Assembly: GCA_013822735.1 (NCBI GenBank)
Contig: PNKZ01000014.1
Span: forward strand, 1-64,000
DNA: 64,000 bases
Direction: 5' to 3'
Source of the DNA: Pirellula sp.
Lineage (GTDB): Bacteria > Planctomycetota > Planctomycetia > Pirellulales > PNKZ01
How positions within the stretch are numbered: position 1 is the stretch's first letter; each line of letters begins with the position of its first letter. The notes beneath the pieces were generated by a model, which was given only the letters and a program-made list of their open reading frames with translations, ran no database searches and was not told the origin of the DNA. The position numbers were made by a program, and so were the translations under genes. This document shows, piece by piece, positions 1 through 64,000 of the stretch.

Positions 1-23
1 TTAAGTGCGATCAAGGCGTCGGG

Positions 24-153
24 ACTTACGTCGACGGTTATCAACACACTGCGCAGATAACTCGATCTATCTGCGCACAACCCAAAAACCCACAAGAGGT
101 GCGCAGATATCTCGAGTTATCTGCGCAGAGCGAAAAGCGGAGTCGACGTAAGT
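24..153. repeat. Nested inverted-repeat element
   Basis: Two copies of a 28-bp hairpin lie at 50-77 and 100-127. Each has perfect arms TGCGCAGATA / TATCTGCGCA (50-59 with 68-77; 100-109 with 118-127) and an 8-nt loop. The pair is enclosed by an outer 12-bp inverted repeat, ACTTACGTCGAC at 24-35 and GTCGACGTAAGT at 142-153. No gene overlaps it. The symmetry suggests a mobile miniature element or a multi-site protein-binding region; which one cannot be told from this copy. The ACTTACGTCGA word also occurs near 54053. Confidence 0.8.
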
Positions 154-196
154 CGGATTTGCGAAGGGTTACTTACGGCGATTTCACAGCGTTATA

Positions 197-252
197 TTTA
201 GCCCGCCGTCGGCGACGGCGGGCGGCCCCCGGCCGCCGACCGGGGGCTAAAT
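197..252. repeat. GC-rich compound hairpin
   Basis: An outer inverted repeat ATTTAGCCC (197-205) / GGGGGCTAAAT (242-252) encloses a perfect palindromic stem GCCCGCCGTC / GACGGCGGGC (201-223) and a second GC-rich palindromic stretch (224-247). It lies downstream of the minus-strand HD-GYP gene and could end its transcript, but there is no T-run typical of an intrinsic terminator. A dispersed REP-like repeat is equally possible. Confidence 0.6.
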
Positions 253-280
253 AGAAAGCGCATAAATAGAAAGGCATTGC

Positions 281-302
281 GGAACGCCACGGCGGGCGTT
301 CC
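281..302. repeat. REP-like hairpin, copy 1
   Basis: Arms GGAACGCC (281-288) and GGCGTTCC (295-302) flank a 6-nt loop. The same arms recur at 22826-22847 and 31908-31929, and in degraded form at 53797-53818, so this is a dispersed intergenic repeat. It lies between the compound hairpin and the end of the HD-GYP gene. Confidence 0.65.
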
Positions 303-349
303 CTACAAACGACAAACACGTCGGCCTGACTGCTCGACGAAGCGCCATC

Positions 350-1681
350 CTATCGTTCCAGCGTCGTCAGCGGGCGCGAGATCGTGAGGGCCGGCTCGTG
401 CGATAGGTCGACGATCGAGGGGCGCCCGTGCGGCCGGGAGTTACGCCAGAGTTCGATCATCGGTCGCGTGTAGTCGGCGGCGTTGGTGCGGATGACTCGG
501 CCGACGTACCCTTCGCGAAGCTCGACATAAGAGCCCACCGGGAACAATCCGATGGCCTGAAGTAATCCGCGCACGGCGAGCGGATCAAATCGTCCGGCGG
601 CGACGTCGCGAATCAGCTTTTCCATCGCGAAATAGGGCATCATTCCGTGACGATGCGGGCGCGACGTCACCATCGCCGTGTAGGCATCGGCCACCGCGGC
701 AATACGGGCCAACGGATGCGTTTCGCCGAGCGTACGGCCGCGTGGATAGCCGGAACCATTCGCACGTTCGTGGAGTTGCAAGACGACAAACTGAGCCGCG
801 AGGGGAACGAGATGCAGATTGCGAGCGAGGAGTTCGATCGTGCGAAACGGATGGGCGGCGATCGCGGCGAAGTCTTCGGCATCGAGCACCTTACGGGCGT
901 CGAACGTCATGCGATCGACGGTGAGCATGCCGATGTCGTGGAGCAAGCAGCCGAAGCCGAGTTCGACGAGTGTCGGTTCGTCAAGGCCGAGCGCCGTGCC
1001 GACCGCCGCCGCGATCATCGCCGTGTGGAGCGAGTGGCGCGACGGATACGGCTTCGCGGTAGGATGCGCGCCGAGGCAAGCGTAGGCGTCGAAATCGTGC
1101 GCCGCCGATTTGAGCGATTCTTGGAACACTTCGCAGGCCTGAGGGATGCGCGACGAGTCGCCTTGCGCGCAAGCCGCGGCTACTTCACCGACGCGGCCGA
1201 CGTGATACTCGCGCTGGTCGGCGAGGAAGTTCAGGCAATCGCGATCGTAGCCGGCATGCGGCGTCGGGCGAAGTCGCTTCGAGTAGGCATGGACCGAAGG
1301 TGCGAGATGGCGCGGATGAATTGCCTCGCAACGAGCGTCGAGCGCCTTGCAGACTTCGCTCTGCGGTTCAAGTCGCACGCCGGGGCGATCGGGGGCCCCG
1401 GTGCGAGCACGCCCTTGCGGCTTGAAGGCGAGCACACGGGCAAGATCCTGCTCGCCGACGACGACCGAGGCCACGTTGCGTCGCGCCAGAGTGTCGAGCA
1501 GTTGCTCGGTGATCTCCATGCCCGCGGCTAGAAGCTTCGTCTGCCGCTCATCGTAAATGGAGCTGGCGAGCTTCGCCCCGACCGGCAATGTATTTAGCGG
1601 CAAACTGCAAAACATGAGCGCCGACGAGCCGAGGACGAAATTGTTCCCACGCAAGAAAGTCGTTCGACGACAACCGCGCAT
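350..1681 (-). CDS. HD-GYP domain protein, probable c-di-GMP phosphodiesterase
   Basis: The 443-residue protein has an N-terminal stretch (about 30-85, PVGAKLASSIYDE...) like the region that precedes many HD-GYP domains, and a C-terminal HD-GYP domain (about 200-380). The metal-binding HD pair is in LLHDIG (248-249) and the family signature is HERANGSGYP (304-313). HD-GYP enzymes hydrolyse cyclic di-GMP in the cytoplasm. No membrane segment or receiver domain is visible. The start is uncertain: an ATG at 1615 (residue 23) fits the conserved N-terminus better than the first ATG, and neither has a good ribosome site. It stands alone; its own promoter is not obvious. Confidence 0.85.
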   Translation of the reverse strand: MRGCRRTTFLRGNNFVLGSSALMFCSLPLNTLPVGAKLASSIYDERQTKLLAAGMEITEQLLDTLARRNVASVVVGEQDLARVLAFKPQGRARTGAPDRPGVRLEPQSEVCKALDARCEAIHPRHLAPSVHAYSKRLRPTPHAGYDRDCLNFLADQREYHVGRVGEVAAACAQGDSSRIPQACEVFQESLKSAAHDFDAYACLGAHPTAKPYPSRHSLHTAMIAAAVGTALGLDEPTLVELGFGCLLHDIGMLTVDRMTFDARKVLDAEDFAAIAAHPFRTIELLARNLHLVPLAAQFVVLQLHERANGSGYPRGRTLGETHPLARIAAVADAYTAMVTSRPHRHGMMPYFAMEKLIRDVAAGRFDPLAVRGLLQAIGLFPVGSYVELREGYVGRVIRTNAADYTRPMIELWRNSRPHGRPSIVDLSHEPALTISRPLTTLER

Positions 1682-1841
1682 GCGGTAAGCCGACGAGGTC
1701 CATAGGGAAAAATAGCTCGAAAACGTTCCGCAGGTGCGCAGAATCGCTCAGTGGATTATCCGCAAGGACACGTCGCGCCGATTATGCGGGCCACGACTGC
1801 ACCCTCTGCGGGAGGCGCAGGGGCAAAGACATCACGAGAGG

Positions 1842-2375
1842 TTACGCCTCGTAGCCCGGCTCTTCCGTCGTGAGTAGGCGGACAGAGCCGCGGAGGTCCA
1901 TGAGGAAACAGCGCACACGGATGGACCAGAGATCGCGATCGCCCCCTTCGTCGCAGCGGCGGGCACAATGCTCTTCGATCGCGGCAGCCAACGACATTGC
2001 ATGTTTACGATGCTCGTCTTCTTCCGCGATTTGACCGGCCGGCGTGTCGTCGTATTGAAAACTTGGGCCGAGGAAATGTGCGTAGGCCCCGCAATTACGG
2101 TGCTCAATGATGTAAACGTCGCGAATGCCGTGGAGTTGCACGGCGATATCGAGGTGCTGGAAGAACACGTCGCGCCAAGCCGCGTGCTTCGGCTGCATGA
2201 CGCCGAGCGCCGCCCCGGCGAAGACGAGTTGATCGTAGCGGTTCGACATATTGTCACCTTCCATGAAATCGACGATGTCGTCGATCAGCCGCAAGTCCAT
2301 GCAGCTGAGAAGGAGCGCGTTATAACGAGCCGGCGGATACGGACGGCGCTCGGGGGTGCGGCGATGAACTTCCAT
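1842..2375 (-). CDS. Beta-carbonic-anhydrase-like protein
   Basis: The 177-residue protein carries the beta-carbonic anhydrase layout: a Cys-x-Asp-x-Arg element (LLSCMDLRL), then QLVFAGAALGV, then the His-x2-Cys zinc pair in EHRNCGAY. Such enzymes interconvert CO2 and bicarbonate with zinc bound by Cys, His and Cys. It is shorter and more divergent than classical Can/CynT proteins (about 200-220 residues), so activity is inferred, not certain. The start at 2375 is chosen because GGAGAAG lies 6 nt upstream; in-frame ATGs at 2390 and 2450 lack such a site. It is separated from the initiator tRNA by about 160 bp. Confidence 0.75.
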   Translation of the reverse strand: MEVHRRTPERRPYPPARYNALLLSCMDLRLIDDIVDFMEGDNMSNRYDQLVFAGAALGVMQPKHAAWRDVFFQHLDIAVQLHGIRDVYIIEHRNCGAYAHFLGPSFQYDDTPAGQIAEEDEHRKHAMSLAAAIEEHCARRCDEGGDRDLWSIRVRCFLMDLRGSVRLLTTEEPGYEA

Positions 2376-2496
2376 GTGGAACTTCTCCATTGAGCTTGCC
2401 AAATCGTCAGGATAAATGCCGGTCGCGCGAATCCATGGGATTCTAAGCACGAACGGCGACGGCGAAAATGCTCAACTTCGAACGAGCGAGCGCAAG

Positions 2497-2530
2497 AAAA
2501 AAGGCCGCCGAATCCGAAGATTCGACGGCC
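2497..2530 (-). terminator. Intrinsic terminator of the initiator tRNA gene
   Basis: On the minus strand a 12-bp stem (arms at 2519-2530 and 2503-2514, one G-U pair) is closed by a TTCG tetraloop and followed by six T (A-run at 2497-2502). It begins 7 nt after the tRNA, so it should end that transcript. Confidence 0.9.
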
Positions 2531-2536
2531 TTTCAG

Positions 2537-2610
<74 letters not shown>

Positions 2611-2910
2611 TCATGTGAGATCCGGAGTATGACGCATCGGCCGGTCGTCGTCGAGCCCTTGAGCAAAGTTTTTGCCGTCGTCGGGCTCGGGCGCTCGCTG
2701 GAGCGGAAATCGGCATGATCGTCATAAAACGAGGCGTGGCCACGACTTTCCTTGCCGCATTGCCAACGAACGGGTAGATTTGATCCTAGGAACAGCAGAG
2801 GGAGAAAGCAGCGAGAAATTTCGGCGACTGCACGTGTACGACCTGCGATTGATGCAGGTGCGTCAGTCTTGGCGGCGTTGCGCCTCTGCGAGCCGAGGAA
2901 AGTGTGTCGC

Positions 2911-5430
2911 ATGGCGGGACAAGATCCGCGCCGCGTGCCAGGCCCGCCGGGTAAATTGCCGGCCGTGCCCCCTCTTGCGCCGCCGCAAGGTGGCGTTCCG
3001 CCCGTCCCGGGCCAACCGGTGCCAGGTCAACAATACCCGGCGCAACAATACCCGGCGCAATATCCCCAAGTGCCGGGGCAACAAGTTCCCGGGCAGCCGA
3101 TGCCGGGACAAATTCCCGGCGCGATGCCGCAATATCCGCAAGCACCGCAGGTCGGCGGGCAATACCCGGCGATGCAGTATCCGCAGGGAGGTTATCCCGC
3201 GGCACCAATGCCTCCCATGCCGGGCGCACCGCAAGGATATCCGCAAGCTCCTTACGGCGGCGTTGCGTATCCCGCTGCGCCGCAATATCCCGGGGCACCG
3301 CAGTATCCGGCTGCGCCGCAGTTTCCGATGCCCGCGCAATATCAGGGAGGATTCGCGCCGCCTCCGCCGGCCGCGCCCCCCACGTACCCCGGTGCTTATC
3401 CGACGCCTCCGTATCCGGGAGCGCCGCAATTTCCTCAGATGCCCGGCGCGCCGCAAGCCGGAGGCATGGCGTACCCTGCAGCGCCACAAGCGCCGGGAAT
3501 GCCGCAGTACCCGAACACTTTTCCGAGCGCTTATCCGCAGATGCCTGGCGCTCCGCAATACCCTGCGGCGCCGCAACCGCCCCCTGCTCCGCCTCCGCCG
3601 ACTCAGCGACGCGCACCTGCTCCGGTGCCCGCTGCTCCTTCGAAGCAGTCGGCGCCGTCGAATAATGCGGCAGCCCCATCGGTACCGAGTCGTAGTGCGG
3701 CACCTAAGCCAGCAGCCGGCGCACCCGAATCGAAAGCGGCTAAGAGTCCCGGTCAGAAGCGTTCCGGCGGCGCGCCCCCCGGAGCCGCATTTCCCGGAGC
3801 AACCTCGGCGAATAGTGCGGCACCGGTGGACTTGCGAGCCGTTCCCAGTCGTGCGCCGCAGCCGGGCACTTCATCGTTGCCGGAAGAGGAAGTCGTCACC
3901 GTCGGCGAACTCGCGCGCAAACATGCGATTCCGCTGCTGGTGAGCTTTATCGTCCATTTGGGAATCGTGATCTTCTTGGGTCTGATTTCATTTCCGCAGA
4001 TCAAGCAAGATCGGATGGTGATTCAAGCCTCGGTCGAGCAACCGGCCGATCCGTCGTTCGCCGAGATTCGCTCGCTCTCTGCGAGCATGGACGCCGTGGA
4101 AGTAGATAGCTTCCGACCGTTGGCGCGATTGCCGCAATTGCCCACGGCGGTCAACGTGCCGATCGTGCCGATGGGAATCGGCATCACGGCGACTGATCTC
4201 GTCAGCCCGTCCGATCTGTTGCCGTCGGCGCTGGCCGGTCGCGGCATGAAGGGCAAATTGCTCGGCGAAAAGGGAGGCACGATCCAAACGGAGGAAGCGG
4301 TCGAGACGGGCCTCTCCTGGTTGGCCGCACATCAACTTTCCAACGGCTTTTGGAGCCTCACCGGCGCAGCGCAAGGAGGCAAAGGTAAGTATTCGAAAGG
4401 CGCCGATTTCGAAAACCAGGAGGCCGCGACGGCAATGGCGCTCTTGGCGTTTTTCGGCGCCGGGCACACTCCTAAAAACAACAGCCCTCACGCGAAGGTC
4501 ATCGACAAAGCCGTGAAGGCCCTCATCCGCGGCCAAGACGCGAAGGGTGTTCTCTTCCATGGTTCGCAGAAAGACGACCTACTCTACACGCAAGCTCTTT
4601 GCACGATGGCACTGTGCGAATACCTCGCACTCGATCCGACCAATGCTGAAATCAAAGCGCCCTGCGAAAAGGCTGTAAGGTACTGCCTGGAAACGCAAAG
4701 CGATTCCGGAGGCTGGAAGTACACGCCCCGGCTCGATAGCGACACCTCGGTGACCGGCTGGATGCTCATGGCGTTGCAGAGCGCCAGAAACGCACGGTTG
4801 GAAGTGCCGCAAGACGCGTTCTCAAAGATCACGGCCTACCTCGACGAGGTGGCAAAAGGTCCCGACTTGGTTAACGCGCGCACGACGATTGTTAACCTAG
4901 CCACTCCGGGCATTAAGCCGACGCCCGGCGGACCGCCGATCGGAAGCCGCTACGGTTACATGGTCGGCGACAATTTTGACCATGTCATGACGGCCGAAGG
5001 CCTGCTTTGCCGGATGTATCTCGGCTGGGGACCGAACGACGAGCGGCTACGCAGTGGTTGCGACTATCTGATTGCTGAAAAGCCGCCGATCTGGGACGAG
5101 CGCGACGTGTACTACTGGTACTACGGCACGCAATTGATGTTTCACATGGAAGGCCCCTATTGGGACACGTGGAACCGCACGCTTCGCGACATGCTTGTGA
5201 CCAAGCAAGAGAAAGCCGGCGCGGAGAAAGGGAGTTGGAACCCAATGGGAACCGGCAAGGATGAAGAGATCGGCGCCGACACCTGGTCGCTTGTAAAGCG
5301 AGGCGGCCGACTTTACGTGACCTGCTTCTCAATTTACATGCTCGAAGTGTACTACCGGCACTTGCCCCTTTATTCCGAACTTAAGAAGCAGATGGAAGCC
5401 CGGCATGCCGAGGCTCCCAAATCGAAATAA
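2911..5430 (+). CDS. Pro/Gly/Tyr-rich membrane protein with terpenoid-cyclase-like repeat domain
   Basis: The 839-residue protein has three parts. Residues 1 to about 330 are low complexity, rich in repeats such as QYPGAP, QYPAAP and VPGQ. One hydrophobic segment follows (about 338-362, PLLVSFIVHLGIVIFLGLI). The C-terminal part (about 460-825) resembles the prenyltransferase/squalene-oxidase alpha-alpha barrel repeats common in planctomycete proteins (GLSWLAAHQLSNGFW, SGGWKYTP, TSVTGWMLMAL). Function is unknown; hopene cyclase activity is not implied, since I see no DxDD acid motif. The start at 2911 has GAGGAAAG 8 nt upstream; an upstream in-frame extension to 2752 has none. The domain order suggests a disordered domain on one side of the membrane and the barrel on the other. 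Confidence 0.75.
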   Translation: MAGQDPRRVPGPPGKLPAVPPLAPPQGGVPPVPGQPVPGQQYPAQQYPAQYPQVPGQQVPGQPMPGQIPGAMPQYPQAPQVGGQYPAMQYPQGGYPAAPMPPMPGAPQGYPQAPYGGVAYPAAPQYPGAPQYPAAPQFPMPAQYQGGFAPPPPAAPPTYPGAYPTPPYPGAPQFPQMPGAPQAGGMAYPAAPQAPGMPQYPNTFPSAYPQMPGAPQYPAAPQPPPAPPPPTQRRAPAPVPAAPSKQSAPSNNAAAPSVPSRSAAPKPAAGAPESKAAKSPGQKRSGGAPPGAAFPGATSANSAAPVDLRAVPSRAPQPGTSSLPEEEVVTVGELARKHAIPLLVSFIVHLGIVIFLGLISFPQIKQDRMVIQASVEQPADPSFAEIRSLSASMDAVEVDSFRPLARLPQLPTAVNVPIVPMGIGITATDLVSPSDLLPSALAGRGMKGKLLGEKGGTIQTEEAVETGLSWLAAHQLSNGFWSLTGAAQGGKGKYSKGADFENQEAATAMALLAFFGAGHTPKNNSPHAKVIDKAVKALIRGQDAKGVLFHGSQKDDLLYTQALCTMALCEYLALDPTNAEIKAPCEKAVRYCLETQSDSGGWKYTPRLDSDTSVTGWMLMALQSARNARLEVPQDAFSKITAYLDEVAKGPDLVNARTTIVNLATPGIKPTPGGPPIGSRYGYMVGDNFDHVMTAEGLLCRMYLGWGPNDERLRSGCDYLIAEKPPIWDERDVYYWYYGTQLMFHMEGPYWDTWNRTLRDMLVTKQEKAGAEKGSWNPMGTGKDEEIGADTWSLVKRGGRLYVTCFSIYMLEVYYRHLPLYSELKKQMEARHAEAPKSK

Positions 5431-5454
5431 ATCGCCGGCGAAACTCGAACGGAC

Positions 5455-6333
5455 TTACGTGCGTCGTCGCGGAGCAGATCGATCTTCGGTTGAAGCGACG
5501 TGCTTAAGAAGCTGCGCAGTCCAACCAAATCGGGCAAACATCGGACGTTGAAAGATCGTCAGGTAGTCATAAGGAAGTCGCTTAAGCAACGCCTCGGCTT
5601 CTTGTTCTTCGTTCTGAGTCACTTCGGTCGGTACGCCCGGTGTGCGGTTTTTGCCGCCGGTTAGCCGTACTACCGATTCCCGCAATGGAAGCTCGAGTTT
5701 CTCGAACGCAGCCTTCATGCAACCCGGATCGTTCAACTCGCGCGGCGAATCTAACACGGCGCAGCGATCATGCATTTCGAAACGGTCGAGGAACCACACC
5801 GCACGATTTTGAGTTTCAATCCATTGCAAGAAGTAGTGCTGAAAGAGCGTGAGCGGTTCGCCGCGAAACGACTGGTAGATCGGCTCGTTTCCCGTCAGCG
5901 ACCAACGAAAGTACTTCTTGCCGTCGGCGCCGCGATAGTGGCAAAAGGGAATGCGAAGGCGATCGATAAGTTGGTGGCGGTTCGCTTCGCTGAGAGCCGT
6001 CTTCACCGGATCGCGCAGCAGATAAAACACGCGCAGGTCGTCGAAATACTCCGGAGCGAGATCGTAGTAGGACTTCAAAAAGGCATGGCTCGTTTCGATA
6101 TACGAACGGGTGCGAAGTCCGGAAACATAGCGTTGCTTCTTTTCTATAAGTCGGCGAATGACCACTTCATCGCCGCGCGTGTGCGCATCGATGGCTTTGC
6201 CGAACATGTTCGGATTGCGCGGCGTAAAGTACGGTTCGTGCCGACAGCAGGCTTCCCGCACGTTTGCCCGGCAAAGGCTGTGCAGAAAGTGCGTACCCGA
6301 CCGACCGGTTGCCAATACGAATACGTGCTTCAT
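5455..6333 (-). CDS. Sulfotransferase family protein
   Basis: The 292-residue protein begins with the 5'-phosphosulfate loop of PAPS-dependent sulfotransferases (LATGRSGTHFLHSL, about residues 7-20). A candidate 3'-phosphate element is in YLLRDPVKTALSEANRH (about 103-119). These enzymes move sulfate from PAPS to a hydroxyl or amine of a sugar or other acceptor; the acceptor here is unknown. There is no signal peptide or membrane segment. It is convergent with the preceding terpenoid-cyclase-like gene (24 bp apart) and lies downstream of the glucan operon on the same strand, with a 162-bp gap. Sulfotransferases are numerous in marine planctomycetes, which fits the setting. Confidence 0.85.
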   Translation of the reverse strand: MKHVFVLATGRSGTHFLHSLCRANVREACCRHEPYFTPRNPNMFGKAIDAHTRGDEVVIRRLIEKKQRYVSGLRTRSYIETSHAFLKSYYDLAPEYFDDLRVFYLLRDPVKTALSEANRHQLIDRLRIPFCHYRGADGKKYFRWSLTGNEPIYQSFRGEPLTLFQHYFLQWIETQNRAVWFLDRFEMHDRCAVLDSPRELNDPGCMKAAFEKLELPLRESVVRLTGGKNRTPGVPTEVTQNEEQEAEALLKRLPYDYLTIFQRPMFARFGWTAQLLKHVASTEDRSAPRRRT

Positions 6334-6495
6334 GAAACCACTTCAGCAGGTCGGTGATGAAATTGCAGCTTTCGTATCGGCAACTTGAGAACGCGCTGCA
6401 AAGCCCATTAGAACATGCGCATTTCGGAAATGCGACTTTCGCAAGCGATGGAACCGCGGCGGCGACACTTTGTCGCACACACATCAGAGAAGCGT

Positions 6496-8499
6496 TTACT
6501 GCTTGCTACCCCAGGCCAAGCGATGAAGCCGGCCGAGCGCCAGCGGATCGCCGAGCAAAGCTCGACGATCTTCGGCGGCGATCGTCTCGATTCTTCCCTT
6601 GCGCACGACGGCGGCGGCACGATCGACGATTTCGATGGTCGCTGAGTCGGCGCCGTCGGTTGCTTCAAGAATAGAGCAATGGAGCGCCAGCAAAGCGGGC
6701 TCCCGCACGACGCGAGTAAACAATGAAGGAGCGCCAGAATCAACCGCGTTCGTCGGCTCTTCACAAGTCGACTGCGCGACAAACTCATCGCGTCGCCGCA
6801 GCACGGCGGGCGGGTTTCGCTCCTCCGGCGTACAGAGGATGCCGTACTTCTTCAATGCCGCTCCCCACCGCACACTGCTACAAATAACCGACAGCGGAAT
6901 TGCCAAGATGAGCCCGACCAAGACCGGCAGGAGCCACGGCAGCAAAGCGGGCGCCGCAAATCCGACGATGACCAACGCGGCAATCCCGGCGACCGTTTGC
7001 CGCCAATGGGCCGACGCCGCGTCGCGCCAAGAAATGCCCGACTCGTCGCGCTGCTGGGCATTCCAATGAACCTTCTTGCCGCGAAACGTCGCCACGACAA
7101 ACATGCTATGAAACGCCATCATGATCGGAGCAACGATGATCGAGAGACCGACCTCCGTCATGAGGCCGAGCCCGGCGCGAAACATTCCGCCGTATTCCGA
7201 CGCCCGACGCCGATCGAAGGCCAGGAGCATCCAAGCCCACACCTTCGGCGACAACAACATCACCATCGTCGCGACAAAGATCCACACCGGTCCCAGGATG
7301 GTCGTATCGCCGTCGTGAAGTTCTTGCTCTTCCCATGCGGCGACAACCACGCCGATCGTCAGGAACAACAACCAAATCGGCGACGACAAGTAGCTCATGA
7401 CCCCGGCGAAAAAATGAAACCGGCTAACGGGTCGCAAGCCGCGCGCAGCAATCAGGCGCAAATGCTGCAAGTTCCCTTGGCACCAGCGCTGGTCGCGCTG
7501 TGCGAAGGCGACGAGCGTCGGCGGACATTCCTCGTAACTTCCTTCCAAATCGTGCGCCAGCCGAACTTTGTAACCCGCTCGGCGCATCAGCGCCGCTTCG
7601 ACAAAGTCATGACTTAGGATCTCTCCGCCGAGAGGAGCCTTGCCGGGCAGCGGCGCCAATCCGCAGTGCCGCAGGAACGCATCCGTCCGAATGATCGCGT
7701 TGTGCCCCCAGTAGTTGCCGTCGTCTTGCGACCACCAAGCGAACCCTTCCATGAAAATGGGGCCGTAAAGCGACGCGGCGAATTGCTGAGCGCGGGCAAA
7801 CAACGAACTCCGATTCACCGGCTGCGGCGGGGCTTGCAGAATGCCCAATTGCGGATCGGCCTCCATGCGTCGCACCAGTTCTACGAGCGTCGCGCCGACC
7901 ATCACGCTATCCGCGTCCAGCACGATCATATAGCGGTAGCGAGAACCCCAGCGTCGGCAAAAGTCAGCCAGATTTCCCGACTTGCGGCTGATATTACGTG
8001 GACGATGTCGATAATAGATACGCGCGCCGTCCACCTCGTCTTGCAGCCGCGCCCAAGCGAGTTCCTCGGCCAACCAGACTTCCGGATTGGTCGTATCGCT
8101 CAGCAAGTAAAAGTCGAATGTATCGCCGCGGCCGGTCGCCTGCACCGATTCCCAAACGGCGCGCATGCCCGCGAAGACGCCTTGCGGGTCTTCATTGTAA
8201 ATCGGCATCACGACGACCGTCGGCGGCAAGTCGCCGCGGACCGAGGATTCGGCCGACGTTTCAGTCCGCGCGCGTCGCGCTAGTCGAATGAAACCGATTC
8301 CGGCCATCCAAAAGCTCATTGCGACCCAAACGAACAAGATCGCGAAGATTGCCGTGGACGCAATGTCGACGATCGACAGTCCGTTTCCGGCAATCGATGT
8401 GGCAAACGCCCACGTCGCCGCCGCTGTCGTCGCAAGGGTCAGGATGCCCAAAATCGCACGAGCCTGGCCGGCCGGAAGTGCGCTATCGAAGGGACGCAT
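6496..8499 (-). CDS. opgH: Glucan biosynthesis glucosyltransferase OpgH/MdoH
   Basis: This inner-membrane family 2 glucosyltransferase builds the beta-glucan backbone of osmoregulated periplasmic glucans from UDP-glucose. Two N-terminal membrane segments precede the catalytic domain, which shows MPIYNEDP, LDADS (DxD), WGHNAI, LSHDF and QRDQRWCQGN (QxxRW). Further membrane segments follow, and the C-terminus LLGDPLALGRLHRLAW matches the E. coli OpgH tail. At 667 residues it is shorter than E. coli OpgH (about 847), lacking most of the long cytoplasmic N-terminus. The start at 8499 is chosen because its ATG overlaps the stop of the upstream gene (TAATG), implying translational coupling; an in-frame start at 8541 would overlap by 43 nt. 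It is the last gene of a three-gene operon. Confidence 0.93.
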   Translation of the reverse strand: MRPFDSALPAGQARAILGILTLATTAAATWAFATSIAGNGLSIVDIASTAIFAILFVWVAMSFWMAGIGFIRLARRARTETSAESSVRGDLPPTVVVMPIYNEDPQGVFAGMRAVWESVQATGRGDTFDFYLLSDTTNPEVWLAEELAWARLQDEVDGARIYYRHRPRNISRKSGNLADFCRRWGSRYRYMIVLDADSVMVGATLVELVRRMEADPQLGILQAPPQPVNRSSLFARAQQFAASLYGPIFMEGFAWWSQDDGNYWGHNAIIRTDAFLRHCGLAPLPGKAPLGGEILSHDFVEAALMRRAGYKVRLAHDLEGSYEECPPTLVAFAQRDQRWCQGNLQHLRLIAARGLRPVSRFHFFAGVMSYLSSPIWLLFLTIGVVVAAWEEQELHDGDTTILGPVWIFVATMVMLLSPKVWAWMLLAFDRRRASEYGGMFRAGLGLMTEVGLSIIVAPIMMAFHSMFVVATFRGKKVHWNAQQRDESGISWRDAASAHWRQTVAGIAALVIVGFAAPALLPWLLPVLVGLILAIPLSVICSSVRWGAALKKYGILCTPEERNPPAVLRRRDEFVAQSTCEEPTNAVDSGAPSLFTRVVREPALLALHCSILEATDGADSATIEIVDRAAAVVRKGRIETIAAEDRRALLGDPLALGRLHRLAWGSKQ

Positions 8500-9107
8500 T
8501 AGGAATTCGATCCCCAAGCGCTTCGGCGGCGACCGAAGCACCAGGCGGCTAGATTCAGAACAAGCGACCGATACGGCGACGTTGTGAGCAGGGGAACGAG
8601 CTCACCCAGCGGCTGTTCCGGCATCGTTCGACTTTCGGCATGCGGCACGACGGCGCGAGCGGCGCCGCGCAGCCCGCTCATGAACGAGGGAGACAACTCC
8701 TTGATGCGGAGAAACGCGTGGGGCTCAGTCGCCAGCAACTTGCGAATACGCATCGCCGGCAAGCCTTTCGACACTTCCTCGCCGTCGCGCTCCAGCAAAC
8801 GCGTGAGTCGGGCGATCCAGAGATAGACGGCGCTCATGGCGCGGGCCAGCGCACGCTGCTCCAATTCGAGGTACGCGACCCTCAACGGCACGGCACCGTC
8901 GGCCGCTTCGTGTAACACGTGTCGCGTCCAGCGCCGGGCATGCGCCGCGATGATCTCGTCATCGTTTAGCCCCCAACTTCGCAGGTATTCCGCAAGTCGC
9001 CTTTCGATTCGCGCGCTCACTTCGTTTAACGCAATCTGCGACGGCGCGATGGCCGACCTCTTTGCAATCACGGGGCTCATGGTAGGGGGCTTGATCACTA
9101 GTTGCAC
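8499..9107 (-). CDS. Unknown protein encoded between opgG/D and opgH
   Basis: I do not recognise this 202-residue protein. It is rich in Arg, Ala and Leu and looks mostly helical, with no signal peptide and no clear membrane segment. The GTG start at 9107 is supported by GGAG 6 nt upstream and overlaps the end of the opgG/D gene by 10 nt; an ATG at 9080 is an alternative without a site. Its stop overlaps the opgH start by one base. This tight packing means it is co-translated with the glucan genes. Because this OpgH lacks the long cytoplasmic N-terminus of E. coli OpgH, the protein could supply a separate cytoplasmic partner domain; that is inference from position only. Confidence 0.8.
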   Translation of the reverse strand: MQLVIKPPTMSPVIAKRSAIAPSQIALNEVSARIERRLAEYLRSWGLNDDEIIAAHARRWTRHVLHEAADGAVPLRVAYLELEQRALARAMSAVYLWIARLTRLLERDGEEVSKGLPAMRIRKLLATEPHAFLRIKELSPSFMSGLRGAARAVVPHAESRTMPEQPLGELVPLLTTSPYRSLVLNLAAWCFGRRRSAWGSNS

Positions 9108-10633
9108 AGGTAACTCCAGGTCTCCGAAAGCGCATCCGCGCCCGCACGGAGAAATACGCGTAACTCCGCCGGGCGATCCGCCTCGCGCAACAGAGTGAAA
9201 CGCACAGTCCGAACATCACGCTCACTTGCATCCAACTTCACATCGCGAATTTCGCCAACGCTCGTCGAGACCACCGGTTGAATCTGTAGATCCAACGGCC
9301 AAGGTCGTTGGGTGCCGGCGTTCCAACGGATCGCAATTTCCGTTCCGCCGTTCTCGCGCGCAGTAACGCTCGTCTTCACGGCCCGCGCGCCGACATGGGA
9401 CGCCGGTTCCAGCGATCCGCACGCCACACGATAGTCAAGGGTTAGCGAATCGCCCGCTTGCGGCGGTTTATCAGGGCACCAATATGCCGCAATGTTGTCG
9501 TTCGCTTCGGTATCGCTCGGAATCTCCAGCAACTCCACGGCACCATCTTTCCACGACTCGCGCGGACTCATCCAAATGCCGGGGCGCAGATGATACAACG
9601 CTTCGCCGTCGCGATACGCGTCGAGCGCGCGTTCGCGTTGCAGTAAACCAAATCCGCGCACTCCGCCGAATTGATATCGTGCGACGCTCACCGACTTAGG
9701 ATTCCGCAGCGGTCGCCAAAGCCATTCGCCCGAGTCGGAAGCGACGAGTAATCCGTCGGCATCATGAACCTCAGGCCGATGGTCGCCGGCAGGTTTGCCC
9801 GCACCTTCCCACATCCACATGCTGGTTAACGGTCCCAATCCCAACTTCTTCACGGTACGACGGAAGTGAAGATCGGCCCGAATGTCGAGCGTTGTTTCCT
9901 TCAGCCCCGGCGTAATGACAAACTCGTACGCTCCGGCGACACTTGGGCCGTCGAGCAAGGCCCACATGCGCATCGTCGCCGAATCACTGCTCGGCGTGTC
10001 CAGCCAAAGCTTGGTGAACTTCGGAAATTCTTCGGGCTCGGGCAGTCCGATATCGACGGCAATGCCGCGAGCAGATGAGCCGTAAACCTCGTGCGAGGGG
10101 ATTGCCCGAAAATAGCTTGCGCCCTGGAAACTGCAAAATTCTTGATAGTGCTCGCGCTCCGGTAATCGGCACAGAAACCGCAATCCGGCAAACCCGCAAT
10201 CGCTGGATACGTGAAGGTCGCTCAACTTGCCGCGATACTGAAAGAAACGCGGGTCGAACGGCAGACTTTTCGCCTTGCCATTGGCCACGATGAACATGTC
10301 GACCTGATCACGATGCACGAAGCCGCGATGATGAAACTCCGTCCAAAACGGCAGCTTGTCGTCCCGCCACAACGCTTCTTCATGGCGAAATGCGATTAAT
10401 CGATAAGCGTCGTAATTGAGTTTCGCGAGCGATTTCGGTAGCGGAGATTGAGCACGGTATGCCTGCTTTGCCACCAACCGGGCCGCGTCTCTGACGGTTT
10501 CATAGCTAAACGGCTGTTGATCGGTAGTTCCCGCGCGATCTTCAGCTGCTCGCAGCAACTCCCTCGGAGCGCACTTCAATGCAGCAGCCAAGCCCAACAG
10601 CTTGAAGAGGTTGCGACGCGTTATCAGAGACAT
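9098..10633 (-). CDS. Glucan biosynthesis protein OpgG/OpgD (MdoG family)
   Basis: This 511-residue periplasmic protein belongs to the MdoG family, which acts with OpgH in making osmoregulated periplasmic glucans (backbone branching or release). Recognisable stretches are FSYETVRDAARLVAKQ, NYDAYRLIAFR and FDPRFFQYRG. The N-terminus has a twin-arginine motif (TRRNLFKLLGLAAAL), as in E. coli OpgD rather than the Sec-exported OpgG, so a folded export route is likely. The start at 10633 has AGGA 8 nt upstream; an ATG 9 nt earlier (10642) overlaps that site. It is the first gene of the operon, and its 3' end overlaps the next gene by 10 nt. OpgG versus OpgD cannot be separated by sequence alone here. 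Confidence 0.9.
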   Translation of the reverse strand: MSLITRRNLFKLLGLAAALKCAPRELLRAAEDRAGTTDQQPFSYETVRDAARLVAKQAYRAQSPLPKSLAKLNYDAYRLIAFRHEEALWRDDKLPFWTEFHHRGFVHRDQVDMFIVANGKAKSLPFDPRFFQYRGKLSDLHVSSDCGFAGLRFLCRLPEREHYQEFCSFQGASYFRAIPSHEVYGSSARGIAVDIGLPEPEEFPKFTKLWLDTPSSDSATMRMWALLDGPSVAGAYEFVITPGLKETTLDIRADLHFRRTVKKLGLGPLTSMWMWEGAGKPAGDHRPEVHDADGLLVASDSGEWLWRPLRNPKSVSVARYQFGGVRGFGLLQRERALDAYRDGEALYHLRPGIWMSPRESWKDGAVELLEIPSDTEANDNIAAYWCPDKPPQAGDSLTLDYRVACGSLEPASHVGARAVKTSVTARENGGTEIAIRWNAGTQRPWPLDLQIQPVVSTSVGEIRDVKLDASERDVRTVRFTLLREADRPAELRVFLRAGADALSETWSYLCN

Positions 10634-10880
10634 TCGAGACATCCTAAAAACCGGCAGCGGTCGGAAAACCCGTCAGGCGATCCATCGCAGTGACTTATTC
10701 ACTGAATCACAATCGTGTTGGGCGAGTGATGCTGCGAGTGGAAGCAAATCGCATGCCTCGCTCGATGCATGCGTGGTGCCGGCGACCGCCCCCGAAGCTA
10801 CACTCGAACTCCAATAAGCTATTGCTCACTATCGACTAACGGTTACGGACCGAACGACGAACCGAGCGACGGAATTCTCA

Positions 10881-13800
10881 ATGCATTCTCCTGACAGAAC
10901 TTTGCCCATCGAAATGACCCAACGGCAAACACCAATTGGTCGACGCGCGACCGGTGACGTTCGACGACGCAAATCATTACGCGCCCTTGGCGCCATTTGT
11001 TCTGCACTGCTCACAACATCTTCACACGCCGCGAATACGCTCGTCGTGGAGGCCCCGCCTCGATCACCGGCCGAACAGCTGGAAGCCTTTCATTTACCTC
11101 CGGGCTTCACAATTCAACTTGTCGCCGCCGAGCCCGTCGTGAAAAAGCCGATCAACTTGGCGTTCGATGATGCCGGCCGACTTTATGCGACGGGCTCGAT
11201 CGAGTATCCGTTTGCGGCAACGGATCCTGCCAAGGCACGTGACGTCGTCACGCGTTTGGAAATAGGTTCAAACGGCGCTATCACTCATCGTGCCGTTGTC
11301 GACCGACTGAATATTCCAATCGGCATCGCCTCACTCGGCGACGAACTCTTGGTGTACGGCATTCCGGAGTTACTACGCTGTCGTGATGGCGACGGTGAGG
11401 GCATGTTCGAGGTTCGCGAACCGCTCGTGCGTGGTTTCGGCTTTCGCGATACTCACGGCATGGTGAACGGACTCGCGCCGTGGATCGACGGCTGGGTCTA
11501 TTCTTGCCACGGCTTCTCCAATGAATCAAAGGCTGAAGGAACCGACGGTTCGCAACTCACGATGCAGTCGGGCAACACATTCCGCTGGCGCCATGACGGT
11601 TCGCACGTCGAGCAATATACGCATGGGCAAGTAAATCCCTTCGGACTCGCGTTCGACGAATGGGGACATTTATTCTCCGCCGATTGTCACACGCTCCCCG
11701 CATATCAATTACTTCGCGGCGCGTGGTATCCAAGTTTCGGCAAACCTCACGACGGCTTGGGCTACGGCCCGTCGATCATGAGCCATGCGCATGGCTCGAC
11801 CGGAATCGCAGGCATCGTCTATTACGACGCGGAACAGTTCCCGCCCGATTATCGCCGCACGCTGTTTATCGGCAATCCGATCACCGGCCGGATCAACCAT
11901 GACCGACTCGAGCGGGCCGGCGCCTCGTATCGGGCAGTTGAGCAACCCGATTTTCTGACCTGCGACGATCCGTGGTTTCGACCGGTCGACCTCAAACTCG
12001 GCCCCGACGGAGCGCTGTACGTCGCCGACTTTTACAACTGCATCATCGGCCACTATGAAGTGCCGCTTGATCATCCGCAGCGTGATCGCGAGCGCGGACG
12101 GATTTGGCGGATCAGCTATACCGGCAAGGGCGCTAATCAGGCTCGTGTTGTGATGCCGAACTTACGAGATGCCCCCGTATCGCAGCTCGTCGAACATCTC
12201 GGCGACGCCAACATCACGCTACGGACGCAGGCCGTCACCCGACTAACCATGCGAAGGTTGTCGTCGACCGAGCTGGCCGAGTTGCGAGCGATTGCAATGG
12301 ATAGCGGAGCACCGCCGTTGCAGCGCGTCGGAGCGATGTGGGTCGTTGAAAGATCACAGCCAAACCTGCTCGAAAAGATTGCGATCCGTCGCTTGGTCGC
12401 CGATAGCAACCCACTCGTCCGTACGCATGCCGCTACGGTTTTGGGGGAGCGATCGAACGACCGTTTCGATCGAGAAGACGGCGAGACGTTGCGGATAGCA
12501 CTGAAAGACAACGAGGCATTTGTTGCGTTGGCCGCCGCTGAAGCATTGGCGAAGCATCCGTCGGACACCGGCATCCCAGAATTGCTCGAGGTTCGACAAG
12601 GCGTCCCAGCAGGCGACGTACAACTCGCGCATGCCCTGAAGATTACGCTGCGCCAGCAGCTCGCCTTACCTAAAGCGTTGACATCCTTGGAAGAATCGGC
12701 GATTGCGAGTCACCGCGGTCAGATTGCCGACATCTGCCTCGGCATTCCTTCGCAAGATGCAGCTTCATTCCTCCTGCAAAAGATCCTATCGAACGCGACG
12801 CCGGAGCAACGTTTCGACGGTCGGTTTGTCGAACATGTTGCTCGCCATTTAAACAAGGCTCAACTGCCGGACTTATATGCCGTTGGCGGCGAAATCAAGG
12901 ATACGGAACTGCGGTTGGTTTTCTATCGGAGTCTCGGCAACGGCCTCAGCGCCCGCAAAGTGCCGATCCCTGACGCGGCGCAACAGGCCATGAATTCCAT
13001 TGTACGAACGTTCCTTGCCGACAAAGACGAAGCACTGCAGAAGCGAGGGCTGGATCTCGCCAAAGAGCTTCGGCGGCCGGAACTCTTCGGCGATGTAAGG
13101 CCGCTCACGGCGAAGAGCCGCGGCGTTCCAGCGTTGCGGACCGCCGCGTACGAGGCCTTGGCAGCGTGTGACCCGGCCCAAGCTACACCCATTCTCGTTG
13201 CCTTGCTTAACAATGTCGCGGAGCCGACGCATCTACAATCGCGGGCTGTGCAATTGCTGAGCGGATTCAATACGACCTCGGCGCGCGAAGCGCTATCGGC
13301 TCGCGGCGTCACCGCTTCCGACCGTTTGGCCGCCGAGATTGCCGCCGGATTGGCCGTTTCGAAAGAGGGGGCCGAGCTGCTCCTGACCGCTGTGGCCGCC
13401 GGTAAGATGTCGGCACGAGTTTTACAGGAGCCGCCGGTGCAACTCTGGTTCAGTCGTTCGCAACCGCAGGATTTTGTCGCGCGCGTCGCCGTACTTACCA
13501 AGGGACTGCCGCCGGCAGATGATCGGCTCAAGAAGCTCATCGCCGCGCGAGTAGCTGCTTTTGGCAAAACTACGCCGGACTCCGTTCGGGGCGAAGCCCA
13601 CTTCCAAAAGACATGTGCGGCCTGCCATCGCATCGGCGAGCGCGGTAACAAGATCGGACCGCAGCTCGACGGCGTCGGTCGCCGCGGACTCGAGCGATTG
13701 CTGGAAGACATCCTCGACCCGAATCGCACAGTGGATCAGGCGTTTCGAGCGACGCAGTTTACGCTTGTCGATGGTCGGATTCTGACAGGCCTTGTCGTTC

Positions 13801-14006
13801 GGCGCGAGGGCGATGTCGTCGTCGTGGCCGACAGTCAAGGGAAAGAGCAGCGACTAAGCAACGACGATATTGAGGCGCAAAGCGTCTTACCGCTTTCGCC
13901 GATGCCGGCAAACGTCGGTGAAACTTTGAGCGAACGCGAATGCCTGGAACTCGCGGCCTTTCTCATGAAACAAGAGCAACCGATGATCATGGACAACGCC
14001 AAATAG
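10881..14006 (+). CDS. PVC-type CxxCH heme protein with dehydrogenase-like and HEAT domains
   Basis: The 1041-residue exported protein has a signal peptide ending near SSHAA (about residue 51). Next is a beta-propeller-like putative membrane-bound dehydrogenase domain (about 65-415; FHLPPGFTIQLVAAEP and YVADFYNCIIGHYE). Alpha-helical HEAT-like repeats follow (about 430-890), then a C-terminal heme domain with CAACH (about 912-916) and the tail LVVRREGDVVVV...LAAFLM. This architecture is a planctomycete/verrucomicrobial family linked to periplasmic oxidation of sugars or other compounds; the substrate is unknown. The ATG at 10881 has only a weak ribosome site; ATG at 10914 is possible. It is divergent from the glucan operon, with 247 bp between them, and 101 bp upstream of a thioredoxin-fold gene on the same strand. 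Confidence 0.85.
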   Translation: MHSPDRTLPIEMTQRQTPIGRRATGDVRRRKSLRALGAICSALLTTSSHAANTLVVEAPPRSPAEQLEAFHLPPGFTIQLVAAEPVVKKPINLAFDDAGRLYATGSIEYPFAATDPAKARDVVTRLEIGSNGAITHRAVVDRLNIPIGIASLGDELLVYGIPELLRCRDGDGEGMFEVREPLVRGFGFRDTHGMVNGLAPWIDGWVYSCHGFSNESKAEGTDGSQLTMQSGNTFRWRHDGSHVEQYTHGQVNPFGLAFDEWGHLFSADCHTLPAYQLLRGAWYPSFGKPHDGLGYGPSIMSHAHGSTGIAGIVYYDAEQFPPDYRRTLFIGNPITGRINHDRLERAGASYRAVEQPDFLTCDDPWFRPVDLKLGPDGALYVADFYNCIIGHYEVPLDHPQRDRERGRIWRISYTGKGANQARVVMPNLRDAPVSQLVEHLGDANITLRTQAVTRLTMRRLSSTELAELRAIAMDSGAPPLQRVGAMWVVERSQPNLLEKIAIRRLVADSNPLVRTHAATVLGERSNDRFDREDGETLRIALKDNEAFVALAAAEALAKHPSDTGIPELLEVRQGVPAGDVQLAHALKITLRQQLALPKALTSLEESAIASHRGQIADICLGIPSQDAASFLLQKILSNATPEQRFDGRFVEHVARHLNKAQLPDLYAVGGEIKDTELRLVFYRSLGNGLSARKVPIPDAAQQAMNSIVRTFLADKDEALQKRGLDLAKELRRPELFGDVRPLTAKSRGVPALRTAAYEALAACDPAQATPILVALLNNVAEPTHLQSRAVQLLSGFNTTSAREALSARGVTASDRLAAEIAAGLAVSKEGAELLLTAVAAGKMSARVLQEPPVQLWFSRSQPQDFVARVAVLTKGLPPADDRLKKLIAARVAAFGKTTPDSVRGEAHFQKTCAACHRIGERGNKIGPQLDGVGRRGLERLLEDILDPNRTVDQAFRATQFTLVDGRILTGLVVRREGDVVVVADSQGKEQRLSNDDIEAQSVLPLSPMPANVGETLSERECLELAAFLMKQEQPMIMDNAK

Positions 14007-14107
14007 TCGGCGCTGAAATAATATTGCAGATCCTGCGTAACCGACCGCGTAGCGCGGCATCCGAGTGTTTGGCCGGAACACGCCTCACGCTCTTGGAGAC
14101 CTTCGCC

Positions 14108-14698
14108 ATGCGTATGCAGAATATTCGATCGCTCGTTGCCTTAGTATTCCCCCTTGCGGCCTTCGCAAGCGCCGCTTGTTCGTCGGAGGGCGTTGTTGCC
14201 CAGGCCCCCGGAAAGACGCCGGCCGTCGGCGATGCTGCGCCTGACTTCCGGTTGCCGACTCCCAATGGTCAAGTGGTTCAGCTTTCCGAACTTGCGAAGG
14301 CCGGCCCAGTCGTCGTTGTGGTCTTACGAGGGTTCCCCGGTTATCAATGCCCCGCATGCAACGCACAGACCGGGCAGTTCTTTGCGGCCGCTGAAAAGTT
14401 TCAAATGTCGAAGGCTCAAGTCGTGTTTGTATATCCAGGCCAACAATCCGGACTTGCCCGACGCGCAGGCGAGTTTCTTCAAGGCAAAATGATTCCCGCC
14501 GGAATGCACGTCGTCCTCGACCCGGATTACTCACTGACGAACCTCTACGGGCTGCGTTGGGACGCCGTGCGGGAGACCGCTTATCCGGCAACCATCGTCG
14601 TCGATAAGGCCGGAACGGTCCGCTTCATTGAAGTGAGCAAGAGCCACGGCAACCGCATTTCCGCGGATAAAGCGATCGAAGCCGTATCGAAGCTCTAG
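14108..14698 (+). CDS. Exported peroxiredoxin/thioredoxin-fold protein
   Basis: The 196-residue protein has a Sec-type signal peptide (about 1-23) with a cysteine at 24 (ASAAC), so it may be a lipoprotein, though the lipobox is not ideal. The mature part begins with the AhpC/TSA signature GDAAPDFRLPTPNGQ and carries CPAC at 81-84 in GFPGYQCPACNAQ. Such proteins reduce peroxides or disulfides in the periplasm. The start is the first of two close ATGs, with GGAGA upstream. It probably shares a transcript with the heme/HEAT gene 101 bp upstream. Confidence 0.85.
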   Translation: MRMQNIRSLVALVFPLAAFASAACSSEGVVAQAPGKTPAVGDAAPDFRLPTPNGQVVQLSELAKAGPVVVVVLRGFPGYQCPACNAQTGQFFAAAEKFQMSKAQVVFVYPGQQSGLARRAGEFLQGKMIPAGMHVVLDPDYSLTNLYGLRWDAVRETAYPATIVVDKAGTVRFIEVSKSHGNRISADKAIEAVSKL

Positions 14699-14753
14699 CG
14701 GGGCCGTTTGGAGCGATCATGACGGTGGCACCGCCGGCCAAAGGTTGTTCACT

Positions 14754-14781
14754 TTGACTACCGTGTCCCTAATGGTACATC
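14754..14781 (+). promoter_or_regulatory. Possible promoter of the pseudopilin gene
   Basis: TTGACT (14754-14759) and TACATC (14776-14781) are 16 bp apart, just upstream of the pseudopilin gene. The -35 match is good and the -10 match poor, so this is tentative. Confidence 0.3.
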
Positions 14782-14799
14782 ACTTCTGGGGACCTAATT

Positions 14800-15243
14800 A
14801 TGGCATTATCTCGAAACAGAGCGTTCACACTGATTGAAGTGATGATCGTGGTTGTCGTGCTCGGCATCATTGCCGGTGCCGTGATCCCGCAGTTTCAAGA
14901 CAGTGCAAAGAATGCGAAATCAAACACGACGAAGTTCAATTTGCGCATGCTTCGGGAGCAGTTGCAGGTTTACTCAAACGATCACGAAGGACGTAAACCG
15001 GCGACGCTCGATGTCCTAACCAAGCAAACGAACTCGAGCGGTGTCGCAGGGACGACATCCGCATTCCCTTACGGACCGTATGTCGTGGTGCTACCGGTGA
15101 ATTCCCTCACTGGAAGCAATTTCGTGCGAGTCGCGGCGAATAATCCGCCGGCCGCCGCTACAGGTGCTGACGACGCTGGTTGGCTCTATCACGCCGCGAG
15201 CGGCGGCGTTTGGATCGACGACGCGGACTTGCTCGGCGAGTAG
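14800..15243 (+). CDS. Type II secretion-like major pseudopilin
   Basis: The 147-residue protein starts with a class III prepilin signal, RNRAFTLIEVMIVVVVLG: basic leader, cleavage before Phe9, Glu at mature position 5, then the hydrophobic helix. The residue before the cut is Ala rather than the usual Gly. After the helix comes a GspG-like pattern (IPQFQDSAKNAKSN...LREQLQVYSNDH). It would be cut and methylated by a prepilin peptidase and assembled into a pseudopilus. No other secretion genes are nearby, as is common for scattered planctomycete pseudopilins. GGGGA precedes the ATG. Confidence 0.85.
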   Translation: MALSRNRAFTLIEVMIVVVVLGIIAGAVIPQFQDSAKNAKSNTTKFNLRMLREQLQVYSNDHEGRKPATLDVLTKQTNSSGVAGTTSAFPYGPYVVVLPVNSLTGSNFVRVAANNPPAAATGADDAGWLYHAASGGVWIDDADLLGE

Positions 15244-15268
15244 ATCGCGCGTCGGCTTGTCCCGCGAA

Positions 15269-15619
15269 TCAATTCTTGACGCGATAGCCAAGGTTGCGCA
15301 AGTGCGTCGCAACGCGTTCCGCATGGCTTCCTTGAATCTCGATAAGATCGTCGCGAACGGTCCCGCCTGCGCCACACGCGTTCTTGAGCTGCGCAAGTAA
15401 CGCAGCGAAATCGCTTTCCGCGGGAACCAGCCCGCGAACGACGGTGACGCGCCGCCCGCCGGGACGCTTCTCCTCAGTGACCCGCGCCGACTGTTTCTCG
15501 GGCGCCAGCCAAACCGGCGGCGGTACTGGAGGCGGCGGGCAGTGGCATTCGGCCTCAAGTAGTCCGCAACGTTCACAACGCGGCGGACGATCCCATTGGG
15601 TGCCTTCAAAGAGTCGCAA
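15269..15619 (-). CDS. SUI1/YciH-type translation initiation factor
   Basis: The 116-residue protein has a C-terminal SUI1 (eIF1) domain (about 45-116; RRVTVVRGL, GGTVRDDLIEIQGSHAERVATHLRNLGY). Bacterial YciH proteins bind the ribosome and can influence start-site fidelity. The N-terminus adds a small cysteine cluster, RCERCGLLEAECHC, which could bind a metal as a zinc ribbon. It converges with the pseudopilin gene, 25 bp apart. Confidence 0.85.
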   Translation of the reverse strand: MRLFEGTQWDRPPRCERCGLLEAECHCPPPPVPPPVWLAPEKQSARVTEEKRPGGRRVTVVRGLVPAESDFAALLAQLKNACGAGGTVRDDLIEIQGSHAERVATHLRNLGYRVKN

Positions 15620-15648
15620 TGGTGTATCTTCCTTTAAGGCTGTGAGTA

Positions 15649-15855
15649 GTGAATCGGACGCTCGAAAGGAGTGTATTCAACACTCTTCACGATTGCCTCT
15701 ATGTCTCGCAGAACGGCAATGATCTCTACGTCAACTATCAAGCGGCAGCCGTGTCGGAGCCCGGCAGCATGTTGTTGGTGAGCATCGCCGGATTGCTTAC
15801 ATGGCTACAACGACGTTGGCGCAAGAAGCAAGCAGAAGCCGCGGCCGCTCAATAG
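15649..15855 (+). pseudogene. Orphan PEP-CTERM sorting tail, probable gene remnant
   Basis: The 68-codon frame encodes the end of an exosortase target: NGNDLYVNYQAAAVSEPGS, then a hydrophobic helix (MLLVSIAGLLTWLQ) and a basic end (RRWRKK). This is the PEP-CTERM pattern, with SEPGS in place of the usual PEP. Full proteins of this class are hundreds of residues with a signal peptide; here neither is present. I therefore read it as the 3' remnant of a deleted surface protein gene. A very short independent protein is less likely. Confidence 0.6.
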
Positions 15856-15886
15856 ACTGCCGAACAAGATCTCGCGCCCTTGGCGG

Positions 15887-16525
15887 CTAACGTGGTGTCG
15901 TAACCGGCGGAGCGTAGGGACTTGGCTGCAACGGGTATCCCGGCAGGCTAGGCTGCGGCGTCGCACCGTAGGGGGATGCCGCCGGAGCGGCTTGAGGCTG
16001 CGTCAGAAAACTCGGGGGGGCGATCATCCCCGGCGCAGAGATTCCCTGCGGTGCTACGTTCGCCGGAATGGTTGCCGCTGGCGGGGCGACATTGCTGCGA
16101 CGCAAATCTTCGGCACGCGTCAGCAGCGTGTCCGTCGGTACCACGTATTGCGGCTGCATCTGATAATCGAACTGCCGTTCGTCGCGTATTTCAAACGGCC
16201 AAAGGTTCTCAGCAAAGAAGTCCAAGCCCGGCCATTGATACCACGGCGCGCTTACCGGTTGTACGACCGTCTGCGTTTCGTAGCCGTCTTTTACCAAACG
16301 AATCGTGCGATCTCCGTAATAGATAAAGTCGGTCGAAACCGGCGTGCGCCCTACTTCGTAGTTGTCGACGTAAACCTGAGCTCCGGGAACGTTCGTCCGC
16401 ACGGTCATCCTGCGCTGTACGCAACCGCCGGAACTAGCGACGGCAATGGTTAACTCCGCGACCAGCAATATCGCAATGATTCGTCCACGACGAAGCGCGA
16501 GCGGTACGAAAAATGAAGGCGACAT
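15887..16525 (-). CDS. PEGA-domain envelope protein
   Basis: The 212-residue protein has a membrane-targeting N-terminus (about 12-35) ending in SSGGC, a possible lipoprotein site. A PEGA domain follows (about 38-80; TVRTNVPGAQVYVDNYEVGRTP ending VKDGYE). The tail is rich in Pro, Ala and Gln (from about 140). PEGA domains are extracellular beta modules often linked to surface proteins. The start at 16525 is the ATG directly before the signal-like segment; the frame is open further upstream to 16801, but that part looks non-coding and overlaps the divergent phosphatase. Confidence 0.75.
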   Translation of the reverse strand: MSPSFFVPLALRRGRIIAILLVAELTIAVASSGGCVQRRMTVRTNVPGAQVYVDNYEVGRTPVSTDFIYYGDRTIRLVKDGYETQTVVQPVSAPWYQWPGLDFFAENLWPFEIRDERQFDYQMQPQYVVPTDTLLTRAEDLRRSNVAPPAATIPANVAPQGISAPGMIAPPSFLTQPQAAPAASPYGATPQPSLPGYPLQPSPYAPPVTTPR

Positions 16526-16791
16526 GCGGCAACCTATGCCGAGGGTGTTAAGTAGAACTGCGCAATACCGGCGCGTGCGGCGGGACGTCAAACTGAGCCG
16601 ATTCGGCGGGAAATGCGGGGGAAGTATAGGGAGACGCCTCGGTCGCAGCCAGGGCGATTGTTGCGGGTTCGAGCCTAAAAAAATGACGCTTTGGTGCCGA
16701 CTGACTCCCTGTCGCATATGGGAAACGTAAGCGCCCCCGACTATACTCGTGACACCCGCCAAGCAAGGGGCGGCAAGTAGGTACTCGTCGT

Positions 16792-18123
16792 ATGCGAGCA
16801 CCGCCGGCGAAACGAAGAATACTCGACAACATGCATAATTCCGCCGGCTACTGGCAAGAGTTCGTCGAGTTCTCAGAACTGACCGATGTCGGTCTTCGAC
16901 GCGCCAATAACCAAGACTCCAAAGCCTGCATGCTGGCGGGCACCGAACTCGATTTCTTCCGTCGCGGCCATTTGTTCATGGTCGCCGACGGCATGGGACG
17001 CCATGCCGCGGGAGAATTGGCGAGCAAGATATCTTGCGATACCGTGCCGCTTGAGTACTTCAAGCGCCCCGACGGCTCTCCTCCGGCCGCGCTGCAAATG
17101 GCGTTGGAAGAAGGCAACCGCCGAATCTTCGAACGCGGAACTCAGAATATCGATTTTAAGGGAATGGGCACGACCACCAGCGTGCTCGTACTCCTACCTC
17201 AAGGCGCGCTCTGCGGACATGTCGGCGATAGTCGAGCGTACCGCCTGCGCGGCAATCGGCTCGAGCAATTAACGTTCGACCATAGTGTGGTTTGGGAAAT
17301 GCGGGCGGTCGCTAAACAAACAGGCGCCGAAGTCCCGGGGTTCATTCCCAAGAATTACATCACGCGTTCGCTGGGGCACGACCCCAACGTCCGGATCGAT
17401 CTCGAAGGTCCGTTTCCGCTGGTCGCCGGCGACACGTTTTTTCTCTGCAGCGACGGTCTCAGCGGGCAAGTCGAAGATGATGAGATCGGTTGCTTGCTCA
17501 GTTGCTTAACCCCGGCCGAAGCGACGCAAACATTTGTCGACCTCGCCAACCTGCGCGGAGGGCCGGACAACATTACCGTAATCGTCGCCAAGATCGGCGA
17601 TCTACGCACCGTGCAAAACGCGCGTCCTCCCAAGCTCCCGGGACGCTCCGCCTCCGACGTCGTTCATCCGATCATTTGGGCCTGCATGGGCGCGTCCGCC
17701 GTTGTGGGCGCGGCGCTTGTCACGACTGGAAAAGTGCTGCCGGGGCTCGCCGCGAGCGCCTTTGCAGTTCTTCTCGGCCTTTATGCCGTCGCGAAGCTCA
17801 CGACCGGCAATTCGCTCCGCAAATGGCGCAGCAAGCCGCTGGGGACCGGCCCGCACACGTCGACAATTTGCCAAGTCGACGACGCTTTCGCGGCCAAACT
17901 CGCGGCTCTGACCGCTCAATTGCGAGAATCGGCCAACAATCAAAAATTCACCGTCGATTGGTCGCAGTTCGAGAAACGTTGCGCGGATGCCGCCAAAGCT
18001 AGGTCCGCCGGTGATTTCGTAAGCGCGAGTCGCGGGTATTGTTTTGCGATCAACGCAGTGATGGCCGAGCTTCGCAAGCGCCGAGTCGTTCCCCAGCCGG
18101 CCGACGTTTTGGACCAGGACTAG
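16792..18123 (+). CDS. PP2C-type Ser/Thr protein phosphatase with membrane anchor
   Basis: The 443-residue protein has a PP2C domain (about 28-270) with the metal-binding motifs GLRRANNQDS, VADGMGRHAAGE, GHVGDSRAYRL, LCSDGLSG and GGPDNIT. A hydrophobic double segment follows (about 290-335), then a cytoplasmic-looking helical tail. It would remove phosphates from Ser/Thr residues, acting at the inner membrane, and is a natural counterpart to Hanks-type kinases such as the giant one at 40-48 kb. A start at 16831 (residue 14) is also possible. It converges with the tyrosine-phosphatase-like gene, 29 bp away. Confidence 0.9.
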   Translation: MRAPPAKRRILDNMHNSAGYWQEFVEFSELTDVGLRRANNQDSKACMLAGTELDFFRRGHLFMVADGMGRHAAGELASKISCDTVPLEYFKRPDGSPPAALQMALEEGNRRIFERGTQNIDFKGMGTTTSVLVLLPQGALCGHVGDSRAYRLRGNRLEQLTFDHSVVWEMRAVAKQTGAEVPGFIPKNYITRSLGHDPNVRIDLEGPFPLVAGDTFFLCSDGLSGQVEDDEIGCLLSCLTPAEATQTFVDLANLRGGPDNITVIVAKIGDLRTVQNARPPKLPGRSASDVVHPIIWACMGASAVVGAALVTTGKVLPGLAASAFAVLLGLYAVAKLTTGNSLRKWRSKPLGTGPHTSTICQVDDAFAAKLAALTAQLRESANNQKFTVDWSQFEKRCADAAKARSAGDFVSASRGYCFAINAVMAELRKRRVVPQPADVLDQD

Positions 18124-18152
18124 ACGCTACGCCGTCGCCTGCCAAGCTTCGA

Positions 18153-19526
18153 CTAACGGCGCATCTTCGACAGATCTTCTTCGACCGGGCCGTCCCCTCG
18201 CCGTACGCCGTACCGCATCTGCGGAACCACACGCTGCGCCAATTTCAGGCCGCTTGCGTTCTCGGTAAACCAGCGCCGTAAAGCAACCTGGCCCTGCGAA
18301 AGTTGCTTCTCATTAGCCCAGGAAAGCAAGGGAAACTGGTCGGTAATCGTTGCCACAAAAAAAACGGCGGAATCGCAATAGCGATACTCCGCGACGTCGC
18401 GTCCGATGCGAAGACGCACGTCTTCCACGACGGGCTGCAAGTAGGCAATCCGATTTCGGGTATATCGATTCATCAGCCCGCTCACGATGGATTCGTAAAT
18501 CAGCGAAGGCACTTCGGACTTCTCGGCTTCGGCGCGAACCAAATCTGCGAGTCGCTGTTGCGCCGCGGGAGTACCGTAATCGGCAATCAACGCCACGGCG
18601 GCGCGCAGGTCGACCGTGGAACCGACCGTGCCGCTCCGCGAAACCTCGTCAAGCGTTCGCCCCGCCGACTCCGCCGCTACGTGAGCCAGCGGAGCCTCGG
18701 GAGACTCAATTAATCGATCGGCGAGCGGCAGTGCAAAATCCCGACTCTCGGCCACGTACTCGCGAACGACGCCGTGCACTTCGTCCGTCGGTGCCGCATC
18801 GCGGATGCAGCGAATCAACTGGCGATAGGTTTTCGGCGGAGCCTCTGAAAAGCAATGTGAAAACGCCGCCTCCAGACTTCGCCACTCTTCGGCGGAGGGT
18901 TCCGGCCGGGGCACATAGGCGCGCAAATTGTGTTCTTGCGTCGAAATTGGATGACCGAAATCAAAGGCATACATTTCGCTCAACGCGGCATCCACCGGCC
19001 AGCGATCGTATTCCAGCCGATAGAGCGCCGAGAGCGTGCCGGTACGATGCCGGCCCCCCATGCAATGAATGACGATCGGATGATTGCCAGGATCGTCGAC
19101 CAGACGATAGAAGGCTTCCAGCTGGTACGGATCGAGCCACGGCCAACATTGCTCGTCCCCCATAGTCCACTGCACGTGCTTCATGCCGAGCCGTTCAACG
19201 TACTCCGTCTCCTTGGATCCGTCGCCGCGTCCCGGATCGAATAAGCCGCGATGCAAGCGAAAATCAAAGAGTTGCAAACTTACGACGGTCTTGGCGCCGT
19301 AGCGTTTTTGAAGAACCTGAAATCCCACTTCGGTCGGCTGCGCGACGCGGTAGAAAACGCCGTCGTCGAGCACGGCGAACCGCTTTAAGTGGTAATGATA
19401 AAAGCCCACGTACGCTCCGGCGCCGATCACCGGAACCAGCGCAACGAGCAGAATGCGACGCAGCCAACGCCGGCACCGGCTCCTTGTCGGAGCAAAAGTC
19501 TTCGAATTCGATGCGTCAGCCGTCAA
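18153..19526 (-). CDS. Membrane-anchored dual-specificity/tyrosine phosphatase-like protein
   Basis: The 457-residue protein has an N-terminal membrane segment (about 24-43) and a phosphatase domain (about 50-230). The domain has the P-loop HCMGGRHRTG, with nucleophile Cys155 and phosphate-binding Arg161. The C-terminal half (about 240-457) is helical and may hold HEAT-like repeats. Such enzymes act on phosphotyrosine, phosphoserine or other phosphates; the substrate is unknown. It is divergent from the histidine kinase gene and convergent with the PP2C gene, so this locus carries two phosphatases of unrelated folds. Confidence 0.85.
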   Translation of the reverse strand: MTADASNSKTFAPTRSRCRRWLRRILLVALVPVIGAGAYVGFYHYHLKRFAVLDDGVFYRVAQPTEVGFQVLQKRYGAKTVVSLQLFDFRLHRGLFDPGRGDGSKETEYVERLGMKHVQWTMGDEQCWPWLDPYQLEAFYRLVDDPGNHPIVIHCMGGRHRTGTLSALYRLEYDRWPVDAALSEMYAFDFGHPISTQEHNLRAYVPRPEPSAEEWRSLEAAFSHCFSEAPPKTYRQLIRCIRDAAPTDEVHGVVREYVAESRDFALPLADRLIESPEAPLAHVAAESAGRTLDEVSRSGTVGSTVDLRAAVALIADYGTPAAQQRLADLVRAEAEKSEVPSLIYESIVSGLMNRYTRNRIAYLQPVVEDVRLRIGRDVAEYRYCDSAVFFVATITDQFPLLSWANEKQLSQGQVALRRWFTENASGLKLAQRVVPQMRYGVRRGDGPVEEDLSKMRR

Positions 19527-19792
19527 CGAATCGTCTCCGTCATTTCCTGATCAACAAACAAAACGAGCGACCGTCGAGCGAAACGAAATCCGGGCAGCAC
19601 GGTAGCAGAACCGGCAAATGACGACAATCGGCGTTGCGATGGCGTCGCGACCGCGAAAACGCGCGTCGGCGAGCCGTATTGCCCCGCCGGCAAGATGCTT
19701 GGTACACTCCCGGCCCGCATATCGCCGTTGCATCTTGCCGACCGCATGGATGCCGGTCGATGCGCGGGGCCAGCGCGACAAGGAGGTCGCCG

Positions 19793-21403
19793 TTGCTCTC
19801 CAAATGGACCATTCGCAATAAGCTGCTCGTCGTCATGACGCTGATGTTCGTGGTCGTCTTCGGGCTTGCCTGGAGCGCAATCCACGGGCTTTACGCGTAC
19901 CGCTGCATGGTGCGCAGTCTTTACAAGCGCGTGCCCGAGCTGACGCTGGCCAACGACTTCGGCCGTGTCGCCGGCGAATTGCGCGTTCTATGGTATGCGC
20001 GTCGCGTGCGTGCAATCGATACCGACTCGCTTACGGATGCCTGGATGAGCGACGGCAAACAAGCCGGAGTGTTGCTCGACGACCTCCGTATTAAACTGGC
20101 TGAAGCGCGCAAGGTGTTCGAGCGTTACGAAGAGCGGCTTTCCGACACCGCAGGTTTCGACTACGGCTTGCCGATTTCCGACAGTCGCCAAGAACAAGAA
20201 ACGACGCTGGCAATTGTCGCCACAATGGCGGAAATTGAACGCCTTGCCGAGGCGCGACGCTGGCATGTCAGCCGCGACCAGGCTGATCGGCTTACCAACG
20301 AATTAAATCGCCTGCAAACGCTCGCCTCGCGACTTCCGACGTTCCTCCATCAAAACATTGAAGAGGCGATGGAAGAGGCGCGAGGCCAATACCGCACGCT
20401 GATTTTCGTCGGATGGATCACCAGCGTTACGACGATCGCCGGCATCGCCGAACTCTTAGCGCTCTTCTATCGTTGGGTCTTTCGGCCGCTCAACAAGCTG
20501 ATCAAAGGATCCCGCCGCATGGCGGCCGGCGACTTCCAATATCAAATCCGCCTCAAGACCGACGACGAAATGTCGGAACTCGCCGACAACATGAACTCGA
20601 TGACCTGCGCATTCCGCGAGATCAACAACGAGCTCGACAAGGAAGTTGCCGAGCGCACGCAACAAGTCATTCGCGGCGAGCAACTTGCCAGCGTCGGTTT
20701 TCTCGCGGCCGGCGTGGCGCATGAAATTAACAACCCCCTCGCCTCGATTGCCGTCTGCGCAGAAAGCTTGCAAGATCGGGTCCGTCCGCTGCTCTCAGCC
20801 GACGATCCGCAACATCAAGTGATCGGCACCTATCTCGGCATGATCGAGAAAGAGGCGTTTCGCTGCAAAGAGATCACCGAAAAGCTCCTCGACTTTTCGC
20901 GCACGGGCGACGGCCAACGGAGCGCCACCGACTTACGGGAGCTGGCGCAAGACGTAGTTAGCATTGTCCGGCATGTGGGAAAATATCAAGGCAAGCAACT
21001 AGAAATCGCCGACGGGACGCCGATTTACGCGCTGTGCAACGGCCGCGAAATCAAACAGGTCGTGCTCAACCTTATCACCAACGCACTCGACAGCCTCGAC
21101 GACGGAGGCCGGGTCGGAATCGACTTTGCCTCGCGTCCCGGCATCGCCGAGATCATCGTCACCGACAACGGTTGCGGCATGACCGACGAAGTCCGCACTC
21201 ACCTATTCGAACCGTTCTTCACACGACGCCGTGGCGGCCAAGGCACCGGCCTCGGGCTATCGATCAGCTACCGCATCGTCGCCGATCATCAAGGCATGCT
21301 TTCCGCGCACAGCGAAGGGCCCGGCAAGGGATCGCAGTTCCGTCTGCGACTGCCGGTCTCGGCCGCCAAAAAGGAGACCTCCCATCAGTTCCAAGCCGCT
21401 TAA
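19793..21403 (+). CDS. Membrane sensor histidine kinase
   Basis: The 536-residue kinase has membrane segments at about 11-33 and 203-226, a helical periplasmic region between them, and a HAMP domain (about 227-285). The phosphoacceptor His310 is in AGVAHEINNPL, and the ATPase domain (about 405-525) has NLITNALDSL, TDNGCGM and GTGLGLS. The start is a TTG at 19793 with a near-perfect ribosome site AAGGAGGT 5 nt upstream; the in-frame ATG at 19760 has none. Its end overlaps the response regulator by 20 nt, so the two form a co-translated NtrB/NtrC-like pair. The signal is unknown. Confidence 0.92.
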   Translation: MLSKWTIRNKLLVVMTLMFVVVFGLAWSAIHGLYAYRCMVRSLYKRVPELTLANDFGRVAGELRVLWYARRVRAIDTDSLTDAWMSDGKQAGVLLDDLRIKLAEARKVFERYEERLSDTAGFDYGLPISDSRQEQETTLAIVATMAEIERLAEARRWHVSRDQADRLTNELNRLQTLASRLPTFLHQNIEEAMEEARGQYRTLIFVGWITSVTTIAGIAELLALFYRWVFRPLNKLIKGSRRMAAGDFQYQIRLKTDDEMSELADNMNSMTCAFREINNELDKEVAERTQQVIRGEQLASVGFLAAGVAHEINNPLASIAVCAESLQDRVRPLLSADDPQHQVIGTYLGMIEKEAFRCKEITEKLLDFSRTGDGQRSATDLRELAQDVVSIVRHVGKYQGKQLEIADGTPIYALCNGREIKQVVLNLITNALDSLDDGGRVGIDFASRPGIAEIIVTDNGCGMTDEVRTHLFEPFFTRRRGGQGTGLGLSISYRIVADHQGMLSAHSEGPGKGSQFRLRLPVSAAKKETSHQFQAA

Positions 21404-22814
21404 GAAGCTCAAGCTCCTATTTGCCGACGACGAAGCCCATCTGCAACAGTTGATGAGCCTCGAGCTGCCGCGCTTCGGCCATGAAGTAACCGTCTGTCCC
21501 GACGGCCTCACGGCAGTCGCTGCTCTCGAACGAAACACCTACGACTGCATTATCGTCGACCTCGACATGCCCGGAATGTCGGGAATTCAGGTGATCGCGC
21601 GCGCTAAGGAACTTGATCCGAGTGTGGAAGCGGTCGTGCTCACCGGCAAGTCGACGATGGATTCGGCGATTGCCGCCGTGAAGCTCGGCGCGTTCGACTA
21701 TATGTCGAAGCCGTTCAAGATGGCCGATCTCGACGGCATGCTGCAGCGCGTGTCCGAACGCCGCGAATGGCTGAACAAGTACCGCGCGTTGAAGCTCCGG
21801 TTGGAGCGTGTAGAGGGGAAGACGCAACTCATCGGCGATTCACTGCCGATGCAACGGGTACGCGCGATGGTAAAGCGCGTGGCGCCGACGGAGTCGACCG
21901 TGCTGATTCTCGGCGAAACAGGCAGCGGCAAGGAGCTTGTGGCGCGTAGCATTCACGAGCAAAGTCTGCGAGCCGAGAAGCCCTTCGTGGCAGTCAATTG
22001 CGGTGCTCTACCGGAGAACCTGATCGAGAGCGAACTCTTCGGACATCGCAAAGGGGCATTTACCGGCGCCGATGAACATCGCCAAGGACTTTTCGAAGTC
22101 GCCGACGGCGGTACATTGTTTCTCGACGAAATCGGCGAATTACCGAAATCGATGCAGGCGAAGTTGCTCCGCGTATTGGAATGTGGCGAAGTGCGACGAG
22201 TCGGCGACAACAGTCCCTTCGTCGTCGACGTACGGATCCTCTGCGCGACGCATCGCGACTTGGAAGCCATGGTGACAACGGGCGACTTCCGCCAGGATTT
22301 GCTGTTCCGTATCAATACATTTGAAGTGCTGCTCCCGTCGCTTCGCGAGCGAAATGAAGACATTCCCGCGCTGGTCAAGTTCTTGCTGGCCCGCTTCCGC
22401 CCGACGGCCAAGGCCAACGACGCGCTCGTCGATCAAGAAGCGATGCGCATGATGCAATTGCACGCTTGGCCGGGTAACGTGCGCGAATTGGCAAACGTCA
22501 TTGAGCACGCCGCAATTCTCTGTGAAAACGGGCCGATCGGCGTCCCGCACTTACCGAGCCGATTCAGCAAGGCGGCGGCTACGGCGGGGCACGGCTCCGG
22601 TAATTCGACGGCGACAATGACGTCGGCCGTTAAAGGCCCGCACTTCAAGCTGTCGAGCGCCGCGACGCTGCGCGAAATCGAAATGGCCGCCATCCACGAG
22701 GCGCTGGAACGCCACAGCGGCAACAAACCAAAAGCGGCCGAAGAACTCGGGATCAGCCTCAAGACGCTCTACAACAAACTGAACCAAGCCGGCGGCTTGG
22801 AACAAGCAGGGTAG
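21384..22814 (+). CDS. Sigma-54-dependent NtrC-type response regulator (probable AUC start)
   Basis: The 476-residue protein has a receiver domain (about 9-125; acidic pair D15-D16, phosphoacceptor D59 in VDLDMPG), an AAA+ domain (about 140-375) and a C-terminal Fis-type helix-turn-helix (LSLKTLYNKL region). The AAA+ domain shows Walker A GETGSGKE, the sigma-54 contact GAFTGA and Walker B GTLFLDEIGE. It would activate sigma-54 promoters when phosphorylated by the upstream kinase. No ATG, GTG or TTG precedes the first strand of the receiver domain. The best start is ATC at 21384, with AAGGAG 7 nt upstream and inside the kinase gene. The first in-frame ATG (codon 24) would remove D15-D16. Confidence 0.9.
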   Translation: MSSKPLKKLKLLFADDEAHLQQLMSLELPRFGHEVTVCPDGLTAVAALERNTYDCIIVDLDMPGMSGIQVIARAKELDPSVEAVVLTGKSTMDSAIAAVKLGAFDYMSKPFKMADLDGMLQRVSERREWLNKYRALKLRLERVEGKTQLIGDSLPMQRVRAMVKRVAPTESTVLILGETGSGKELVARSIHEQSLRAEKPFVAVNCGALPENLIESELFGHRKGAFTGADEHRQGLFEVADGGTLFLDEIGELPKSMQAKLLRVLECGEVRRVGDNSPFVVDVRILCATHRDLEAMVTTGDFRQDLLFRINTFEVLLPSLRERNEDIPALVKFLLARFRPTAKANDALVDQEAMRMMQLHAWPGNVRELANVIEHAAILCENGPIGVPHLPSRFSKAAATAGHGSGNSTATMTSAVKGPHFKLSSAATLREIEMAAIHEALERHSGNKPKAAEELGISLKTLYNKLNQAGGLEQAG

Positions 22815-22825
22815 CTCCTGTAGAG

Positions 22826-22847
22826 GAACGCCCTCTGTGGCGTTCCG
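22826..22847. repeat. REP-like hairpin, copy 2
   Basis: Arms GGAACGCC (22826-22833) and GGCGTTCC (22840-22847) lie 11 nt after the regulator's stop codon. It matches the hairpins at 281-302 and 31908-31929. Confidence 0.65.
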
Positions 22848-22861
22848 TCATTTTGAAATCC

Positions 22862-23003
22862 CAATGACCAAGCACCAAATTCCAAACAATGACCAACTCT
22901 CAATGACTCAATGAGGTCGCGCTGTCGTTTGACGTTGCGAAACTCGTTCGGTCATTAGCGTTTTAGGATTTGTTTGGAATCTGGTGCTTGGTTATTGGTC
23001 ATT
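22862..23003. repeat. MITE-like element, copy A
   Basis: A 142-bp element has inverted ends: AATGACCAAGCACC near 22863 and GGTGCTTGGTTATTGGTCATT at its right end (22983-23003). The middle holds TCAATGA and CGGTCATT motifs. A second copy lies at 24494-24626, so the two bracket lexA and the LRR gene. No coding capacity is seen. Confidence 0.8.
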
Positions 23004-23019
23004 CCACGCGAAGCGCGGC

Positions 23020-23628
23020 TTACGACATCTTTCGAACGACGCCGACGCACACGCCGAGCACGCGAGCGTTCTTTACGTAGATCGGCTTCATGGTCGAGTT
23101 GGCAGGTTCCAAGCGGATGCGGTCCGCTTCCGGATACCAGCGTTTCAGTGTCGCTTCGTTTTCTTCCGTCAGGGCGACCACGATTTGCCCCTTCGTCGCC
23201 GTATCTTGTTTGCGGATGACGACGTAATCGCCGTCGGAGATTTGATCTTCGATCATCGAATCGCCGGAAACTTCCAGCACAAAGAGGTCGTCCGAGTCGA
23301 ACAGTTCACCGAAGTCGATCCGTTCGTCCTGCGCGATGGCTTCGTGCAGCATACCGGCGGCGATGCGTCCGGCGAGCGGCAGGCCCGGCCGTTGTGAATC
23401 GAACGTCTCCGTCGCAAGCGTAATCGCGCGCGACATATTCGCCTCACGAACGATCAGGCCCTTCTTTTCCAAGGCCTTCAAATGGCACATCACGCCGTTG
23501 GGCGAGCTGATTTTGAATTGAGTGCCGATTTCGCGAACCGTCGGCCCGTAACCTCGGGCTCGGATCTTCAAGCGAATGAATTCGTACACTTCCTTTTGGC
23601 GGCTCGTTAAACTGTCCAAATTGGCCAT
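23020..23628 (-). CDS. lexA: LexA-type SOS repressor
   Basis: The 202-residue protein has a winged-helix DNA-binding domain (about 1-70; LTSRQKEVYEFI, SPNGVMCHLKALEKKGLI) and a C-terminal S24 peptidase domain. The autocleavage site is Ala91-Gly92 (RIAAGM), with catalytic Ser124 in SGDSM and Lys162 in ATLKRW. On RecA-filament contact it cuts itself and releases SOS genes. The start at 23628 has AAGGAAG upstream; an earlier in-frame ATG at 23673 lies before that site and is not used. The recognition helix region (PTVREIGTQFKISSPNGV) differs from E. coli, so the operator probably differs too. Confidence 0.95.
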   Translation of the reverse strand: MANLDSLTSRQKEVYEFIRLKIRARGYGPTVREIGTQFKISSPNGVMCHLKALEKKGLIVREANMSRAITLATETFDSQRPGLPLAGRIAAGMLHEAIAQDERIDFGELFDSDDLFVLEVSGDSMIEDQISDGDYVVIRKQDTATKGQIVVALTEENEATLKRWYPEADRIRLEPANSTMKPIYVKNARVLGVCVGVVRKMS

Positions 23629-23784
23629 CGAAACTTCCTTGCGAGGTAGGAAAACCGGCCTTAGGCGAGGCAAAACCTCGCTCTACGACCGGCATTTCGC
23701 GACAATTGGCGTCGCGGCGACCGAGCTGCGAACGTCCGGAATCCATACCGGCACACACCAGTCTTCGGTCGTCTGCTACCCGAA

Positions 23785-23826
23785 ACTATAATATACGCCC
23801 GTACAGAATCAATAGCGTTTGTACAG
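23785..23826 (-). promoter_or_regulatory. Candidate lexA promoter with direct-repeat operator
   Basis: On the minus strand TTGATT (23812-23807) and TATAGT (23790-23785) are 16 bp apart, about 155 nt upstream of the lexA start. Two direct copies of GTACAGA (23801 and 23821) are spaced exactly 20 bp, two helical turns, and overlap the -35 region. That is a plausible autoregulatory operator, but the binding protein is inferred only from position. Confidence 0.4.
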
Positions 23827-23911
23827 ATACGGTGGTTTTCGCCGAATCGCGCACCACATTCTGTATCTCGCCGCCCATCGGAGTTTCGTCGCCCGACGCT
23901 AAGCACCCACA

Positions 23912-24475
23912 ATGAAGTTTCTCCGCCGGCCAAAATTCACGCTCCGCACGGCGCTCGTACTTCTAGCAACGTCGGCCGTCGTGATGGCAGTCTACGGCGT
24001 GCAATACCGCGACCGCGCGCGGCAGCACGCGCTGGCCGAAGAGCTTCGGCTGTTGGGAATTCGCACGCGTATCCATTCGTTTCCACATTGGGGCCTGTTG
24101 CCGCCGGTCGACTATGTGGAGATCGACAACTACCTCGGCATGCGACAGAACGGCTTGAACTGGGCCGCGGTCGAACGTCCGAAGGAGCAGCGACTCAAAG
24201 CGGCCGACATCGCGCGACTCGCCGGCTTCCCGTCGCTGCGCAAGTTGCATTTGCAGGGCGACGTCGTCGAACCGGCGGCTATTGCGGAGATCGCGAAACT
24301 CAAGTCACTCGAAGAGCTCATCATCGCGCATTATCCGCTCAACGACGAGCAGTTTCTCCAGCTCGCGCAACTCAAGCACTTGCGCGAGCTAACGCTGGAA
24401 GCCACAGAAGTGACCGACGGAGCCATCGATCGTCTCCGTGAGCAACTGCCCGAGTTAGAAGTCTATGATGATTAG
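23912..24475 (+). CDS. Small membrane-anchored leucine-rich-repeat protein
   Basis: The 187-residue protein starts with the planctomycete-type leader RRPKFTLRTALVLLATSAVV, a basic stretch plus one membrane helix. From about residue 85 it has leucine-rich repeats (LAGFPSLRKLHLQGD, LKSLEELIIAHYPL, LKHLRELTLEATEV). LRR domains bind proteins; the partner is unknown. It is divergent from lexA across a 283-bp gap. Confidence 0.75.
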   Translation: MKFLRRPKFTLRTALVLLATSAVVMAVYGVQYRDRARQHALAEELRLLGIRTRIHSFPHWGLLPPVDYVEIDNYLGMRQNGLNWAAVERPKEQRLKAADIARLAGFPSLRKLHLQGDVVEPAAIAEIAKLKSLEELIIAHYPLNDEQFLQLAQLKHLRELTLEATEVTDGAIDRLREQLPELEVYDD

Positions 24476-24493
24476 GCACGTCGCGGAAATTCC

Positions 24494-24626
24494 AATAATC
24501 AAGCACCAAATTCGAAACAATGACCAAAGGTCAATGACCGAATGAACGTCGCGACGTCGCTCGACGCTGCAGCATTCGTTCGGTCATTTAGGTTTTGGAT
24601 TTGCTTTTTATTGGTGCTTGGTCATT
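24494..24626. repeat. MITE-like element, copy B
   Basis: The 133-bp element has ends AATAATCAAGCACC (24494) and TTGGTGCTTGGTCATT (24611-24626) and the same internal motifs as copy A (CGGTCATTTAGG, TTTGGATTTG). It lies downstream of the LRR gene in the same orientation as copy A. Confidence 0.8.
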
Positions 24627-24692
24627 TTGCACATGATGCAGAGCACTGCCGGACAAGCCGGCAGTGGCACGCGGACGAACCTCGAAATAATA

Positions 24693-25274
24693 CTACGACT
24701 TAAAGTAGTCCGGCTCATTGCCCGGCTTCCACTTGATGTTGCAGCCGAGGCTTGCACGCTGCTCCGCGGGAACCGGCTTGCCGGCCAAAAGAGTGTCGAG
24801 AGCGGCGCGCAGGTCGGCGCCGTTCACAGGCACGTCGTTGCCGGGACGACTGCCGTCGAGTTGGCCCCGATACGCAAGCTTTTGCGCACTGTCGAAGAGG
24901 AAGAAGTCGGGCGTGCAAGCCGCTTGATATGCCTGAGCTACTTGTTGTGTGGCGTCGTAGAGATACGGAAACGTGTACCCGCGAGCCTTGGCTTCTTCCT
25001 TCATCATTTCGGGCGCGTCGGCGGGGTGGGCGTCGATGTCGTTCGGGCTAATGGCGACGATCGCGGCTCCCTTCGCCTGATAATCGCGACCGAGCCGGGC
25101 CAGTTCGTCGGCCACGTGCTTCACAAACGGGCAATGGTTGCAGATGAACATGACGAGCAATGCTTTCGCATCGCGAAAGTCGGCGAGGCTCACCGTGCGG
25201 CCATCGATATTCGGCAGCGAGAAATCGGGAGCGGCAGTACCAAGCGGCAACATGGTGCTGGGAGTGCGGACCAT
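24693..25274 (-). CDS. AhpC/TSA-family thioredoxin-fold protein
   Basis: The 193-residue protein lacks a signal peptide. It has the opening motif LPLGTAAPDFSLPNIDGR and an active-site-like CNHC at 45-48 (VMFICNHCPFVKH). The family is widespread and usually annotated as thioredoxin or redoxin; the exact role is unknown. The start at 25274 has GGAG 8 nt upstream; an earlier in-frame ATG at 25340 has no site. Confidence 0.85.
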   Translation of the reverse strand: MVRTPSTMLPLGTAAPDFSLPNIDGRTVSLADFRDAKALLVMFICNHCPFVKHVADELARLGRDYQAKGAAIVAISPNDIDAHPADAPEMMKEEAKARGYTFPYLYDATQQVAQAYQAACTPDFFLFDSAQKLAYRGQLDGSRPGNDVPVNGADLRAALDTLLAGKPVPAEQRASLGCNIKWKPGNEPDYFKS

Positions 25275-25448
25275 CGGAGAAACTCCGTGAATAGCGTGTG
25301 TTTGTAGGCGGCCGAATGCCGGAGTCATAACGTAACACAACGGCCAGGACGTGGGGAACGTGGGGGAACTTTTTATACCCCGGCAACGTCGGACAACTAC
25401 ACTAAAGCCCGACGCTCAACGTCCGCCCCCAATTCGGAGCCATTCGCC

Positions 25449-27575
25449 ATGCGCCACTCACTTCTTCCGCTGTCGCTCGCCATTTCCGTCGCCCTTGGGC
25501 CGACGCTCGGTTTGCAAAAGTTACACGCCGCCGACGCGGCCAAGCCCGGGGCGTTGCCGCTGAAAAAGATCGTGCTCTTCAACTCGGGGGTCGGCTTCTT
25601 CGAACATGCCGGCGAGGTGACAGGCGACGCATCGGTCGATCTGCAATTTAATGTCGACGACATCAACGATCTGCTCAAAAGCTTGGTGCCGCAAGATCTC
25701 GGCGGCGGTCGAGCCTCCACAGTTACCTACGGCTCGATGGACCCAATCACGAAAACGCTAAAGACGTTCGCGATCGATCTGACGCAGAATCCGACCATAG
25801 CCGACCTGTTGGGCCAGGTGCGCGGCGAACTGGCCGAGCTCGACGCGGGCAAGGCAATGAAGGGAACGATCCTCGGGGTCGAGAAGCGCAAACATCGCGT
25901 GGAGAAAGAAATCATCGAAGAAGAGTACCTGAATTTGCTCACTGATGAAGGACTTGTAAGCGTTGCTCTGCCGAGCGTGCAACGGATTCGCTTACTGAAC
26001 CCTAAGCTCGATGCCGAACTGCGCCAGGCCCTGGCTCTGCTGGCGACCGGACGCTCGAACGATAAGAAGAACGTATCGCTTCGATTCCTCGGCGAAGGGA
26101 AACGCCCGGTACGCGTGAGCTATATCCAAGAATCGCCGGTCTGGAAGACGAGCTATCGGCTCGTGCTCGATGAAGAGAAGGCTCCGCTCCTGCAAGGCTG
26201 GGCCATCGTCGAAAACACCACGGAAGAAGACTGGAAAGAGGTCGACCTGACGCTCGTAAGCGGCCGGCCGATTTCATTTGTGATGAACCTCTATCAACCG
26301 CTCTATATTTCGCGACCGCTCGTCGAGCCGGAACTGTTCGCCTCGCTGCGTCCGCAAACCTACGGGCAGGACATGGCCGGGGCCGATCGCGACTTTGCCG
26401 AGGCGGGCAAGCAGGCGCGCGAGCGGCAGATAGATAGCTTGGCACGCAAAGCGACGGGAGCGGCGACTGTACCGATGTCGCCCATGGCGAAATCAGGCGC
26501 GGGCACGATCGACGTGGGAGCGGCGAGCACCTTTAATTCGTACGCAAACGGTCGTCGCGCGAACGAAAAATCTTTGTCGCTCGGCGACGGCGTGCAATCG
26601 GCGGCCGAGGCGTCGAACCTCGGCGAGTTGTTCCAATACGAGATCGAAACGCCCGTCGCGCTGCCGCGGCAGCAATCGGCAATGTTGCCGATCGTCGCCG
26701 AAACCGTGAAGGGAGAAAAGGTTTCGATCTACAACGCCGCCGTGCATCCGAAACATCCGCTCAACGGACTCCGGCTCACAAACTCGACAAAGCTGCATCT
26801 AATGCAGGGGCCGATCACTGTCTTCGACGCCGGCTCGTATGCCGGCGATGCGCAAATCGAAGACCTACCGCCGGGAACGGAACGGTTGATGAGCTACGCC
26901 GTCGATCTCGACACAGAAGTCGCCCAAGTGACGCACGGCAAGCCGAGCGAATTAGTGAGCATGAAGGTGCAGCGCGGCGTGCTGCAAATTTCCAACAAGC
27001 AGTCGCGCGAGCATATCTACACGATCAAGAACTCCGGCCGTAAAGAGAAGAGGGTCCTCATAGAGTACCCCCTCGATAATACCTGGAAGCTGACGGCCCC
27101 GGAGAAGCCGACGGAGAAAACGCGCGATCGGTATCGCTTTGACGTAGCCGCTCTGCCGGGGAAGCCGACGGAATTGAAGATCGCCGAGGAGCAATTGGTC
27201 TACACCGCCATTGCCATCACCGACATCGACGACGCTTCACTCGCCGTGTACTTGCGAGGCAAGAACATCAGCGACGAGGTTCGCAAGGCCATTGCCGACG
27301 TCCGGTCGCGCAACGCCGCGATTATCCAACTTCGCACGCAACACGCTCGGATCGAGCAGCAAATCAACATAATCAGCCAGGAGCAAACGCGCATCCGCCA
27401 GAACATGCAGCAACTCGACCGCAACTCGGAGCTATATCAACGCTATGTGAAGAAGTTCGGCGAGCAGGAAGATCTGGTCGAGAAACTGCGCGCCGAAGCG
27501 ATGACCATTCAGGAACAAATCGATACCGTCACGCGCGAGCTGTCAGACTTCGTCGGCGGCCTGAACGTTGTGTAA
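25449..27575 (+). CDS. Exported DUF4139-like protein
   Basis: The 708-residue protein has a Sec signal peptide (about 1-27, ending LHAA). A conserved start follows (LKKIVLFNSGVGFFEHAGEV), and a DUF4139-type beta-rich region (about 190-570; VWKTSYRLVLDEEKAPLLQGWAIV is its clearest part). The C-terminal 120 residues form a coiled coil (QHARIEQQINIISQEQ through LRAEAMTIQEQI). Its function is unknown. It stands alone, with no close partner on its strand. Confidence 0.75.
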   Translation: MRHSLLPLSLAISVALGPTLGLQKLHAADAAKPGALPLKKIVLFNSGVGFFEHAGEVTGDASVDLQFNVDDINDLLKSLVPQDLGGGRASTVTYGSMDPITKTLKTFAIDLTQNPTIADLLGQVRGELAELDAGKAMKGTILGVEKRKHRVEKEIIEEEYLNLLTDEGLVSVALPSVQRIRLLNPKLDAELRQALALLATGRSNDKKNVSLRFLGEGKRPVRVSYIQESPVWKTSYRLVLDEEKAPLLQGWAIVENTTEEDWKEVDLTLVSGRPISFVMNLYQPLYISRPLVEPELFASLRPQTYGQDMAGADRDFAEAGKQARERQIDSLARKATGAATVPMSPMAKSGAGTIDVGAASTFNSYANGRRANEKSLSLGDGVQSAAEASNLGELFQYEIETPVALPRQQSAMLPIVAETVKGEKVSIYNAAVHPKHPLNGLRLTNSTKLHLMQGPITVFDAGSYAGDAQIEDLPPGTERLMSYAVDLDTEVAQVTHGKPSELVSMKVQRGVLQISNKQSREHIYTIKNSGRKEKRVLIEYPLDNTWKLTAPEKPTEKTRDRYRFDVAALPGKPTELKIAEEQLVYTAIAITDIDDASLAVYLRGKNISDEVRKAIADVRSRNAAIIQLRTQHARIEQQINIISQEQTRIRQNMQQLDRNSELYQRYVKKFGEQEDLVEKLRAEAMTIQEQIDTVTRELSDFVGGLNVV

Positions 27576-27742
27576 AAGCAACGAGCCTACGCATGATCGA
27601 TTCCAATGCGGTTCCGCGATAAAATCAAATGCGTCACGTTATGAGGCCTGCCAATTGAGTCTGTGTGTCAACTAAGCGATGAGGTGCCGCATGGCGCAAA
27701 TCGGGGCTTATGTATCAACGTGATTTACCCGAATACGCTAAC

Positions 27743-27771
27743 TTGACTTTGCCTTTTTGGCCGATTCTACT
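27743..27771 (+). promoter_or_regulatory. Possible promoter of the small cytochrome gene
   Basis: TTGACT (27743-27748) and TCTACT (27766-27771) are 17 bp apart, about 120 bp upstream of the cytochrome gene, in a 317-bp gap where I see no other gene. The -10 match is weak. Confidence 0.3.
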
Positions 27772-27892
27772 AGCCAAAGGTTACGAGTTTGCCGTGGAGT
27801 TGCGGCAAAAAGCGTAGCTTTGATGGCCGGCAATCGCCGAGGGGTCGTTCGCCGGCCGACATCCTTAGACCAAACAATTGGGAGACTTGCGC

Positions 27893-28216
27893 ATGAAGAA
27901 GTTTGTGCTGACGCTGGTTTGCGGCGCTATGTCGCTGTGCCTGGCGCTCGACTCGGCCGACGCCCGTCCGACGTTCGTTAAGGCCTTCACCGAAACCTAT
28001 CCGAACGTCACCGCCGCGGCGACGGCGAAGTGCGGCATTTGCCATATGGGCACGGATAAGAAGATGCGCAACGACTACGGCAAGGCCGTCGGCGAAGCGA
28101 TCGGCGCCAAGGGCGAAAAGGACCTCGACAAGGTCAAGGCCGCGCTGAAGAAGGTCGCCGACGAACACAAGGAATGGGCTGAAAAGTTGTCGGCGGGCAA
28201 GCTCCCGGTCGAATAA
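27893..28216 (+). CDS. Small exported c-type cytochrome-like protein
   Basis: The 107-residue protein has a signal peptide (about 1-24, ending ADA) and one CxxCH heme site (CGICH, about residues 47-51). The Lys/Ala-rich helical C-terminus lacks the usual cytochrome c methionine context, so the second iron ligand is unclear. It may carry electrons in the periplasm, perhaps with the DUF1592 or heme/HEAT proteins nearby; this is inference. GGGAG lies 8 nt before the ATG. A strong terminator follows. Confidence 0.8.
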   Translation: MKKFVLTLVCGAMSLCLALDSADARPTFVKAFTETYPNVTAAATAKCGICHMGTDKKMRNDYGKAVGEAIGAKGEKDLDKVKAALKKVADEHKEWAEKLSAGKLPVE

Positions 28217-28238
28217 CTTCCGCTTGTGGAACAATCAG

Positions 28239-28277
28239 CCGGGGCGAATCCCAAGCGGGGTTCGCTCCGGTTTTTTT
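28239..28277 (+). terminator. Intrinsic terminator after the small cytochrome gene
   Basis: Arms at 28239-28252 and 28257-28270 form a 14-bp stem with G-U pairs, followed by seven T (28271-28277). Confidence 0.85.
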
Positions 28278-28297
28278 GTTGCGCTTTCGGGCTCGTA

Positions 28298-29209
28298 TTA
28301 TCTCGCGCGGCCGAGCACGATCACCATCGCGCCGGCCACCATTACGAGCGAGCCAAGCAAACGTCGGACGACGTGCGGCTCGCTAAAAATGCGATGGCCT
28401 AAAAACACGCTGACGACCGACGAAGTTTGAAACAGCGCGAGCGCTGCCGCGACCTGCACTTCGGCAAAGGCAACCAGCGTGCAGTATTGCATTAGGCCCG
28501 TCGCGGCGGCCAAAGCAAGATACAGTCGTGGCAATCGAGCCGCATTGCGAACCTCTTTCCGCCAAGCCGTGCGCACTTGCGGCAGGTGCCCGATGAGCAC
28601 GGCCGCCGCCAATCCCAACACGGCCCACCACGCAAAGGCCGTCCCCGGCGAGGCGTGCCCCAGCGCTCGCTTGAGAAACACCGCTTCCGTAGCGGAGAGC
28701 AGGAGCGCGGCCACGCGATAGCGTACTCCTCGCGAAAATCCCCACCGGCGCGATTCGCGCGCCGGCGCAGCTGCGCGCTCCGCCCGAGGGTCGCTCAAGC
28801 AATAGCTTCCGGCCACAATCAGTGCGATGCCCGCCAGCGCCGCGGCCGTCGGCACTTCCCCCAAGAGCACGATGCCGGGCAACAGACTAACCACCGCCTT
28901 ATAGGCATTGATCGGCCCCAGCACGGAAAGATCGGCCAATTGCATGGCTTGCACGAGCAGTGCGTTCGACGCGGCGGCAAGCACGGCGCAGAGCGCCATG
29001 TTCCACCAAAACGCTCCTTCGCTCGGCCAGGGCAACAGCACGACCAGCGGCAGGACGGCCACCGCCAACAACGCGTGCGTCGCCGCAATGACGAACGTCG
29101 GCGACGCCCCGCCGTGGGTCGCCAACTTCTGCAACACGTTCGACAACGGGTTGGCGACGATCCGAACGACGATGGAAAGCCAGGTGATCAAGGAACGACG
29201 GCAACGCAA
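28298..29209 (-). CDS. EamA/DMT-family membrane transporter
   Basis: The 303-residue protein is almost entirely hydrophobic, with about ten membrane helices in two similar halves. Motifs typical of EamA permeases are present (GPINAYKAVVSLLPGIVLLGEVPT; FQTSSVVSVFLGHRIFSEP). Members export amino acids, sugars or other metabolites; the substrate is unknown. It converges with the small cytochrome gene. Confidence 0.85.
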   Translation of the reverse strand: MRCRRSLITWLSIVVRIVANPLSNVLQKLATHGGASPTFVIAATHALLAVAVLPLVVLLPWPSEGAFWWNMALCAVLAAASNALLVQAMQLADLSVLGPINAYKAVVSLLPGIVLLGEVPTAAALAGIALIVAGSYCLSDPRAERAAAPARESRRWGFSRGVRYRVAALLLSATEAVFLKRALGHASPGTAFAWWAVLGLAAAVLIGHLPQVRTAWRKEVRNAARLPRLYLALAAATGLMQYCTLVAFAEVQVAAALALFQTSSVVSVFLGHRIFSEPHVVRRLLGSLVMVAGAMVIVLGRAR

Positions 29210-29420
29210 GATGCGACAATCGGCCGAGTGCGGTACGCCGCCAAATGCTAACAGAATCGGCCGTTTTACGTCATTTACCTCCTATCCTGATATGCATCAG
29301 CCTGTGCCGCGGCGGCCATGCGCAATTGTCCCGGGCAGGCCTATCGACTATGATAAGGGGGCTCTCTCCCGCCTCATTTCGCCCGATGGCCCCACCCGCC
29401 GTCGCCCGCCCATTCAGCCT

Positions 29421-31895
29421 ATGGTTGGTCCTGTGATCGCGATTGTTCGCGTACCGTCGTTTCGTAGCTGCCTGCTGGTGGTCGCGCTCGCCCCGGCATT
29501 CGCCTGGGGCATTCCGTCGACTTTCGCAGCCGCTGCCGCGCCGTCGCTCGGACCCATCCCGGCGTTCCTCCAGAAGCACTGCGTCAGTTGCCATGGCGAC
29601 GACCAGCCCAAGGCCGGGCTCGGCCTCGGCGGTATCCGTTCGCACTCGCAGATCCTCAAGCAGCGCAAGGTTTGGGAAAACCTAGCCGACATGGTCGAGG
29701 CGGAACTCATGCCGCCCGAAGACAAGCCGCAACCGGCCGCCGCCGAGCGCGAGGCGTTCCTCGCCGCCGTCCGCTCGATCTTCGACAACTACGATCGCAC
29801 GGCCAAGACCGACCCCGGCCGCGTGACCATGCGTCGGCTCAACAAGGCCGAGTACGACAATACGACCCGCGATCTCTTCTTCGGCACCGATTTCAACGCT
29901 TCGGAAAACTTCCCTTCCGACGACGTCGGCCACGGCTTCGACAACATCGGCGACGTCCTCACGATGTCTCCCGTCTTGATGGAGCGTTACCTCGCCGCCG
30001 CGGAGATGATCTCGCGCAAGGTCGTGCCGACCGAGCTCCCCAAGCCCACCGTTCGCACCACGTACGCCAAGCAAATGCGCCCCTCGCGCGAGGCTGGTCC
30101 GTTCAAAGACGGCTTTCGCATCTTGAGTAACCGTGAACAGCCGGGCGGTCGCGAAGGGGGACCGATTTGGCAAGACCTGCAAACCGGTCCGCACGACGAA
30201 TACAAGTTCGTGCTGCAAGCCTACGCCGAGCGCGAAAAGAATCAGCCCGTGCATCTCGCGGTCTACGTCGCCGGCGATGAAGTCGCGCAGCCGTCGCCGC
30301 AAAGCGAACTGGATAAGCTCAACGGCAACTCGCTGCGACAAGTCACGCCGTTGCGAATCATCAAGATCGTCGAAGTGAAGGCCCGCGACGCGAAGAAGGC
30401 CGAACGCATCGAAGTGACGATTCCGGCCGTCGCCGGAGTGCGCCGTGTCGGCATCGCTCTCGTCAAAACGCCGAAAGGCTCCCCGCCGGCCGCGGCCTAT
30501 ATCAAGTCGTTCAGCGTCGAAGGCCCCGCCGACGTTCGCCCGTTCGTCATGCGAAAGTTTCTCGAGCGCGATACCTCGAAGCCGCACGCCGAGCAAACGC
30601 GCGAAGTGCTGAGCCGGTTCGCCTCGCGCGCCTATCGCCGTCCGGCGACCCCGGAAGAAATCGCCCGGCTCACCACGCTCGTCGCCGATGTCGAAGCTTC
30701 CGGCCAGTCGTGGGAAACCGGCCTGCAGCTCGCAATCCAAGCCGTGCTGGCAAACCCCAAATTCCTCTTCCGCGCCGAGCTCGACGACCGCCCGACCGCT
30801 CCGGAAGCCCGCAGCATCGACGAATACCAACTCGCCTCGCGGCTCAGCTACTTCCTCTGGAGCAGCATGCCCGACGACGAACTCTTCGCGCTCGCCTGGA
30901 AGGGAGAGCTCACGAAGAATCTCGACGCCCAAGTGCGCCGCATGCTCAAAGATCCCAAGAGCTCCGCCTTGGTCGATCAGTTCGCCATGCAATGGCTGCA
31001 GCTCGGCCGGCTCACGTCGCACGCGCCCGATACGGCGACGTTTCCCGAATTCAAAGAGCCGCTCCGCCAAGCGATGTTCATGGAGACGAAGCTCTTCCTG
31101 AACGAAATCATCCACGAAGATCGTTCCATCATCGACATGCTCGATTCCGACTTCACCTACATGAACTCGTCGCTCGCCAAGCTCTACGGCGTGTACGACA
31201 CCATGGGCAACGGCTCCGGCCGCAAGAAGCTCCCCGGCGGCAAGTCGTTCCGCGGCGACGCCTTCTACGAACGCGTCACGCTCACCGACGGACTCCGCGG
31301 CGGCCTCCTCACGCAGGCCGGCATTCTCACGGTCACCAGCAACCCGACGCGCACCTCCCCCGTGAAGCGCGGCAAGTGGGTCCTCGAGCAAATCCTCGGC
31401 GAGCCCCCTCCACCGCCGCCGCCGAACGTGCCGGAGCTCGAACAACAAAAAGACAAGCTCACCGGCTCGCTCCGCCAGCGCATGGAGCAGCATCGCGCCA
31501 ATCCGGCCTGCGCCAACTGCCACGCCAAGATGGACCAGCTCGGCTTCGCCTTCGAGAATTTCAACGCCATCGGCGCCTACCGAGAGAAAGACGGCAACGA
31601 CAAGATCGACCCCTCCGGCGTACTCGACGGCGACAAGAAATTCCAAGGTCCGGCGCAGCTTCGCAAGGTTTTGCTCGAGCGCAAGGAAGATTTCGCCCGC
31701 TGCCTCACCGAAAAACTGATGATCTACGCCCTCGGGCGCGGATTAGAATACTATGACGACCGCGCGATAACGCGCATCGTCGCCGAATTGCCGAAGCACG
31801 ATTACAAGTTCTCGACGCTCTGTTTGGAAATCGTCCGCAGCGAACCGTTCCGCATGCGTCGCGGCTCGGAAGAGCTCGCCTCGGGCGAAGAGTAA
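29421..31895 (+). CDS. DUF1592-family exported multidomain cytochrome (PSD type)
   Basis: The 824-residue protein has a signal peptide (about 1-38), then a cytochrome c site CVSCH (about 54-58). DUF1587 (TMRRLNKAEYDNTTRDL), DUF1595 (RAYRRPATPEEIARL), DUF1592 (LSYFLWSSMPDDELFALA), DUF1588 (VTSNPTRTSPVKRGKWVL, with a second CANCH near 697) and a C-terminal DUF1585 follow. This is the usual planctomycete order. Such proteins are probably periplasmic redox enzymes, with unknown substrate. The start is uncertain; ATG 29421 opens the signal peptide, and a GTG 12 nt later is possible. The next gene, a DUF1552 protein, is its standard partner. Confidence 0.88.
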   Translation: MVGPVIAIVRVPSFRSCLLVVALAPAFAWGIPSTFAAAAAPSLGPIPAFLQKHCVSCHGDDQPKAGLGLGGIRSHSQILKQRKVWENLADMVEAELMPPEDKPQPAAAEREAFLAAVRSIFDNYDRTAKTDPGRVTMRRLNKAEYDNTTRDLFFGTDFNASENFPSDDVGHGFDNIGDVLTMSPVLMERYLAAAEMISRKVVPTELPKPTVRTTYAKQMRPSREAGPFKDGFRILSNREQPGGREGGPIWQDLQTGPHDEYKFVLQAYAEREKNQPVHLAVYVAGDEVAQPSPQSELDKLNGNSLRQVTPLRIIKIVEVKARDAKKAERIEVTIPAVAGVRRVGIALVKTPKGSPPAAAYIKSFSVEGPADVRPFVMRKFLERDTSKPHAEQTREVLSRFASRAYRRPATPEEIARLTTLVADVEASGQSWETGLQLAIQAVLANPKFLFRAELDDRPTAPEARSIDEYQLASRLSYFLWSSMPDDELFALAWKGELTKNLDAQVRRMLKDPKSSALVDQFAMQWLQLGRLTSHAPDTATFPEFKEPLRQAMFMETKLFLNEIIHEDRSIIDMLDSDFTYMNSSLAKLYGVYDTMGNGSGRKKLPGGKSFRGDAFYERVTLTDGLRGGLLTQAGILTVTSNPTRTSPVKRGKWVLEQILGEPPPPPPPNVPELEQQKDKLTGSLRQRMEQHRANPACANCHAKMDQLGFAFENFNAIGAYREKDGNDKIDPSGVLDGDKKFQGPAQLRKVLLERKEDFARCLTEKLMIYALGRGLEYYDDRAITRIVAELPKHDYKFSTLCLEIVRSEPFRMRRGSEELASGEE

Positions 31896-31907
31896 CATTG
31901 CCTGTAG

Positions 31908-31929
31908 GGAACGCCCTCCGTGGCGTTCC
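31908..31929. repeat. REP-like hairpin, copy 3
   Basis: Arms GGAACGCC (31908-31915) and GGCGTTCC (31922-31929) lie between the DUF1592 and DUF1552 genes, where the hairpin could tune downstream expression. Confidence 0.65.
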
Positions 31930-31967
31930 GTTATCGTCTGCCTGCCGCACATCAGGAGGAGCCAGCC

Positions 31968-33314
31968 ATGTCCAATCGCCTCTCTCGTCGAACGCTGCTT
32001 CGCGGCCTCGGCGCCGCCGTCGCCTTGCCTTGGCTCGAAGCCATGGGCCCGACGGCCTCTTGGGCCGCCACGGTCGATGCCAAGCCCGGCGTGCGCACGG
32101 CTCCCAACCGGCTGGCGTTCCTCTATGTGCCCAACGGCGTGAACATCGACAATTGGACGCCTGAAAAAGAAGGCTCCGACTACACGCTGACCAAGTGCCT
32201 CGAACCGCTCGCCGCCTATCGCAACGATTTCAACGTTCTCACCGGGCTCACGGCCGACAAGGCCCGTAGCCACGGCGACGGCGGCGGCGACCACGCTCGC
32301 GCGCTCGCAGCCTTTCTCACCGGCGCGCAGCCGCGCAAGACCGACGGCACCGACATCCGTACCGGCATCTCCGTCGACCAAATCGCCGCGGCCGGCATCG
32401 GCGATCAAACGCGCCTGCCGTCGCTCGAAATCGGCATCGAGCCCGGCAACATGGCCGGCAACTGCGACTCGGGCTACAGCTGCGTCTACTCCTCGACGAT
32501 GAGTTGGCGCTCGGCCACCACGCCGGTACCGAAAGAAACCAAGCCGGAGCTCGTCTTCGAACGGCTCTTCAAGACCGATCCCGCCGCCGAACGCGATCAG
32601 GCTCGCAAGCGCCGCATCAGCGTGCTCGACACGGTGCTGGAAGACGCCAAAGACCTGCAACGCAAGCTCGGCGGCCACGACCTGCAAAAGCTCGACGAAT
32701 ACTTTACCAGCGTCCGCGACGTCGAACTCCGCATCCAACGCGCCGCCACCCTGCCCGAGATCAAAGCTCCCGACTATCCGGTGCAAACCGGCATCGAGAA
32801 CGAGCGCGAAGAACGCATTCGCCTCATGTGCGACCTCATGGCGCTCGCCTTCCAGACCGACGCCACTCGGGTCTGCACGTTCGTGCTCGCCAACGAAGGG
32901 AGCAACTTCCCGCACAAGCAAGTCGGCGTGAACGAAGGGCATCACGAACTTTCGCACCACGGCAACGACGAAGCGAAGAAGGAGAAGATTCGCCGCATCG
33001 ATCGCTTCCACACGTCGCAGCTCGCCTACTTGCTCGGCCGGCTCAAGAGCGTGAAAGAAGGAGACGGCACGTTGCTCGACAACATGCTCCTGGCCTACGG
33101 CAGCGGCAACTCCGACGGCAACCGCCACAGCCACAACAACCTGCCGATCATCCTCGCCGGCCGGGGCGGCAACACCGTCAAGACGGGCCGGCACATCCGC
33201 TACCCGGACGAAACGCCGCTGAATAATCTCTGGATGGCCATGCTCGAACGCTCCGACGTCCGCACCGCGCCGTTCGGCGACGCAACCGGCGCCCTCACCG
33301 GCCTCGACGCGTAG
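31968..33314 (+). CDS. DUF1552-family Tat-exported protein
   Basis: The 448-residue protein has a twin-arginine signal (SRRTLLRGLGAAVALPWLEA, about 5-24). DUF1552 fills the rest (NRLAFLYVPNGVN, GHHELSHHGND, LLAYGSGNSDGNRHSHNNLP). His and Asp clusters suggest metal binding, and the fold is probably related to sulfatase-like hydrolases; the function is unproven. AGGAGGAG lies 6 nt before the ATG. It is paired with the DUF1592 gene 72 bp upstream, as in many planctomycetes. Confidence 0.9.
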   Translation: MSNRLSRRTLLRGLGAAVALPWLEAMGPTASWAATVDAKPGVRTAPNRLAFLYVPNGVNIDNWTPEKEGSDYTLTKCLEPLAAYRNDFNVLTGLTADKARSHGDGGGDHARALAAFLTGAQPRKTDGTDIRTGISVDQIAAAGIGDQTRLPSLEIGIEPGNMAGNCDSGYSCVYSSTMSWRSATTPVPKETKPELVFERLFKTDPAAERDQARKRRISVLDTVLEDAKDLQRKLGGHDLQKLDEYFTSVRDVELRIQRAATLPEIKAPDYPVQTGIENEREERIRLMCDLMALAFQTDATRVCTFVLANEGSNFPHKQVGVNEGHHELSHHGNDEAKKEKIRRIDRFHTSQLAYLLGRLKSVKEGDGTLLDNMLLAYGSGNSDGNRHSHNNLPIILAGRGGNTVKTGRHIRYPDETPLNNLWMAMLERSDVRTAPFGDATGALTGLDA

Positions 33315-33322
33315 AAGTTTGT

Positions 33323-33401
33323 GGCGAGCGTCGAGCCGTAAGGCCGACGTGTCTGAGAATAGCAACCACACGTCGGCCTTACGGCTCGACGCTCGCCTTT
33401 T
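33323..33401 (+). terminator. Perfect 30-bp hairpin with T-run
   Basis: Arms at 33323-33352 and 33368-33397 are perfectly complementary over 30 bp, with a 15-nt loop and then TTTT. It begins 8 nt after the DUF1552 stop codon, so it should terminate the DUF1592/DUF1552 transcript. Its length and perfection also suggest a dispersed repeat. Confidence 0.85.
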
Positions 33402-33414
33402 ATCTCGTCCGAGT

Positions 33415-33583
33415 CGCAGGGCAGATGAGGGTCGCGCGGCAGTACGCTGGGTCATGGTGATCGAACGATGCGGCGTGAGTTTCCGAACTACAAACTCGCC
33501 GTCTTGTTGTCCGCGCAGCCAAGCGTTATGCGGCGCGGCCCTCATCCGGCCTTCGGCCACCTTCTCCCAGTGGGAGAAGGGTT
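33415..33583. repeat. ~194-bp imperfect palindrome, copy A (left end truncated)
   Basis: Begins inside the left arm (GGGCAGATGAGGGTCGCG) and runs to the right end CTTCTCCCAGTGGGAGAAGGG. It lacks the first ~25 bp seen in copies B-D. No coding content. Confidence 0.85.
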
Positions 33584-33590
33584 ACCGAAA

Positions 33591-33783
33591 CTCCTCTCCC
33601 ACTGGGAGAGGATGCCCGCAGGGCAGGTGAGGGTGACGCGGCAGTACGCTGGGTCATGGTGATGGGACGATGCGGCGGAAGTTCCGGTCCGCCCATTCAT
33701 GGTCGATTGGTCCGCGCAGCCAAGCGTCATGCGGCGCGGCCATCATCCGGCCTTCGGCCACCTTCTCCCAGTGGGAGAAGGGT
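33591..33783. repeat. ~194-bp imperfect palindrome, copy B
   Basis: Full unit. The left arm starts CTCCTCTCCCACTGGGAGAGG and continues through GGGCAGGTGAGGGT. The right arm is its imperfect reverse (CATCCGGCCTTCGGCCACC, then TTCTCCCAGTGGGAGAAGG). Arm similarity extends inward to GGCAGTACGCTGGGT and AGCCAAGCGTCATGCGGCG. Confidence 0.9.
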
Positions 33784-33791
33784 GACCAAAA

Positions 33792-33986
33792 CTCCTCTCC
33801 CACTGGGAGAGGATGCCCGCAGGGCAGGTGAGGGTCGCGCGGCAGTACGCTGGGTCATGGTGTTCGCACGCTGCGGCGTGAGTTTCCGATCTACAAACTC
33901 GCCGTCTTGTGGTCCGCGCAGCCAAGCGTTATGCGGCGCGCCCCTCATCCGGCCTTCGGCCACCTTCTCCCAGTGGGAGAAGGGTG
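33792..33986. repeat. ~194-bp imperfect palindrome, copy C
   Basis: Full unit directly after copy B (8-bp gap) in the same orientation, so A, B and C form a short tandem array between the DUF1552 and DUF1559-like genes. Confidence 0.9.
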
Positions 33987-34090
33987 ACGGAGCTCTTCTC
34001 CGGCGTTGAACTCCCGTGACAATTTTCTTGACATCCGCGCACGCTCGGCGATTTTGAAGTGCGGGGCAAGGCACGACGGAGGTTCTTCAC

Positions 34091-35284
34091 GTGACTTTGC
34101 CCCATTTTCTTGCGCTCGCGCCGGCCGTCTTTTCGCGACGGAATCGCAACCAACTATCGCGCACGCATCGCTCCGGCTTCTCGCGGCTCGATGGGATGAT
34201 TCTCGCCGCGATTCTCGTCGCCGCGGCGTTCTTCCTGTTGCAGTTCCTGCCGCTCACGCAGCAGGCGACCGGCGGCTACCAAAACATGTGTCGTTACAAT
34301 CTCTCCAACATGGCCAAGGCGCTATTCTCCTACGGGAACCGTAACGGCGGAAAGCTGCCCGGCTATATCAACGCCTTGAACCGCAAAGACGGTTCGCTCT
34401 ACATCGATCCGGACACCGGCAAAGCGACGCCCGTGAGTTGGGCCGTCATGGTTCTGAGCGATATCGACCGGCAAACGACTTTCGAACAATGGCAGAAGGT
34501 GCCGGGCGATACAAACGCCAAGCCGACGACATCCGACGAGCCGAAACAAAGCAACTTCCTCGTTTCGACGAAACTCTACGTCGATTTGTTTATTTGCCCG
34601 AGTGATCCGGCGCCGCAGAAGATCGGCACGCCGATCAGCTATGTCGTCGGTACAGGCCTACCCGACGCGCCGCTTTCCGCGACCGCGCCGGATACGAAAG
34701 ATGCCGACGGCAATGTCGTACGCGGCATTCCGCGCGATTGGCAATCGAGCGGAATGTTCTTCGACAACTACACGAGCGACCCGCGCGTGACGCTCGATGC
34801 GAAGCGTCGGCCTCGGGACGTCGTCATGCGGATGGAACTTTGCACGCGCCCGAAGGATAAGACGATTCTGCTCACGGAAAACGTCGACGCCGGCGACTAT
34901 ACGCTCGACGCGAATCGCGACGCGGCCGACGATTGGCGCAGGGCCGAGATCGCGCTCGGTGCGACTTGGTCGGCCGACATCGTCGAGCCGGACGGCAAGA
35001 CGTTGCGGAAGCGCCCGCAGCCCCCTGCCCTACACCCGAACGAGCGCGTGGGCCAAGGCAGCGGCTCCGAAATGGCGTTCGCGCGGCCGTCGGGGCGGCA
35101 TCCGGGCGGGTTCAACGTCGCCTACGTCGGCCAGAACGTGCAGTTCGTCCGCGACACGATCGACTACTACGTCTGGGCCAAGCTGATGACGTCGAGCGAC
35201 ACGGACTTAATGCTCCCCGGCACCCGCACGCCGATCGCCGGACTCGGTAGCGTGCAGCTCACCGATGAGCTGATCAATCCGTAA
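34091..35284 (+). CDS. DUF1559-like protein with membrane anchor
   Basis: The 397-residue protein has one membrane helix (about 36-52) preceded by a basic stretch. A globular part then resembles DUF1559 proteins (CRYNLSNMAKALFSYGNRNGGKLPG; FNVAYVGQNVQFV near the end), but a canonical prepilin cleavage motif is missing. DUF1559 proteins are pilin-like and very numerous in planctomycetes; the role is unknown. The start is GTG at 34091 with GGAGG 8 nt upstream. It is flanked by copies of the ~194-bp repeat. Confidence 0.8.
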   Translation: MTLPHFLALAPAVFSRRNRNQLSRTHRSGFSRLDGMILAAILVAAAFFLLQFLPLTQQATGGYQNMCRYNLSNMAKALFSYGNRNGGKLPGYINALNRKDGSLYIDPDTGKATPVSWAVMVLSDIDRQTTFEQWQKVPGDTNAKPTTSDEPKQSNFLVSTKLYVDLFICPSDPAPQKIGTPISYVVGTGLPDAPLSATAPDTKDADGNVVRGIPRDWQSSGMFFDNYTSDPRVTLDAKRRPRDVVMRMELCTRPKDKTILLTENVDAGDYTLDANRDAADDWRRAEIALGATWSADIVEPDGKTLRKRPQPPALHPNERVGQGSGSEMAFARPSGRHPGGFNVAYVGQNVQFVRDTIDYYVWAKLMTSSDTDLMLPGTRTPIAGLGSVQLTDELINP

Positions 35285-35299
35285 ACGCGTCGATCAAAA

Positions 35300-35493
35300 C
35301 TCCTCTCCCACTGGGAGAGGATGCCCGCAGGGCAGGTGAGGGTCGCGCGGCAGTACGCTGGATGACGGGGTTCGGACGATGCGGCGTGAGTTTCCGATCT
35401 ACAAACTCGCCGTCGAGTTGTCCGCGCAGCCAAGCGTTCTGCGGCGCGGCCCTCATCCGGCCTTCGGCCACCTTCTCCCAGTGGGAGAAGGGT
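35300..35493. repeat. ~194-bp imperfect palindrome, copy D
   Basis: Full unit, same orientation as A-C, filling the gap between the convergent DUF1559-like and lysC genes. It may act as a bidirectional terminator. Confidence 0.9.
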
Positions 35494-35513
35494 GAGACAG
35501 GAGACGGGTGAAC

Positions 35514-37313
35514 TTACCGCAGGGTGTCGGCGAATGCCTTTTGCAGGGCGTCGAGCGCGGCGGGGCCCTTCGCGCCGTCGACGACGACGTTCACGCGGAC
35601 TTCGCTGGTGTTGATCATCTCGACGTTGATGCCCGCCTCGGCCAAGGCGCGGAACATGCGAATGGCCACGCCGGTGTGGCTCCGCATGCCGATGCCGGAC
35701 ACGGAGAGCTTCGCGACCTTCGGAGCGCTGGAGACCGGGCCGCAGGAGAACTGTTTTACAAGGTCTTCGGCCGTCCTCAGGGCCTTCGGTAGATCGCCGC
35801 GCGGCACCGTGAGGCTCAGGTTTGCCTTGCCGCCGCGGCCGAAGCTTTGCACGATCATGTCGACGAAGATGCCGTCTTTCGCGATGCGCTCGAAGACTTG
35901 CGCCGCGATGCCCGGCGTGTCGGGGACGCCGGAGATCGTGAGTCGGGCCTGCGTGTCGTCGAGCGCGATGTCGTCGATCGTCAGGTCTTCCATGCCCGCC
36001 ACGTTTTGCAAGCGAGCCACGACTTCGGCCGCCTCGCTGGGCGCGGCGGTGGGATGCGATCCGCCGGCGGCTCCCGCGCTGCCGGAGCGGGCGTCGGCCG
36101 GGGCCTTCTGCAAATCGAACGCTTGGTGCACGGTGCGGAGCGCCGCGGCTCCTTGCTCGCGATCGACCAAGACCGAGATTTTGATTTCGCTCGTGGTGAT
36201 CATCTGAATGTTGATGCCCGCATCCGCGAGACTGCGGAACATCTTTTGGGCGACGCCGGTTTGCGAAGCCATCCCCTGCCCCACGACGGAAGCCTTGGAA
36301 ACGTTTTCGTCGCTGGTGAAACCTTCGGCGCCGAGTTCGGCGACCGCTTCTTGCACGGCCTTGAGCGTTTGCGGGAGATCGTCGCGCACGACGGTGAACG
36401 AGATGTCGGCTTTGCCGTCGGCGGCGACGTTCTGCACGATCATGTCGACCGTGACGTTCTTGGCCGCGATCTTCGAGAACACGGCGAAGCTCGAGCCGGG
36501 AACGTCGGGGACGCCGAGAATGGTGATACGGGCTTCGTTCTTCACGAGCGTGGCGCCGCACACCGCTTGGTTCGGGGCTTCCCCTTCGGCGACGATCATT
36601 GTGCCGGGAATATCGGTGAAGCTGGAGCGTACGTGAATCGGCACGTCGAACTTCTTGCCGAACTCGATCGACCGGCTGTGCATGACGCCCGCCCCGAGGC
36701 TGGCGAGCTCGAGCATTTCGTCGTAGCTGATTTGCTTGACGCGGCGAGCCTCGGGCAGCAGCCGAGGGTCGGTCGTGTAGACGCCGTCAACGTCGGTGTA
36801 GATTTCGCAGGCGTCGGCTCCGAGCACCGCGGCCAACGCGACGGCCGTCGTGTCGCTGCCGCCCCGACCGAGCGTGGTGATGTTGAAGTTTTCGTCGATC
36901 CCTTGAAAGCCGGCGGCGATGACGATGTTGCCGGCGTCGAGGGCCTTCTTCAGCCGATCGGAGCGAATTTTGTTGATGCGGGCCTTGCCGTGGACGCTCG
37001 ACGTTTCAATGCCCATCTGCGCGCCGGTCATGCTTACGGCGCTGTGCCCGAGCGCGTGCACGGCCATCGCCATGAGCGCGACGCTTACTTGTTCGCCGGT
37101 CGAGAGGAGCATGTCCATCTCGCGGGCCGGCGGGTTATCGGAAATGGCCTTCGCGAGGTCGATCAGGTCGTCGGTGCTGTCGCCCATGGCGCTGACCACG
37201 GTGACGACTTGGTTCCCTTCCTGCTGGGCGCGAATCGCCTTACGGGCCGCGGCGAGAATTTTTTGGGTATCGGCGACGCTGGAGCCGCCGAACTTCTGCA
37301 CGATGAGAGGCAT
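35514..37313 (-). CDS. lysC: Aspartate kinase with four ACT domains
   Basis: This enzyme phosphorylates aspartate, the first step toward lysine, threonine and methionine. The kinase domain (about 1-245) shows VQKFGGSSV, TLGRGGSDTTAVALAA and YTDVDGVYTTDP. Unlike typical LysC proteins (about 400 residues, two ACT domains), this 599-residue form has two ACT pairs (about 265-410 and 440-595), joined by a short Ala/Ser/Pro linker. The pairs share RITILGVPDVPGSSF- and RLTISGVPDTPGIAA-type strands, as from an internal duplication. ACT domains bind amino acids and give feedback control. It is the last gene of the hom operon. Confidence 0.95.
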   Translation of the reverse strand: MPLIVQKFGGSSVADTQKILAAARKAIRAQQEGNQVVTVVSAMGDSTDDLIDLAKAISDNPPAREMDMLLSTGEQVSVALMAMAVHALGHSAVSMTGAQMGIETSSVHGKARINKIRSDRLKKALDAGNIVIAAGFQGIDENFNITTLGRGGSDTTAVALAAVLGADACEIYTDVDGVYTTDPRLLPEARRVKQISYDEMLELASLGAGVMHSRSIEFGKKFDVPIHVRSSFTDIPGTMIVAEGEAPNQAVCGATLVKNEARITILGVPDVPGSSFAVFSKIAAKNVTVDMIVQNVAADGKADISFTVVRDDLPQTLKAVQEAVAELGAEGFTSDENVSKASVVGQGMASQTGVAQKMFRSLADAGINIQMITTSEIKISVLVDREQGAAALRTVHQAFDLQKAPADARSGSAGAAGGSHPTAAPSEAAEVVARLQNVAGMEDLTIDDIALDDTQARLTISGVPDTPGIAAQVFERIAKDGIFVDMIVQSFGRGGKANLSLTVPRGDLPKALRTAEDLVKQFSCGPVSSAPKVAKLSVSGIGMRSHTGVAIRMFRALAEAGINVEMINTSEVRVNVVVDGAKGPAALDALQKAFADTLR

Positions 37314-37361
37314 TGCTGTGAAGACGGGTTAGGAGGTGCTTAGTATTGGGTCGACGGGCGA

Positions 37362-38564
37362 CTAACCGAGAAAGTAGCTCATCATCTTGTAGCCTTCGTC
37401 AAAGGCCACGGGCGACGCGGCGGCGGTTACTTCGTCGTAGGTCGTCGCACTATCGGGCTTAATGCCGGCGCCGCAGATCGCCAACGGCACGATGCCGTGG
37501 CTATGCGTTTTGGTGCGGAGCGGCGTCGGGTGATCGGGGGAGATGAGAATGCGGAAATCGCCCCGCTTCTTCAACTCGGCGAGCAACGGGCCGACGATCT
37601 TGGAATCGATCTCTTCGAGCGCCTTAATCTTGGCGTCGCAGCGCCCTTCGTGCGACGCTTCGTCGGTCGCCTCGACATGGACGCAGACGACGTCGACGTC
37701 GTCGAGCGCTTCGATGGCGTAGCGTCCCTTAGCGGCGTAATCGGTGTCGAGGTAGCCGGTGGCGCCGGGCACTTCGATGCGCTTCCACCCGACAAGCGCC
37801 GCGAGGCCGCGCAGCAAGTCGACCGCCGTGATCATCGCGCCGGTCTTGCCGTATTTTTCTTGAAACGATTGCAACGCCGGAGCACGCCCTTGGCCCCAGA
37901 GCCAGATGTTGGTCGCCGGAAGTTTGCCGGCGGCTTTGCGCGCCTTGTTCACGGGATGGTCGGCGAACAGTTCGACGCTGTCGGTCATGAGTTGCACGAG
38001 CAACGCGCCGCCGGGGCCGCGCGGGTAATCGTCGAGCACCGATTTGTCGGTGAGATCGTGCGGCGGCGTGGCGCGGGTGTCGTTCGAGAAAGGAACCGGT
38101 TCGCCGGGGCCCGGCCGCATGATGAGCAGGTTGCGATAGCTCACGCCCGGCACGAATTGCATCCGCGGGCCGCCGAGCTTTTCCTGGGCCGTCGCGAGCA
38201 GGCTCGTCGCTTCTTCCGTCGAGATGTGACCGGCAGTGAAGCTCTTCATCGTCTGATCTTCGACGGTGACGAGGTTGCAGCGCACGGCCCAATCGTCGGC
38301 GGCGAGCGGGATGCCCTGCGCGGCGGCCTCGAGCGGGGCCCGACCGGTGAAATGTTCCAACGGGTTGTAACCGAGCAAGCTCAGGTTGGCGACGTCGGAC
38401 CCGGCGGGCAACGACAGCGGCACGTTGTTGGCGCGTCCGACGATGCCGGCCGCCACGACGGCGTCCATGTTCGGCACGTGGGCGGCCTCGAGCGGCGTGC
38501 GTCCGCCGAGCGACTCTTGCGGTTCGTCGGCACAACCGTCGGGGATGACGATGACGTATTTCAT
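37362..38564 (-). CDS. ApgM-like phosphoglycerate mutase homologue, proposed homoserine kinase
   Basis: The 400-residue protein belongs to the alkaline-phosphatase-superfamily 2,3-bisphosphoglycerate-independent phosphoglycerate mutases of archaeal type (VIPDGCADEP, SDVANLSLLGYNP with the phosphate-accepting Ser, RTKTHSHGIVPLAI near the end). A subgroup of this family has been proposed to be a homoserine kinase because its genes sit with threonine genes. Here it lies between hom (54 bp upstream) and lysC (48 bp downstream), which fits that role better than glycolysis. No classical thrB is in the window. Confidence 0.85.
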   Translation of the reverse strand: MKYVIVIPDGCADEPQESLGGRTPLEAAHVPNMDAVVAAGIVGRANNVPLSLPAGSDVANLSLLGYNPLEHFTGRAPLEAAAQGIPLAADDWAVRCNLVTVEDQTMKSFTAGHISTEEATSLLATAQEKLGGPRMQFVPGVSYRNLLIMRPGPGEPVPFSNDTRATPPHDLTDKSVLDDYPRGPGGALLVQLMTDSVELFADHPVNKARKAAGKLPATNIWLWGQGRAPALQSFQEKYGKTGAMITAVDLLRGLAALVGWKRIEVPGATGYLDTDYAAKGRYAIEALDDVDVVCVHVEATDEASHEGRCDAKIKALEEIDSKIVGPLLAELKKRGDFRILISPDHPTPLRTKTHSHGIVPLAICGAGIKPDSATTYDEVTAAASPVAFDEGYKMMSYFLG

Positions 38565-38618
38565 GGGGCGCTGGTGGTTCTGAGTTCGTGGTGCTTTGTT
38601 TTGAAAAGCGCGGCGACG

Positions 38619-39917
38619 TTAGCCGCGGATGCCCATGCGTACGGCGCCGGGTCGCACGCAGGCGAGGCGTTCGAGTTCGGCCATGGCTTTGCGCGTGGCG
38701 CCTTCTGTGGTTTGATGCGTGATGATCACGAGCGGCACCAAGCCTGCGGCGCCGCGCTTCGACTCGTGCTGAATCACCGAAGCGATCGAGATCCCCAAGC
38801 GGCCGAGCACGCCGGTGATTTCCGCCATCACGCCGGGGCGATCTTCCACATGGAATCGCAGATAGTAGCGGCCGGTCGAATCGCTGAAATCGAGCGGAGC
38901 CACGCGGGCCTCGCGCTTCGACCAGAGTTCCAACGTGCGGAACGTGATGGCCGTGCGGCCGACGACGATGTCGATCAGATCCGCGACCACGGCGGATGCG
39001 GTCGGCATTTGGCCGGCGCCTAGTCCATGGAAGAAGAGCGGCCCCACGGCGTCGCCCACCACGCTTACGGCATTGAACGCGCCGCGGACTTCCGCCAGCG
39101 GCGTGCCCGACTTGACGAGCGTCGGCGAGACGTGCATCTCGAGCGCATCACCGACGAGTTGCGCGACCGCCAGCAGCTTGATGCGGTAGCCGAGCTCGCG
39201 GGCGTAGGTAATGTCTTCGACTTCCAACGTGTCGATGCCGCGACGCGGAATATCGCTCCACTTCACGCGACTACCGAACGCGAGGTGCGCGAGGATCGCG
39301 AGCTTTTGCGCCGTGTCGCTGCCGTCGACGTCCATGGTCGGGTCGGCCTCGGCAAACCCGAGCTTCTGGGCTTCGGCGAGCGCCTCGGCGTAGTCGGCCC
39401 CCTGCTCGTCCATCTGCGTGAGGATGTAGTTGCAGGTGCCGTTGAGAATGCCGGTGAGCGATTCGACCTGATTGGCCGACAAACATTGGCTGATATTCGC
39501 AATGATCGGAATACCGCCGGCAACCGAGGCTTCAAAGGCGATCGAGCGCCCAAGCTCGCGAGCCCGATCAAAGAGCTCCGGACCATGTTCGGCGAGCAGC
39601 GCCTTATTGGCGGTCGCCACGTCTTTGCCGCTTTCCAGCAGCTTGAGCATGATGGTGCGGGCCGGCTCCAAACCGCCGACGAGATGTGCGACGGCCTTGA
39701 TCTCGGGATCGTCCATGATGCGCCGCAGGTCGTCGGAAACGACGCCCTTGGGCAGCGTGCAATCGCGCGGCTTTTTGACGTCCTGCACCACCACTTGCTC
39801 GACCCAAAGCGTGCGGCCGGCATGCCGCGCGGTGCGGTCGCCGTGATCGAGCAGCAACTTCGCGACGCCCGACCCGACCGTACCGAGCCCGACGATGCCG
39901 ACTTTGGTTTTTTCCAT
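38619..39917 (-). CDS. hom: Homoserine dehydrogenase
   Basis: The 432-residue enzyme reduces aspartate semialdehyde to homoserine with NAD(P)H. It has the nucleotide-binding start VGIVGLGTVGSGVAKLL, the catalytic-domain motifs EASVAGGIPI, GILNGTCNYIL and EADPTMDVDGSDTAQKL, and a C-terminal ACT domain (about 345-432; YYLRFHVEDRPGVMAEI) for feedback by threonine. It is the first gene of the hom / ApgM-like / lysC operon. Confidence 0.95.
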   Translation of the reverse strand: MEKTKVGIVGLGTVGSGVAKLLLDHGDRTARHAGRTLWVEQVVVQDVKKPRDCTLPKGVVSDDLRRIMDDPEIKAVAHLVGGLEPARTIMLKLLESGKDVATANKALLAEHGPELFDRARELGRSIAFEASVAGGIPIIANISQCLSANQVESLTGILNGTCNYILTQMDEQGADYAEALAEAQKLGFAEADPTMDVDGSDTAQKLAILAHLAFGSRVKWSDIPRRGIDTLEVEDITYARELGYRIKLLAVAQLVGDALEMHVSPTLVKSGTPLAEVRGAFNAVSVVGDAVGPLFFHGLGAGQMPTASAVVADLIDIVVGRTAITFRTLELWSKREARVAPLDFSDSTGRYYLRFHVEDRPGVMAEITGVLGRLGISIASVIQHESKRGAAGLVPLVIITHQTTEGATRKAMAELERLACVRPGAVRMGIRG

Positions 39918-40110
39918 AACTGAAAGAAGCGTGCTAAGGCGTCTGAGCGAGTCGGCCGAGAAGTGAATAATCCGTCAATCGTAAGTGGCCCGTCGGGAGT
40001 TCGTCAACGGGCACGCCCGACCCGCCTTGACCAGTTGCCGAGGGCCGTTAAACTGGTTGTTTCGCCATTTCCGCGAGATTCGAAACGGAATCATCGTGCG
40101 ATATGCGGGC

Positions 40111-40184
40111 GGCGGGGTAGCTCAGTTGGTTAGAGTACCGGATTCATAATCCGGCTGTCACGGGTTCGAGTCCCGTCCCCGCTA
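40111..40184 (+). tRNA. Elongator tRNA-Met (CAT)
   Basis: The 74-nt cloverleaf has a CAT anticodon (TTCATAA loop in a CCGGA/TCCGG stem), D-loop AGTTGGTTA and T-arm GGGTTCGAGTCCC. The acceptor GGCGGGG pairs with CCCCGCT. This fits elongator tRNA-Met better than tRNA-Ile(CAT), though lysidine modification cannot be excluded. The 3' CCA is not encoded. Confidence 0.9.
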
Positions 40185-40309
40185 CTTAGAAGCTTAGCGG
40201 CATATTGCCGCACACTATTGCACAAGCCCGCACGTTCATCGGCGTTGCGGGCTTCTTCTTGCGCGGAAGTCGGGCCGGCCGCGCGACGTTCGGCTCGCAC
40301 TTCGATCAC

Positions 40310-43300
40310 CTACTTCGTGCCCGTCGCGACAGGCTGCGGCGTCTTCGCCTTGGCCGGATCGTCCCACTTGATCTTGCAGTTGGGCAGGGCTTTTTGCAGG
40401 GCGGCGATACTCGACGGTGGCACGTTGATGTAGTAGAGCTCTAGATTTTCGAGGGTTTTACAATCCTCTAAGGGAGTCAGATTATCGATCTTCGTCAACT
40501 GAATGCTCAAGTTTCGTAGTGGCATGCCCCGGAGCGACGACAAGTTACGAATCCTCGTCTCTCGAAGATCCAGTATTTCTAACGGCATTTCTTGGAAAGG
40601 TGTGAGATCGGATATTTTTGTGTACGAGCCATTGAACTGGCGCAACTGCAATCCTTGCAGAGGTGAAATGTCGGACAACTTGCTGATGGTCGGACTCGAA
40701 CTCCAGCAACTGAGATTTTTCAGGCCGGAGAAAGCTCTTACTGGTGAGATGTCTTGAACGTGATCGCATTGAACCCAAACGGCGACGACCCCGCCATTCT
40801 CGATCCGAGGATTCTTGCCGCCGTAGGGATTCTGAATTGCCCCATCAAACCCCGGATTCAACTCCATCAGTTTCTTGCTGACAGCTTCGATTTGCCGCTC
40901 GGCACTCATCGTCTGCACATCCTTCATCCACTGCGGGAAAGCGGGGTCGTGCATGAAGAGTTTGGCGGATGCGGACGGGGAGGCGGTATTCAATGAGCCG
41001 TCCAGCGGCGTTAGCTGCGGATCGATCATCGCCAGAGCGCTCGCCGTGGTAACCCTCAGTGCATCCACGACGATCTTCAATTCCCGAACTCCGCGCACGT
41101 CCACCACTAACGGAAAGCCGGCCTCCTTAACCGTCGTGAGGTTAACGCTTCGGATTAGCGATCGATCATCGCCAACAACCTCGATAAATAACGGAGCGCT
41201 CCGGTTGTGACCGCAGCGAACAGTCGCTTTGAACGACGTATAGCGACCTCCTAGGTCATACACGATACGGCCTACATCCTCCTCGCGAGGATGCAGAATC
41301 AAGCCATGCGCAGGCGGTTCCCCTGTCCCGCGAAACACCCCCTCTTTCCACGCTTTCACAAAAGGTTGCGTTCCTGCCCAAGCAAGGAACGACCCGTAGC
41401 TGGATGTCTCGGCCAGATCGTCGAGATAGATGACTTCTTGAGCGACGGCGGGCTGCGGCGTGACGCTCGCCGTGCTTGACGAAACTCCTAACGCGCCAAG
41501 GACAGGGCGAAAGCCACGGTGGTAGAAGCGGATCGACGGGGCGGTGTGGTGCCGGTACGACGACCGGCTGCTGGCGGGCATGCTGTCCCAACCGCCGCCC
41601 CGATTCACCCGGACCGAGACCCCACTGGGACCGGTGGGATCGTCCTGCGGCGAATTCTGGTACCACGTGACGTAGTACCAGTCTTGGCACCACTCCCACA
41701 CGTTGCCGTGCAGGTCGTACAAACCAAATGGATTGGCCGGAAGCGAACCGACCGCGTGAGGCCGACCACCTGCGTTCTTGTTCGACCAACCGTACTTGTC
41801 CAACTCTTTCCAGTCATCGCCGAACGAATACTGCGTGGGCGTGCCAGCCCGACACGCATATTCCCATTCTGCCTCGGTCGGGAGCCGGTAGCCATTCGCC
41901 TTCGGTAGCAGCGTCCAATTATCGGCATCGCGTTGGTAGTAAGGTTCCAGCTTCTCCTGTTCGCTCAGCCAATTGCAAAAAGCCACGGCGTCGTTCCAGC
42001 TGACTTGCGTCACCGGTGAATCATCGGTGACAGGTTGGCCAGGAGTACGCCAATTCAGCTTCAGGCTGTCGGGGTTCACTTCTTCCAGTTTGACCGTGCC
42101 TGAATTGCCGCCGAATTCTTCGGCCTGCGTCTTGTACTTCGCTTGCTCGACGAACTTGGCAAACTGCCCGATCGTCACCTCGTGGGCTGCAAGACGAAAC
42201 GGTTTGGTGATCCGTACAGTATGCTGCGGGCGTTCGGTTTGAATCCGTTTCACGGCGTTTTCGTCAAGCTTTGCTTCTTCCGCGATCTTCAACGCCAGCT
42301 TGATATCTTCGTCGGAACTTCCCATCAGGAATTCACCGGGCGGGATCAGCGTCATTTGCATGCCGACGCTGTTCGGCTTGACGACTTCGGTGCCCAGATG
42401 CTTGGCCCAGGCTTGTTGATGGGCCTTGGCTTGAGCGGCGTCGAAGGGGGCGACGGCGAGGGGCGGTTGCGGGCCGGAGGGCTTGGCCACCGGCGGCGGC
42501 GTTACGACGGGCGGCGTGGAAGTGGTGACGCTCGCCGTCGCTGACGGGGCTCCTACCGAACTAAGGGCAGGACGAAAGCCACGGTGGTTGCCGCGGTGCG
42601 ACGGGGTGAGGCCGTTGGAGATGCCCCGGGACGACGACCGGCTGTTGCCGGGCATGTTGGACCAACTGCCGCCCCGAAACACCCGGTTCGAGGCCCTGCT
42701 AGGACCAAGGGGATCGTCCTGCGGCGATTCCTCGTACCACTTGCCGTCGTACCAGTCTTGGCACCACTCCCACACGTTGCCGTGCATGTCGTACAGTCCA
42801 AACGGATTGGCCGAAAGCAAACCGACCGCGTGAGGCCCATTGCCCGCGTTCTTGTTCGACCAACCGAATTTGTCGTGCTCTTTCCAATCATCGCCAAACC
42901 AGAACTGCGTCGCGGTTCCAGCCCGGCACGCATATTCCCATTCCGCTTCCGTCGGGAGCCGATACCCGTTCGCTTTCGGCAGCAGCGTCCAAGTGTCGCC
43001 ATCGCGTTGGTAGCAGGGTGTTAGCTGCTCCTGAACGCTCAGCCAGTTGCAGAATTCCACCGTATCGTTCCAACTGACTTGCGTCACCGGCGAATCATCC
43101 GTGACCGATTGGCCAGGGGTACGCCAGGTCAACTTCAGACTGTCGGGCTTCACTTCTTCCGACTTGACCGTGTATGAATTGCCCCCAAACTCTTCGGCCT
43201 GCGTCTTGTACTTTGCTTGCTCGACGAACTTGGCGAACTGGCCGATCGTGACTTCGTGGGCCGCTAGCCGAAACGGCTGCGTGATTCGTACCGTATGCTG

Positions 43301-46300
43301 CGGGCGTTCCTCTTGGATTCGCTTCACAGTAGCTTCGTCAAGTTTCGTCACTTCTGCGATTTTCAACGCCAACGCAATGTCCGCGTCCGAACTCCCCATC
43401 TGGAACTCACCGGGCGGGATCAACGTCATTTGCATGCCGATGCTATTCGGCTTGACGACTTCGGTGCCCAGATGCTTGGCCCAGGCTTGTTGATGGGCCT
43501 TGGCTTGAGCGGCGTCGAAGGGGGCTTTGGCGAGGGGAGGGATGGGGCCGACTGGTGTCGCCGTCGGCGGCGGTATTTCGACGGGCCTGGTAGAAGGCGA
43601 GACGCTCGTCAATGAAGTCGAAAGCCTCGCATGAGCTAAGGCGACATGACTCGCGAACGTTCGTTTGCGGGCGTCAATGACGAGCTTGAGTTCTTTCACT
43701 CCGCGCACGTCGGCCGTCAATGCGGCGCCGTCCGCCTTCACCGTCGTCAGATCGACGCTGCGGGCGAGAGAGCGCCCGTCGCCGATGAGTTCGACGTAAA
43801 GAGGCTCTTGGCGATCGCTGGCACAGTGCGCAACTGCTTCGAACGACGTATAGCGCCCGCCTAAATCGTAGGTCAGGCGAGCTTCATCATCTTTCTTGGG
43901 ATGGAAGATCAAGCCGTGGGCTGGTGGAGTTTCCGGTCGCTTTACGGCCGACTGCCATTCATTCGCGAACTGTTCCGTTCCGGCCTTTTGCAGGAGAAGC
44001 CCGTGGAACGAAGTCTCCTTCAATTCATCGAGATAGACGCCGGCGAAGTTAGGAGCGAGCGAGGATTTCGATGTTGAGGCGGTAGCGGCGACCGGAGTCT
44101 TCGGCACCCGGCGGATCAGGCGGATCTCGCCGGCTCCTTCCTCTTGTTCGCTCGCAGAGCGATTGTCTAAATACAGCGTTGCGCCGTCGGGCGTGAGCCA
44201 ACACTTATGTGTCTTCAAACTTGGCGGTAAGGAAACCGGACGCAGATCGTAAGCCCCGTGGGCATCCGGCGCGGCCAAGAATAGCTCTTGGTTGCGACTG
44301 AGCAAGATCGTCTTGTTATCGCCAAGAATCTGAGCCGCTCGCTCATCTTTCACGCTGTTGACGTTGCTTCCCAGACTGACCGGAGTTCCCCAGCCGGCTT
44401 GGAGATCGGCACGATGAGAGATCCAAAGGTCGATGCCGCCAAGGCTACCAGGGCGATTGGAAGCGCCGAACACCAGCGTCAAGCCGTCGGGCGAGATCAC
44501 AGGCACATCTTCGCTCTCCAAGGTATTCAAAGTCGCTAGCGGCGTGACCGGGCCCCAAGGCGTATCCCGACTTGTGCGAGTGCGGACGACGAGTTCACGA
44601 TTCGTCTTACCATCCGCTCGCTTGGCTCCCTCGCTTTTTGAAAACAGCATGAGCCCGGCCGAATCAAGCGAGGGATAATCTTGATTGCTGTCGGACAGTT
44701 GTTTCACCGCACTCCAAGGTTCCGTGATGGTTTGTCGGCGGTACTCATACAGCCCGGTCCGCTTATCGCCCGTACCAAAAGAATTCAGTGCGATCAGGCA
44801 GAGTTGATCGTCGCTAAGCGTCGGCGCTACGTTCCAATTGCCGGCGTTGACCACGGGCCCGAGCGATTCCGGCGCGCTCCACTCGTAGTCGTCCGAGAGG
44901 AGCCGTTCGATTTGGGAGAGGCTGCGGGTTGGGGGCTGGAGGCCAGTTGCCTGCGGCGATGCGGGCACGGCAATTGGCAGCACCACGCGGCCGAATCCGC
45001 AGAAGGCATGCTTAGTCTTGTTGTACCGCCCACCGTCGCTTGGAAGGCGTGCGAAACTGTTGATGACGTTGCGATCCGATCCGCCGCCGGCGAACTGGGA
45101 GCCGCCGCGCTGAATACGGTAGGTACCCGTGTCCTGTCGGGGATCGTCGCGAACGGCTAGTACCGCGGGGGAGTACGGCGTTCGTTCGCAGGCATCCCAG
45201 CACCATTCGCTCACACCGCCATACAGACCGACGAGGCCGAAGGGATTGGGTAAGGAGAACTTCTCCATAAAATCCTTGCCGACGCCGTCGTGGCCGAAGT
45301 GCCAGAGCGTGTCGGTTCCTGCGCGGCAGGCGAATTCCCATTGGGCCTCGGTCGGCAGACGGTAGCCGTCGGCATCGTCGATCGGCGTGACTTGCTCCCC
45401 TTCGATCCGATACGCGGGCCGCATTCCTTCACGCTCGCTCAGTTTGTTGCAAAAGGCAATCGCGTCGGGCCACGCCACATGACTTTGGAGCGGCTTGTTC
45501 GGTTCTTGTTCCATCTCGGGTCGCAGTTGCCCGACAACGTCGCGAAAGCGGCCCGCCGTCAATTCTTCGACTTCCAGATAAAACGGCCGCGTGATCCGCA
45601 CCGGATGCGCCGGTCGGCAGCGGGCGAAACCTGCGTCCAGTCCTTTAGGCGGCGCGATGATCCGCGTCAGCTCTTCGTCGGTGAACTCGGGGCCGAGGCC
45701 CATTTGGAACTCGCCCGGCGGAATGAGCCGGAACTTCATGCCCAGGCCGTTCGTGAACTCGACCGGCACGCCGAGATACTTGGCCCACGCTTCTTGATGC
45801 TTCGTCGCCGTTGCCGCATCGAACGGAAACACGGCGAGCGGCGGGGCGTCCGCCGCGGATGAATTCAAATTGGAGATCTGAGATTTCGAATCCGCAACCG
45901 GCGTCAGCCGCGGATCAATCCAGAGCACGTTCCCAATTTGTGTGGAATTCTCCGTTCGTAAGCGAAGCGACAACTCTCGTACGCCCCGAACGTCCACATC
46001 GATTTGTGCGCCCGACGGCTTGAGAGGAACGAGGTCGTCTGATTTCCAGAGCAACTTCCCATCGCCCCACACTTCGGCAAAGATCGGAGGTCTTCGCGTG
46101 GGACGACAAAGTACGGTCGCTTGAAATCGTGCGTAGGTTCCGGCAATCTCATAGTCGACGTGTGCTTGGTGCTTGTCCGTCGCCAATTCCGGCAAGGGAT
46201 GAAACGCTAGCGAATGCTTCGTCGGCTCGAAGCCGAAATTGGCGATCAACTCGTTGAAATCGGCGGAATTCTTGCCGGCCTTCTTCGGCGGCATCCGAGC

Positions 46301-47968
46301 CGCGACTGACTTCTCGGGCAGGTCGTCGAGATAGACGACGGCTGCGGGGCTAGCGGCGAGTGATGCAGTCGATGGTGCGGCGGTAGCGACTACGGCCGGC
46401 GTAGTCGGCACGCTCTGCGGCTGTGCGGCGGTACCCTTCGGAGCGGCGGCGGCAATTGTGCCGTCCGGCTTGACCTGCACCGATCCGCCTGCGGGCGGCT
46501 TCACTTCGGCGGTGTTCCCATCAGCAACCTTCACTTCCGCAACGGTCTCGCCCTTGTCGTTCTTGATCACGAGGATCACGCCTAGGAGCACGAACAAGAA
46601 CCCGGCGGCACCGGCCGCGATGAGCTTCACCGGCGGCTTCTTGCCTCCCTTGCCGCCGGACTTGTGCTTCGGCACAGTCGGGCTCGGCTTAACGCCGGTC
46701 AGCGGTACCACGACTTGGCTCTTCGGATCGGTGCCGATCTCCGCATGCGAACTCGACAATGTCGCTTCCGGGCCTGACAGGCTCTTGAGCGGCCGGTTTC
46801 CCAAGGCTTCGGTCAGGTCGTTGACGGGCATCGTCTGCGAACCGCTCGGACTCGCACCGGAGGAACTCTTCTGCATGGCGCCGAAGAATTGACTCAGAGC
46901 CGGATCGTTCGTCGCGGCGGAAGGGGAGGAGAAGGAGGTCGTCGCACCGGGGTTGCGCCAAGCCTCTAACTCGGCCACGACCTGGGCCGCTTGCTGGTAA
47001 CGATCATCAGGACGTTTGGCCAGCATCTTCTGGAAGATGCGGTCGATTTCGGCGGGGCAATCTGGTCGCTTGCTTTGGAGCGATGGAATAGGATCGCCCA
47101 TGTGGGCCATGATCTTCTGCACGACCGTCTCGCCGCCGAAGACGCTCTCGCCGGTGAGCAGGCGATACAGCGAGCAGCCGAGGCTATATACGTCGCTGCG
47201 GGCATCTGCCTTGCACGTGTCGTTGGCTTGCTCCGGCGGCATGTAATCGACCGTGCCCATCACCGCGCCGGTGTTGGTGAGTTGATGGTCGGCCGTGTTG
47301 CCGTCGTCGATGCGAGCCAGGCCCATATCGAGAATCTTCACCACCCCTTTTTTGTCGAGCAGCAAATTGGCGGGCTTGATGTCGCGATGGACCACGCCTT
47401 CCGCATGCGCAAAAGCCAGACCGCGAGCCGCTTGCAGGATGTAGTCGACGGCATCGTTGACTGGCAGCGGTCCGTTCTGCTTCACAAGCGCCGAAAGGTC
47501 TTGCCCGTCGACGCACTCCATCACCATGAAGTGGATGCCCCGACACTCGTCGGCGTCATACGTCTGCACAATGTTCGGGTGGGTGAGCTTGGCTGCCGCT
47601 TCGACCTCACGTTGAAATCGTTTGACGGCGCCCTCGTCTTTCGTAAGGGCGGCAGGCAAGAGCTTGATCGCCGCCAGGCGCTTCATCTTGCGATGTTGGG
47701 CCTTGAACACCTGGCCCATGCCCCCCGCGCCGATCTTGCTCAACAGGACATACTGATTGAGCACCAGCGGCGTACCACCGCCGGAAAGCAACTCTTGTGC
47801 TTGGAACGGACTGAGTCGTCCTTGCTTGATGAGTAGCGAAGAGAAGGTCTCGCCGTCCTTCGGACGGTCGTTAGCGGGTAGAGCCGTCCATAACGCCTTC
47901 ACTTCCTCAGCGGTCAGCAGACCTGAAGCGACGAGCGATTTACCGAACTGATCGATGGAGACGGCCAT
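40310..47968 (-). CDS. Giant Ser/Thr kinase fused to NPCBM, FGE-fold, beta-propeller and LRR modules
   Basis: The 2552-residue protein starts with a ~65-residue domain (ALWTALPANDRPKDG) found before many planctomycete kinases, then a Hanks-type kinase (about 70-335; GAGGMG loop, HRDIKPANLL, DMG in place of DFG). One membrane helix follows (about 447-468). The distal part, presumably periplasmic, has NPCBM-like domains (about 545-686, 1309-1450, 2178-2318), three FGE/sulfatase-modifying-factor folds (about 727-998, 1497-1801, 1857-2158), a PD40-like beta-propeller (about 1027-1293), and C-terminal leucine-rich repeats (about 2390-2535). It looks like a receptor kinase with carbohydrate-binding sensors. 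FGE modules 2 and 3 are a recent ~1.07-kb duplication. No partner gene lies on its strand nearby. Confidence 0.9.
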   Translation of the reverse strand: MAVSIDQFGKSLVASGLLTAEEVKALWTALPANDRPKDGETFSSLLIKQGRLSPFQAQELLSGGGTPLVLNQYVLLSKIGAGGMGQVFKAQHRKMKRLAAIKLLPAALTKDEGAVKRFQREVEAAAKLTHPNIVQTYDADECRGIHFMVMECVDGQDLSALVKQNGPLPVNDAVDYILQAARGLAFAHAEGVVHRDIKPANLLLDKKGVVKILDMGLARIDDGNTADHQLTNTGAVMGTVDYMPPEQANDTCKADARSDVYSLGCSLYRLLTGESVFGGETVVQKIMAHMGDPIPSLQSKRPDCPAEIDRIFQKMLAKRPDDRYQQAAQVVAELEAWRNPGATTSFSSPSAATNDPALSQFFGAMQKSSSGASPSGSQTMPVNDLTEALGNRPLKSLSGPEATLSSSHAEIGTDPKSQVVVPLTGVKPSPTVPKHKSGGKGGKKPPVKLIAAGAAGFLFVLLGVILVIKNDKGETVAEVKVADGNTAEVKPPAGGSVQVKPDGTIAAAAPKGTAAQPQSVPTTPAVVATAAPSTASLAASPAAVVYLDDLPEKSVAARMPPKKAGKNSADFNELIANFGFEPTKHSLAFHPLPELATDKHQAHVDYEIAGTYARFQATVLCRPTRRPPIFAEVWGDGKLLWKSDDLVPLKPSGAQIDVDVRGVRELSLRLRTENSTQIGNVLWIDPRLTPVADSKSQISNLNSSAADAPPLAVFPFDAATATKHQEAWAKYLGVPVEFTNGLGMKFRLIPPGEFQMGLGPEFTDEELTRIIAPPKGLDAGFARCRPAHPVRITRPFYLEVEELTAGRFRDVVGQLRPEMEQEPNKPLQSHVAWPDAIAFCNKLSEREGMRPAYRIEGEQVTPIDDADGYRLPTEAQWEFACRAGTDTLWHFGHDGVGKDFMEKFSLPNPFGLVGLYGGVSEWCWDACERTPYSPAVLAVRDDPRQDTGTYRIQRGGSQFAGGGSDRNVINSFARLPSDGGRYNKTKHAFCGFGRVVLPIAVPASPQATGLQPPTRSLSQIERLLSDDYEWSAPESLGPVVNAGNWNVAPTLSDDQLCLIALNSFGTGDKRTGLYEYRRQTITEPWSAVKQLSDSNQDYPSLDSAGLMLFSKSEGAKRADGKTNRELVVRTRTSRDTPWGPVTPLATLNTLESEDVPVISPDGLTLVFGASNRPGSLGGIDLWISHRADLQAGWGTPVSLGSNVNSVKDERAAQILGDNKTILLSRNQELFLAAPDAHGAYDLRPVSLPPSLKTHKCWLTPDGATLYLDNRSASEQEEGAGEIRLIRRVPKTPVAATASTSKSSLAPNFAGVYLDELKETSFHGLLLQKAGTEQFANEWQSAVKRPETPPAHGLIFHPKKDDEARLTYDLGGRYTSFEAVAHCASDRQEPLYVELIGDGRSLARSVDLTTVKADGAALTADVRGVKELKLVIDARKRTFASHVALAHARLSTSLTSVSPSTRPVEIPPPTATPVGPIPPLAKAPFDAAQAKAHQQAWAKHLGTEVVKPNSIGMQMTLIPPGEFQMGSSDADIALALKIAEVTKLDEATVKRIQEERPQHTVRITQPFRLAAHEVTIGQFAKFVEQAKYKTQAEEFGGNSYTVKSEEVKPDSLKLTWRTPGQSVTDDSPVTQVSWNDTVEFCNWLSVQEQLTPCYQRDGDTWTLLPKANGYRLPTEAEWEYACRAGTATQFWFGDDWKEHDKFGWSNKNAGNGPHAVGLLSANPFGLYDMHGNVWEWCQDWYDGKWYEESPQDDPLGPSRASNRVFRGGSWSNMPGNSRSSSRGISNGLTPSHRGNHRGFRPALSSVGAPSATASVTTSTPPVVTPPPVAKPSGPQPPLAVAPFDAAQAKAHQQAWAKHLGTEVVKPNSVGMQMTLIPPGEFLMGSSDEDIKLALKIAEEAKLDENAVKRIQTERPQHTVRITKPFRLAAHEVTIGQFAKFVEQAKYKTQAEEFGGNSGTVKLEEVNPDSLKLNWRTPGQPVTDDSPVTQVSWNDAVAFCNWLSEQEKLEPYYQRDADNWTLLPKANGYRLPTEAEWEYACRAGTPTQYSFGDDWKELDKYGWSNKNAGGRPHAVGSLPANPFGLYDLHGNVWEWCQDWYYVTWYQNSPQDDPTGPSGVSVRVNRGGGWDSMPASSRSSYRHHTAPSIRFYHRGFRPVLGALGVSSSTASVTPQPAVAQEVIYLDDLAETSSYGSFLAWAGTQPFVKAWKEGVFRGTGEPPAHGLILHPREEDVGRIVYDLGGRYTSFKATVRCGHNRSAPLFIEVVGDDRSLIRSVNLTTVKEAGFPLVVDVRGVRELKIVVDALRVTTASALAMIDPQLTPLDGSLNTASPSASAKLFMHDPAFPQWMKDVQTMSAERQIEAVSKKLMELNPGFDGAIQNPYGGKNPRIENGGVVAVWVQCDHVQDISPVRAFSGLKNLSCWSSSPTISKLSDISPLQGLQLRQFNGSYTKISDLTPFQEMPLEILDLRETRIRNLSSLRGMPLRNLSIQLTKIDNLTPLEDCKTLENLELYYINVPPSSIAALQKALPNCKIKWDDPAKAKTPQPVATGTK

Positions 47969-48040
47969 AAGCCCCGCAAAAGTAGTGGGGTTTATGATAC
48001 GCAGAATGAAGGGGGTAGTAAATCAATACCGGCGAGCCGA

Positions 48041-48070
48041 TTGACAAAAACTCCCCGGCGGAACTACTAT
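48041..48070 (+). promoter_or_regulatory. Candidate promoter without a downstream gene
   Basis: TTGACA (48041-48046) and TACTAT (48065-48070) are 18 bp apart in the 404-bp gap between the giant kinase and the ferredoxin. It points away from the kinase, and I see no convincing plus-strand gene before 49074, so it may drive an antisense or non-coding RNA. The gap holds nothing else I can identify. Confidence 0.35.
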
Positions 48071-48372
48071 GTTATGGACCTAAGCTCGTGCGGGACGCGG
48101 CGAATCGAAGTCGGCTATCCCGCCAATCGCCATATTTCCAACGCGATGATGCCCGCCGTCGCCCCGAGCGTCGCCTGATAACCGCGGTAGTGATCCTCCG
48201 CGGCTACGCGGTCGTTCGCTCAAATGGCAATCGACGGGCAAGTCGCTCCGCATTCGCGTTGGCCTTCGGCATGGTCCAAACGCTTACGACCGTCGGTCCG
48301 CGTCGCAGGCCGCGCGCTGCTCGACGACGACGCAAACGACCGGCCGTCGCGGCTGTCGGACGGCCGAACGAG

Positions 48373-48729
48373 CTATTTGCCGGTCCATTGCGGCGGCGGC
48401 TGAATCTCGGGGTTCACCGGACTTCCGGCGTCCTTGCGCCCGCTCCCTTCCAGTCGGCTGATCACCCGTACGGTCATGTCCTGTTCACACGCAATCTGGC
48501 AGCTGAGTCGCATATCCTTCAAGCCGCGAGCCGCCAACAAGTCGCGCTCGGCCACGGTGATTTTCTCCGGTTCGCCCGACACAAACTGCACGCGACAGGT
48601 CGTGCATCGGGCATTACCGCCGCAGGCATGCAGTTGATCGGTGCCGGCATCTTCCGTCAAAGCCAGGACGAGACGTTTGCCCGCGGCGACTTCAAATTCT
48701 CCAACACCTTCGACGGTAAGCTTCGGCAT
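48373..48729 (-). CDS. 2Fe-2S ferredoxin
   Basis: The 118-residue protein has the plant-type 2Fe-2S pattern with Cys36, Cys42, Cys45 and Cys77 (ACGGNARCTTC then LSCQ). It carries electrons in the cytoplasm; the partner is unknown. The tail after about residue 95 is Gly/Pro-rich and not part of the fold. The start at 48729 follows GAGGTCC; the frame is open upstream to 48855, but that part has no family similarity. Confidence 0.9.
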   Translation of the reverse strand: MPKLTVEGVGEFEVAAGKRLVLALTEDAGTDQLHACGGNARCTTCRVQFVSGEPEKITVAERDLLAARGLKDMRLSCQIACEQDMTVRVISRLEGSGRKDAGSPVNPEIQPPPQWTGK

Positions 48730-49073
48730 GGCAAGGACCTCGCGATAGATCGAGTCTGGAAACGGCGGGCTCATTGTTTCAGTTGACGCCGCGGGAAACA
48801 AGCCGCTTCGCGGCCGCACTCCGGGGACGCGTCCGGACGGATGATCCTGAGGCAATTCAAACGTCGTCGTACTTGCGCCGTCAAACTTTGACGTTTGTCG
48901 CGGTTGCGCTCCTCCGCCGGAGTCCGTTTATTCCGAACGCGGGAGGCTGCACGCCTCGGGCCGGTCGGTTCGTTCCTAGAACCGATTCCGTCCGATAAAT
49001 TGCAATAGTCCGAAGGTCGGTGCTGCGCGTTACAAGCCGTCGCGGCAAGAGACACTCATGGAAGGGGACTCGC

Positions 49074-49622
49074 ATGCGTTGCTTTTGCCGCACCTTTGTT
49101 TTGACGATCGCCGCACTGGCGCCCACTTTGGCATCCGCCGCCGACACGTGGTGGGCCGGCACGTGGAAGGGCTGGAAACGGGAGTTCCACCACAATAACG
49201 TCTGGCCGGAGCAGTATCTCGACCACGACAGGGCCGCGGCGCGGGCGCCGTTCGACATGATGGTCGCCAACGGCTGGCGGTTGCAAAACACCATCAGCTC
49301 GTACCACTTCAACGAGCAAACCGGCGAACTCAATGAAACCGGTCGGCTGAAGCTGAAGTCGATCTTGTTTGAAACGCCCGCCGTGTACCGGTCGATCTAC
49401 ATCCTCCGGGCCGACGATCCTCGGATGACGGCCGCTCGCGTGAAATCGGTGCAGGAGCAAGGGCTCGGCATGCTGCAGGGCGAACTGCTGCCGCCGATGA
49501 TGATCACGTCGACGGACCCGCGCGGAGCTCGGGGCGACTGGACGAACGGCGTCCATCAGCGATTTATCGATAGCGCTCCGCCCCCCGTGTTGCCGGAATA
49601 CCAGCGGCAAACGGAAGAATAG
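49074..49622 (+). CDS. Conserved exported protein of unknown function
   Basis: I do not recognise this 182-residue protein. It has a signal peptide (about 1-22, ending ASAAD). The mature part is rich in Trp, His and Arg (WWAGTWKGWKREFHHNN) and ends with a Pro/Gln-rich stretch. AAGGGGA precedes the ATG. The compact size, clear leader and good ribosome site support a real gene. Confidence 0.7.
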   Translation: MRCFCRTFVLTIAALAPTLASAADTWWAGTWKGWKREFHHNNVWPEQYLDHDRAAARAPFDMMVANGWRLQNTISSYHFNEQTGELNETGRLKLKSILFETPAVYRSIYILRADDPRMTAARVKSVQEQGLGMLQGELLPPMMITSTDPRGARGDWTNGVHQRFIDSAPPPVLPEYQRQTEE

Positions 49623-49873
49623 TTCACGCGGCGGGACGACCGCCCTCAATCGACCGCGAAGGCATCGCCGCACAAGGCGGTGCCTTCGCGGGATCGGCAA
49701 TTGCAAGCACGGTCAGTGCCGGCATCGTGTGAATTGTTTCTATCGGTTGTTCTCTTTCTAACGCCGACGCCTCGCGCGGTCGATCAAAGACGATAGGAGC
49801 GCGGATCTCAAGGGATTCGGGATGCGCGCCGCCTGTGGAGTTGGCTTGTCGGATCGACGCAGGGAGGCTTGCC

Positions 49874-51439
49874 GTGGCACAATTTCGTAAAGCCGGTAGC
49901 TGGATGCTCATCGCGGCGCTATCGACTGCGCCGAGCATGGGATGCAAGGGCGGCTTCTCCATGCCCTCTTGGGTTCCGTCGTTCGGGAAATCGCAAGCGA
50001 GCGGCCCGATCCTGCAACGCGATTCCGACGGCGGGTATCTGCAATCGCCGTCGTCGACCATGCCCGACCCTGCGCCTCCGTTGCCCAAGGCGGAAGAGTT
50101 CGGCGTGATGTCGGGCCTCAAAAAGCTCGGCGATACGGTCAGTTCCCCATTTAAGAAGACTCCCGAAAAGAAGACGCCGCCGGTAGCCGAAGACGATCCG
50201 GTGCAGCTCACCTCGAAAACGGCGCCTCCGGGACCTTCGCTCTACGTATCGCTCGCGAAGCTCCAAGAGAAGGCCGGCAAAAATGAGTCGGCGTTAGAGA
50301 AATACAACCAGGCCTTAGAGATCGACCCGAAGTATCTCCCCGCATTGCTCGGCATCGCGCGCTTGCACGATCGCACGGGCGACTACGAAAAGGCCCTTGC
50401 GGCGTACACGAAGGCGACGGTCGTCCATCCCGAAAGTGCCGCGGCGTTTAACGATCTCGGCCTCTGCTATGCCCGAGCGGATCGCATGACGGAATCCGTG
50501 ACGGCATTGCAACGCGCCGTGGCGCTCGACGGCGAGAAGGCCCTCTACCGCAATAATTTGGCTACCGTCCTCGTCGAGGTCGGCCGATCGGACGAAGCCT
50601 ATCGCACGTTGGTGAAAATCCATGGCGAAGGCATTGCACACTACAACGTCGGCTACTTGCTCAACAAGCGCGGCGAAAAGCAGCGTGCGTTGGAACAATT
50701 TCGCTTGGCCGCGAAGGTCGACCCGAATCTCGCTCCGGCGAAGCAATGGATCGAAATGCTCGGCGGCGAAGTGCCGACTTACGATGCCGACGCGAAGGTA
50801 GCGCAGGCCCCGGCCATGGCTCCGACAACCCCGCGCACGCAAACGCGCGACCTCGCGGCCGAAGCCGTGAAGACCATCGCCGCGGCCACCGGCACGCCGG
50901 CCCCGGCCCTGAACGAACCGATTCCGAGCCCGATTGTCATGCCGGATCGCAACGAACGCCGCATCGCGCCGGTTTCCTTGCCGCGTGTTGTGGAAGAACA
51001 CGAGGCCCCCACGACGATCACTCCGCTCCCGTCGACTTCGTCGGAAGTCGTCGATACGGAGCCGACTCGCGAAGTCGAACCGACGCCGATGCCGCGCAGC
51101 ACCCAAGCGCCGGTACCGCTTCCTCCTACCGAACCCATGCCGACCACCGCGCCGGCTGCAACCGGACCGAAGCTGCTCGGTAACGAACAAGCACGTCGCG
51201 CTCCTGCGCCGACGACCGAGCGATACTACGTCGGCGACCGCTATTCCACGGCCTCGGCCCCTGCTCCGACAACGTCGAATCCGGCTTCCATTCCGCCGAC
51301 CGTCGCCGCTCCCCGCAGCAACGCGGCTCCTTTGCCGGAGACGTTGTCGAATCGCCCGCAGACCGGCGTCCCGAGCACCCCGCTGCCGGCCACGGTTCCG
51401 TCGACCGCTGGCGCACGCTATCCGGCCAGCCGTTACTAA
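49874..51439 (+). CDS. TPR-repeat lipoprotein-like protein
   Basis: The 521-residue protein has a hydrophobic leader with a possible lipidation Cys (SMGC). A linker follows, then about five TPR units (about 115-300; YVSLAKLQEKAGKNESALEKYNQ is cut short here, then LLGIARLHDRTGDYEKALAAY and FNDLGLCYARADRMTESVTAL). The C-terminal half is disordered, rich in Pro, Thr and Ala. TPRs bind partner proteins; the role is unknown. The start is GTG at 49874 with GGGAGG 6 nt upstream. It converges with fhcC, 38 bp away. Confidence 0.8.
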   Translation: MAQFRKAGSWMLIAALSTAPSMGCKGGFSMPSWVPSFGKSQASGPILQRDSDGGYLQSPSSTMPDPAPPLPKAEEFGVMSGLKKLGDTVSSPFKKTPEKKTPPVAEDDPVQLTSKTAPPGPSLYVSLAKLQEKAGKNESALEKYNQALEIDPKYLPALLGIARLHDRTGDYEKALAAYTKATVVHPESAAAFNDLGLCYARADRMTESVTALQRAVALDGEKALYRNNLATVLVEVGRSDEAYRTLVKIHGEGIAHYNVGYLLNKRGEKQRALEQFRLAAKVDPNLAPAKQWIEMLGGEVPTYDADAKVAQAPAMAPTTPRTQTRDLAAEAVKTIAAATGTPAPALNEPIPSPIVMPDRNERRIAPVSLPRVVEEHEAPTTITPLPSTSSEVVDTEPTREVEPTPMPRSTQAPVPLPPTEPMPTTAPAATGPKLLGNEQARRAPAPTTERYYVGDRYSTASAPAPTTSNPASIPPTVAAPRSNAAPLPETLSNRPQTGVPSTPLPATVPSTAGARYPASRY

Positions 51440-51477
51440 AGCCCGCGTGTCGGCGTTCAACGCCGCCACACCGTGCG

Positions 51478-52293
51478 TTAAGCCTCGACCGGCACCAGCA
51501 CCTCGCCCTTGCCGACGGTTAACAGATCGCCGGTGAACTGTTGCCATTCGCAACCGCCGAATTCCGCCGGCGGGCGGAAATCGCGCCGTTGCAACTCGGC
51601 CGCGTAGAGCCGCATGTAGGTCGGGCGGCAACGGCCCGCTTCGCGAAACGTCGGCAAGAGCGGCTGCGTACCGCCCAACACCGCGAGCGTGCCGCGCCGC
51701 ATCCCCGCCGCAGCCCGTTGGCCTGCCGCGCCCATCACCAGCACGGTTCCGGCGATCATATTAAACGCCGCCAAGTCACCGACGTTGCCGCCGACGGCGA
51801 TCAGGCCGCGCCGCATCGTCGAGCCGACCTCATGCCCGGCGTCGCCGCCGATCAGCAACGTGCCGCCGGTCATCCCCCGCGCGCTGCCGCGATAGGCGCC
51901 TCCCGCTAAGTTGCCGACGCTGCCGCGTACGTGAATGAGCCCGCTCCGCATTTCGGTCCCTGGGAAGTCGCCGGCGTCGCCCGATACGTGGATCGTGCCG
52001 CCGTCGAGTTCGCTTCCTAGATGCCGGCCTGCATCTCCTTCCACGCGAATCACTCCCAAGCGCTGCTTCGCCCCGATCCAATGCACGCCTGCCAGATCGC
52101 CGACAAAGGTAATTTGCTCATCTTCGGCGCTTCCCGACACCCGAAACAGTTCGGCGAGCGGCACCTCGCGGTTGCCGTGCAGAATCTTCGTCCGCTCAAT
52201 TTCCGCGACGCTTCGGCCGCGCAACGCTTCGGGCACAATCCCTTCCACTTCCACCGGAATCGACGAATGGTTCTGGTACGTGAGCGTCAGCAT
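51478..52293 (-). CDS. fhcC: Formylmethanofuran dehydrogenase subunit C
   Basis: The 271-residue protein matches FwdC/FmdC/FhcC, whose GXGXG-type parallel beta helix is shared with glutamate synthase. Repeats run across about 85-220 (GSELDGGTIHVSGDAGDFPG, TEMRSGLIHVRG, MTGGTLLIGGDAGHEVG, MRRGLIAVGGNVGD). In C1 metabolism with tetrahydromethanopterin this subunit belongs to the Fhc complex, which handles formyl groups. Other fhc genes are not adjacent. The ATG at 52293 is used although the frame stays open upstream, because similarity starts there. Confidence 0.9.
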   Translation of the reverse strand: MLTLTYQNHSSIPVEVEGIVPEALRGRSVAEIERTKILHGNREVPLAELFRVSGSAEDEQITFVGDLAGVHWIGAKQRLGVIRVEGDAGRHLGSELDGGTIHVSGDAGDFPGTEMRSGLIHVRGSVGNLAGGAYRGSARGMTGGTLLIGGDAGHEVGSTMRRGLIAVGGNVGDLAAFNMIAGTVLVMGAAGQRAAAGMRRGTLAVLGGTQPLLPTFREAGRCRPTYMRLYAAELQRRDFRPPAEFGGCEWQQFTGDLLTVGKGEVLVPVEA

Positions 52294-52497
52294 GCTTCGC
52301 GGGTTGCGTTCGAAGGAGTGGGAAGCCGACGATCGAGGTCGGTCGCCGAATCGGCGAGAATCGTTATTGTAGTTACCTGGGCTCCGGCGTCCTAGCGATG
52401 TCGCGATGGCACTCTTAAACTGACTATATCGATGTGGCTCGACGTCACGCGCCACGAACGCCCGCGGCAATTCCCATCCTTCGCAAGAGCTTGATTG

Positions 52498-53121
52498 ATG
52501 TCTCCCGCCCACTTCGGCGCCGTCGTCCTCTGCGGCGGGAAAAGCTCGCGCATGGGACGCTCCAAGGCGCTCTTGCCGTTCGGCTCGGAAACCATGCTCC
52601 AGCGAACTATTCGAACGGTGCGCGAGGCGACCGCCGGACCAATCGTCGTCGTAGCCGCGGCCGCTCAGGAGTTGCCGCCGCTTCCAGCGGATGTTGCCGT
52701 CGTCGTCGATGCCCGCAGCGACCGTGGCCCGCTCGAAGGCATGGCGGCCGGTCTGCGGCACTTGGCCCCTGCGTCCGACGTCGCCTTCGTCACCAGTTGC
52801 GACGTGCCGCTGCTCACCGCCGACTTCATTCGCTTCGTCCACGACCACCTCGGCCCCGACGACGATGCCGCCGCGCCGTACGCCGACGCGTTTCTGCATC
52901 CGTTGTCCGCCACGTATCGTATCGCAACCGTCTTGCCGGAGGTCGAATTGCTCCTGGCCGCCGATCGCTTGCGCGCGACCGGTATTTTCGAACGGATTCG
53001 AACGCGGTCGCTCGACGAAACCACGCTCCGCGCCGTCGATCCGACGCTCGCGAGCCTCCACAATATCAACCGGCCGGACGCCTATCACGACGCGCTCCGC
53101 GCCGCCGGCTTCACGCCGTGA
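52498..53121 (+). CDS. mobA: Molybdenum cofactor guanylyltransferase
   Basis: The 207-residue protein adds GMP to molybdopterin. It has the nucleotide-binding start AVVLCGGKSSRMGRSKALL (about 8-27), FVTSCDVPLL and HNINRPDAY near the end. Bis-MGD cofactor is required by many molybdenum enzymes, including formylmethanofuran dehydrogenases, and this gene is divergent from fhcC (204 bp). A functional link is likely but inferred. TTG at 52495 just before the ATG is an alternative start. Confidence 0.92.
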   Translation: MSPAHFGAVVLCGGKSSRMGRSKALLPFGSETMLQRTIRTVREATAGPIVVVAAAAQELPPLPADVAVVVDARSDRGPLEGMAAGLRHLAPASDVAFVTSCDVPLLTADFIRFVHDHLGPDDDAAAPYADAFLHPLSATYRIATVLPEVELLLAADRLRATGIFERIRTRSLDETTLRAVDPTLASLHNINRPDAYHDALRAAGFTP

Positions 53122-53160
53122 CGACTGGTCGAGCCGATCGCAAACTCGTATCTTATTGCC

Positions 53161-53637
53161 GTGCATTACGAACCTGTTCTCCATATCGTGCTCCATCAGC
53201 CCGAGATCCCGCACAACACCGGGAGCGTCGGCCGCACGTGCGTGGCCATCGGCGCAAAGCTCTGGCTCGTCCGGCCGCTCGGCTTTCGGGTCGACGACTA
53301 TTACCTGCGCCGGGCCGGTCTCGATTATTGGGAACGGCTCGAATGGGAAGTGGTCGACGATTGGGGGCAACTGACCGAGCGCCTCGCAGGCCGACGCTTC
53401 TATTACTTCACGAAGACGGCGAAACATCGCTACAGCGACATCGCCTACCAACGCGAAGACGTGCTCGTGTTCGGCTGCGAAACCAAAGGGCTGCCGCGCG
53501 AGCTGCTCGACGCAAATCCGGAGACGGCCCTGAAAATTCCGATCCGCTCGGCCGTGCGGAGCCTGAACTTGTCGAACAGCGCGGCGATCGTCGCCTACGA
53601 AGCCGTGCGGCAATTCGACCTCACGCTCGACGGCTAA
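53161..53637 (+). CDS. trmL: tRNA (cytidine(34)-2'-O)-methyltransferase TrmL
   Basis: The 158-residue SPOUT enzyme 2'-O-methylates the wobble base of certain leucine tRNAs. Motifs are HQPEIPHNTGSVGRTC (motif 1), LVFGCETKGLPRELL (motif 2) and IPIRSAVRSLNLSNSAAI (motif 3, knotted SAM site). Its length is typical. The start is GTG at 53161. It lies 39 bp after mobA and probably shares its transcript. Confidence 0.93.
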   Translation: MHYEPVLHIVLHQPEIPHNTGSVGRTCVAIGAKLWLVRPLGFRVDDYYLRRAGLDYWERLEWEVVDDWGQLTERLAGRRFYYFTKTAKHRYSDIAYQREDVLVFGCETKGLPRELLDANPETALKIPIRSAVRSLNLSNSAAIVAYEAVRQFDLTLDG

Positions 53638-53769
53638 CGCCTGTTTCCGATTGTTGCAGTCGCGGGTGCCTGGGGCAGAACAAAGTGATGCCCCAGAGAG
53701 CGGGAACGGTCGCCTCGTAACAAGATCATGCGCGATTCGCGCAATTCCGAGCGCCGTGGCCACATTCTC

Positions 53770-54060
53770 GTGCGCCGAACCAACCATTTGCTGCAGGGAA
53801 CGCGCTGCGTGGCGTTTCGCCATGTGCGCAGCCGACGCGCACTTGCCCACGCCGCAACCAAGGGCCATCAACAAACCCCGGCATTTACGGCAGACGCCGG
53901 CGATCGCAACCATCACCGTCGACATAAGTATCTCGACCAGGCAACGGCCCGTGCGCACTACGCAACGCATGCAGTGCGCGGCCTTGTTGGTAAGCGCTCC
54001 GACGCGCACTCCGAAGGTCCCGTTGTGCGCATTTTGCCAAATCAGTGCGCAGCACTTACG
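53770..54060. repeat. Cluster of GTGCGC words in a gene-poor region
   Basis: Between trmL and the FG-GAP-like gene (about 900 bp) I see no convincing gene. GTGCGC or its complement occurs at 53770, 53824, 53837, 53951 (palindromic GTGCGCAC), 53974, 54004, 54025 and 54045, far above chance. At 54045 it is followed by ACTTACGTCGA, the outer-arm word of the element at 24-153. It could be a decayed repeat or a protein-binding array. Confidence 0.5.
53797..53818. repeat. REP-like hairpin, degraded copy 4
   Basis: GGAACGCG (53797-53804) and GGCGTTTC (53811-53818) match the other copies with changes in both arms. Confidence 0.45.
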
Positions 54061-54108
54061 TCGATTTCGCATCAGGGAACAACTCAAGAAACATCTCCTC
54101 CGAGTTTT

Positions 54109-54147
54109 CTCCCCTCTCCCCTTGCGGGAGAGGGGCCGGGGGTGAGG
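54109..54147. repeat. Short GC-rich palindromic repeat
   Basis: The stretch CCCCTCTCCCCTTGCGGGAG followed by AGGGGCCGGGGGTGAGGGG is a hairpin repeat common in bacterial intergenic DNA. It resembles the arms of the ~194-bp repeats but is shorter. Confidence 0.6.
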
Positions 54148-54535
54148 GGTTCAGCGGAACAATTCGCAACGAATCGCGCCGCATTATCCCGGAGAGGCCG
54201 GCCCAAATTCCAGGCAATTTTTGGCCGGCGCCCCTCGCACTTCCGGTGGCCAATTCTTCGCTTGACCGACGACCTCGTCGTGCTCCGCGCAAGATCGTCG
54301 GCATCCGCCGATCAGGCAACGTTCAACGCGTATCGCCTATTCTCGAAAGCAACCTGTGGACTACCACACGGACGTTGCATGATTGAAACGCGCGCGCACG
54401 AACGGAGTACTCGTCCGTTGGTGCGATCTTCGGACTTCCGCTTCTTGTACCGATCTCAACGGCGGCGTCTTGATTCGACCTACCCTCTAGTAGTAGCCAG
54501 GTCCTGAACAGCTAGAGCTTTTGGAATGCGACTCC

Positions 54536-55585
54536 ATGCGATACTCAATCGTCGGCTTTGCGATCGCCGAATGTTTGGTTGCAATTTTCCCCGCGAACCC
54601 GGCTCGTTCCGCGTCACCCATTCCAGCGGTCGTTACCACGGGCGTTTGGCGCACGATCGTGCTCGACGGTCTGCCCGAAGCCGGCTCTGCAGCGACGAAA
54701 CTCGGTCGGCGCCGCCCTTCTCCGGTAATTGGTGAAATCCCCGGCATGGAGCCGCACGTTTGGAGCAATGCGTCTTGGAAACTTCAGCTCGGGATGACGT
54801 CGTTGCCTTACGTCGCCCGCAGCATTTTCGGCCCCAATATCGGAATTCCTCTTTCGGGAGACTTCAACGGCGACGGCCATGACGAACTCGCCGTCTTCGA
54901 CGCTGGGAAGTGGTATCTCGACTTCAACGGCAACAGCATCTGGGATACGGGCGATTTTTGGCTCCAACTCGGAAGTCCCGGCGATCGACCGGTCGTCGGC
55001 GATTGGGATCAAGACGGCAAGTCGGATATCGGCGTCTTCTCGGCAACGATCCCGACGAGAGCCATCTCGCCGCGAACTTCACCGTCCGGCGATCAAGCAT
55101 TCGGCATCCAATTCCTGATGAACAAAGACCTCGACCTCGCCGCGCAGATTCGGTCGGACCTATTGATTTGCACCTCCGGCACTTGCCTTCGCCAAGAGAA
55201 TAAGGCGAGCGTATTTCATTTCGGTCGCGCGGACCATTTGCCGGTCGTCGGCGACTGGCGCGGCACCGGCGCCGAGTCGATCGGAACGTTTCACGACGGC
55301 ACGTGGCTACTCGACATCGACTGCGATGGACGCCCGAGCGTAGCCGACCAATCGGTTTCACTCGGCCAAGTCGGCGACTTGCCGATCGTCGGCGACTTCA
55401 ATCTCGACGGCACCGACGAACTAGGCATTTATCGACGCGGCTTCTGGCACCTCGACACTACCGGCGATCAGCGATTGGGAGACGACGATCGTTCCTACCG
55501 GTTCGGCGACGAGAATGATGTTCCCGTCGTCGGCGATTGGGATGGGGACGGTCGCGATCAAATCGGCATCATCGTCGTCGATTAA
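54536..55585 (+). CDS. Exported FG-GAP/VCBS-like repeat protein
   Basis: The 349-residue protein has a signal-peptide-like start (about 1-25). From about residue 100 it has repeated units built around Asp-rich calcium-loop motifs: GDFNGDGHDELAVF, GDWDQDGKSDIGVF, GDFNLDGTDELGIY and GDWDGDGRDQIGII. These fit FG-GAP/integrin-type beta-propeller blades. The role may be surface binding; the partner is unknown. It converges with the next gene, 21 bp away. Confidence 0.8.
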   Translation: MRYSIVGFAIAECLVAIFPANPARSASPIPAVVTTGVWRTIVLDGLPEAGSAATKLGRRRPSPVIGEIPGMEPHVWSNASWKLQLGMTSLPYVARSIFGPNIGIPLSGDFNGDGHDELAVFDAGKWYLDFNGNSIWDTGDFWLQLGSPGDRPVVGDWDQDGKSDIGVFSATIPTRAISPRTSPSGDQAFGIQFLMNKDLDLAAQIRSDLLICTSGTCLRQENKASVFHFGRADHLPVVGDWRGTGAESIGTFHDGTWLLDIDCDGRPSVADQSVSLGQVGDLPIVGDFNLDGTDELGIYRRGFWHLDTTGDQRLGDDDRSYRFGDENDVPVVGDWDGDGRDQIGIIVVD

Positions 55586-55606
55586 CCGTGGTCGACGCCG
55601 AGACGC

Positions 55607-56590
55607 CTACCGCGTGACGAGTCCCTTCATCTTCACCACTTCAAAGTCGGAACCTTTGATTTGGCGGAGCGGGACGAGTTCGTCTTGGACCCAGCGCGGG
55701 TCGTGCGCGCCGCTCACGAACCAGTCGCTGCCGTTGTCGGCGAGGATCATGCCGTACTTCTTGAGCCCGTCGACGATCACGCGCGCCGGGCCTTCGAAGC
55801 CCGATACGTCGAAGTCGGCCTTCAATCGTACGCGCATTCCCATCGGCGGCAGGCTCGGATCGGTTTCGTCGCTCGCATAGTGCCGAGCCGGCGGAATGTA
55901 GGCATGTCGCGTCTTCGACACCGTGAAACGCAAGGCATGTCGCAGTTCTCCGGCACCGACGATTTCGTCGTACCGCGCCAGCCCGGGCAGAATCGGCAAT
56001 CCGGCGGCGTCGGCGCTGGTCCAGCCTGCCGGACGCGGCTTCGGCTTCTTTAAGTCGAAGATCGCACCGCTCCCGGCGCGCCAACTCTTGCCGCCGTCTT
56101 CGGTCGACGCGTTGAAGAGCTCGTATACCTTCATATTGTCGCGATCGAGCACGATGACGTGCCGGTCGCCGTCGCCGTTGGGACCTCCTTCGATCACGAC
56201 GTCGGGCGGAATCGGGTACGGGCCCGGATCGCTTTCTTCGGCAGCTTCGTCGAACGTGACCGGCACGCGCGGTTGATCGCCCGATACGACGTGGTATTGA
56301 ATCCCCAGCGGCGCGTCTTCCCAGAACGCACCGAAGTCTTCGTGGAGCGGCTTATCCGCCCCGATCGATTCGATGAGGGCGTCGCTATTCGGGTCGACTT
56401 CTTCGCCGGAAACGTCGCGATTCCAAGCGTCGCCGGCCGGCATCAAGAGCCGACCGCCGAGGTCGGCATTGGGGCCAAGCGGAATCTCCGACTCGGCGCC
56501 GTAGACCTTAAAAGACCCGGGGCCGCCGCAGGCTCCCAGGGCGATGAGCGCGGAAAGCTGCTGCAGGAAGTGACGACGGTCGGCAAGCAT
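55607..56590 (-). CDS. Tat-exported lipoprotein-like protein of unknown function
   Basis: The 327-residue protein starts with a twin-arginine-type leader (DRRHFLQQLSALIALGAC) whose LGAC forms a lipobox, so it is probably a Tat-dependent lipoprotein. The body belongs to a conserved bacterial family of unknown function that I recognise by its pattern (GDRHVIVLDRDNMKVYELF, WTSADAAGLPILPGLARYDE, GMILADNGSDWFVSGA). No enzyme activity can be assigned. Confidence 0.8.
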   Translation of the reverse strand: MLADRRHFLQQLSALIALGACGGPGSFKVYGAESEIPLGPNADLGGRLLMPAGDAWNRDVSGEEVDPNSDALIESIGADKPLHEDFGAFWEDAPLGIQYHVVSGDQPRVPVTFDEAAEESDPGPYPIPPDVVIEGGPNGDGDRHVIVLDRDNMKVYELFNASTEDGGKSWRAGSGAIFDLKKPKPRPAGWTSADAAGLPILPGLARYDEIVGAGELRHALRFTVSKTRHAYIPPARHYASDETDPSLPPMGMRVRLKADFDVSGFEGPARVIVDGLKKYGMILADNGSDWFVSGAHDPRWVQDELVPLRQIKGSDFEVVKMKGLVTR

Positions 56591-56862
56591 CGGAATCTCC
56601 GTAATTCTTGGAAGTTCGACGGATCGTTTGGCGAGGGATAGTCCCGGCGTATCCCCCCGAGCGCAGACGCGACGGCTTTGTTACCTTATACGCCGACCTC
56701 GGCTAGTCGTGCGCTCGGTCGAATTTCGCGCTTCGGATCGAGTTTCCCGATGTTCCTGGTCGCAAATGGAGCACGTCGTTAAGTATGCTAGCTTCGCCAA
56801 GGCGCGCGTATTCACAGGCACGGCTCTTCCCATAGGAAGCGATTGTTTAGGGGCGGCAACTC

Positions 56863-58146
56863 ATGTTTTTGATTGACGATATTCGCCGAGCTTTCGCGGT
56901 GAACCCGCACAAGGTTCCGGTCGGCGAGCAAGAAGCAGCCGCACTCGCGGCCCGCGGCATCGAGCAGCCGACCGTTTGCAACTATTTGGCGTGGCGGCGC
57001 AGCCTGATGGTCTTCGTCGTGTTTACCACGCTGCTCAGCGCCGGCGTGGCGACGTATCGCACTTACACGGAGGAAGAGGAGGAGGAATTCGACGCCGTCG
57101 AACTCTTGGAGGGATATCTTCATCCGGCGACGGCAGCCGCTATGGAAGAGGAAGAGACAGACGAGAGCGAGGATGGTGAGAGCGACGAAGTGAAAGTCGG
57201 CGTTGCCATTACGGAACCCGACACGACGGAAGAAGAAGAAATTATCGCTGCCGAGCCGCGGGAGCCGCAGACCGCGTTTGGGCAATTTACCGACGCCGTC
57301 GAACTCATTGCCTTATACATTCTGCCGGCGGCGGCGGCCGCGGTCGTCCTCTTTTGGACCCGTTTTCAGTTCACCTTCGGAATCATGGTCGCGGCGTTCG
57401 CCTTCGCGTTTCTTACTCCCATGCTCATTGCGCTCTGCCCTTGGAGTTGGTGGGGCTATGTCGAGCCGGTGTACGATCGGCAGAAGCAACCGCTGGAGTA
57501 TTTCGGCAGTATGGCGGAAGGCCTCGTCGAAGGGGCGGCCTATTTGGCGACGCTGCTGCCGACCGTCTTGTCGCTGGTGCCCGGCGTGCAACGGGCCTGC
57601 ATTCGCGTAAAAATGTTGCTCCCGCAGTCGATGCTTCCCGGGTTCTTCCTCGTGATGGCGTCGCCGTTCTACGCGCTATTTCTCTTGGTGGTGTTCGTCG
57701 CCATCAACCAATTCGACACGCATCCGCTCTTCTTCAGCGGGATGCTGCTATTTCTCTCGGCTCCGCTGACTTACGTGGTGTGGGGACGCCTGTTCACGAA
57801 GTCTATTTCGACGGACGAAGATTACCGGCGCATCCGAGGCGTCCAGCGCATCGTCGGCGCGATGACCGGCGTCGCGGGCATTCTGCTGGTGACGTTCCTG
57901 GCGACTCGCGAGTGGGCGGGGATGCGTTTGCTCGGCGTCGATCCCGATCATTCGCTGCTGGTGCCGCTCGACGTCGTCGAGTTCTTGCTGGAGGTGCTCA
58001 GCCGTTCGATGTTTATGACCGCCCTGGGGGCCGACCTCTTTATGCGGCTCAACCTCGCGGCCTGGAAGAACGAACGCGAATTCGCCGGCACCGCCGAGGC
58101 CGAAAACTACGACCGGATCATGAGCGAGTTGGATCGGCTTGCGTAA
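56863..58146 (+). CDS. Multi-pass membrane protein with a long acidic loop
   Basis: I do not recognise the family. The 427-residue protein has a cytoplasmic-type start, a first membrane helix (about 48-66), then a loop of about 75 residues extremely rich in Glu and Asp (about 70-140; EEEEEEFDAVE, EEEETDESEDGESDE). Five or more further helices follow (from about 148 to 395). The acidic loop could bind cations or shield the membrane surface. A purine-rich AGGGGCGG lies before the ATG. It converges with the ThuA gene, 13 bp away. Confidence 0.75.
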   Translation: MFLIDDIRRAFAVNPHKVPVGEQEAAALAARGIEQPTVCNYLAWRRSLMVFVVFTTLLSAGVATYRTYTEEEEEEFDAVELLEGYLHPATAAAMEEEETDESEDGESDEVKVGVAITEPDTTEEEEIIAAEPREPQTAFGQFTDAVELIALYILPAAAAAVVLFWTRFQFTFGIMVAAFAFAFLTPMLIALCPWSWWGYVEPVYDRQKQPLEYFGSMAEGLVEGAAYLATLLPTVLSLVPGVQRACIRVKMLLPQSMLPGFFLVMASPFYALFLLVVFVAINQFDTHPLFFSGMLLFLSAPLTYVVWGRLFTKSISTDEDYRRIRGVQRIVGAMTGVAGILLVTFLATREWAGMRLLGVDPDHSLLVPLDVVEFLLEVLSRSMFMTALGADLFMRLNLAAWKNEREFAGTAEAENYDRIMSELDRLA

Positions 58147-58159
58147 GTGGCTCGCAATC

Positions 58160-58984
58160 TCACTTCGACGCTTCGCTCGGACCATAGCCGGGGGCTGGCT
58201 TGCCGTTTTCGTCGAGCTTTTCGCAGGCCCAGAGTAGGCCGCGCGTCACGAGGTCGAGATACACGGGGTCTTCCATCGTCGCGTTGGTGTGCCCCAGCGT
58301 CGTGCCGAAGATGCGCCCTTTGCCGTAGGTGTTCGTCCAAATCACCACATGGTCTTGCTTCGTTTCGACGCCGTAGGCCATGGCCAGCGGCACCAAGTTT
58401 GGCCAGAGCTTCGCATTCTTATACAGCTCATCCGTCGGATCGCGCCACACTTTGGGAAAACCGATCATCACCGGATGCTCGAGCGCCGTGACTTTCACCT
58501 CCAGATCGCGCGACTTTTCATGGCTCATCGACGACTGCCCGACCGCTTGTCGCCATTCGTCGGTCTTGGCCGCGCGATAACTGTGCGTCGAGCAATGCAA
58601 CATCACGGCGGGCACCCCTTCGAAGTGCGGCCGAGCGATGCGCTCGACGTACGGCACGTCTTCAATCGCCCCGTAGCACTCGTTGTGCACGACGACGTCG
58701 TATCCCTTCGCCCAATCCGGCTTGGCATAGATGCTCACCCGATCGGTGCGGTCTTTCCCTTCGTGTACGATGGTCCACTCGACATTCGCTCGAGCGCTGA
58801 CCCCTTCGGAAATGATCTTTTTTTGAGCCTCGTAATCGTGGCAACAACCGCCGGTGACAAGTAGCGCGCGAATCGGCTTCGGCGCATCGGCCGCGTCGGC
58901 ACTCGACCACGAACCGCCGACGAACCATCCACCGAGCAGAAGCGAACAAAGAACGACGCGGCGGACGACAACGAGGTACTTCAT
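58160..58984 (-). CDS. ThuA-like protein, exported
   Basis: The 274-residue protein has a signal peptide (about 1-31). A ThuA-like domain follows (about 37-265; IRALLVTGGCCHDYEAQKKI, YDVVVHNECYGAIED, GRIFGTTLGHTNATMEDPVY). ThuA domains have a class I glutamine amidotransferase-like fold and are linked to sugar use. Planctomycetes carry many exported copies of unknown substrate. The ATG at 58984 opens the leader; an upstream frame to 59047 looks non-coding. Confidence 0.88.
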   Translation of the reverse strand: MKYLVVVRRVVLCSLLLGGWFVGGSWSSADAADAPKPIRALLVTGGCCHDYEAQKKIISEGVSARANVEWTIVHEGKDRTDRVSIYAKPDWAKGYDVVVHNECYGAIEDVPYVERIARPHFEGVPAVMLHCSTHSYRAAKTDEWRQAVGQSSMSHEKSRDLEVKVTALEHPVMIGFPKVWRDPTDELYKNAKLWPNLVPLAMAYGVETKQDHVVIWTNTYGKGRIFGTTLGHTNATMEDPVYLDLVTRGLLWACEKLDENGKPAPGYGPSEASK

Positions 58985-59101
58985 GGAGCGATATCCTGAA
59001 TAATCTACGCGAGTTCCCAAAATCCAAAGCGGGCGCAGCCGCGGCATCCATCATACCTGCCCGCCAAAGCGCAGCGTACGGCCTACCGAGCGCGAAATGT
59101 A

Positions 59102-59226
59102 GTAGGCACACTCCGTGTGCCGTAGCCCGCGGCAGCACGTCGCTTTTGGCTATTTTGCTCGGCGTCGATCGCAATAGCTGAAGGCGTTTTCGTTTCAGCA
59201 CCCGACGGCACACGGAAGGTGCCTAC
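59102..59226. repeat. MITE-like element with 22-bp inverted ends
   Basis: Ends GTAGGCACACTCCGTGTGCC (from 59102, to 59123) and its near-exact reverse complement at 59205-59226 (two mismatches in 22) enclose about 81 bp with a further weak inverted repeat. No coding content. It lies in the 409-bp gap between the ThuA and Ku genes, where I see nothing else. Confidence 0.8.
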
Positions 59227-59393
59227 AACTTTGCAGAGCTCGCCGCGGCAACATCGCGCCCCTTTAGGGGCGTCCCTCATTTCGCACCCGCCGGCACTAC
59301 GCTTGCATTGCTATCTCGCAGGGCGGTGATTTACCGCGATTCTACACCGGAGCTAAGCCCTAGGACGGGGCATTGGAACAAGAGTTCACTACC

Positions 59394-60290
59394 ATGCCGC
59401 GTCCTACCTGGTCAGGTTTCATCCGTCTCAGCTTGGTGACGGTGCCCGTGCAAGCCTTCCCGGCTGAAGCGAGCGAACAGCGCGATTTCTCGTTTCACCA
59501 GCTTCACAAGAAGTGTCACAGCCGCATTCGGTATAAGAAGGTCTGCCCGGTACATGGCGAGGTGCCGAACGATGAGATTATCTCGGCCTACGAGTACGAA
59601 AAGGGAAAGTACGTCGAAATGGACGACGTGAAGAAGAAGGAAGGCGAGACGAAATCGGACAAATCGATCGACATTGAGAACTTCGTCCCGCTCGCGAGCA
59701 TCGATCCGCTGTTGTTTGAAGGGAGTTCGTATTACCTCTTGCCCGACGGCGATGCGGGGAGCAAAAGCTACGCCTTGCTGTGCAAAGCGATGCAAGACGA
59801 AGACCATTGCGCGGTGGCCGAGGCCGTGCTCTGGCGACGCAATCGCCTTTTGTTGATCCGTCCGCAGGGGCATCTGCTGACGATGTCGGTACTGCGATAT
59901 CCCAAGCAATTGCGCACGCCGGAGGACTTTCAAGACGATGCCCCGTCGGCGCATGCCAATGCGCAAGAACTACGGCTCGCCAAGCGGCTCGTCGGAGAAT
60001 TGAGCGTCGACGACGTCGACTGGTCGAAGTACGAGGACACGGAACGCAAGAAGATCTCCAAGGCGATTGAGACCAAGGTCGCCGACGAGGAGGTGATCGA
60101 GAGCGAGGCCGACGACGACGAGGCGCCGATCATCAACTTGATGGACGCCCTCAAAAAGAGCGTCGCCAAGTCGGGCAAACGAGCTCCTGCCGCGCGCTCT
60201 TCCAAGCGCCCGGCGACCGTTCGTCTGCCGCACGCGGCTTCGCACCATCGCAAACCGAAGCCGAAGGCGAAGAAGCGCAAAGTTTCGTAG
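59394..60290 (+). CDS. ku: Ku protein for non-homologous end joining
   Basis: The 298-residue protein binds DNA ends and recruits LigD. It begins with WSGFIRLSLVTVPVQAFPA and includes FHQLHKKCHSRIRYKKVCPVHG... in the core (about 5-190). A C-terminal basic tail (about 250-298; HRKPKPKAKKRKVS) could bind DNA. The ATG at 59394 is preferred over an in-frame TTG at 59373. It is followed 60 bp later by ligD on the same strand, forming a complete bacterial end-joining unit. Confidence 0.95.
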   Translation: MPRPTWSGFIRLSLVTVPVQAFPAEASEQRDFSFHQLHKKCHSRIRYKKVCPVHGEVPNDEIISAYEYEKGKYVEMDDVKKKEGETKSDKSIDIENFVPLASIDPLLFEGSSYYLLPDGDAGSKSYALLCKAMQDEDHCAVAEAVLWRRNRLLLIRPQGHLLTMSVLRYPKQLRTPEDFQDDAPSAHANAQELRLAKRLVGELSVDDVDWSKYEDTERKKISKAIETKVADEEVIESEADDDEAPIINLMDALKKSVAKSGKRAPAARSSKRPATVRLPHAASHHRKPKPKAKKRKVS

Positions 60291-60350
60291 ACCGTCGCCT
60301 TTGCGAACTCTTGCCGACCTCGTGATTCGCCCAAACTCCGCCTCTTTGCC

Positions 60351-62993
60351 ATGTCGCTCGCCAAGTACCGCCGCAAACGCGATTTCCGCAAAACGGCCGA
60401 GCCGTCGGGCGCGAAGCGGCCCGCCAAACACGGCAACTCGTTCGTCGTGCAGAAACACGCCGCGAGTCACCTGCACTACGACTTTCGACTCGAGCTCGAC
60501 GGGGTTCTCAAGAGTTGGGCCGTGCCGAAGGGTCCGAGCCTTGACCCCGGCGTGCGGGCGTTGGCCGTAGAGGTGGAAGACCATCCGGTCGAGTATGGCG
60601 GTTTCGAAGGGATCATTCCGGCCGGCGAGTACGGCGGCGGCACCGTGATGCTCTGGGATCATGGAACCTGGGAATGCCTCGGCAATGCGGCGCGCGACTA
60701 CAAGGCGGGCCGCCTGCATTTCCGCTTGCAGGGCGAAAAACTCTCCGGCGAATGGACCCTCGCGCGAATGAAGACCGAACGCGGCCGCGCCCAATGGCTG
60801 CTGATGAAACGGAGCGACGACTCGGCCCTCCGCGGCGACGAACACGGCTTGCTGGAGCGCGAAGATCGCAGCGTAGCGACGGGGCGGACGATGGAACAAA
60901 TCGCCGCTCAGTCCGATCGAGTGTGGGGCAAAACGGGCGAAGTCGAGCAGCCGAAGGCAAATCGCAAGAAGCAATCATCGAAGAAAGTCAAACCCGAGCG
61001 ATCGTCGAGAGTCGAGTTGCTCCGGGGAGCCAAGAAACACCGGGCTCCAAAAACGCTCGCGCCGCAGTTGGCCACGCTCGCCACGGCGGCTCCCGACGGT
61101 GACCAATGGCTGCACGAACTCAAGTTCGACGGCTATCGTCTCCTCGCCTTCGGCGACGGCACGCGCGTGCGGCTCCTCACGCGCAACGGGAAAGACTGGA
61201 CCCGCAAATTTCCCCGCATTGCGGAGCTGCTCCAGGAGTGGAAGTTCGACGGCATCATGGACGGCGAACTCGTCGCACTCGACGACGCCGGAGCTTCCAA
61301 CTTTCAGAAACTCCAAAACGCCATTCGCAACGGCTCGCAAAACAGCCTCATCTTCTACGCCTTCGATCTACCGTTCTTCGCCGGGTACGATCTGCGCGAA
61401 GTTCCGCTAGAGCAGCGCAAGGAGCAGTTGGCAAGCTTGGTTAAAGAGCATGCACGATCGCAGACCGGCCCGATTCGACTGAGCGAACATTTGGAAGGGG
61501 ACGGCGCCGAATTTCTGAACACGGTTTGCCGCCGCGGTTTGGAAGGCATCGTCTGCAAGCGGCGCGATGCGCCGTATGCATCGCGCCGTTCGCCGAATTG
61601 GCTCAAAGTGAAATGCTCCGGCCGACAAGAATTTGTGATCGGCGGGTACACGCGGCCCGGCGGCTCGCGAACCGGCTTCGGCGCGCTCTTCTTGGGCTAC
61701 TTCGACGACCGCGGCGCGCTCCGCTATTGCGGCAAGGTGGGCACCGGCTTCAACACTGCGACCCTCAATGTGCTCAAGCGCCAACTGGATGACTTAGCGA
61801 CGGACGAATGTCCGTTTGCTTCGCCGCCCGTCGAGGCGACACGCGGTAAACCGACGTGGGTCGAGCCGAAACTCGTGGCCGAAATCGAATTTACCGAATG
61901 GACCGAAGACGGCGCCCTGCGTCATCCGTCGTTCCAAGGGTTGCGAGAAGACAAGGAGGCGTTGGACGTGGTGCGAGAAGTGAAAAGCGTACGCAAGCCG
62001 CGGGCGGAGCTACGACAAGCGGCGGCCGCGAGGTCATCGACGCGAAACTCGATGCTGCGAAAATCCGCGCAGCGCATATCCGCCCAAAACGAAGCAGTGG
62101 AGGTCGCCGGCGTGCGGCTGACGCACCCCGATCGCATCCTTTATCCCGATGCGAAACTCACAAAGCGCGACGTCGCACAATATTACGAGGCCGTGGCCGA
62201 TTGGATCTTGCCGTATGTTACCGAGCGTCCGCTCACCATCGTTCGCTGCCCCGAAGGACAGTCGGGCGAGTGTTTCTTCCAAAAGAACTGGAAGAACACG
62301 CTTCCTGCGCAGGTGGGCAAAGTGGCGGTGCGCATTGATTCCGGCAAGCAAGACTATGTGATGATCGACGACGTCGCGGGACTCGTGGCGCTCGTCCAAG
62401 TGGGGGCCTTGGAGTTTCATCCGTGGGGTTCGAAAAAGCCTCGGCTCGAAACGCCCGATCAGATCGTGTTCGATCTCGATCCCGGGCCGGGCGTCGCGTG
62501 GAGCGGCGTTCGCAGCGCGGCCCGTGAACTACGAGTCGTGCTCGAGGAACTCGGCCTGCAATCGTTTGTGCGGACCTCCGGCGGCAAAGGCCTGCACGTC
62601 GTCGTGCCGCTCACGGGCCGCAACACTTGGGAGCAAGTGAAGACGTTTGCCCACGATATCGCATTCGGTATGGCACGACACAAGTCCGACACGTATGTGA
62701 GCACGATGTCGAAAGACTTGCGTAAACGGAAGATATTTATCGACTATTTGCGCAACCAACGGGGGGCGACTTCCGTGGCGAGCTACTCCACGCGCAATCG
62801 CGCCGGTGCCCCGGTCGCAACGCCCGTCGCCTGGGAGGAACTCGGCCGACTGCGCGGCCCCGCCCAGTTCACCGTGGCCAATGTGCCGGCCCGACTGAAG
62901 CGTTTGAAATCCGACCCGTGGCAAGAGTTCTTCAAGACGCGCCAATCTCTGTCGAATGAGTCGCTCCGCGCCGCGCGCGGTTGGAACGAGTGA
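60351..62993 (+). CDS. ligD: Multifunctional DNA ligase LigD
   Basis: The 880-residue enzyme has the order phosphoesterase-ligase-polymerase. The 3'-phosphoesterase domain (about 20-190) has FVVQKHAASHLHYDFRLEL. The ATP-dependent ligase (about 235-545) has KFDGYR with catalytic Lys258. The primase-like polymerase (about 583-870) has VFDLDPGPG with its metal-binding DxD and RTSGGKGLHVVVPL. This order is as in Pseudomonas LigD and unlike Mycobacterium. It processes, fills and seals ends held by Ku. A basic linker (about 205-235) joins the first two domains. Confidence 0.95.
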   Translation: MSLAKYRRKRDFRKTAEPSGAKRPAKHGNSFVVQKHAASHLHYDFRLELDGVLKSWAVPKGPSLDPGVRALAVEVEDHPVEYGGFEGIIPAGEYGGGTVMLWDHGTWECLGNAARDYKAGRLHFRLQGEKLSGEWTLARMKTERGRAQWLLMKRSDDSALRGDEHGLLEREDRSVATGRTMEQIAAQSDRVWGKTGEVEQPKANRKKQSSKKVKPERSSRVELLRGAKKHRAPKTLAPQLATLATAAPDGDQWLHELKFDGYRLLAFGDGTRVRLLTRNGKDWTRKFPRIAELLQEWKFDGIMDGELVALDDAGASNFQKLQNAIRNGSQNSLIFYAFDLPFFAGYDLREVPLEQRKEQLASLVKEHARSQTGPIRLSEHLEGDGAEFLNTVCRRGLEGIVCKRRDAPYASRRSPNWLKVKCSGRQEFVIGGYTRPGGSRTGFGALFLGYFDDRGALRYCGKVGTGFNTATLNVLKRQLDDLATDECPFASPPVEATRGKPTWVEPKLVAEIEFTEWTEDGALRHPSFQGLREDKEALDVVREVKSVRKPRAELRQAAAARSSTRNSMLRKSAQRISAQNEAVEVAGVRLTHPDRILYPDAKLTKRDVAQYYEAVADWILPYVTERPLTIVRCPEGQSGECFFQKNWKNTLPAQVGKVAVRIDSGKQDYVMIDDVAGLVALVQVGALEFHPWGSKKPRLETPDQIVFDLDPGPGVAWSGVRSAARELRVVLEELGLQSFVRTSGGKGLHVVVPLTGRNTWEQVKTFAHDIAFGMARHKSDTYVSTMSKDLRKRKIFIDYLRNQRGATSVASYSTRNRAGAPVATPVAWEELGRLRGPAQFTVANVPARLKRLKSDPWQEFFKTRQSLSNESLRAARGWNE

Positions 62994-63036
62994 GCAGATC
63001 AAAACGACGACCGGCGCTCGTCGGCCCGCGACCAAT

Positions 63037-63228
63037 TCATAGAGTGACCACGAAGGCCTTCGCAACTTGCTGCACCACGAGGAAGGCAATCATCAGAAAC
63101 CAAGCACCGACGAAGCAAAGCTTCCACGCGTCCAGTTCTAGAAGCGTACCGAATTCTTCGGCGTGAGATTCATGTTCTTCGCTCGTGGCGGAATCGTGAG
63201 CCGATCTCGTCTGGTTTGTGTCGCTCAT
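63037..63228 (-). CDS. Small single-pass membrane protein
   Basis: The 63-residue protein has a polar, His/Glu/Ser-rich N-terminus and one membrane helix (about 38-58; LCFVGAWFLMIAFLVVQQV). GGGAG lies 5 nt before the ATG, which supports a real gene. Unknown function. It converges with ligD, 43 bp away. Confidence 0.6.
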   Translation of the reverse strand: MSDTNQTRSAHDSATSEEHESHAEEFGTLLELDAWKLCFVGAWFLMIAFLVVQQVAKAFVVTL

Positions 63229-63476
63229 TCTTGCTCCCACGTATTTCGCGTTGATTTCACGTACGGTAGTTCGCGCGTCCCCCTCTGCGAAAGATGTGCA
63301 TCGAAAGTTCCGCTTTTACACCCTCACCCCGCAATAGTGAGTGCACTTAGTTCCATCGCGGTATGGCTTAGCTCAAGTCGTATTAAACGAGTTATCCCGG
63401 AGTCATTACGCGACGCGGCTCCGCCGTACAAACTCACGACATGGACGGTCCCACTTGAGTTCACTTGCCAAATGGA

Positions 63477-63692
63477 ATGTCGATGCCGACTGCAACCTTC
63501 GGAGCCGATCAACTCGGCGATTTGCTGGTAATGATTCCGCTGGGCGTCGCGCTCGGCGCAGCGCTGTGCGGCGGCGCCTTGATTCGACGCAGGTTCGACA
63601 CGCAGGCGGCCGTGTGCGCGCTACCGTTGCTGACGATCAGCGGCTACAACGTGGCGCTGGTAGCGCTCCTGGCGCTCGGCTTCCTGCGCTAA
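63477..63692 (+). CDS. Small two-helix membrane protein
   Basis: The 71-residue frame encodes two hydrophobic segments (LLVMIPLGVALGAALCGGAL and LLTISGYNVALVALLALGFL) separated by a basic loop (RRRF). The start is the first ATG of a close pair; no strong ribosome site is seen. Probably a real small membrane protein. From 63693 to 64000 I see no gene or repeat. Confidence 0.5.
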   Translation: MSMPTATFGADQLGDLLVMIPLGVALGAALCGGALIRRRFDTQAAVCALPLLTISGYNVALVALLALGFLR

Positions 63693-64000
63693 GCGAAGCG
63701 CCCTGTTTCGCGAGCCGAGTTTCGCCGCACGACATCGCGCCGGGAATTTTCAGAAGCGTGCGCCGACGCCCTAACGGACGTTGACGATTGGTCGACGACT
63801 TTTCGCGCGGGCAAAATACCCATTGGTCGGCACGACTCAACAACCTGTCGATCTCTTCGCGCATCGTTCCCTTGCTCATAGTCTCCGTCGTCAAACGAAA
63901 CCTGAGAGAAATCGCCGCCGGGGGAATTACAATGTCGCAGGCGCGAGGGAACTTCGCGCCCGGCATGAAGATGGCATTCGAAGCGGCCTGACCGGCGACC

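Follow-up and report, generated by a model that had tools for sequence, protein, structure and literature searches.

The window (the whole stretch of 64,000 nucleotides of Pirellula sp. DNA that was analysed) carries, according to the listing of its open frames, a single uninterrupted open reading frame of 2552 aa at 40310-47968. The frame is real in the length and position given by the first-pass annotation, to which the minus strand has to be added. Its features are as follows.

40310..47968, minus strand: receptor-type Hanks Ser/Thr kinase gene, 2552 aa, ATG to TAG (open frame and Pfam)
46982..47752, minus strand: protein kinase domain, aa 73-329, cytoplasmic (Pfam and motifs GAGGMG, AAIK, HRDIKP and DMGLA)
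46565..46621, minus strand: single transmembrane helix (TM), aa 450-468, preceded by a Lys-rich stretch (hydropathy and sequence)
45899..46336, minus strand: NPCBM module 1 (Pfam, 36.0 bits against a cut-off of 23.9)
44993..45727, minus strand: FGE-fold module 1 (FGE1), diverged, its end unlike a variable region (Pfam, sequence)
44069..44941, minus strand: propeller-like segment with one PD40 repeat, weak (segment Pfam; a 73% identical segment in G001:C57)
43604..44041, minus strand: NPCBM module 2 (Pfam, 43.1 bits)
42569..43432, minus strand: FGE-fold module 2 (FGE2), C-type lectin, TvpA-like (sequence comparison)
42573..42697, minus strand: VR-A, a variable region of the type written by a diversity-generating retroelement (DGR), at the FGE2 end (the template repeat of locus L093 matches it in blastn at E 2.4e-23; adenine-directed pattern)
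41501..42358, minus strand: FGE-fold module 3 (FGE3), C-type lectin, TvpA-like (model pLDDT 90; Z 30.7 to 2y3c, tied with PvdO)
41508..41622, minus strand: VR-B, DGR-type variable region at the FGE3 end (matched by the L093 template repeat in blastn at E 1.0e-21; adenine-directed pattern)
41060..41326, minus strand: NPCBM module 3, which together with the LRR has near-identical DNA in the congener G001 (Pfam, DNA comparison)
40379..40981, minus strand: leucine-rich-repeat-like (LRR) C-terminal module, below the Pfam cut-off (Pfam, DNA comparison)

The modules follow one another in the order kinase – TM – NPCBM1 – FGE1 – propeller-like – NPCBM2 – FGE2 – FGE3 – NPCBM3 – LRR. A Pfam search with the whole protein recovered the kinase domain (E 8.7e-52), whose catalytic motifs are intact on inspection, as well as FGE-sulfatase (E 1.4e-132) and NPCBM (E 3.2e-28), each in three stretches; all three NPCBM modules and FGE1 also exceed the curated cut-offs when scanned as separate segments. 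The helix has a Kyte-Doolittle mean of 2.78 (1.47 for the next best segment) and is, by hydropathy, the one transmembrane helix between the kinase and the sensor part, which is the layout of a receptor-type Hanks kinase. A Lys-rich stretch before a membrane helix usually marks the N-terminal side as cytoplasmic, and hydropathy alone predicts an outer location of the modules. Pfam, the one strong helix and the segment scans thus give good support to the earlier description of a receptor-type kinase with a large outer part, and its three NPCBM and three FGE modules are confirmed. The beta-propeller and the leucine-rich repeats listed along with them fared less well: the PD40 repeat is borderline (E 0.02 with the whole protein as query; as a segment, 21.5 bits where the cut-off is 20.9), the propeller-like segment reached only pLDDT 36 in a single-sequence structure prediction and matched no solved structure in a PDB sequence search at E up to 1, and LRR_4 stays below its cut-off (21.8 versus 27 bits). 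The identity of both segments is weakly supported.

The three genes downstream encode aspartate kinase, phosphoglycerate mutase and homoserine dehydrogenase, and no candidate partner was found among the upstream neighbours. Conserved operon partners were rejected: the downstream genes belong to amino-acid and sugar metabolism, and the homologue in the congener G001 sits in another context. Elsewhere in the window (60351-62993) lies a LigD with phosphoesterase, ligase and C-terminal primase-polymerase domains, a protein of bacterial end-joining repair.

A match to the protein was present in 57 out of 57 genomes searched (the source genome included), mostly to the kinase part among the matches listed. 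From 20 regions with related kinases, one kinase frame was scanned with Pfam in 17 (L064, L069, L070 and the second L058 frame being left out), and these frames carry other mixes of LamG, 3keto-disac_hyd, PD40, NPCBM, FGE, LectinC and LRR. Kinases with related N-terminal halves bear differing outer parts in the source genome as well as in G001-G003 and G005. For example, further kinase frames of the source genome combine PD40 and NPCBM (1721 aa), LamG, 3keto-disac_hyd, NPCBM and LectinC (3815 aa), NPCBM with weak PD40 and LRR (1287 aa), or LamG, FGE and LRR (1652 aa); the 3815-aa frame (L052:2708-14152) is bigger than the window gene. The nearest homologue among the matches listed, in G001 of the same genus (G001:C257, JAFLCO010000033.1, 30993 bases), reads kinase-TM-NPCBM-LectinC-FGE-NPCBM-LRR-LRR, with a LectinC and a single FGE in mid-protein and a second LRR module, while, among the matches listed, FGE1 and the propeller-like segment of the window protein come closest to a different G001 kinase, located on C57 (63% and 73%). 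The first-pass annotation had regarded the module order as a system not described before and proposed to look for the same order in relatives; none of the 17 scanned frames has the module set of the window protein, and the novelty of the order falls. Judging from these comparisons, the window kinase is a member of a shuffled family that has no defining module order.

Compared with G001:C257, the DNA of the window gene is 83.3% identical over the kinase and 77.6% over the FGE3 body, whereas identity climbs immediately past the variable region, to 100% in the linker, 97.6% in NPCBM3 and 98.6% in the LRR. This step in identity points to a recent exchange between the two genes, with its joint at the variable region. 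The same step is seen when L055:4764-10211 (minus strand, G001:C257) is compared with window positions 40310-41500, where identity rises from 73-78% to 98-100% after the variable region. The flanks of the two genes are not syntenic over the 16-20 kb compared.

FGE2 and FGE3 share a 300-base block of 84% identity. Their bodies differ at 29/26/77 sites of codon positions 1/2/3 (62 silent and 42 replacement codons in 281), whereas their last 40 codons differ at 11/12/1 (1 silent, 16 replacement). With shifted borders the counts become 28/25/77 for the body and 12/12/1 for the end (Fisher p 1e-7), and the most extreme 40-codon window of the body holds 13 position-1/2 differences as against 24 in the end. 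The first 40 codons likewise have just 2 third-position differences, apparently a sign of local homogenisation elsewhere in the modules too, there without many replacements. Four control pairs of stand-alone FGE genes from two families, picked by hand after their conserved tails had been seen, gave tails of 5/4/20, 7/10/22, 2/0/13 and 4/2/13. An unpicked survey covered the FGE modules of 40 regions (L051-L090; 37 matches, 30 with a recognisable end) together with the two of the window and counted 24 pairs with a body identity of at least 60%, among which the tail of the window pair ranks lowest for the share of third-position differences (12/12/2 with the borders of the survey). It is followed by pairs formed within the modules of the G002 kinases (L058, L059, L060) and by the pairs between G001 and the window; for instance, the two FGE modules of L059 give 47/36/81 in the body and 17/16/8 in the tail, and L058 versus L060 gives 35/32/81 and 18/18/10. 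Intermediate values come from pairs that include L054 or the last L060 module, several tails of other kinase-borne FGE pairs of the genus have a third-position share of 0.34-0.43, and stand-alone FGE genes show the opposite pattern (0.55-0.87). The codon-position mark may therefore extend, less cleanly, to other receptor kinases of the genus. The G002 kinases L058, L059 and L060 have two or three FGE modules and are possible further DGR-written receptors.

A template for such an end exists in another organism. Locus L093 (REEF01000975.1, from the Planctomycetaceae MAG PLM2.Bin2) encodes a kinase-TM-FGE protein, an HRDC protein (Pfam 2.9e-19), which we take to be an accessory of the DGR, and a DGR reverse transcriptase (RT; IGSLTSQ...YMDD), and it holds a template repeat. 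The receptor has a helix score of 2.31, its single FGE is 70% identical to FGE3, and its variable region (VR) ends three codons short of the stop. All cassette parts lie within 4.5 kb (L093:1-7434), which makes this the cleanest model for a DGR-diversified receptor kinase among the loci here; one scan of viral contigs returned no relative of its RT that would speak for a phage origin. Template and VR of L093 differ at 13 adenine and 0 other positions in 70 bases, and over the whole repeat at 15 of 29 adenine columns and 1 of 86 others, with one 3-base gap.

Against this foreign template, mismatches fall on 15/31 adenine and 7/87 other columns in VR-A (p 5e-6), on 15/29 and 7/86 in VR-B (p 2e-6), on 16/29 and 15/84 in the G001 VR (p 2e-4), and on 11/29 and 9/85 in the VR of L092 (p 3e-3), a further kinase-TM-FGE receptor with such an end; these Fisher tests treat columns as independent. 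Six of the seven non-adenine mismatches are common to VR-A and VR-B, as expected if the template once used for the window gene differed slightly from that of L093. When VR-A and VR-B are compared with each other, the L093 template only naming the columns, they differ at 21/29 template-adenine columns and 2/86 others (p 1.7e-14), i.e. differences are confined to template-adenine columns as in a DGR variable region, with the template of another organism as reference. All ten pairs among five VRs go in the same direction (weakest p 2e-4). On the other hand, comparison with L093 gave no adenine bias in the bodies of FGE2 (47/203 adenine, 173/634 other positions), FGE3 (49/203, 174/634) and the G001 FGE (54/203, 168/634). 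In length, FGE2 exceeds the L093 template by six bases and FGE3 by nine, within an AAC-rich stretch, and the VR of L093 itself has three bases fewer than its template. Taken together, the pattern at the ends of FGE2 and FGE3 has the appearance of the mark of a DGR.

The fold is consistent with such a role. TvpA (2y3c), a DGR variable protein of Treponema denticola, is the top PDB sequence match of both FGE3 (2.5e-26) and FGE2 (1.4e-24), with FGE enzymes behind. The FGE3 model (pLDDT 90, from a 19-row alignment) superimposes on 2y3c at Z 30.7 (rmsd 2.1, 246 residues aligned), a score that PvdO (5hha) equals, and according to this model the VR of FGE3 is set in a C-type-lectin fold. A Foldseek search with FGE3 put FGE enzymes first and 2y3c ninth, so that DGR proteins cannot be told apart by fold alone. 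In human FGE, a role of Cys 336/341 has been described (PMC6328139). The active-site cysteines of an FGE enzyme near the C-terminal end are missing here: the variable ends (aa 1755-1805 and 2112-2160) contain no Cys, and FGE1 has one at aa 960-1000, in the context HAFCGFG. FGE chemistry by the ends of FGE2 and FGE3 is unlikely, because these variable ends are without cysteine.

The machinery itself was not found in the assembly of the window (99.06% complete, 38 contigs). PF00078 detects two RTs there, both of the QGxxxSP type; these (L039 and L040) were rejected as DGR RTs on their QGAPSSP and QGSALSP motifs, and the L093 RT as a query matches just one of the two, weakly (4e-9). RTs related to that of L093 at E<=1e-25 occur in 25 out of 396 genomes of the order and in none of the seven genomes of the window's family (G000-G006). 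G006 (75% complete) has a weak match (8e-9) to the L093 RT, and an RT on G002:C66, about 6 kb from an FGE protein, reads QGNPLSP, which is not of the DGR type. A pattern search allowing up to 3 mismatches (the L093 template itself has 1 to the pattern) and blastn with the L093 template matched in the assembly only VR-A and VR-B. A DGR adjoining the gene or elsewhere in its assembly was thus rejected, as neither of the two parts of a complete cassette, RT of this type and template, was detected. Moreover, the VRs are internal (aa ~1758-1799 and ~2116-2154 of 2552), not C-terminal; DGR variable regions usually occupy the C-terminus, presumably owing to the homing signals located downstream of them (PMC8144416). 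The element may have been lost or may reside in an unassembled part or on another replicon; alternatively, the modules may have been written before they were acquired.

Our main reading, to which we assign a probability of about 0.75 and which covers active and frozen sites alike, is that the gene encodes a transmembrane Ser/Thr kinase receptor with two TvpA-like C-type-lectin-fold modules whose ligand-facing ends were written by a DGR. The RT would copy the template repeat, erring at adenines, and the copy would replace the variable region. A ligand would then meet the variable faces of FGE2 and FGE3, a step for which fold and variation both speak; NPCBM and the other modules may provide reach or glycan contact, and the signal would pass through the membrane helix to the kinase, as in receptor kinases in general. 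Binding of varied ligands (phage, cell-surface or matrix molecules) with an effect on the inner kinase is predicted.

Whether the sites are still being rewritten is a separate matter. FGE2 and FGE3 may be frozen relics, captured already diversified from C-terminal DGR targets like that of L093 and fused into a larger receptor that now has two fixed sites. This state concerns present activity and is compatible with writing by a DGR. We put it a little short of an even chance, given that searches of the assembly recovered neither RT of this type nor template and that the VRs are internal; they lack the usual intergenic context, whereas the VR of L093 stops three codons before the stop, and the sharp mosaic joint between G001 and the window just after the VR points the same way. 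Against it stand the silent codon changes: because the bodies have 62 in 281 codons and the VRs 1 in 40, the VRs would have been written after the FGE2 and FGE3 bodies split. Low silent change in the VRs would, however, equally result if two modules had been captured from a single DGR family.

Two readings dispense with DGR-written sites. One, after the first-pass annotation, is a sensor of fixed specificity for complex polysaccharides whose signal is phosphorylation, and both the three NPCBM modules, which make polysaccharide sensing possible, and the C-type lectin and LamG modules of sister kinases agree with it; it nevertheless leaves the variable regions unexplained, the module set varies between congeners, and the variable regions of both FGE2 and FGE3 speak for recognition that can change rather than for one fixed glycan, so that we consider it improbable. 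Ordinary diversifying selection on a ligand-binding face, or short-segment exchange among paralogues, might account for the intermediate tails of other kinase-borne FGE pairs, accords with the missing DGR and draws on a mosaic exchange that does occur in the kinase family, yet it is the least credible reading, since selection should leave silent changes in step with the body instead of a single third-position difference, a foreign template predicts the variable columns, and in stand-alone FGE genes of the genus the pattern is the reverse.

The proposed DGR-written receptor has relatives with machinery at hand. In a whole-protein scan of 79 loci (from the best 80 of 591 stretches), 7 loci have an RT with the DGR motif (8 matches in 170 sequences read, by a regular expression that can miss divergent ones). 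Template/VR pairs were found in all 7 and in 0 of 6 other loci scanned likewise. Among the best 80 of 591 stretches, these 7 loci hold 12 FGE targets, 6 with a kinase in the same frame: one each in L093 and L119, one of two in L127 (whose second frame is cut by the contig end) and three in L158, the kinase being confirmed by Pfam in L093, L119, L127 and one L158 frame and the remaining frames being assigned by similarity to the window kinase and FGE. A hydrophobic segment between kinase and FGE is clear in L093, L127 and L158 and marginal in L119. The three kinase-TM-FGE targets of L158 (89-2806, 9779-11902 and 16691-19396) lie on a Desulfobacteraceae contig with two RT copies. Two of their VRs are identical over the 70 bases shown, which may be due to an extensive duplication or to the assembly. 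L158 has a fourth template/VR-like pair (10 adenine and 1 other, minus strand), which was left out of the count, as it is not in an FGE end.

A survey of 30 regions across the order gave 20 FGE targets with template-matched VRs in 14 regions; L198, L217 and L219 have a pair but no FGE ORF, and 13 regions have no pair, several being cut by contig ends. Three of the 20 targets carry a kinase, each with an nSTAND1 domain in between. These kinase – nSTAND1 – FGE proteins (L208:1-4722; L214:1538-7771 and 12163-16473) have template-matched VRs and adjoining DGR-related RTs and come from other families of the order; the two of L214 use one common template. Two VRs per chain also occur in L206, L211 and L213, i.e. 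two-VR proteins are not unique. L195:10458-14012 (minus strand) combines EAD1 (below cut-off), trypsin, NACHT (just below) and an FGE with a template-matched end, a sensor of the conflict-system type.

The ingredients of the window gene are published separately. In cyanobacteria, DGR variable proteins that join a Hanks-type Ser/Thr kinase to a C-terminal DGR-diversified C-type lectin domain (CLec) have been described (Vallota-Eastman 2020, PMC7517822); according to that account, remote targets dispersed in the genome are common and most of the proteins are predicted to be cytosolic, some having membrane or signal segments. The window protein, in contrast, combines one membrane helix and two internal VRs with NPCBM and further outer modules, and its assembly yielded no RT of the DGR type. 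Among the Planctomycetota kinases surveyed by Odelgard 2024 (PMC11032199), the sulfatase-modifying-factor domain ranks third in abundance among accessory domains and is mostly periplasmic in single-span kinases; the kinase-TM-FGE architecture with a single span and an outer FGE is common to both, and the excerpted parts of that account mention neither DGRs nor variable regions. DGR-diversified putative antigen sensors of conflict systems (Dore 2024, PMC10907252; Kaur 2020, PMC7159879) likewise have FGE-subtype CLec ends written by DGRs, and a legend to a figure of targets names a Pkinase domain, but the targets as described are centred on STAND/NACHT NTPases and MoxR-vWA systems, many of them predicted to be cytoplasmic (PMC10907252, PMC7159879). 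TvpA, the best sequence match of FGE2 and FGE3 and, tied with PvdO, the top structural match of FGE3, differs as a single-domain protein without a kinase (PMC6328139), and a Nodularia DGR with an FGE-sulfatase target has been reported (PMC3610870). Kinase-CLec DGR targets in cyanobacteria, kinase-TM-FGE proteins in Planctomycetota and DGR sensors in conflict systems are therefore already known. A membrane-spanning planctomycete receptor kinase with two internal, DGR-written outer modules was not found among the papers that the literature search listed and appears new; in that literature, mostly without subscription papers, preprints and supplements, we found no DGR-diversified planctomycete receptor kinase, and one may exist in print.

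Beyond the single gene, we see about even odds for a class of bacterial transmembrane receptor kinases with DGR-hypermutated extracellular binding sites, through which a lineage would re-tool its sensing. The window gene would be a two-module member, probably written in trans or before the retroelement was lost, L093, L127 and L158 would be members with adjoining machinery, and the G002 kinases L058, L059 and L060 may join them. The finding links the large, unexplained receptor kinases of planctomycetes to a mechanism that changes binding sites on purpose, and L093 offers a small unit with all parts for asking whether DGR rewriting alters receptor signalling. If true, the FGE domain of planctomycete kinases would in part be a diversifiable ligand module, not a sulfatase activator, what these receptor kinases sense would become testable, and they would be a bacterial equivalent of variable immune receptors, coupled to phosphorylation.
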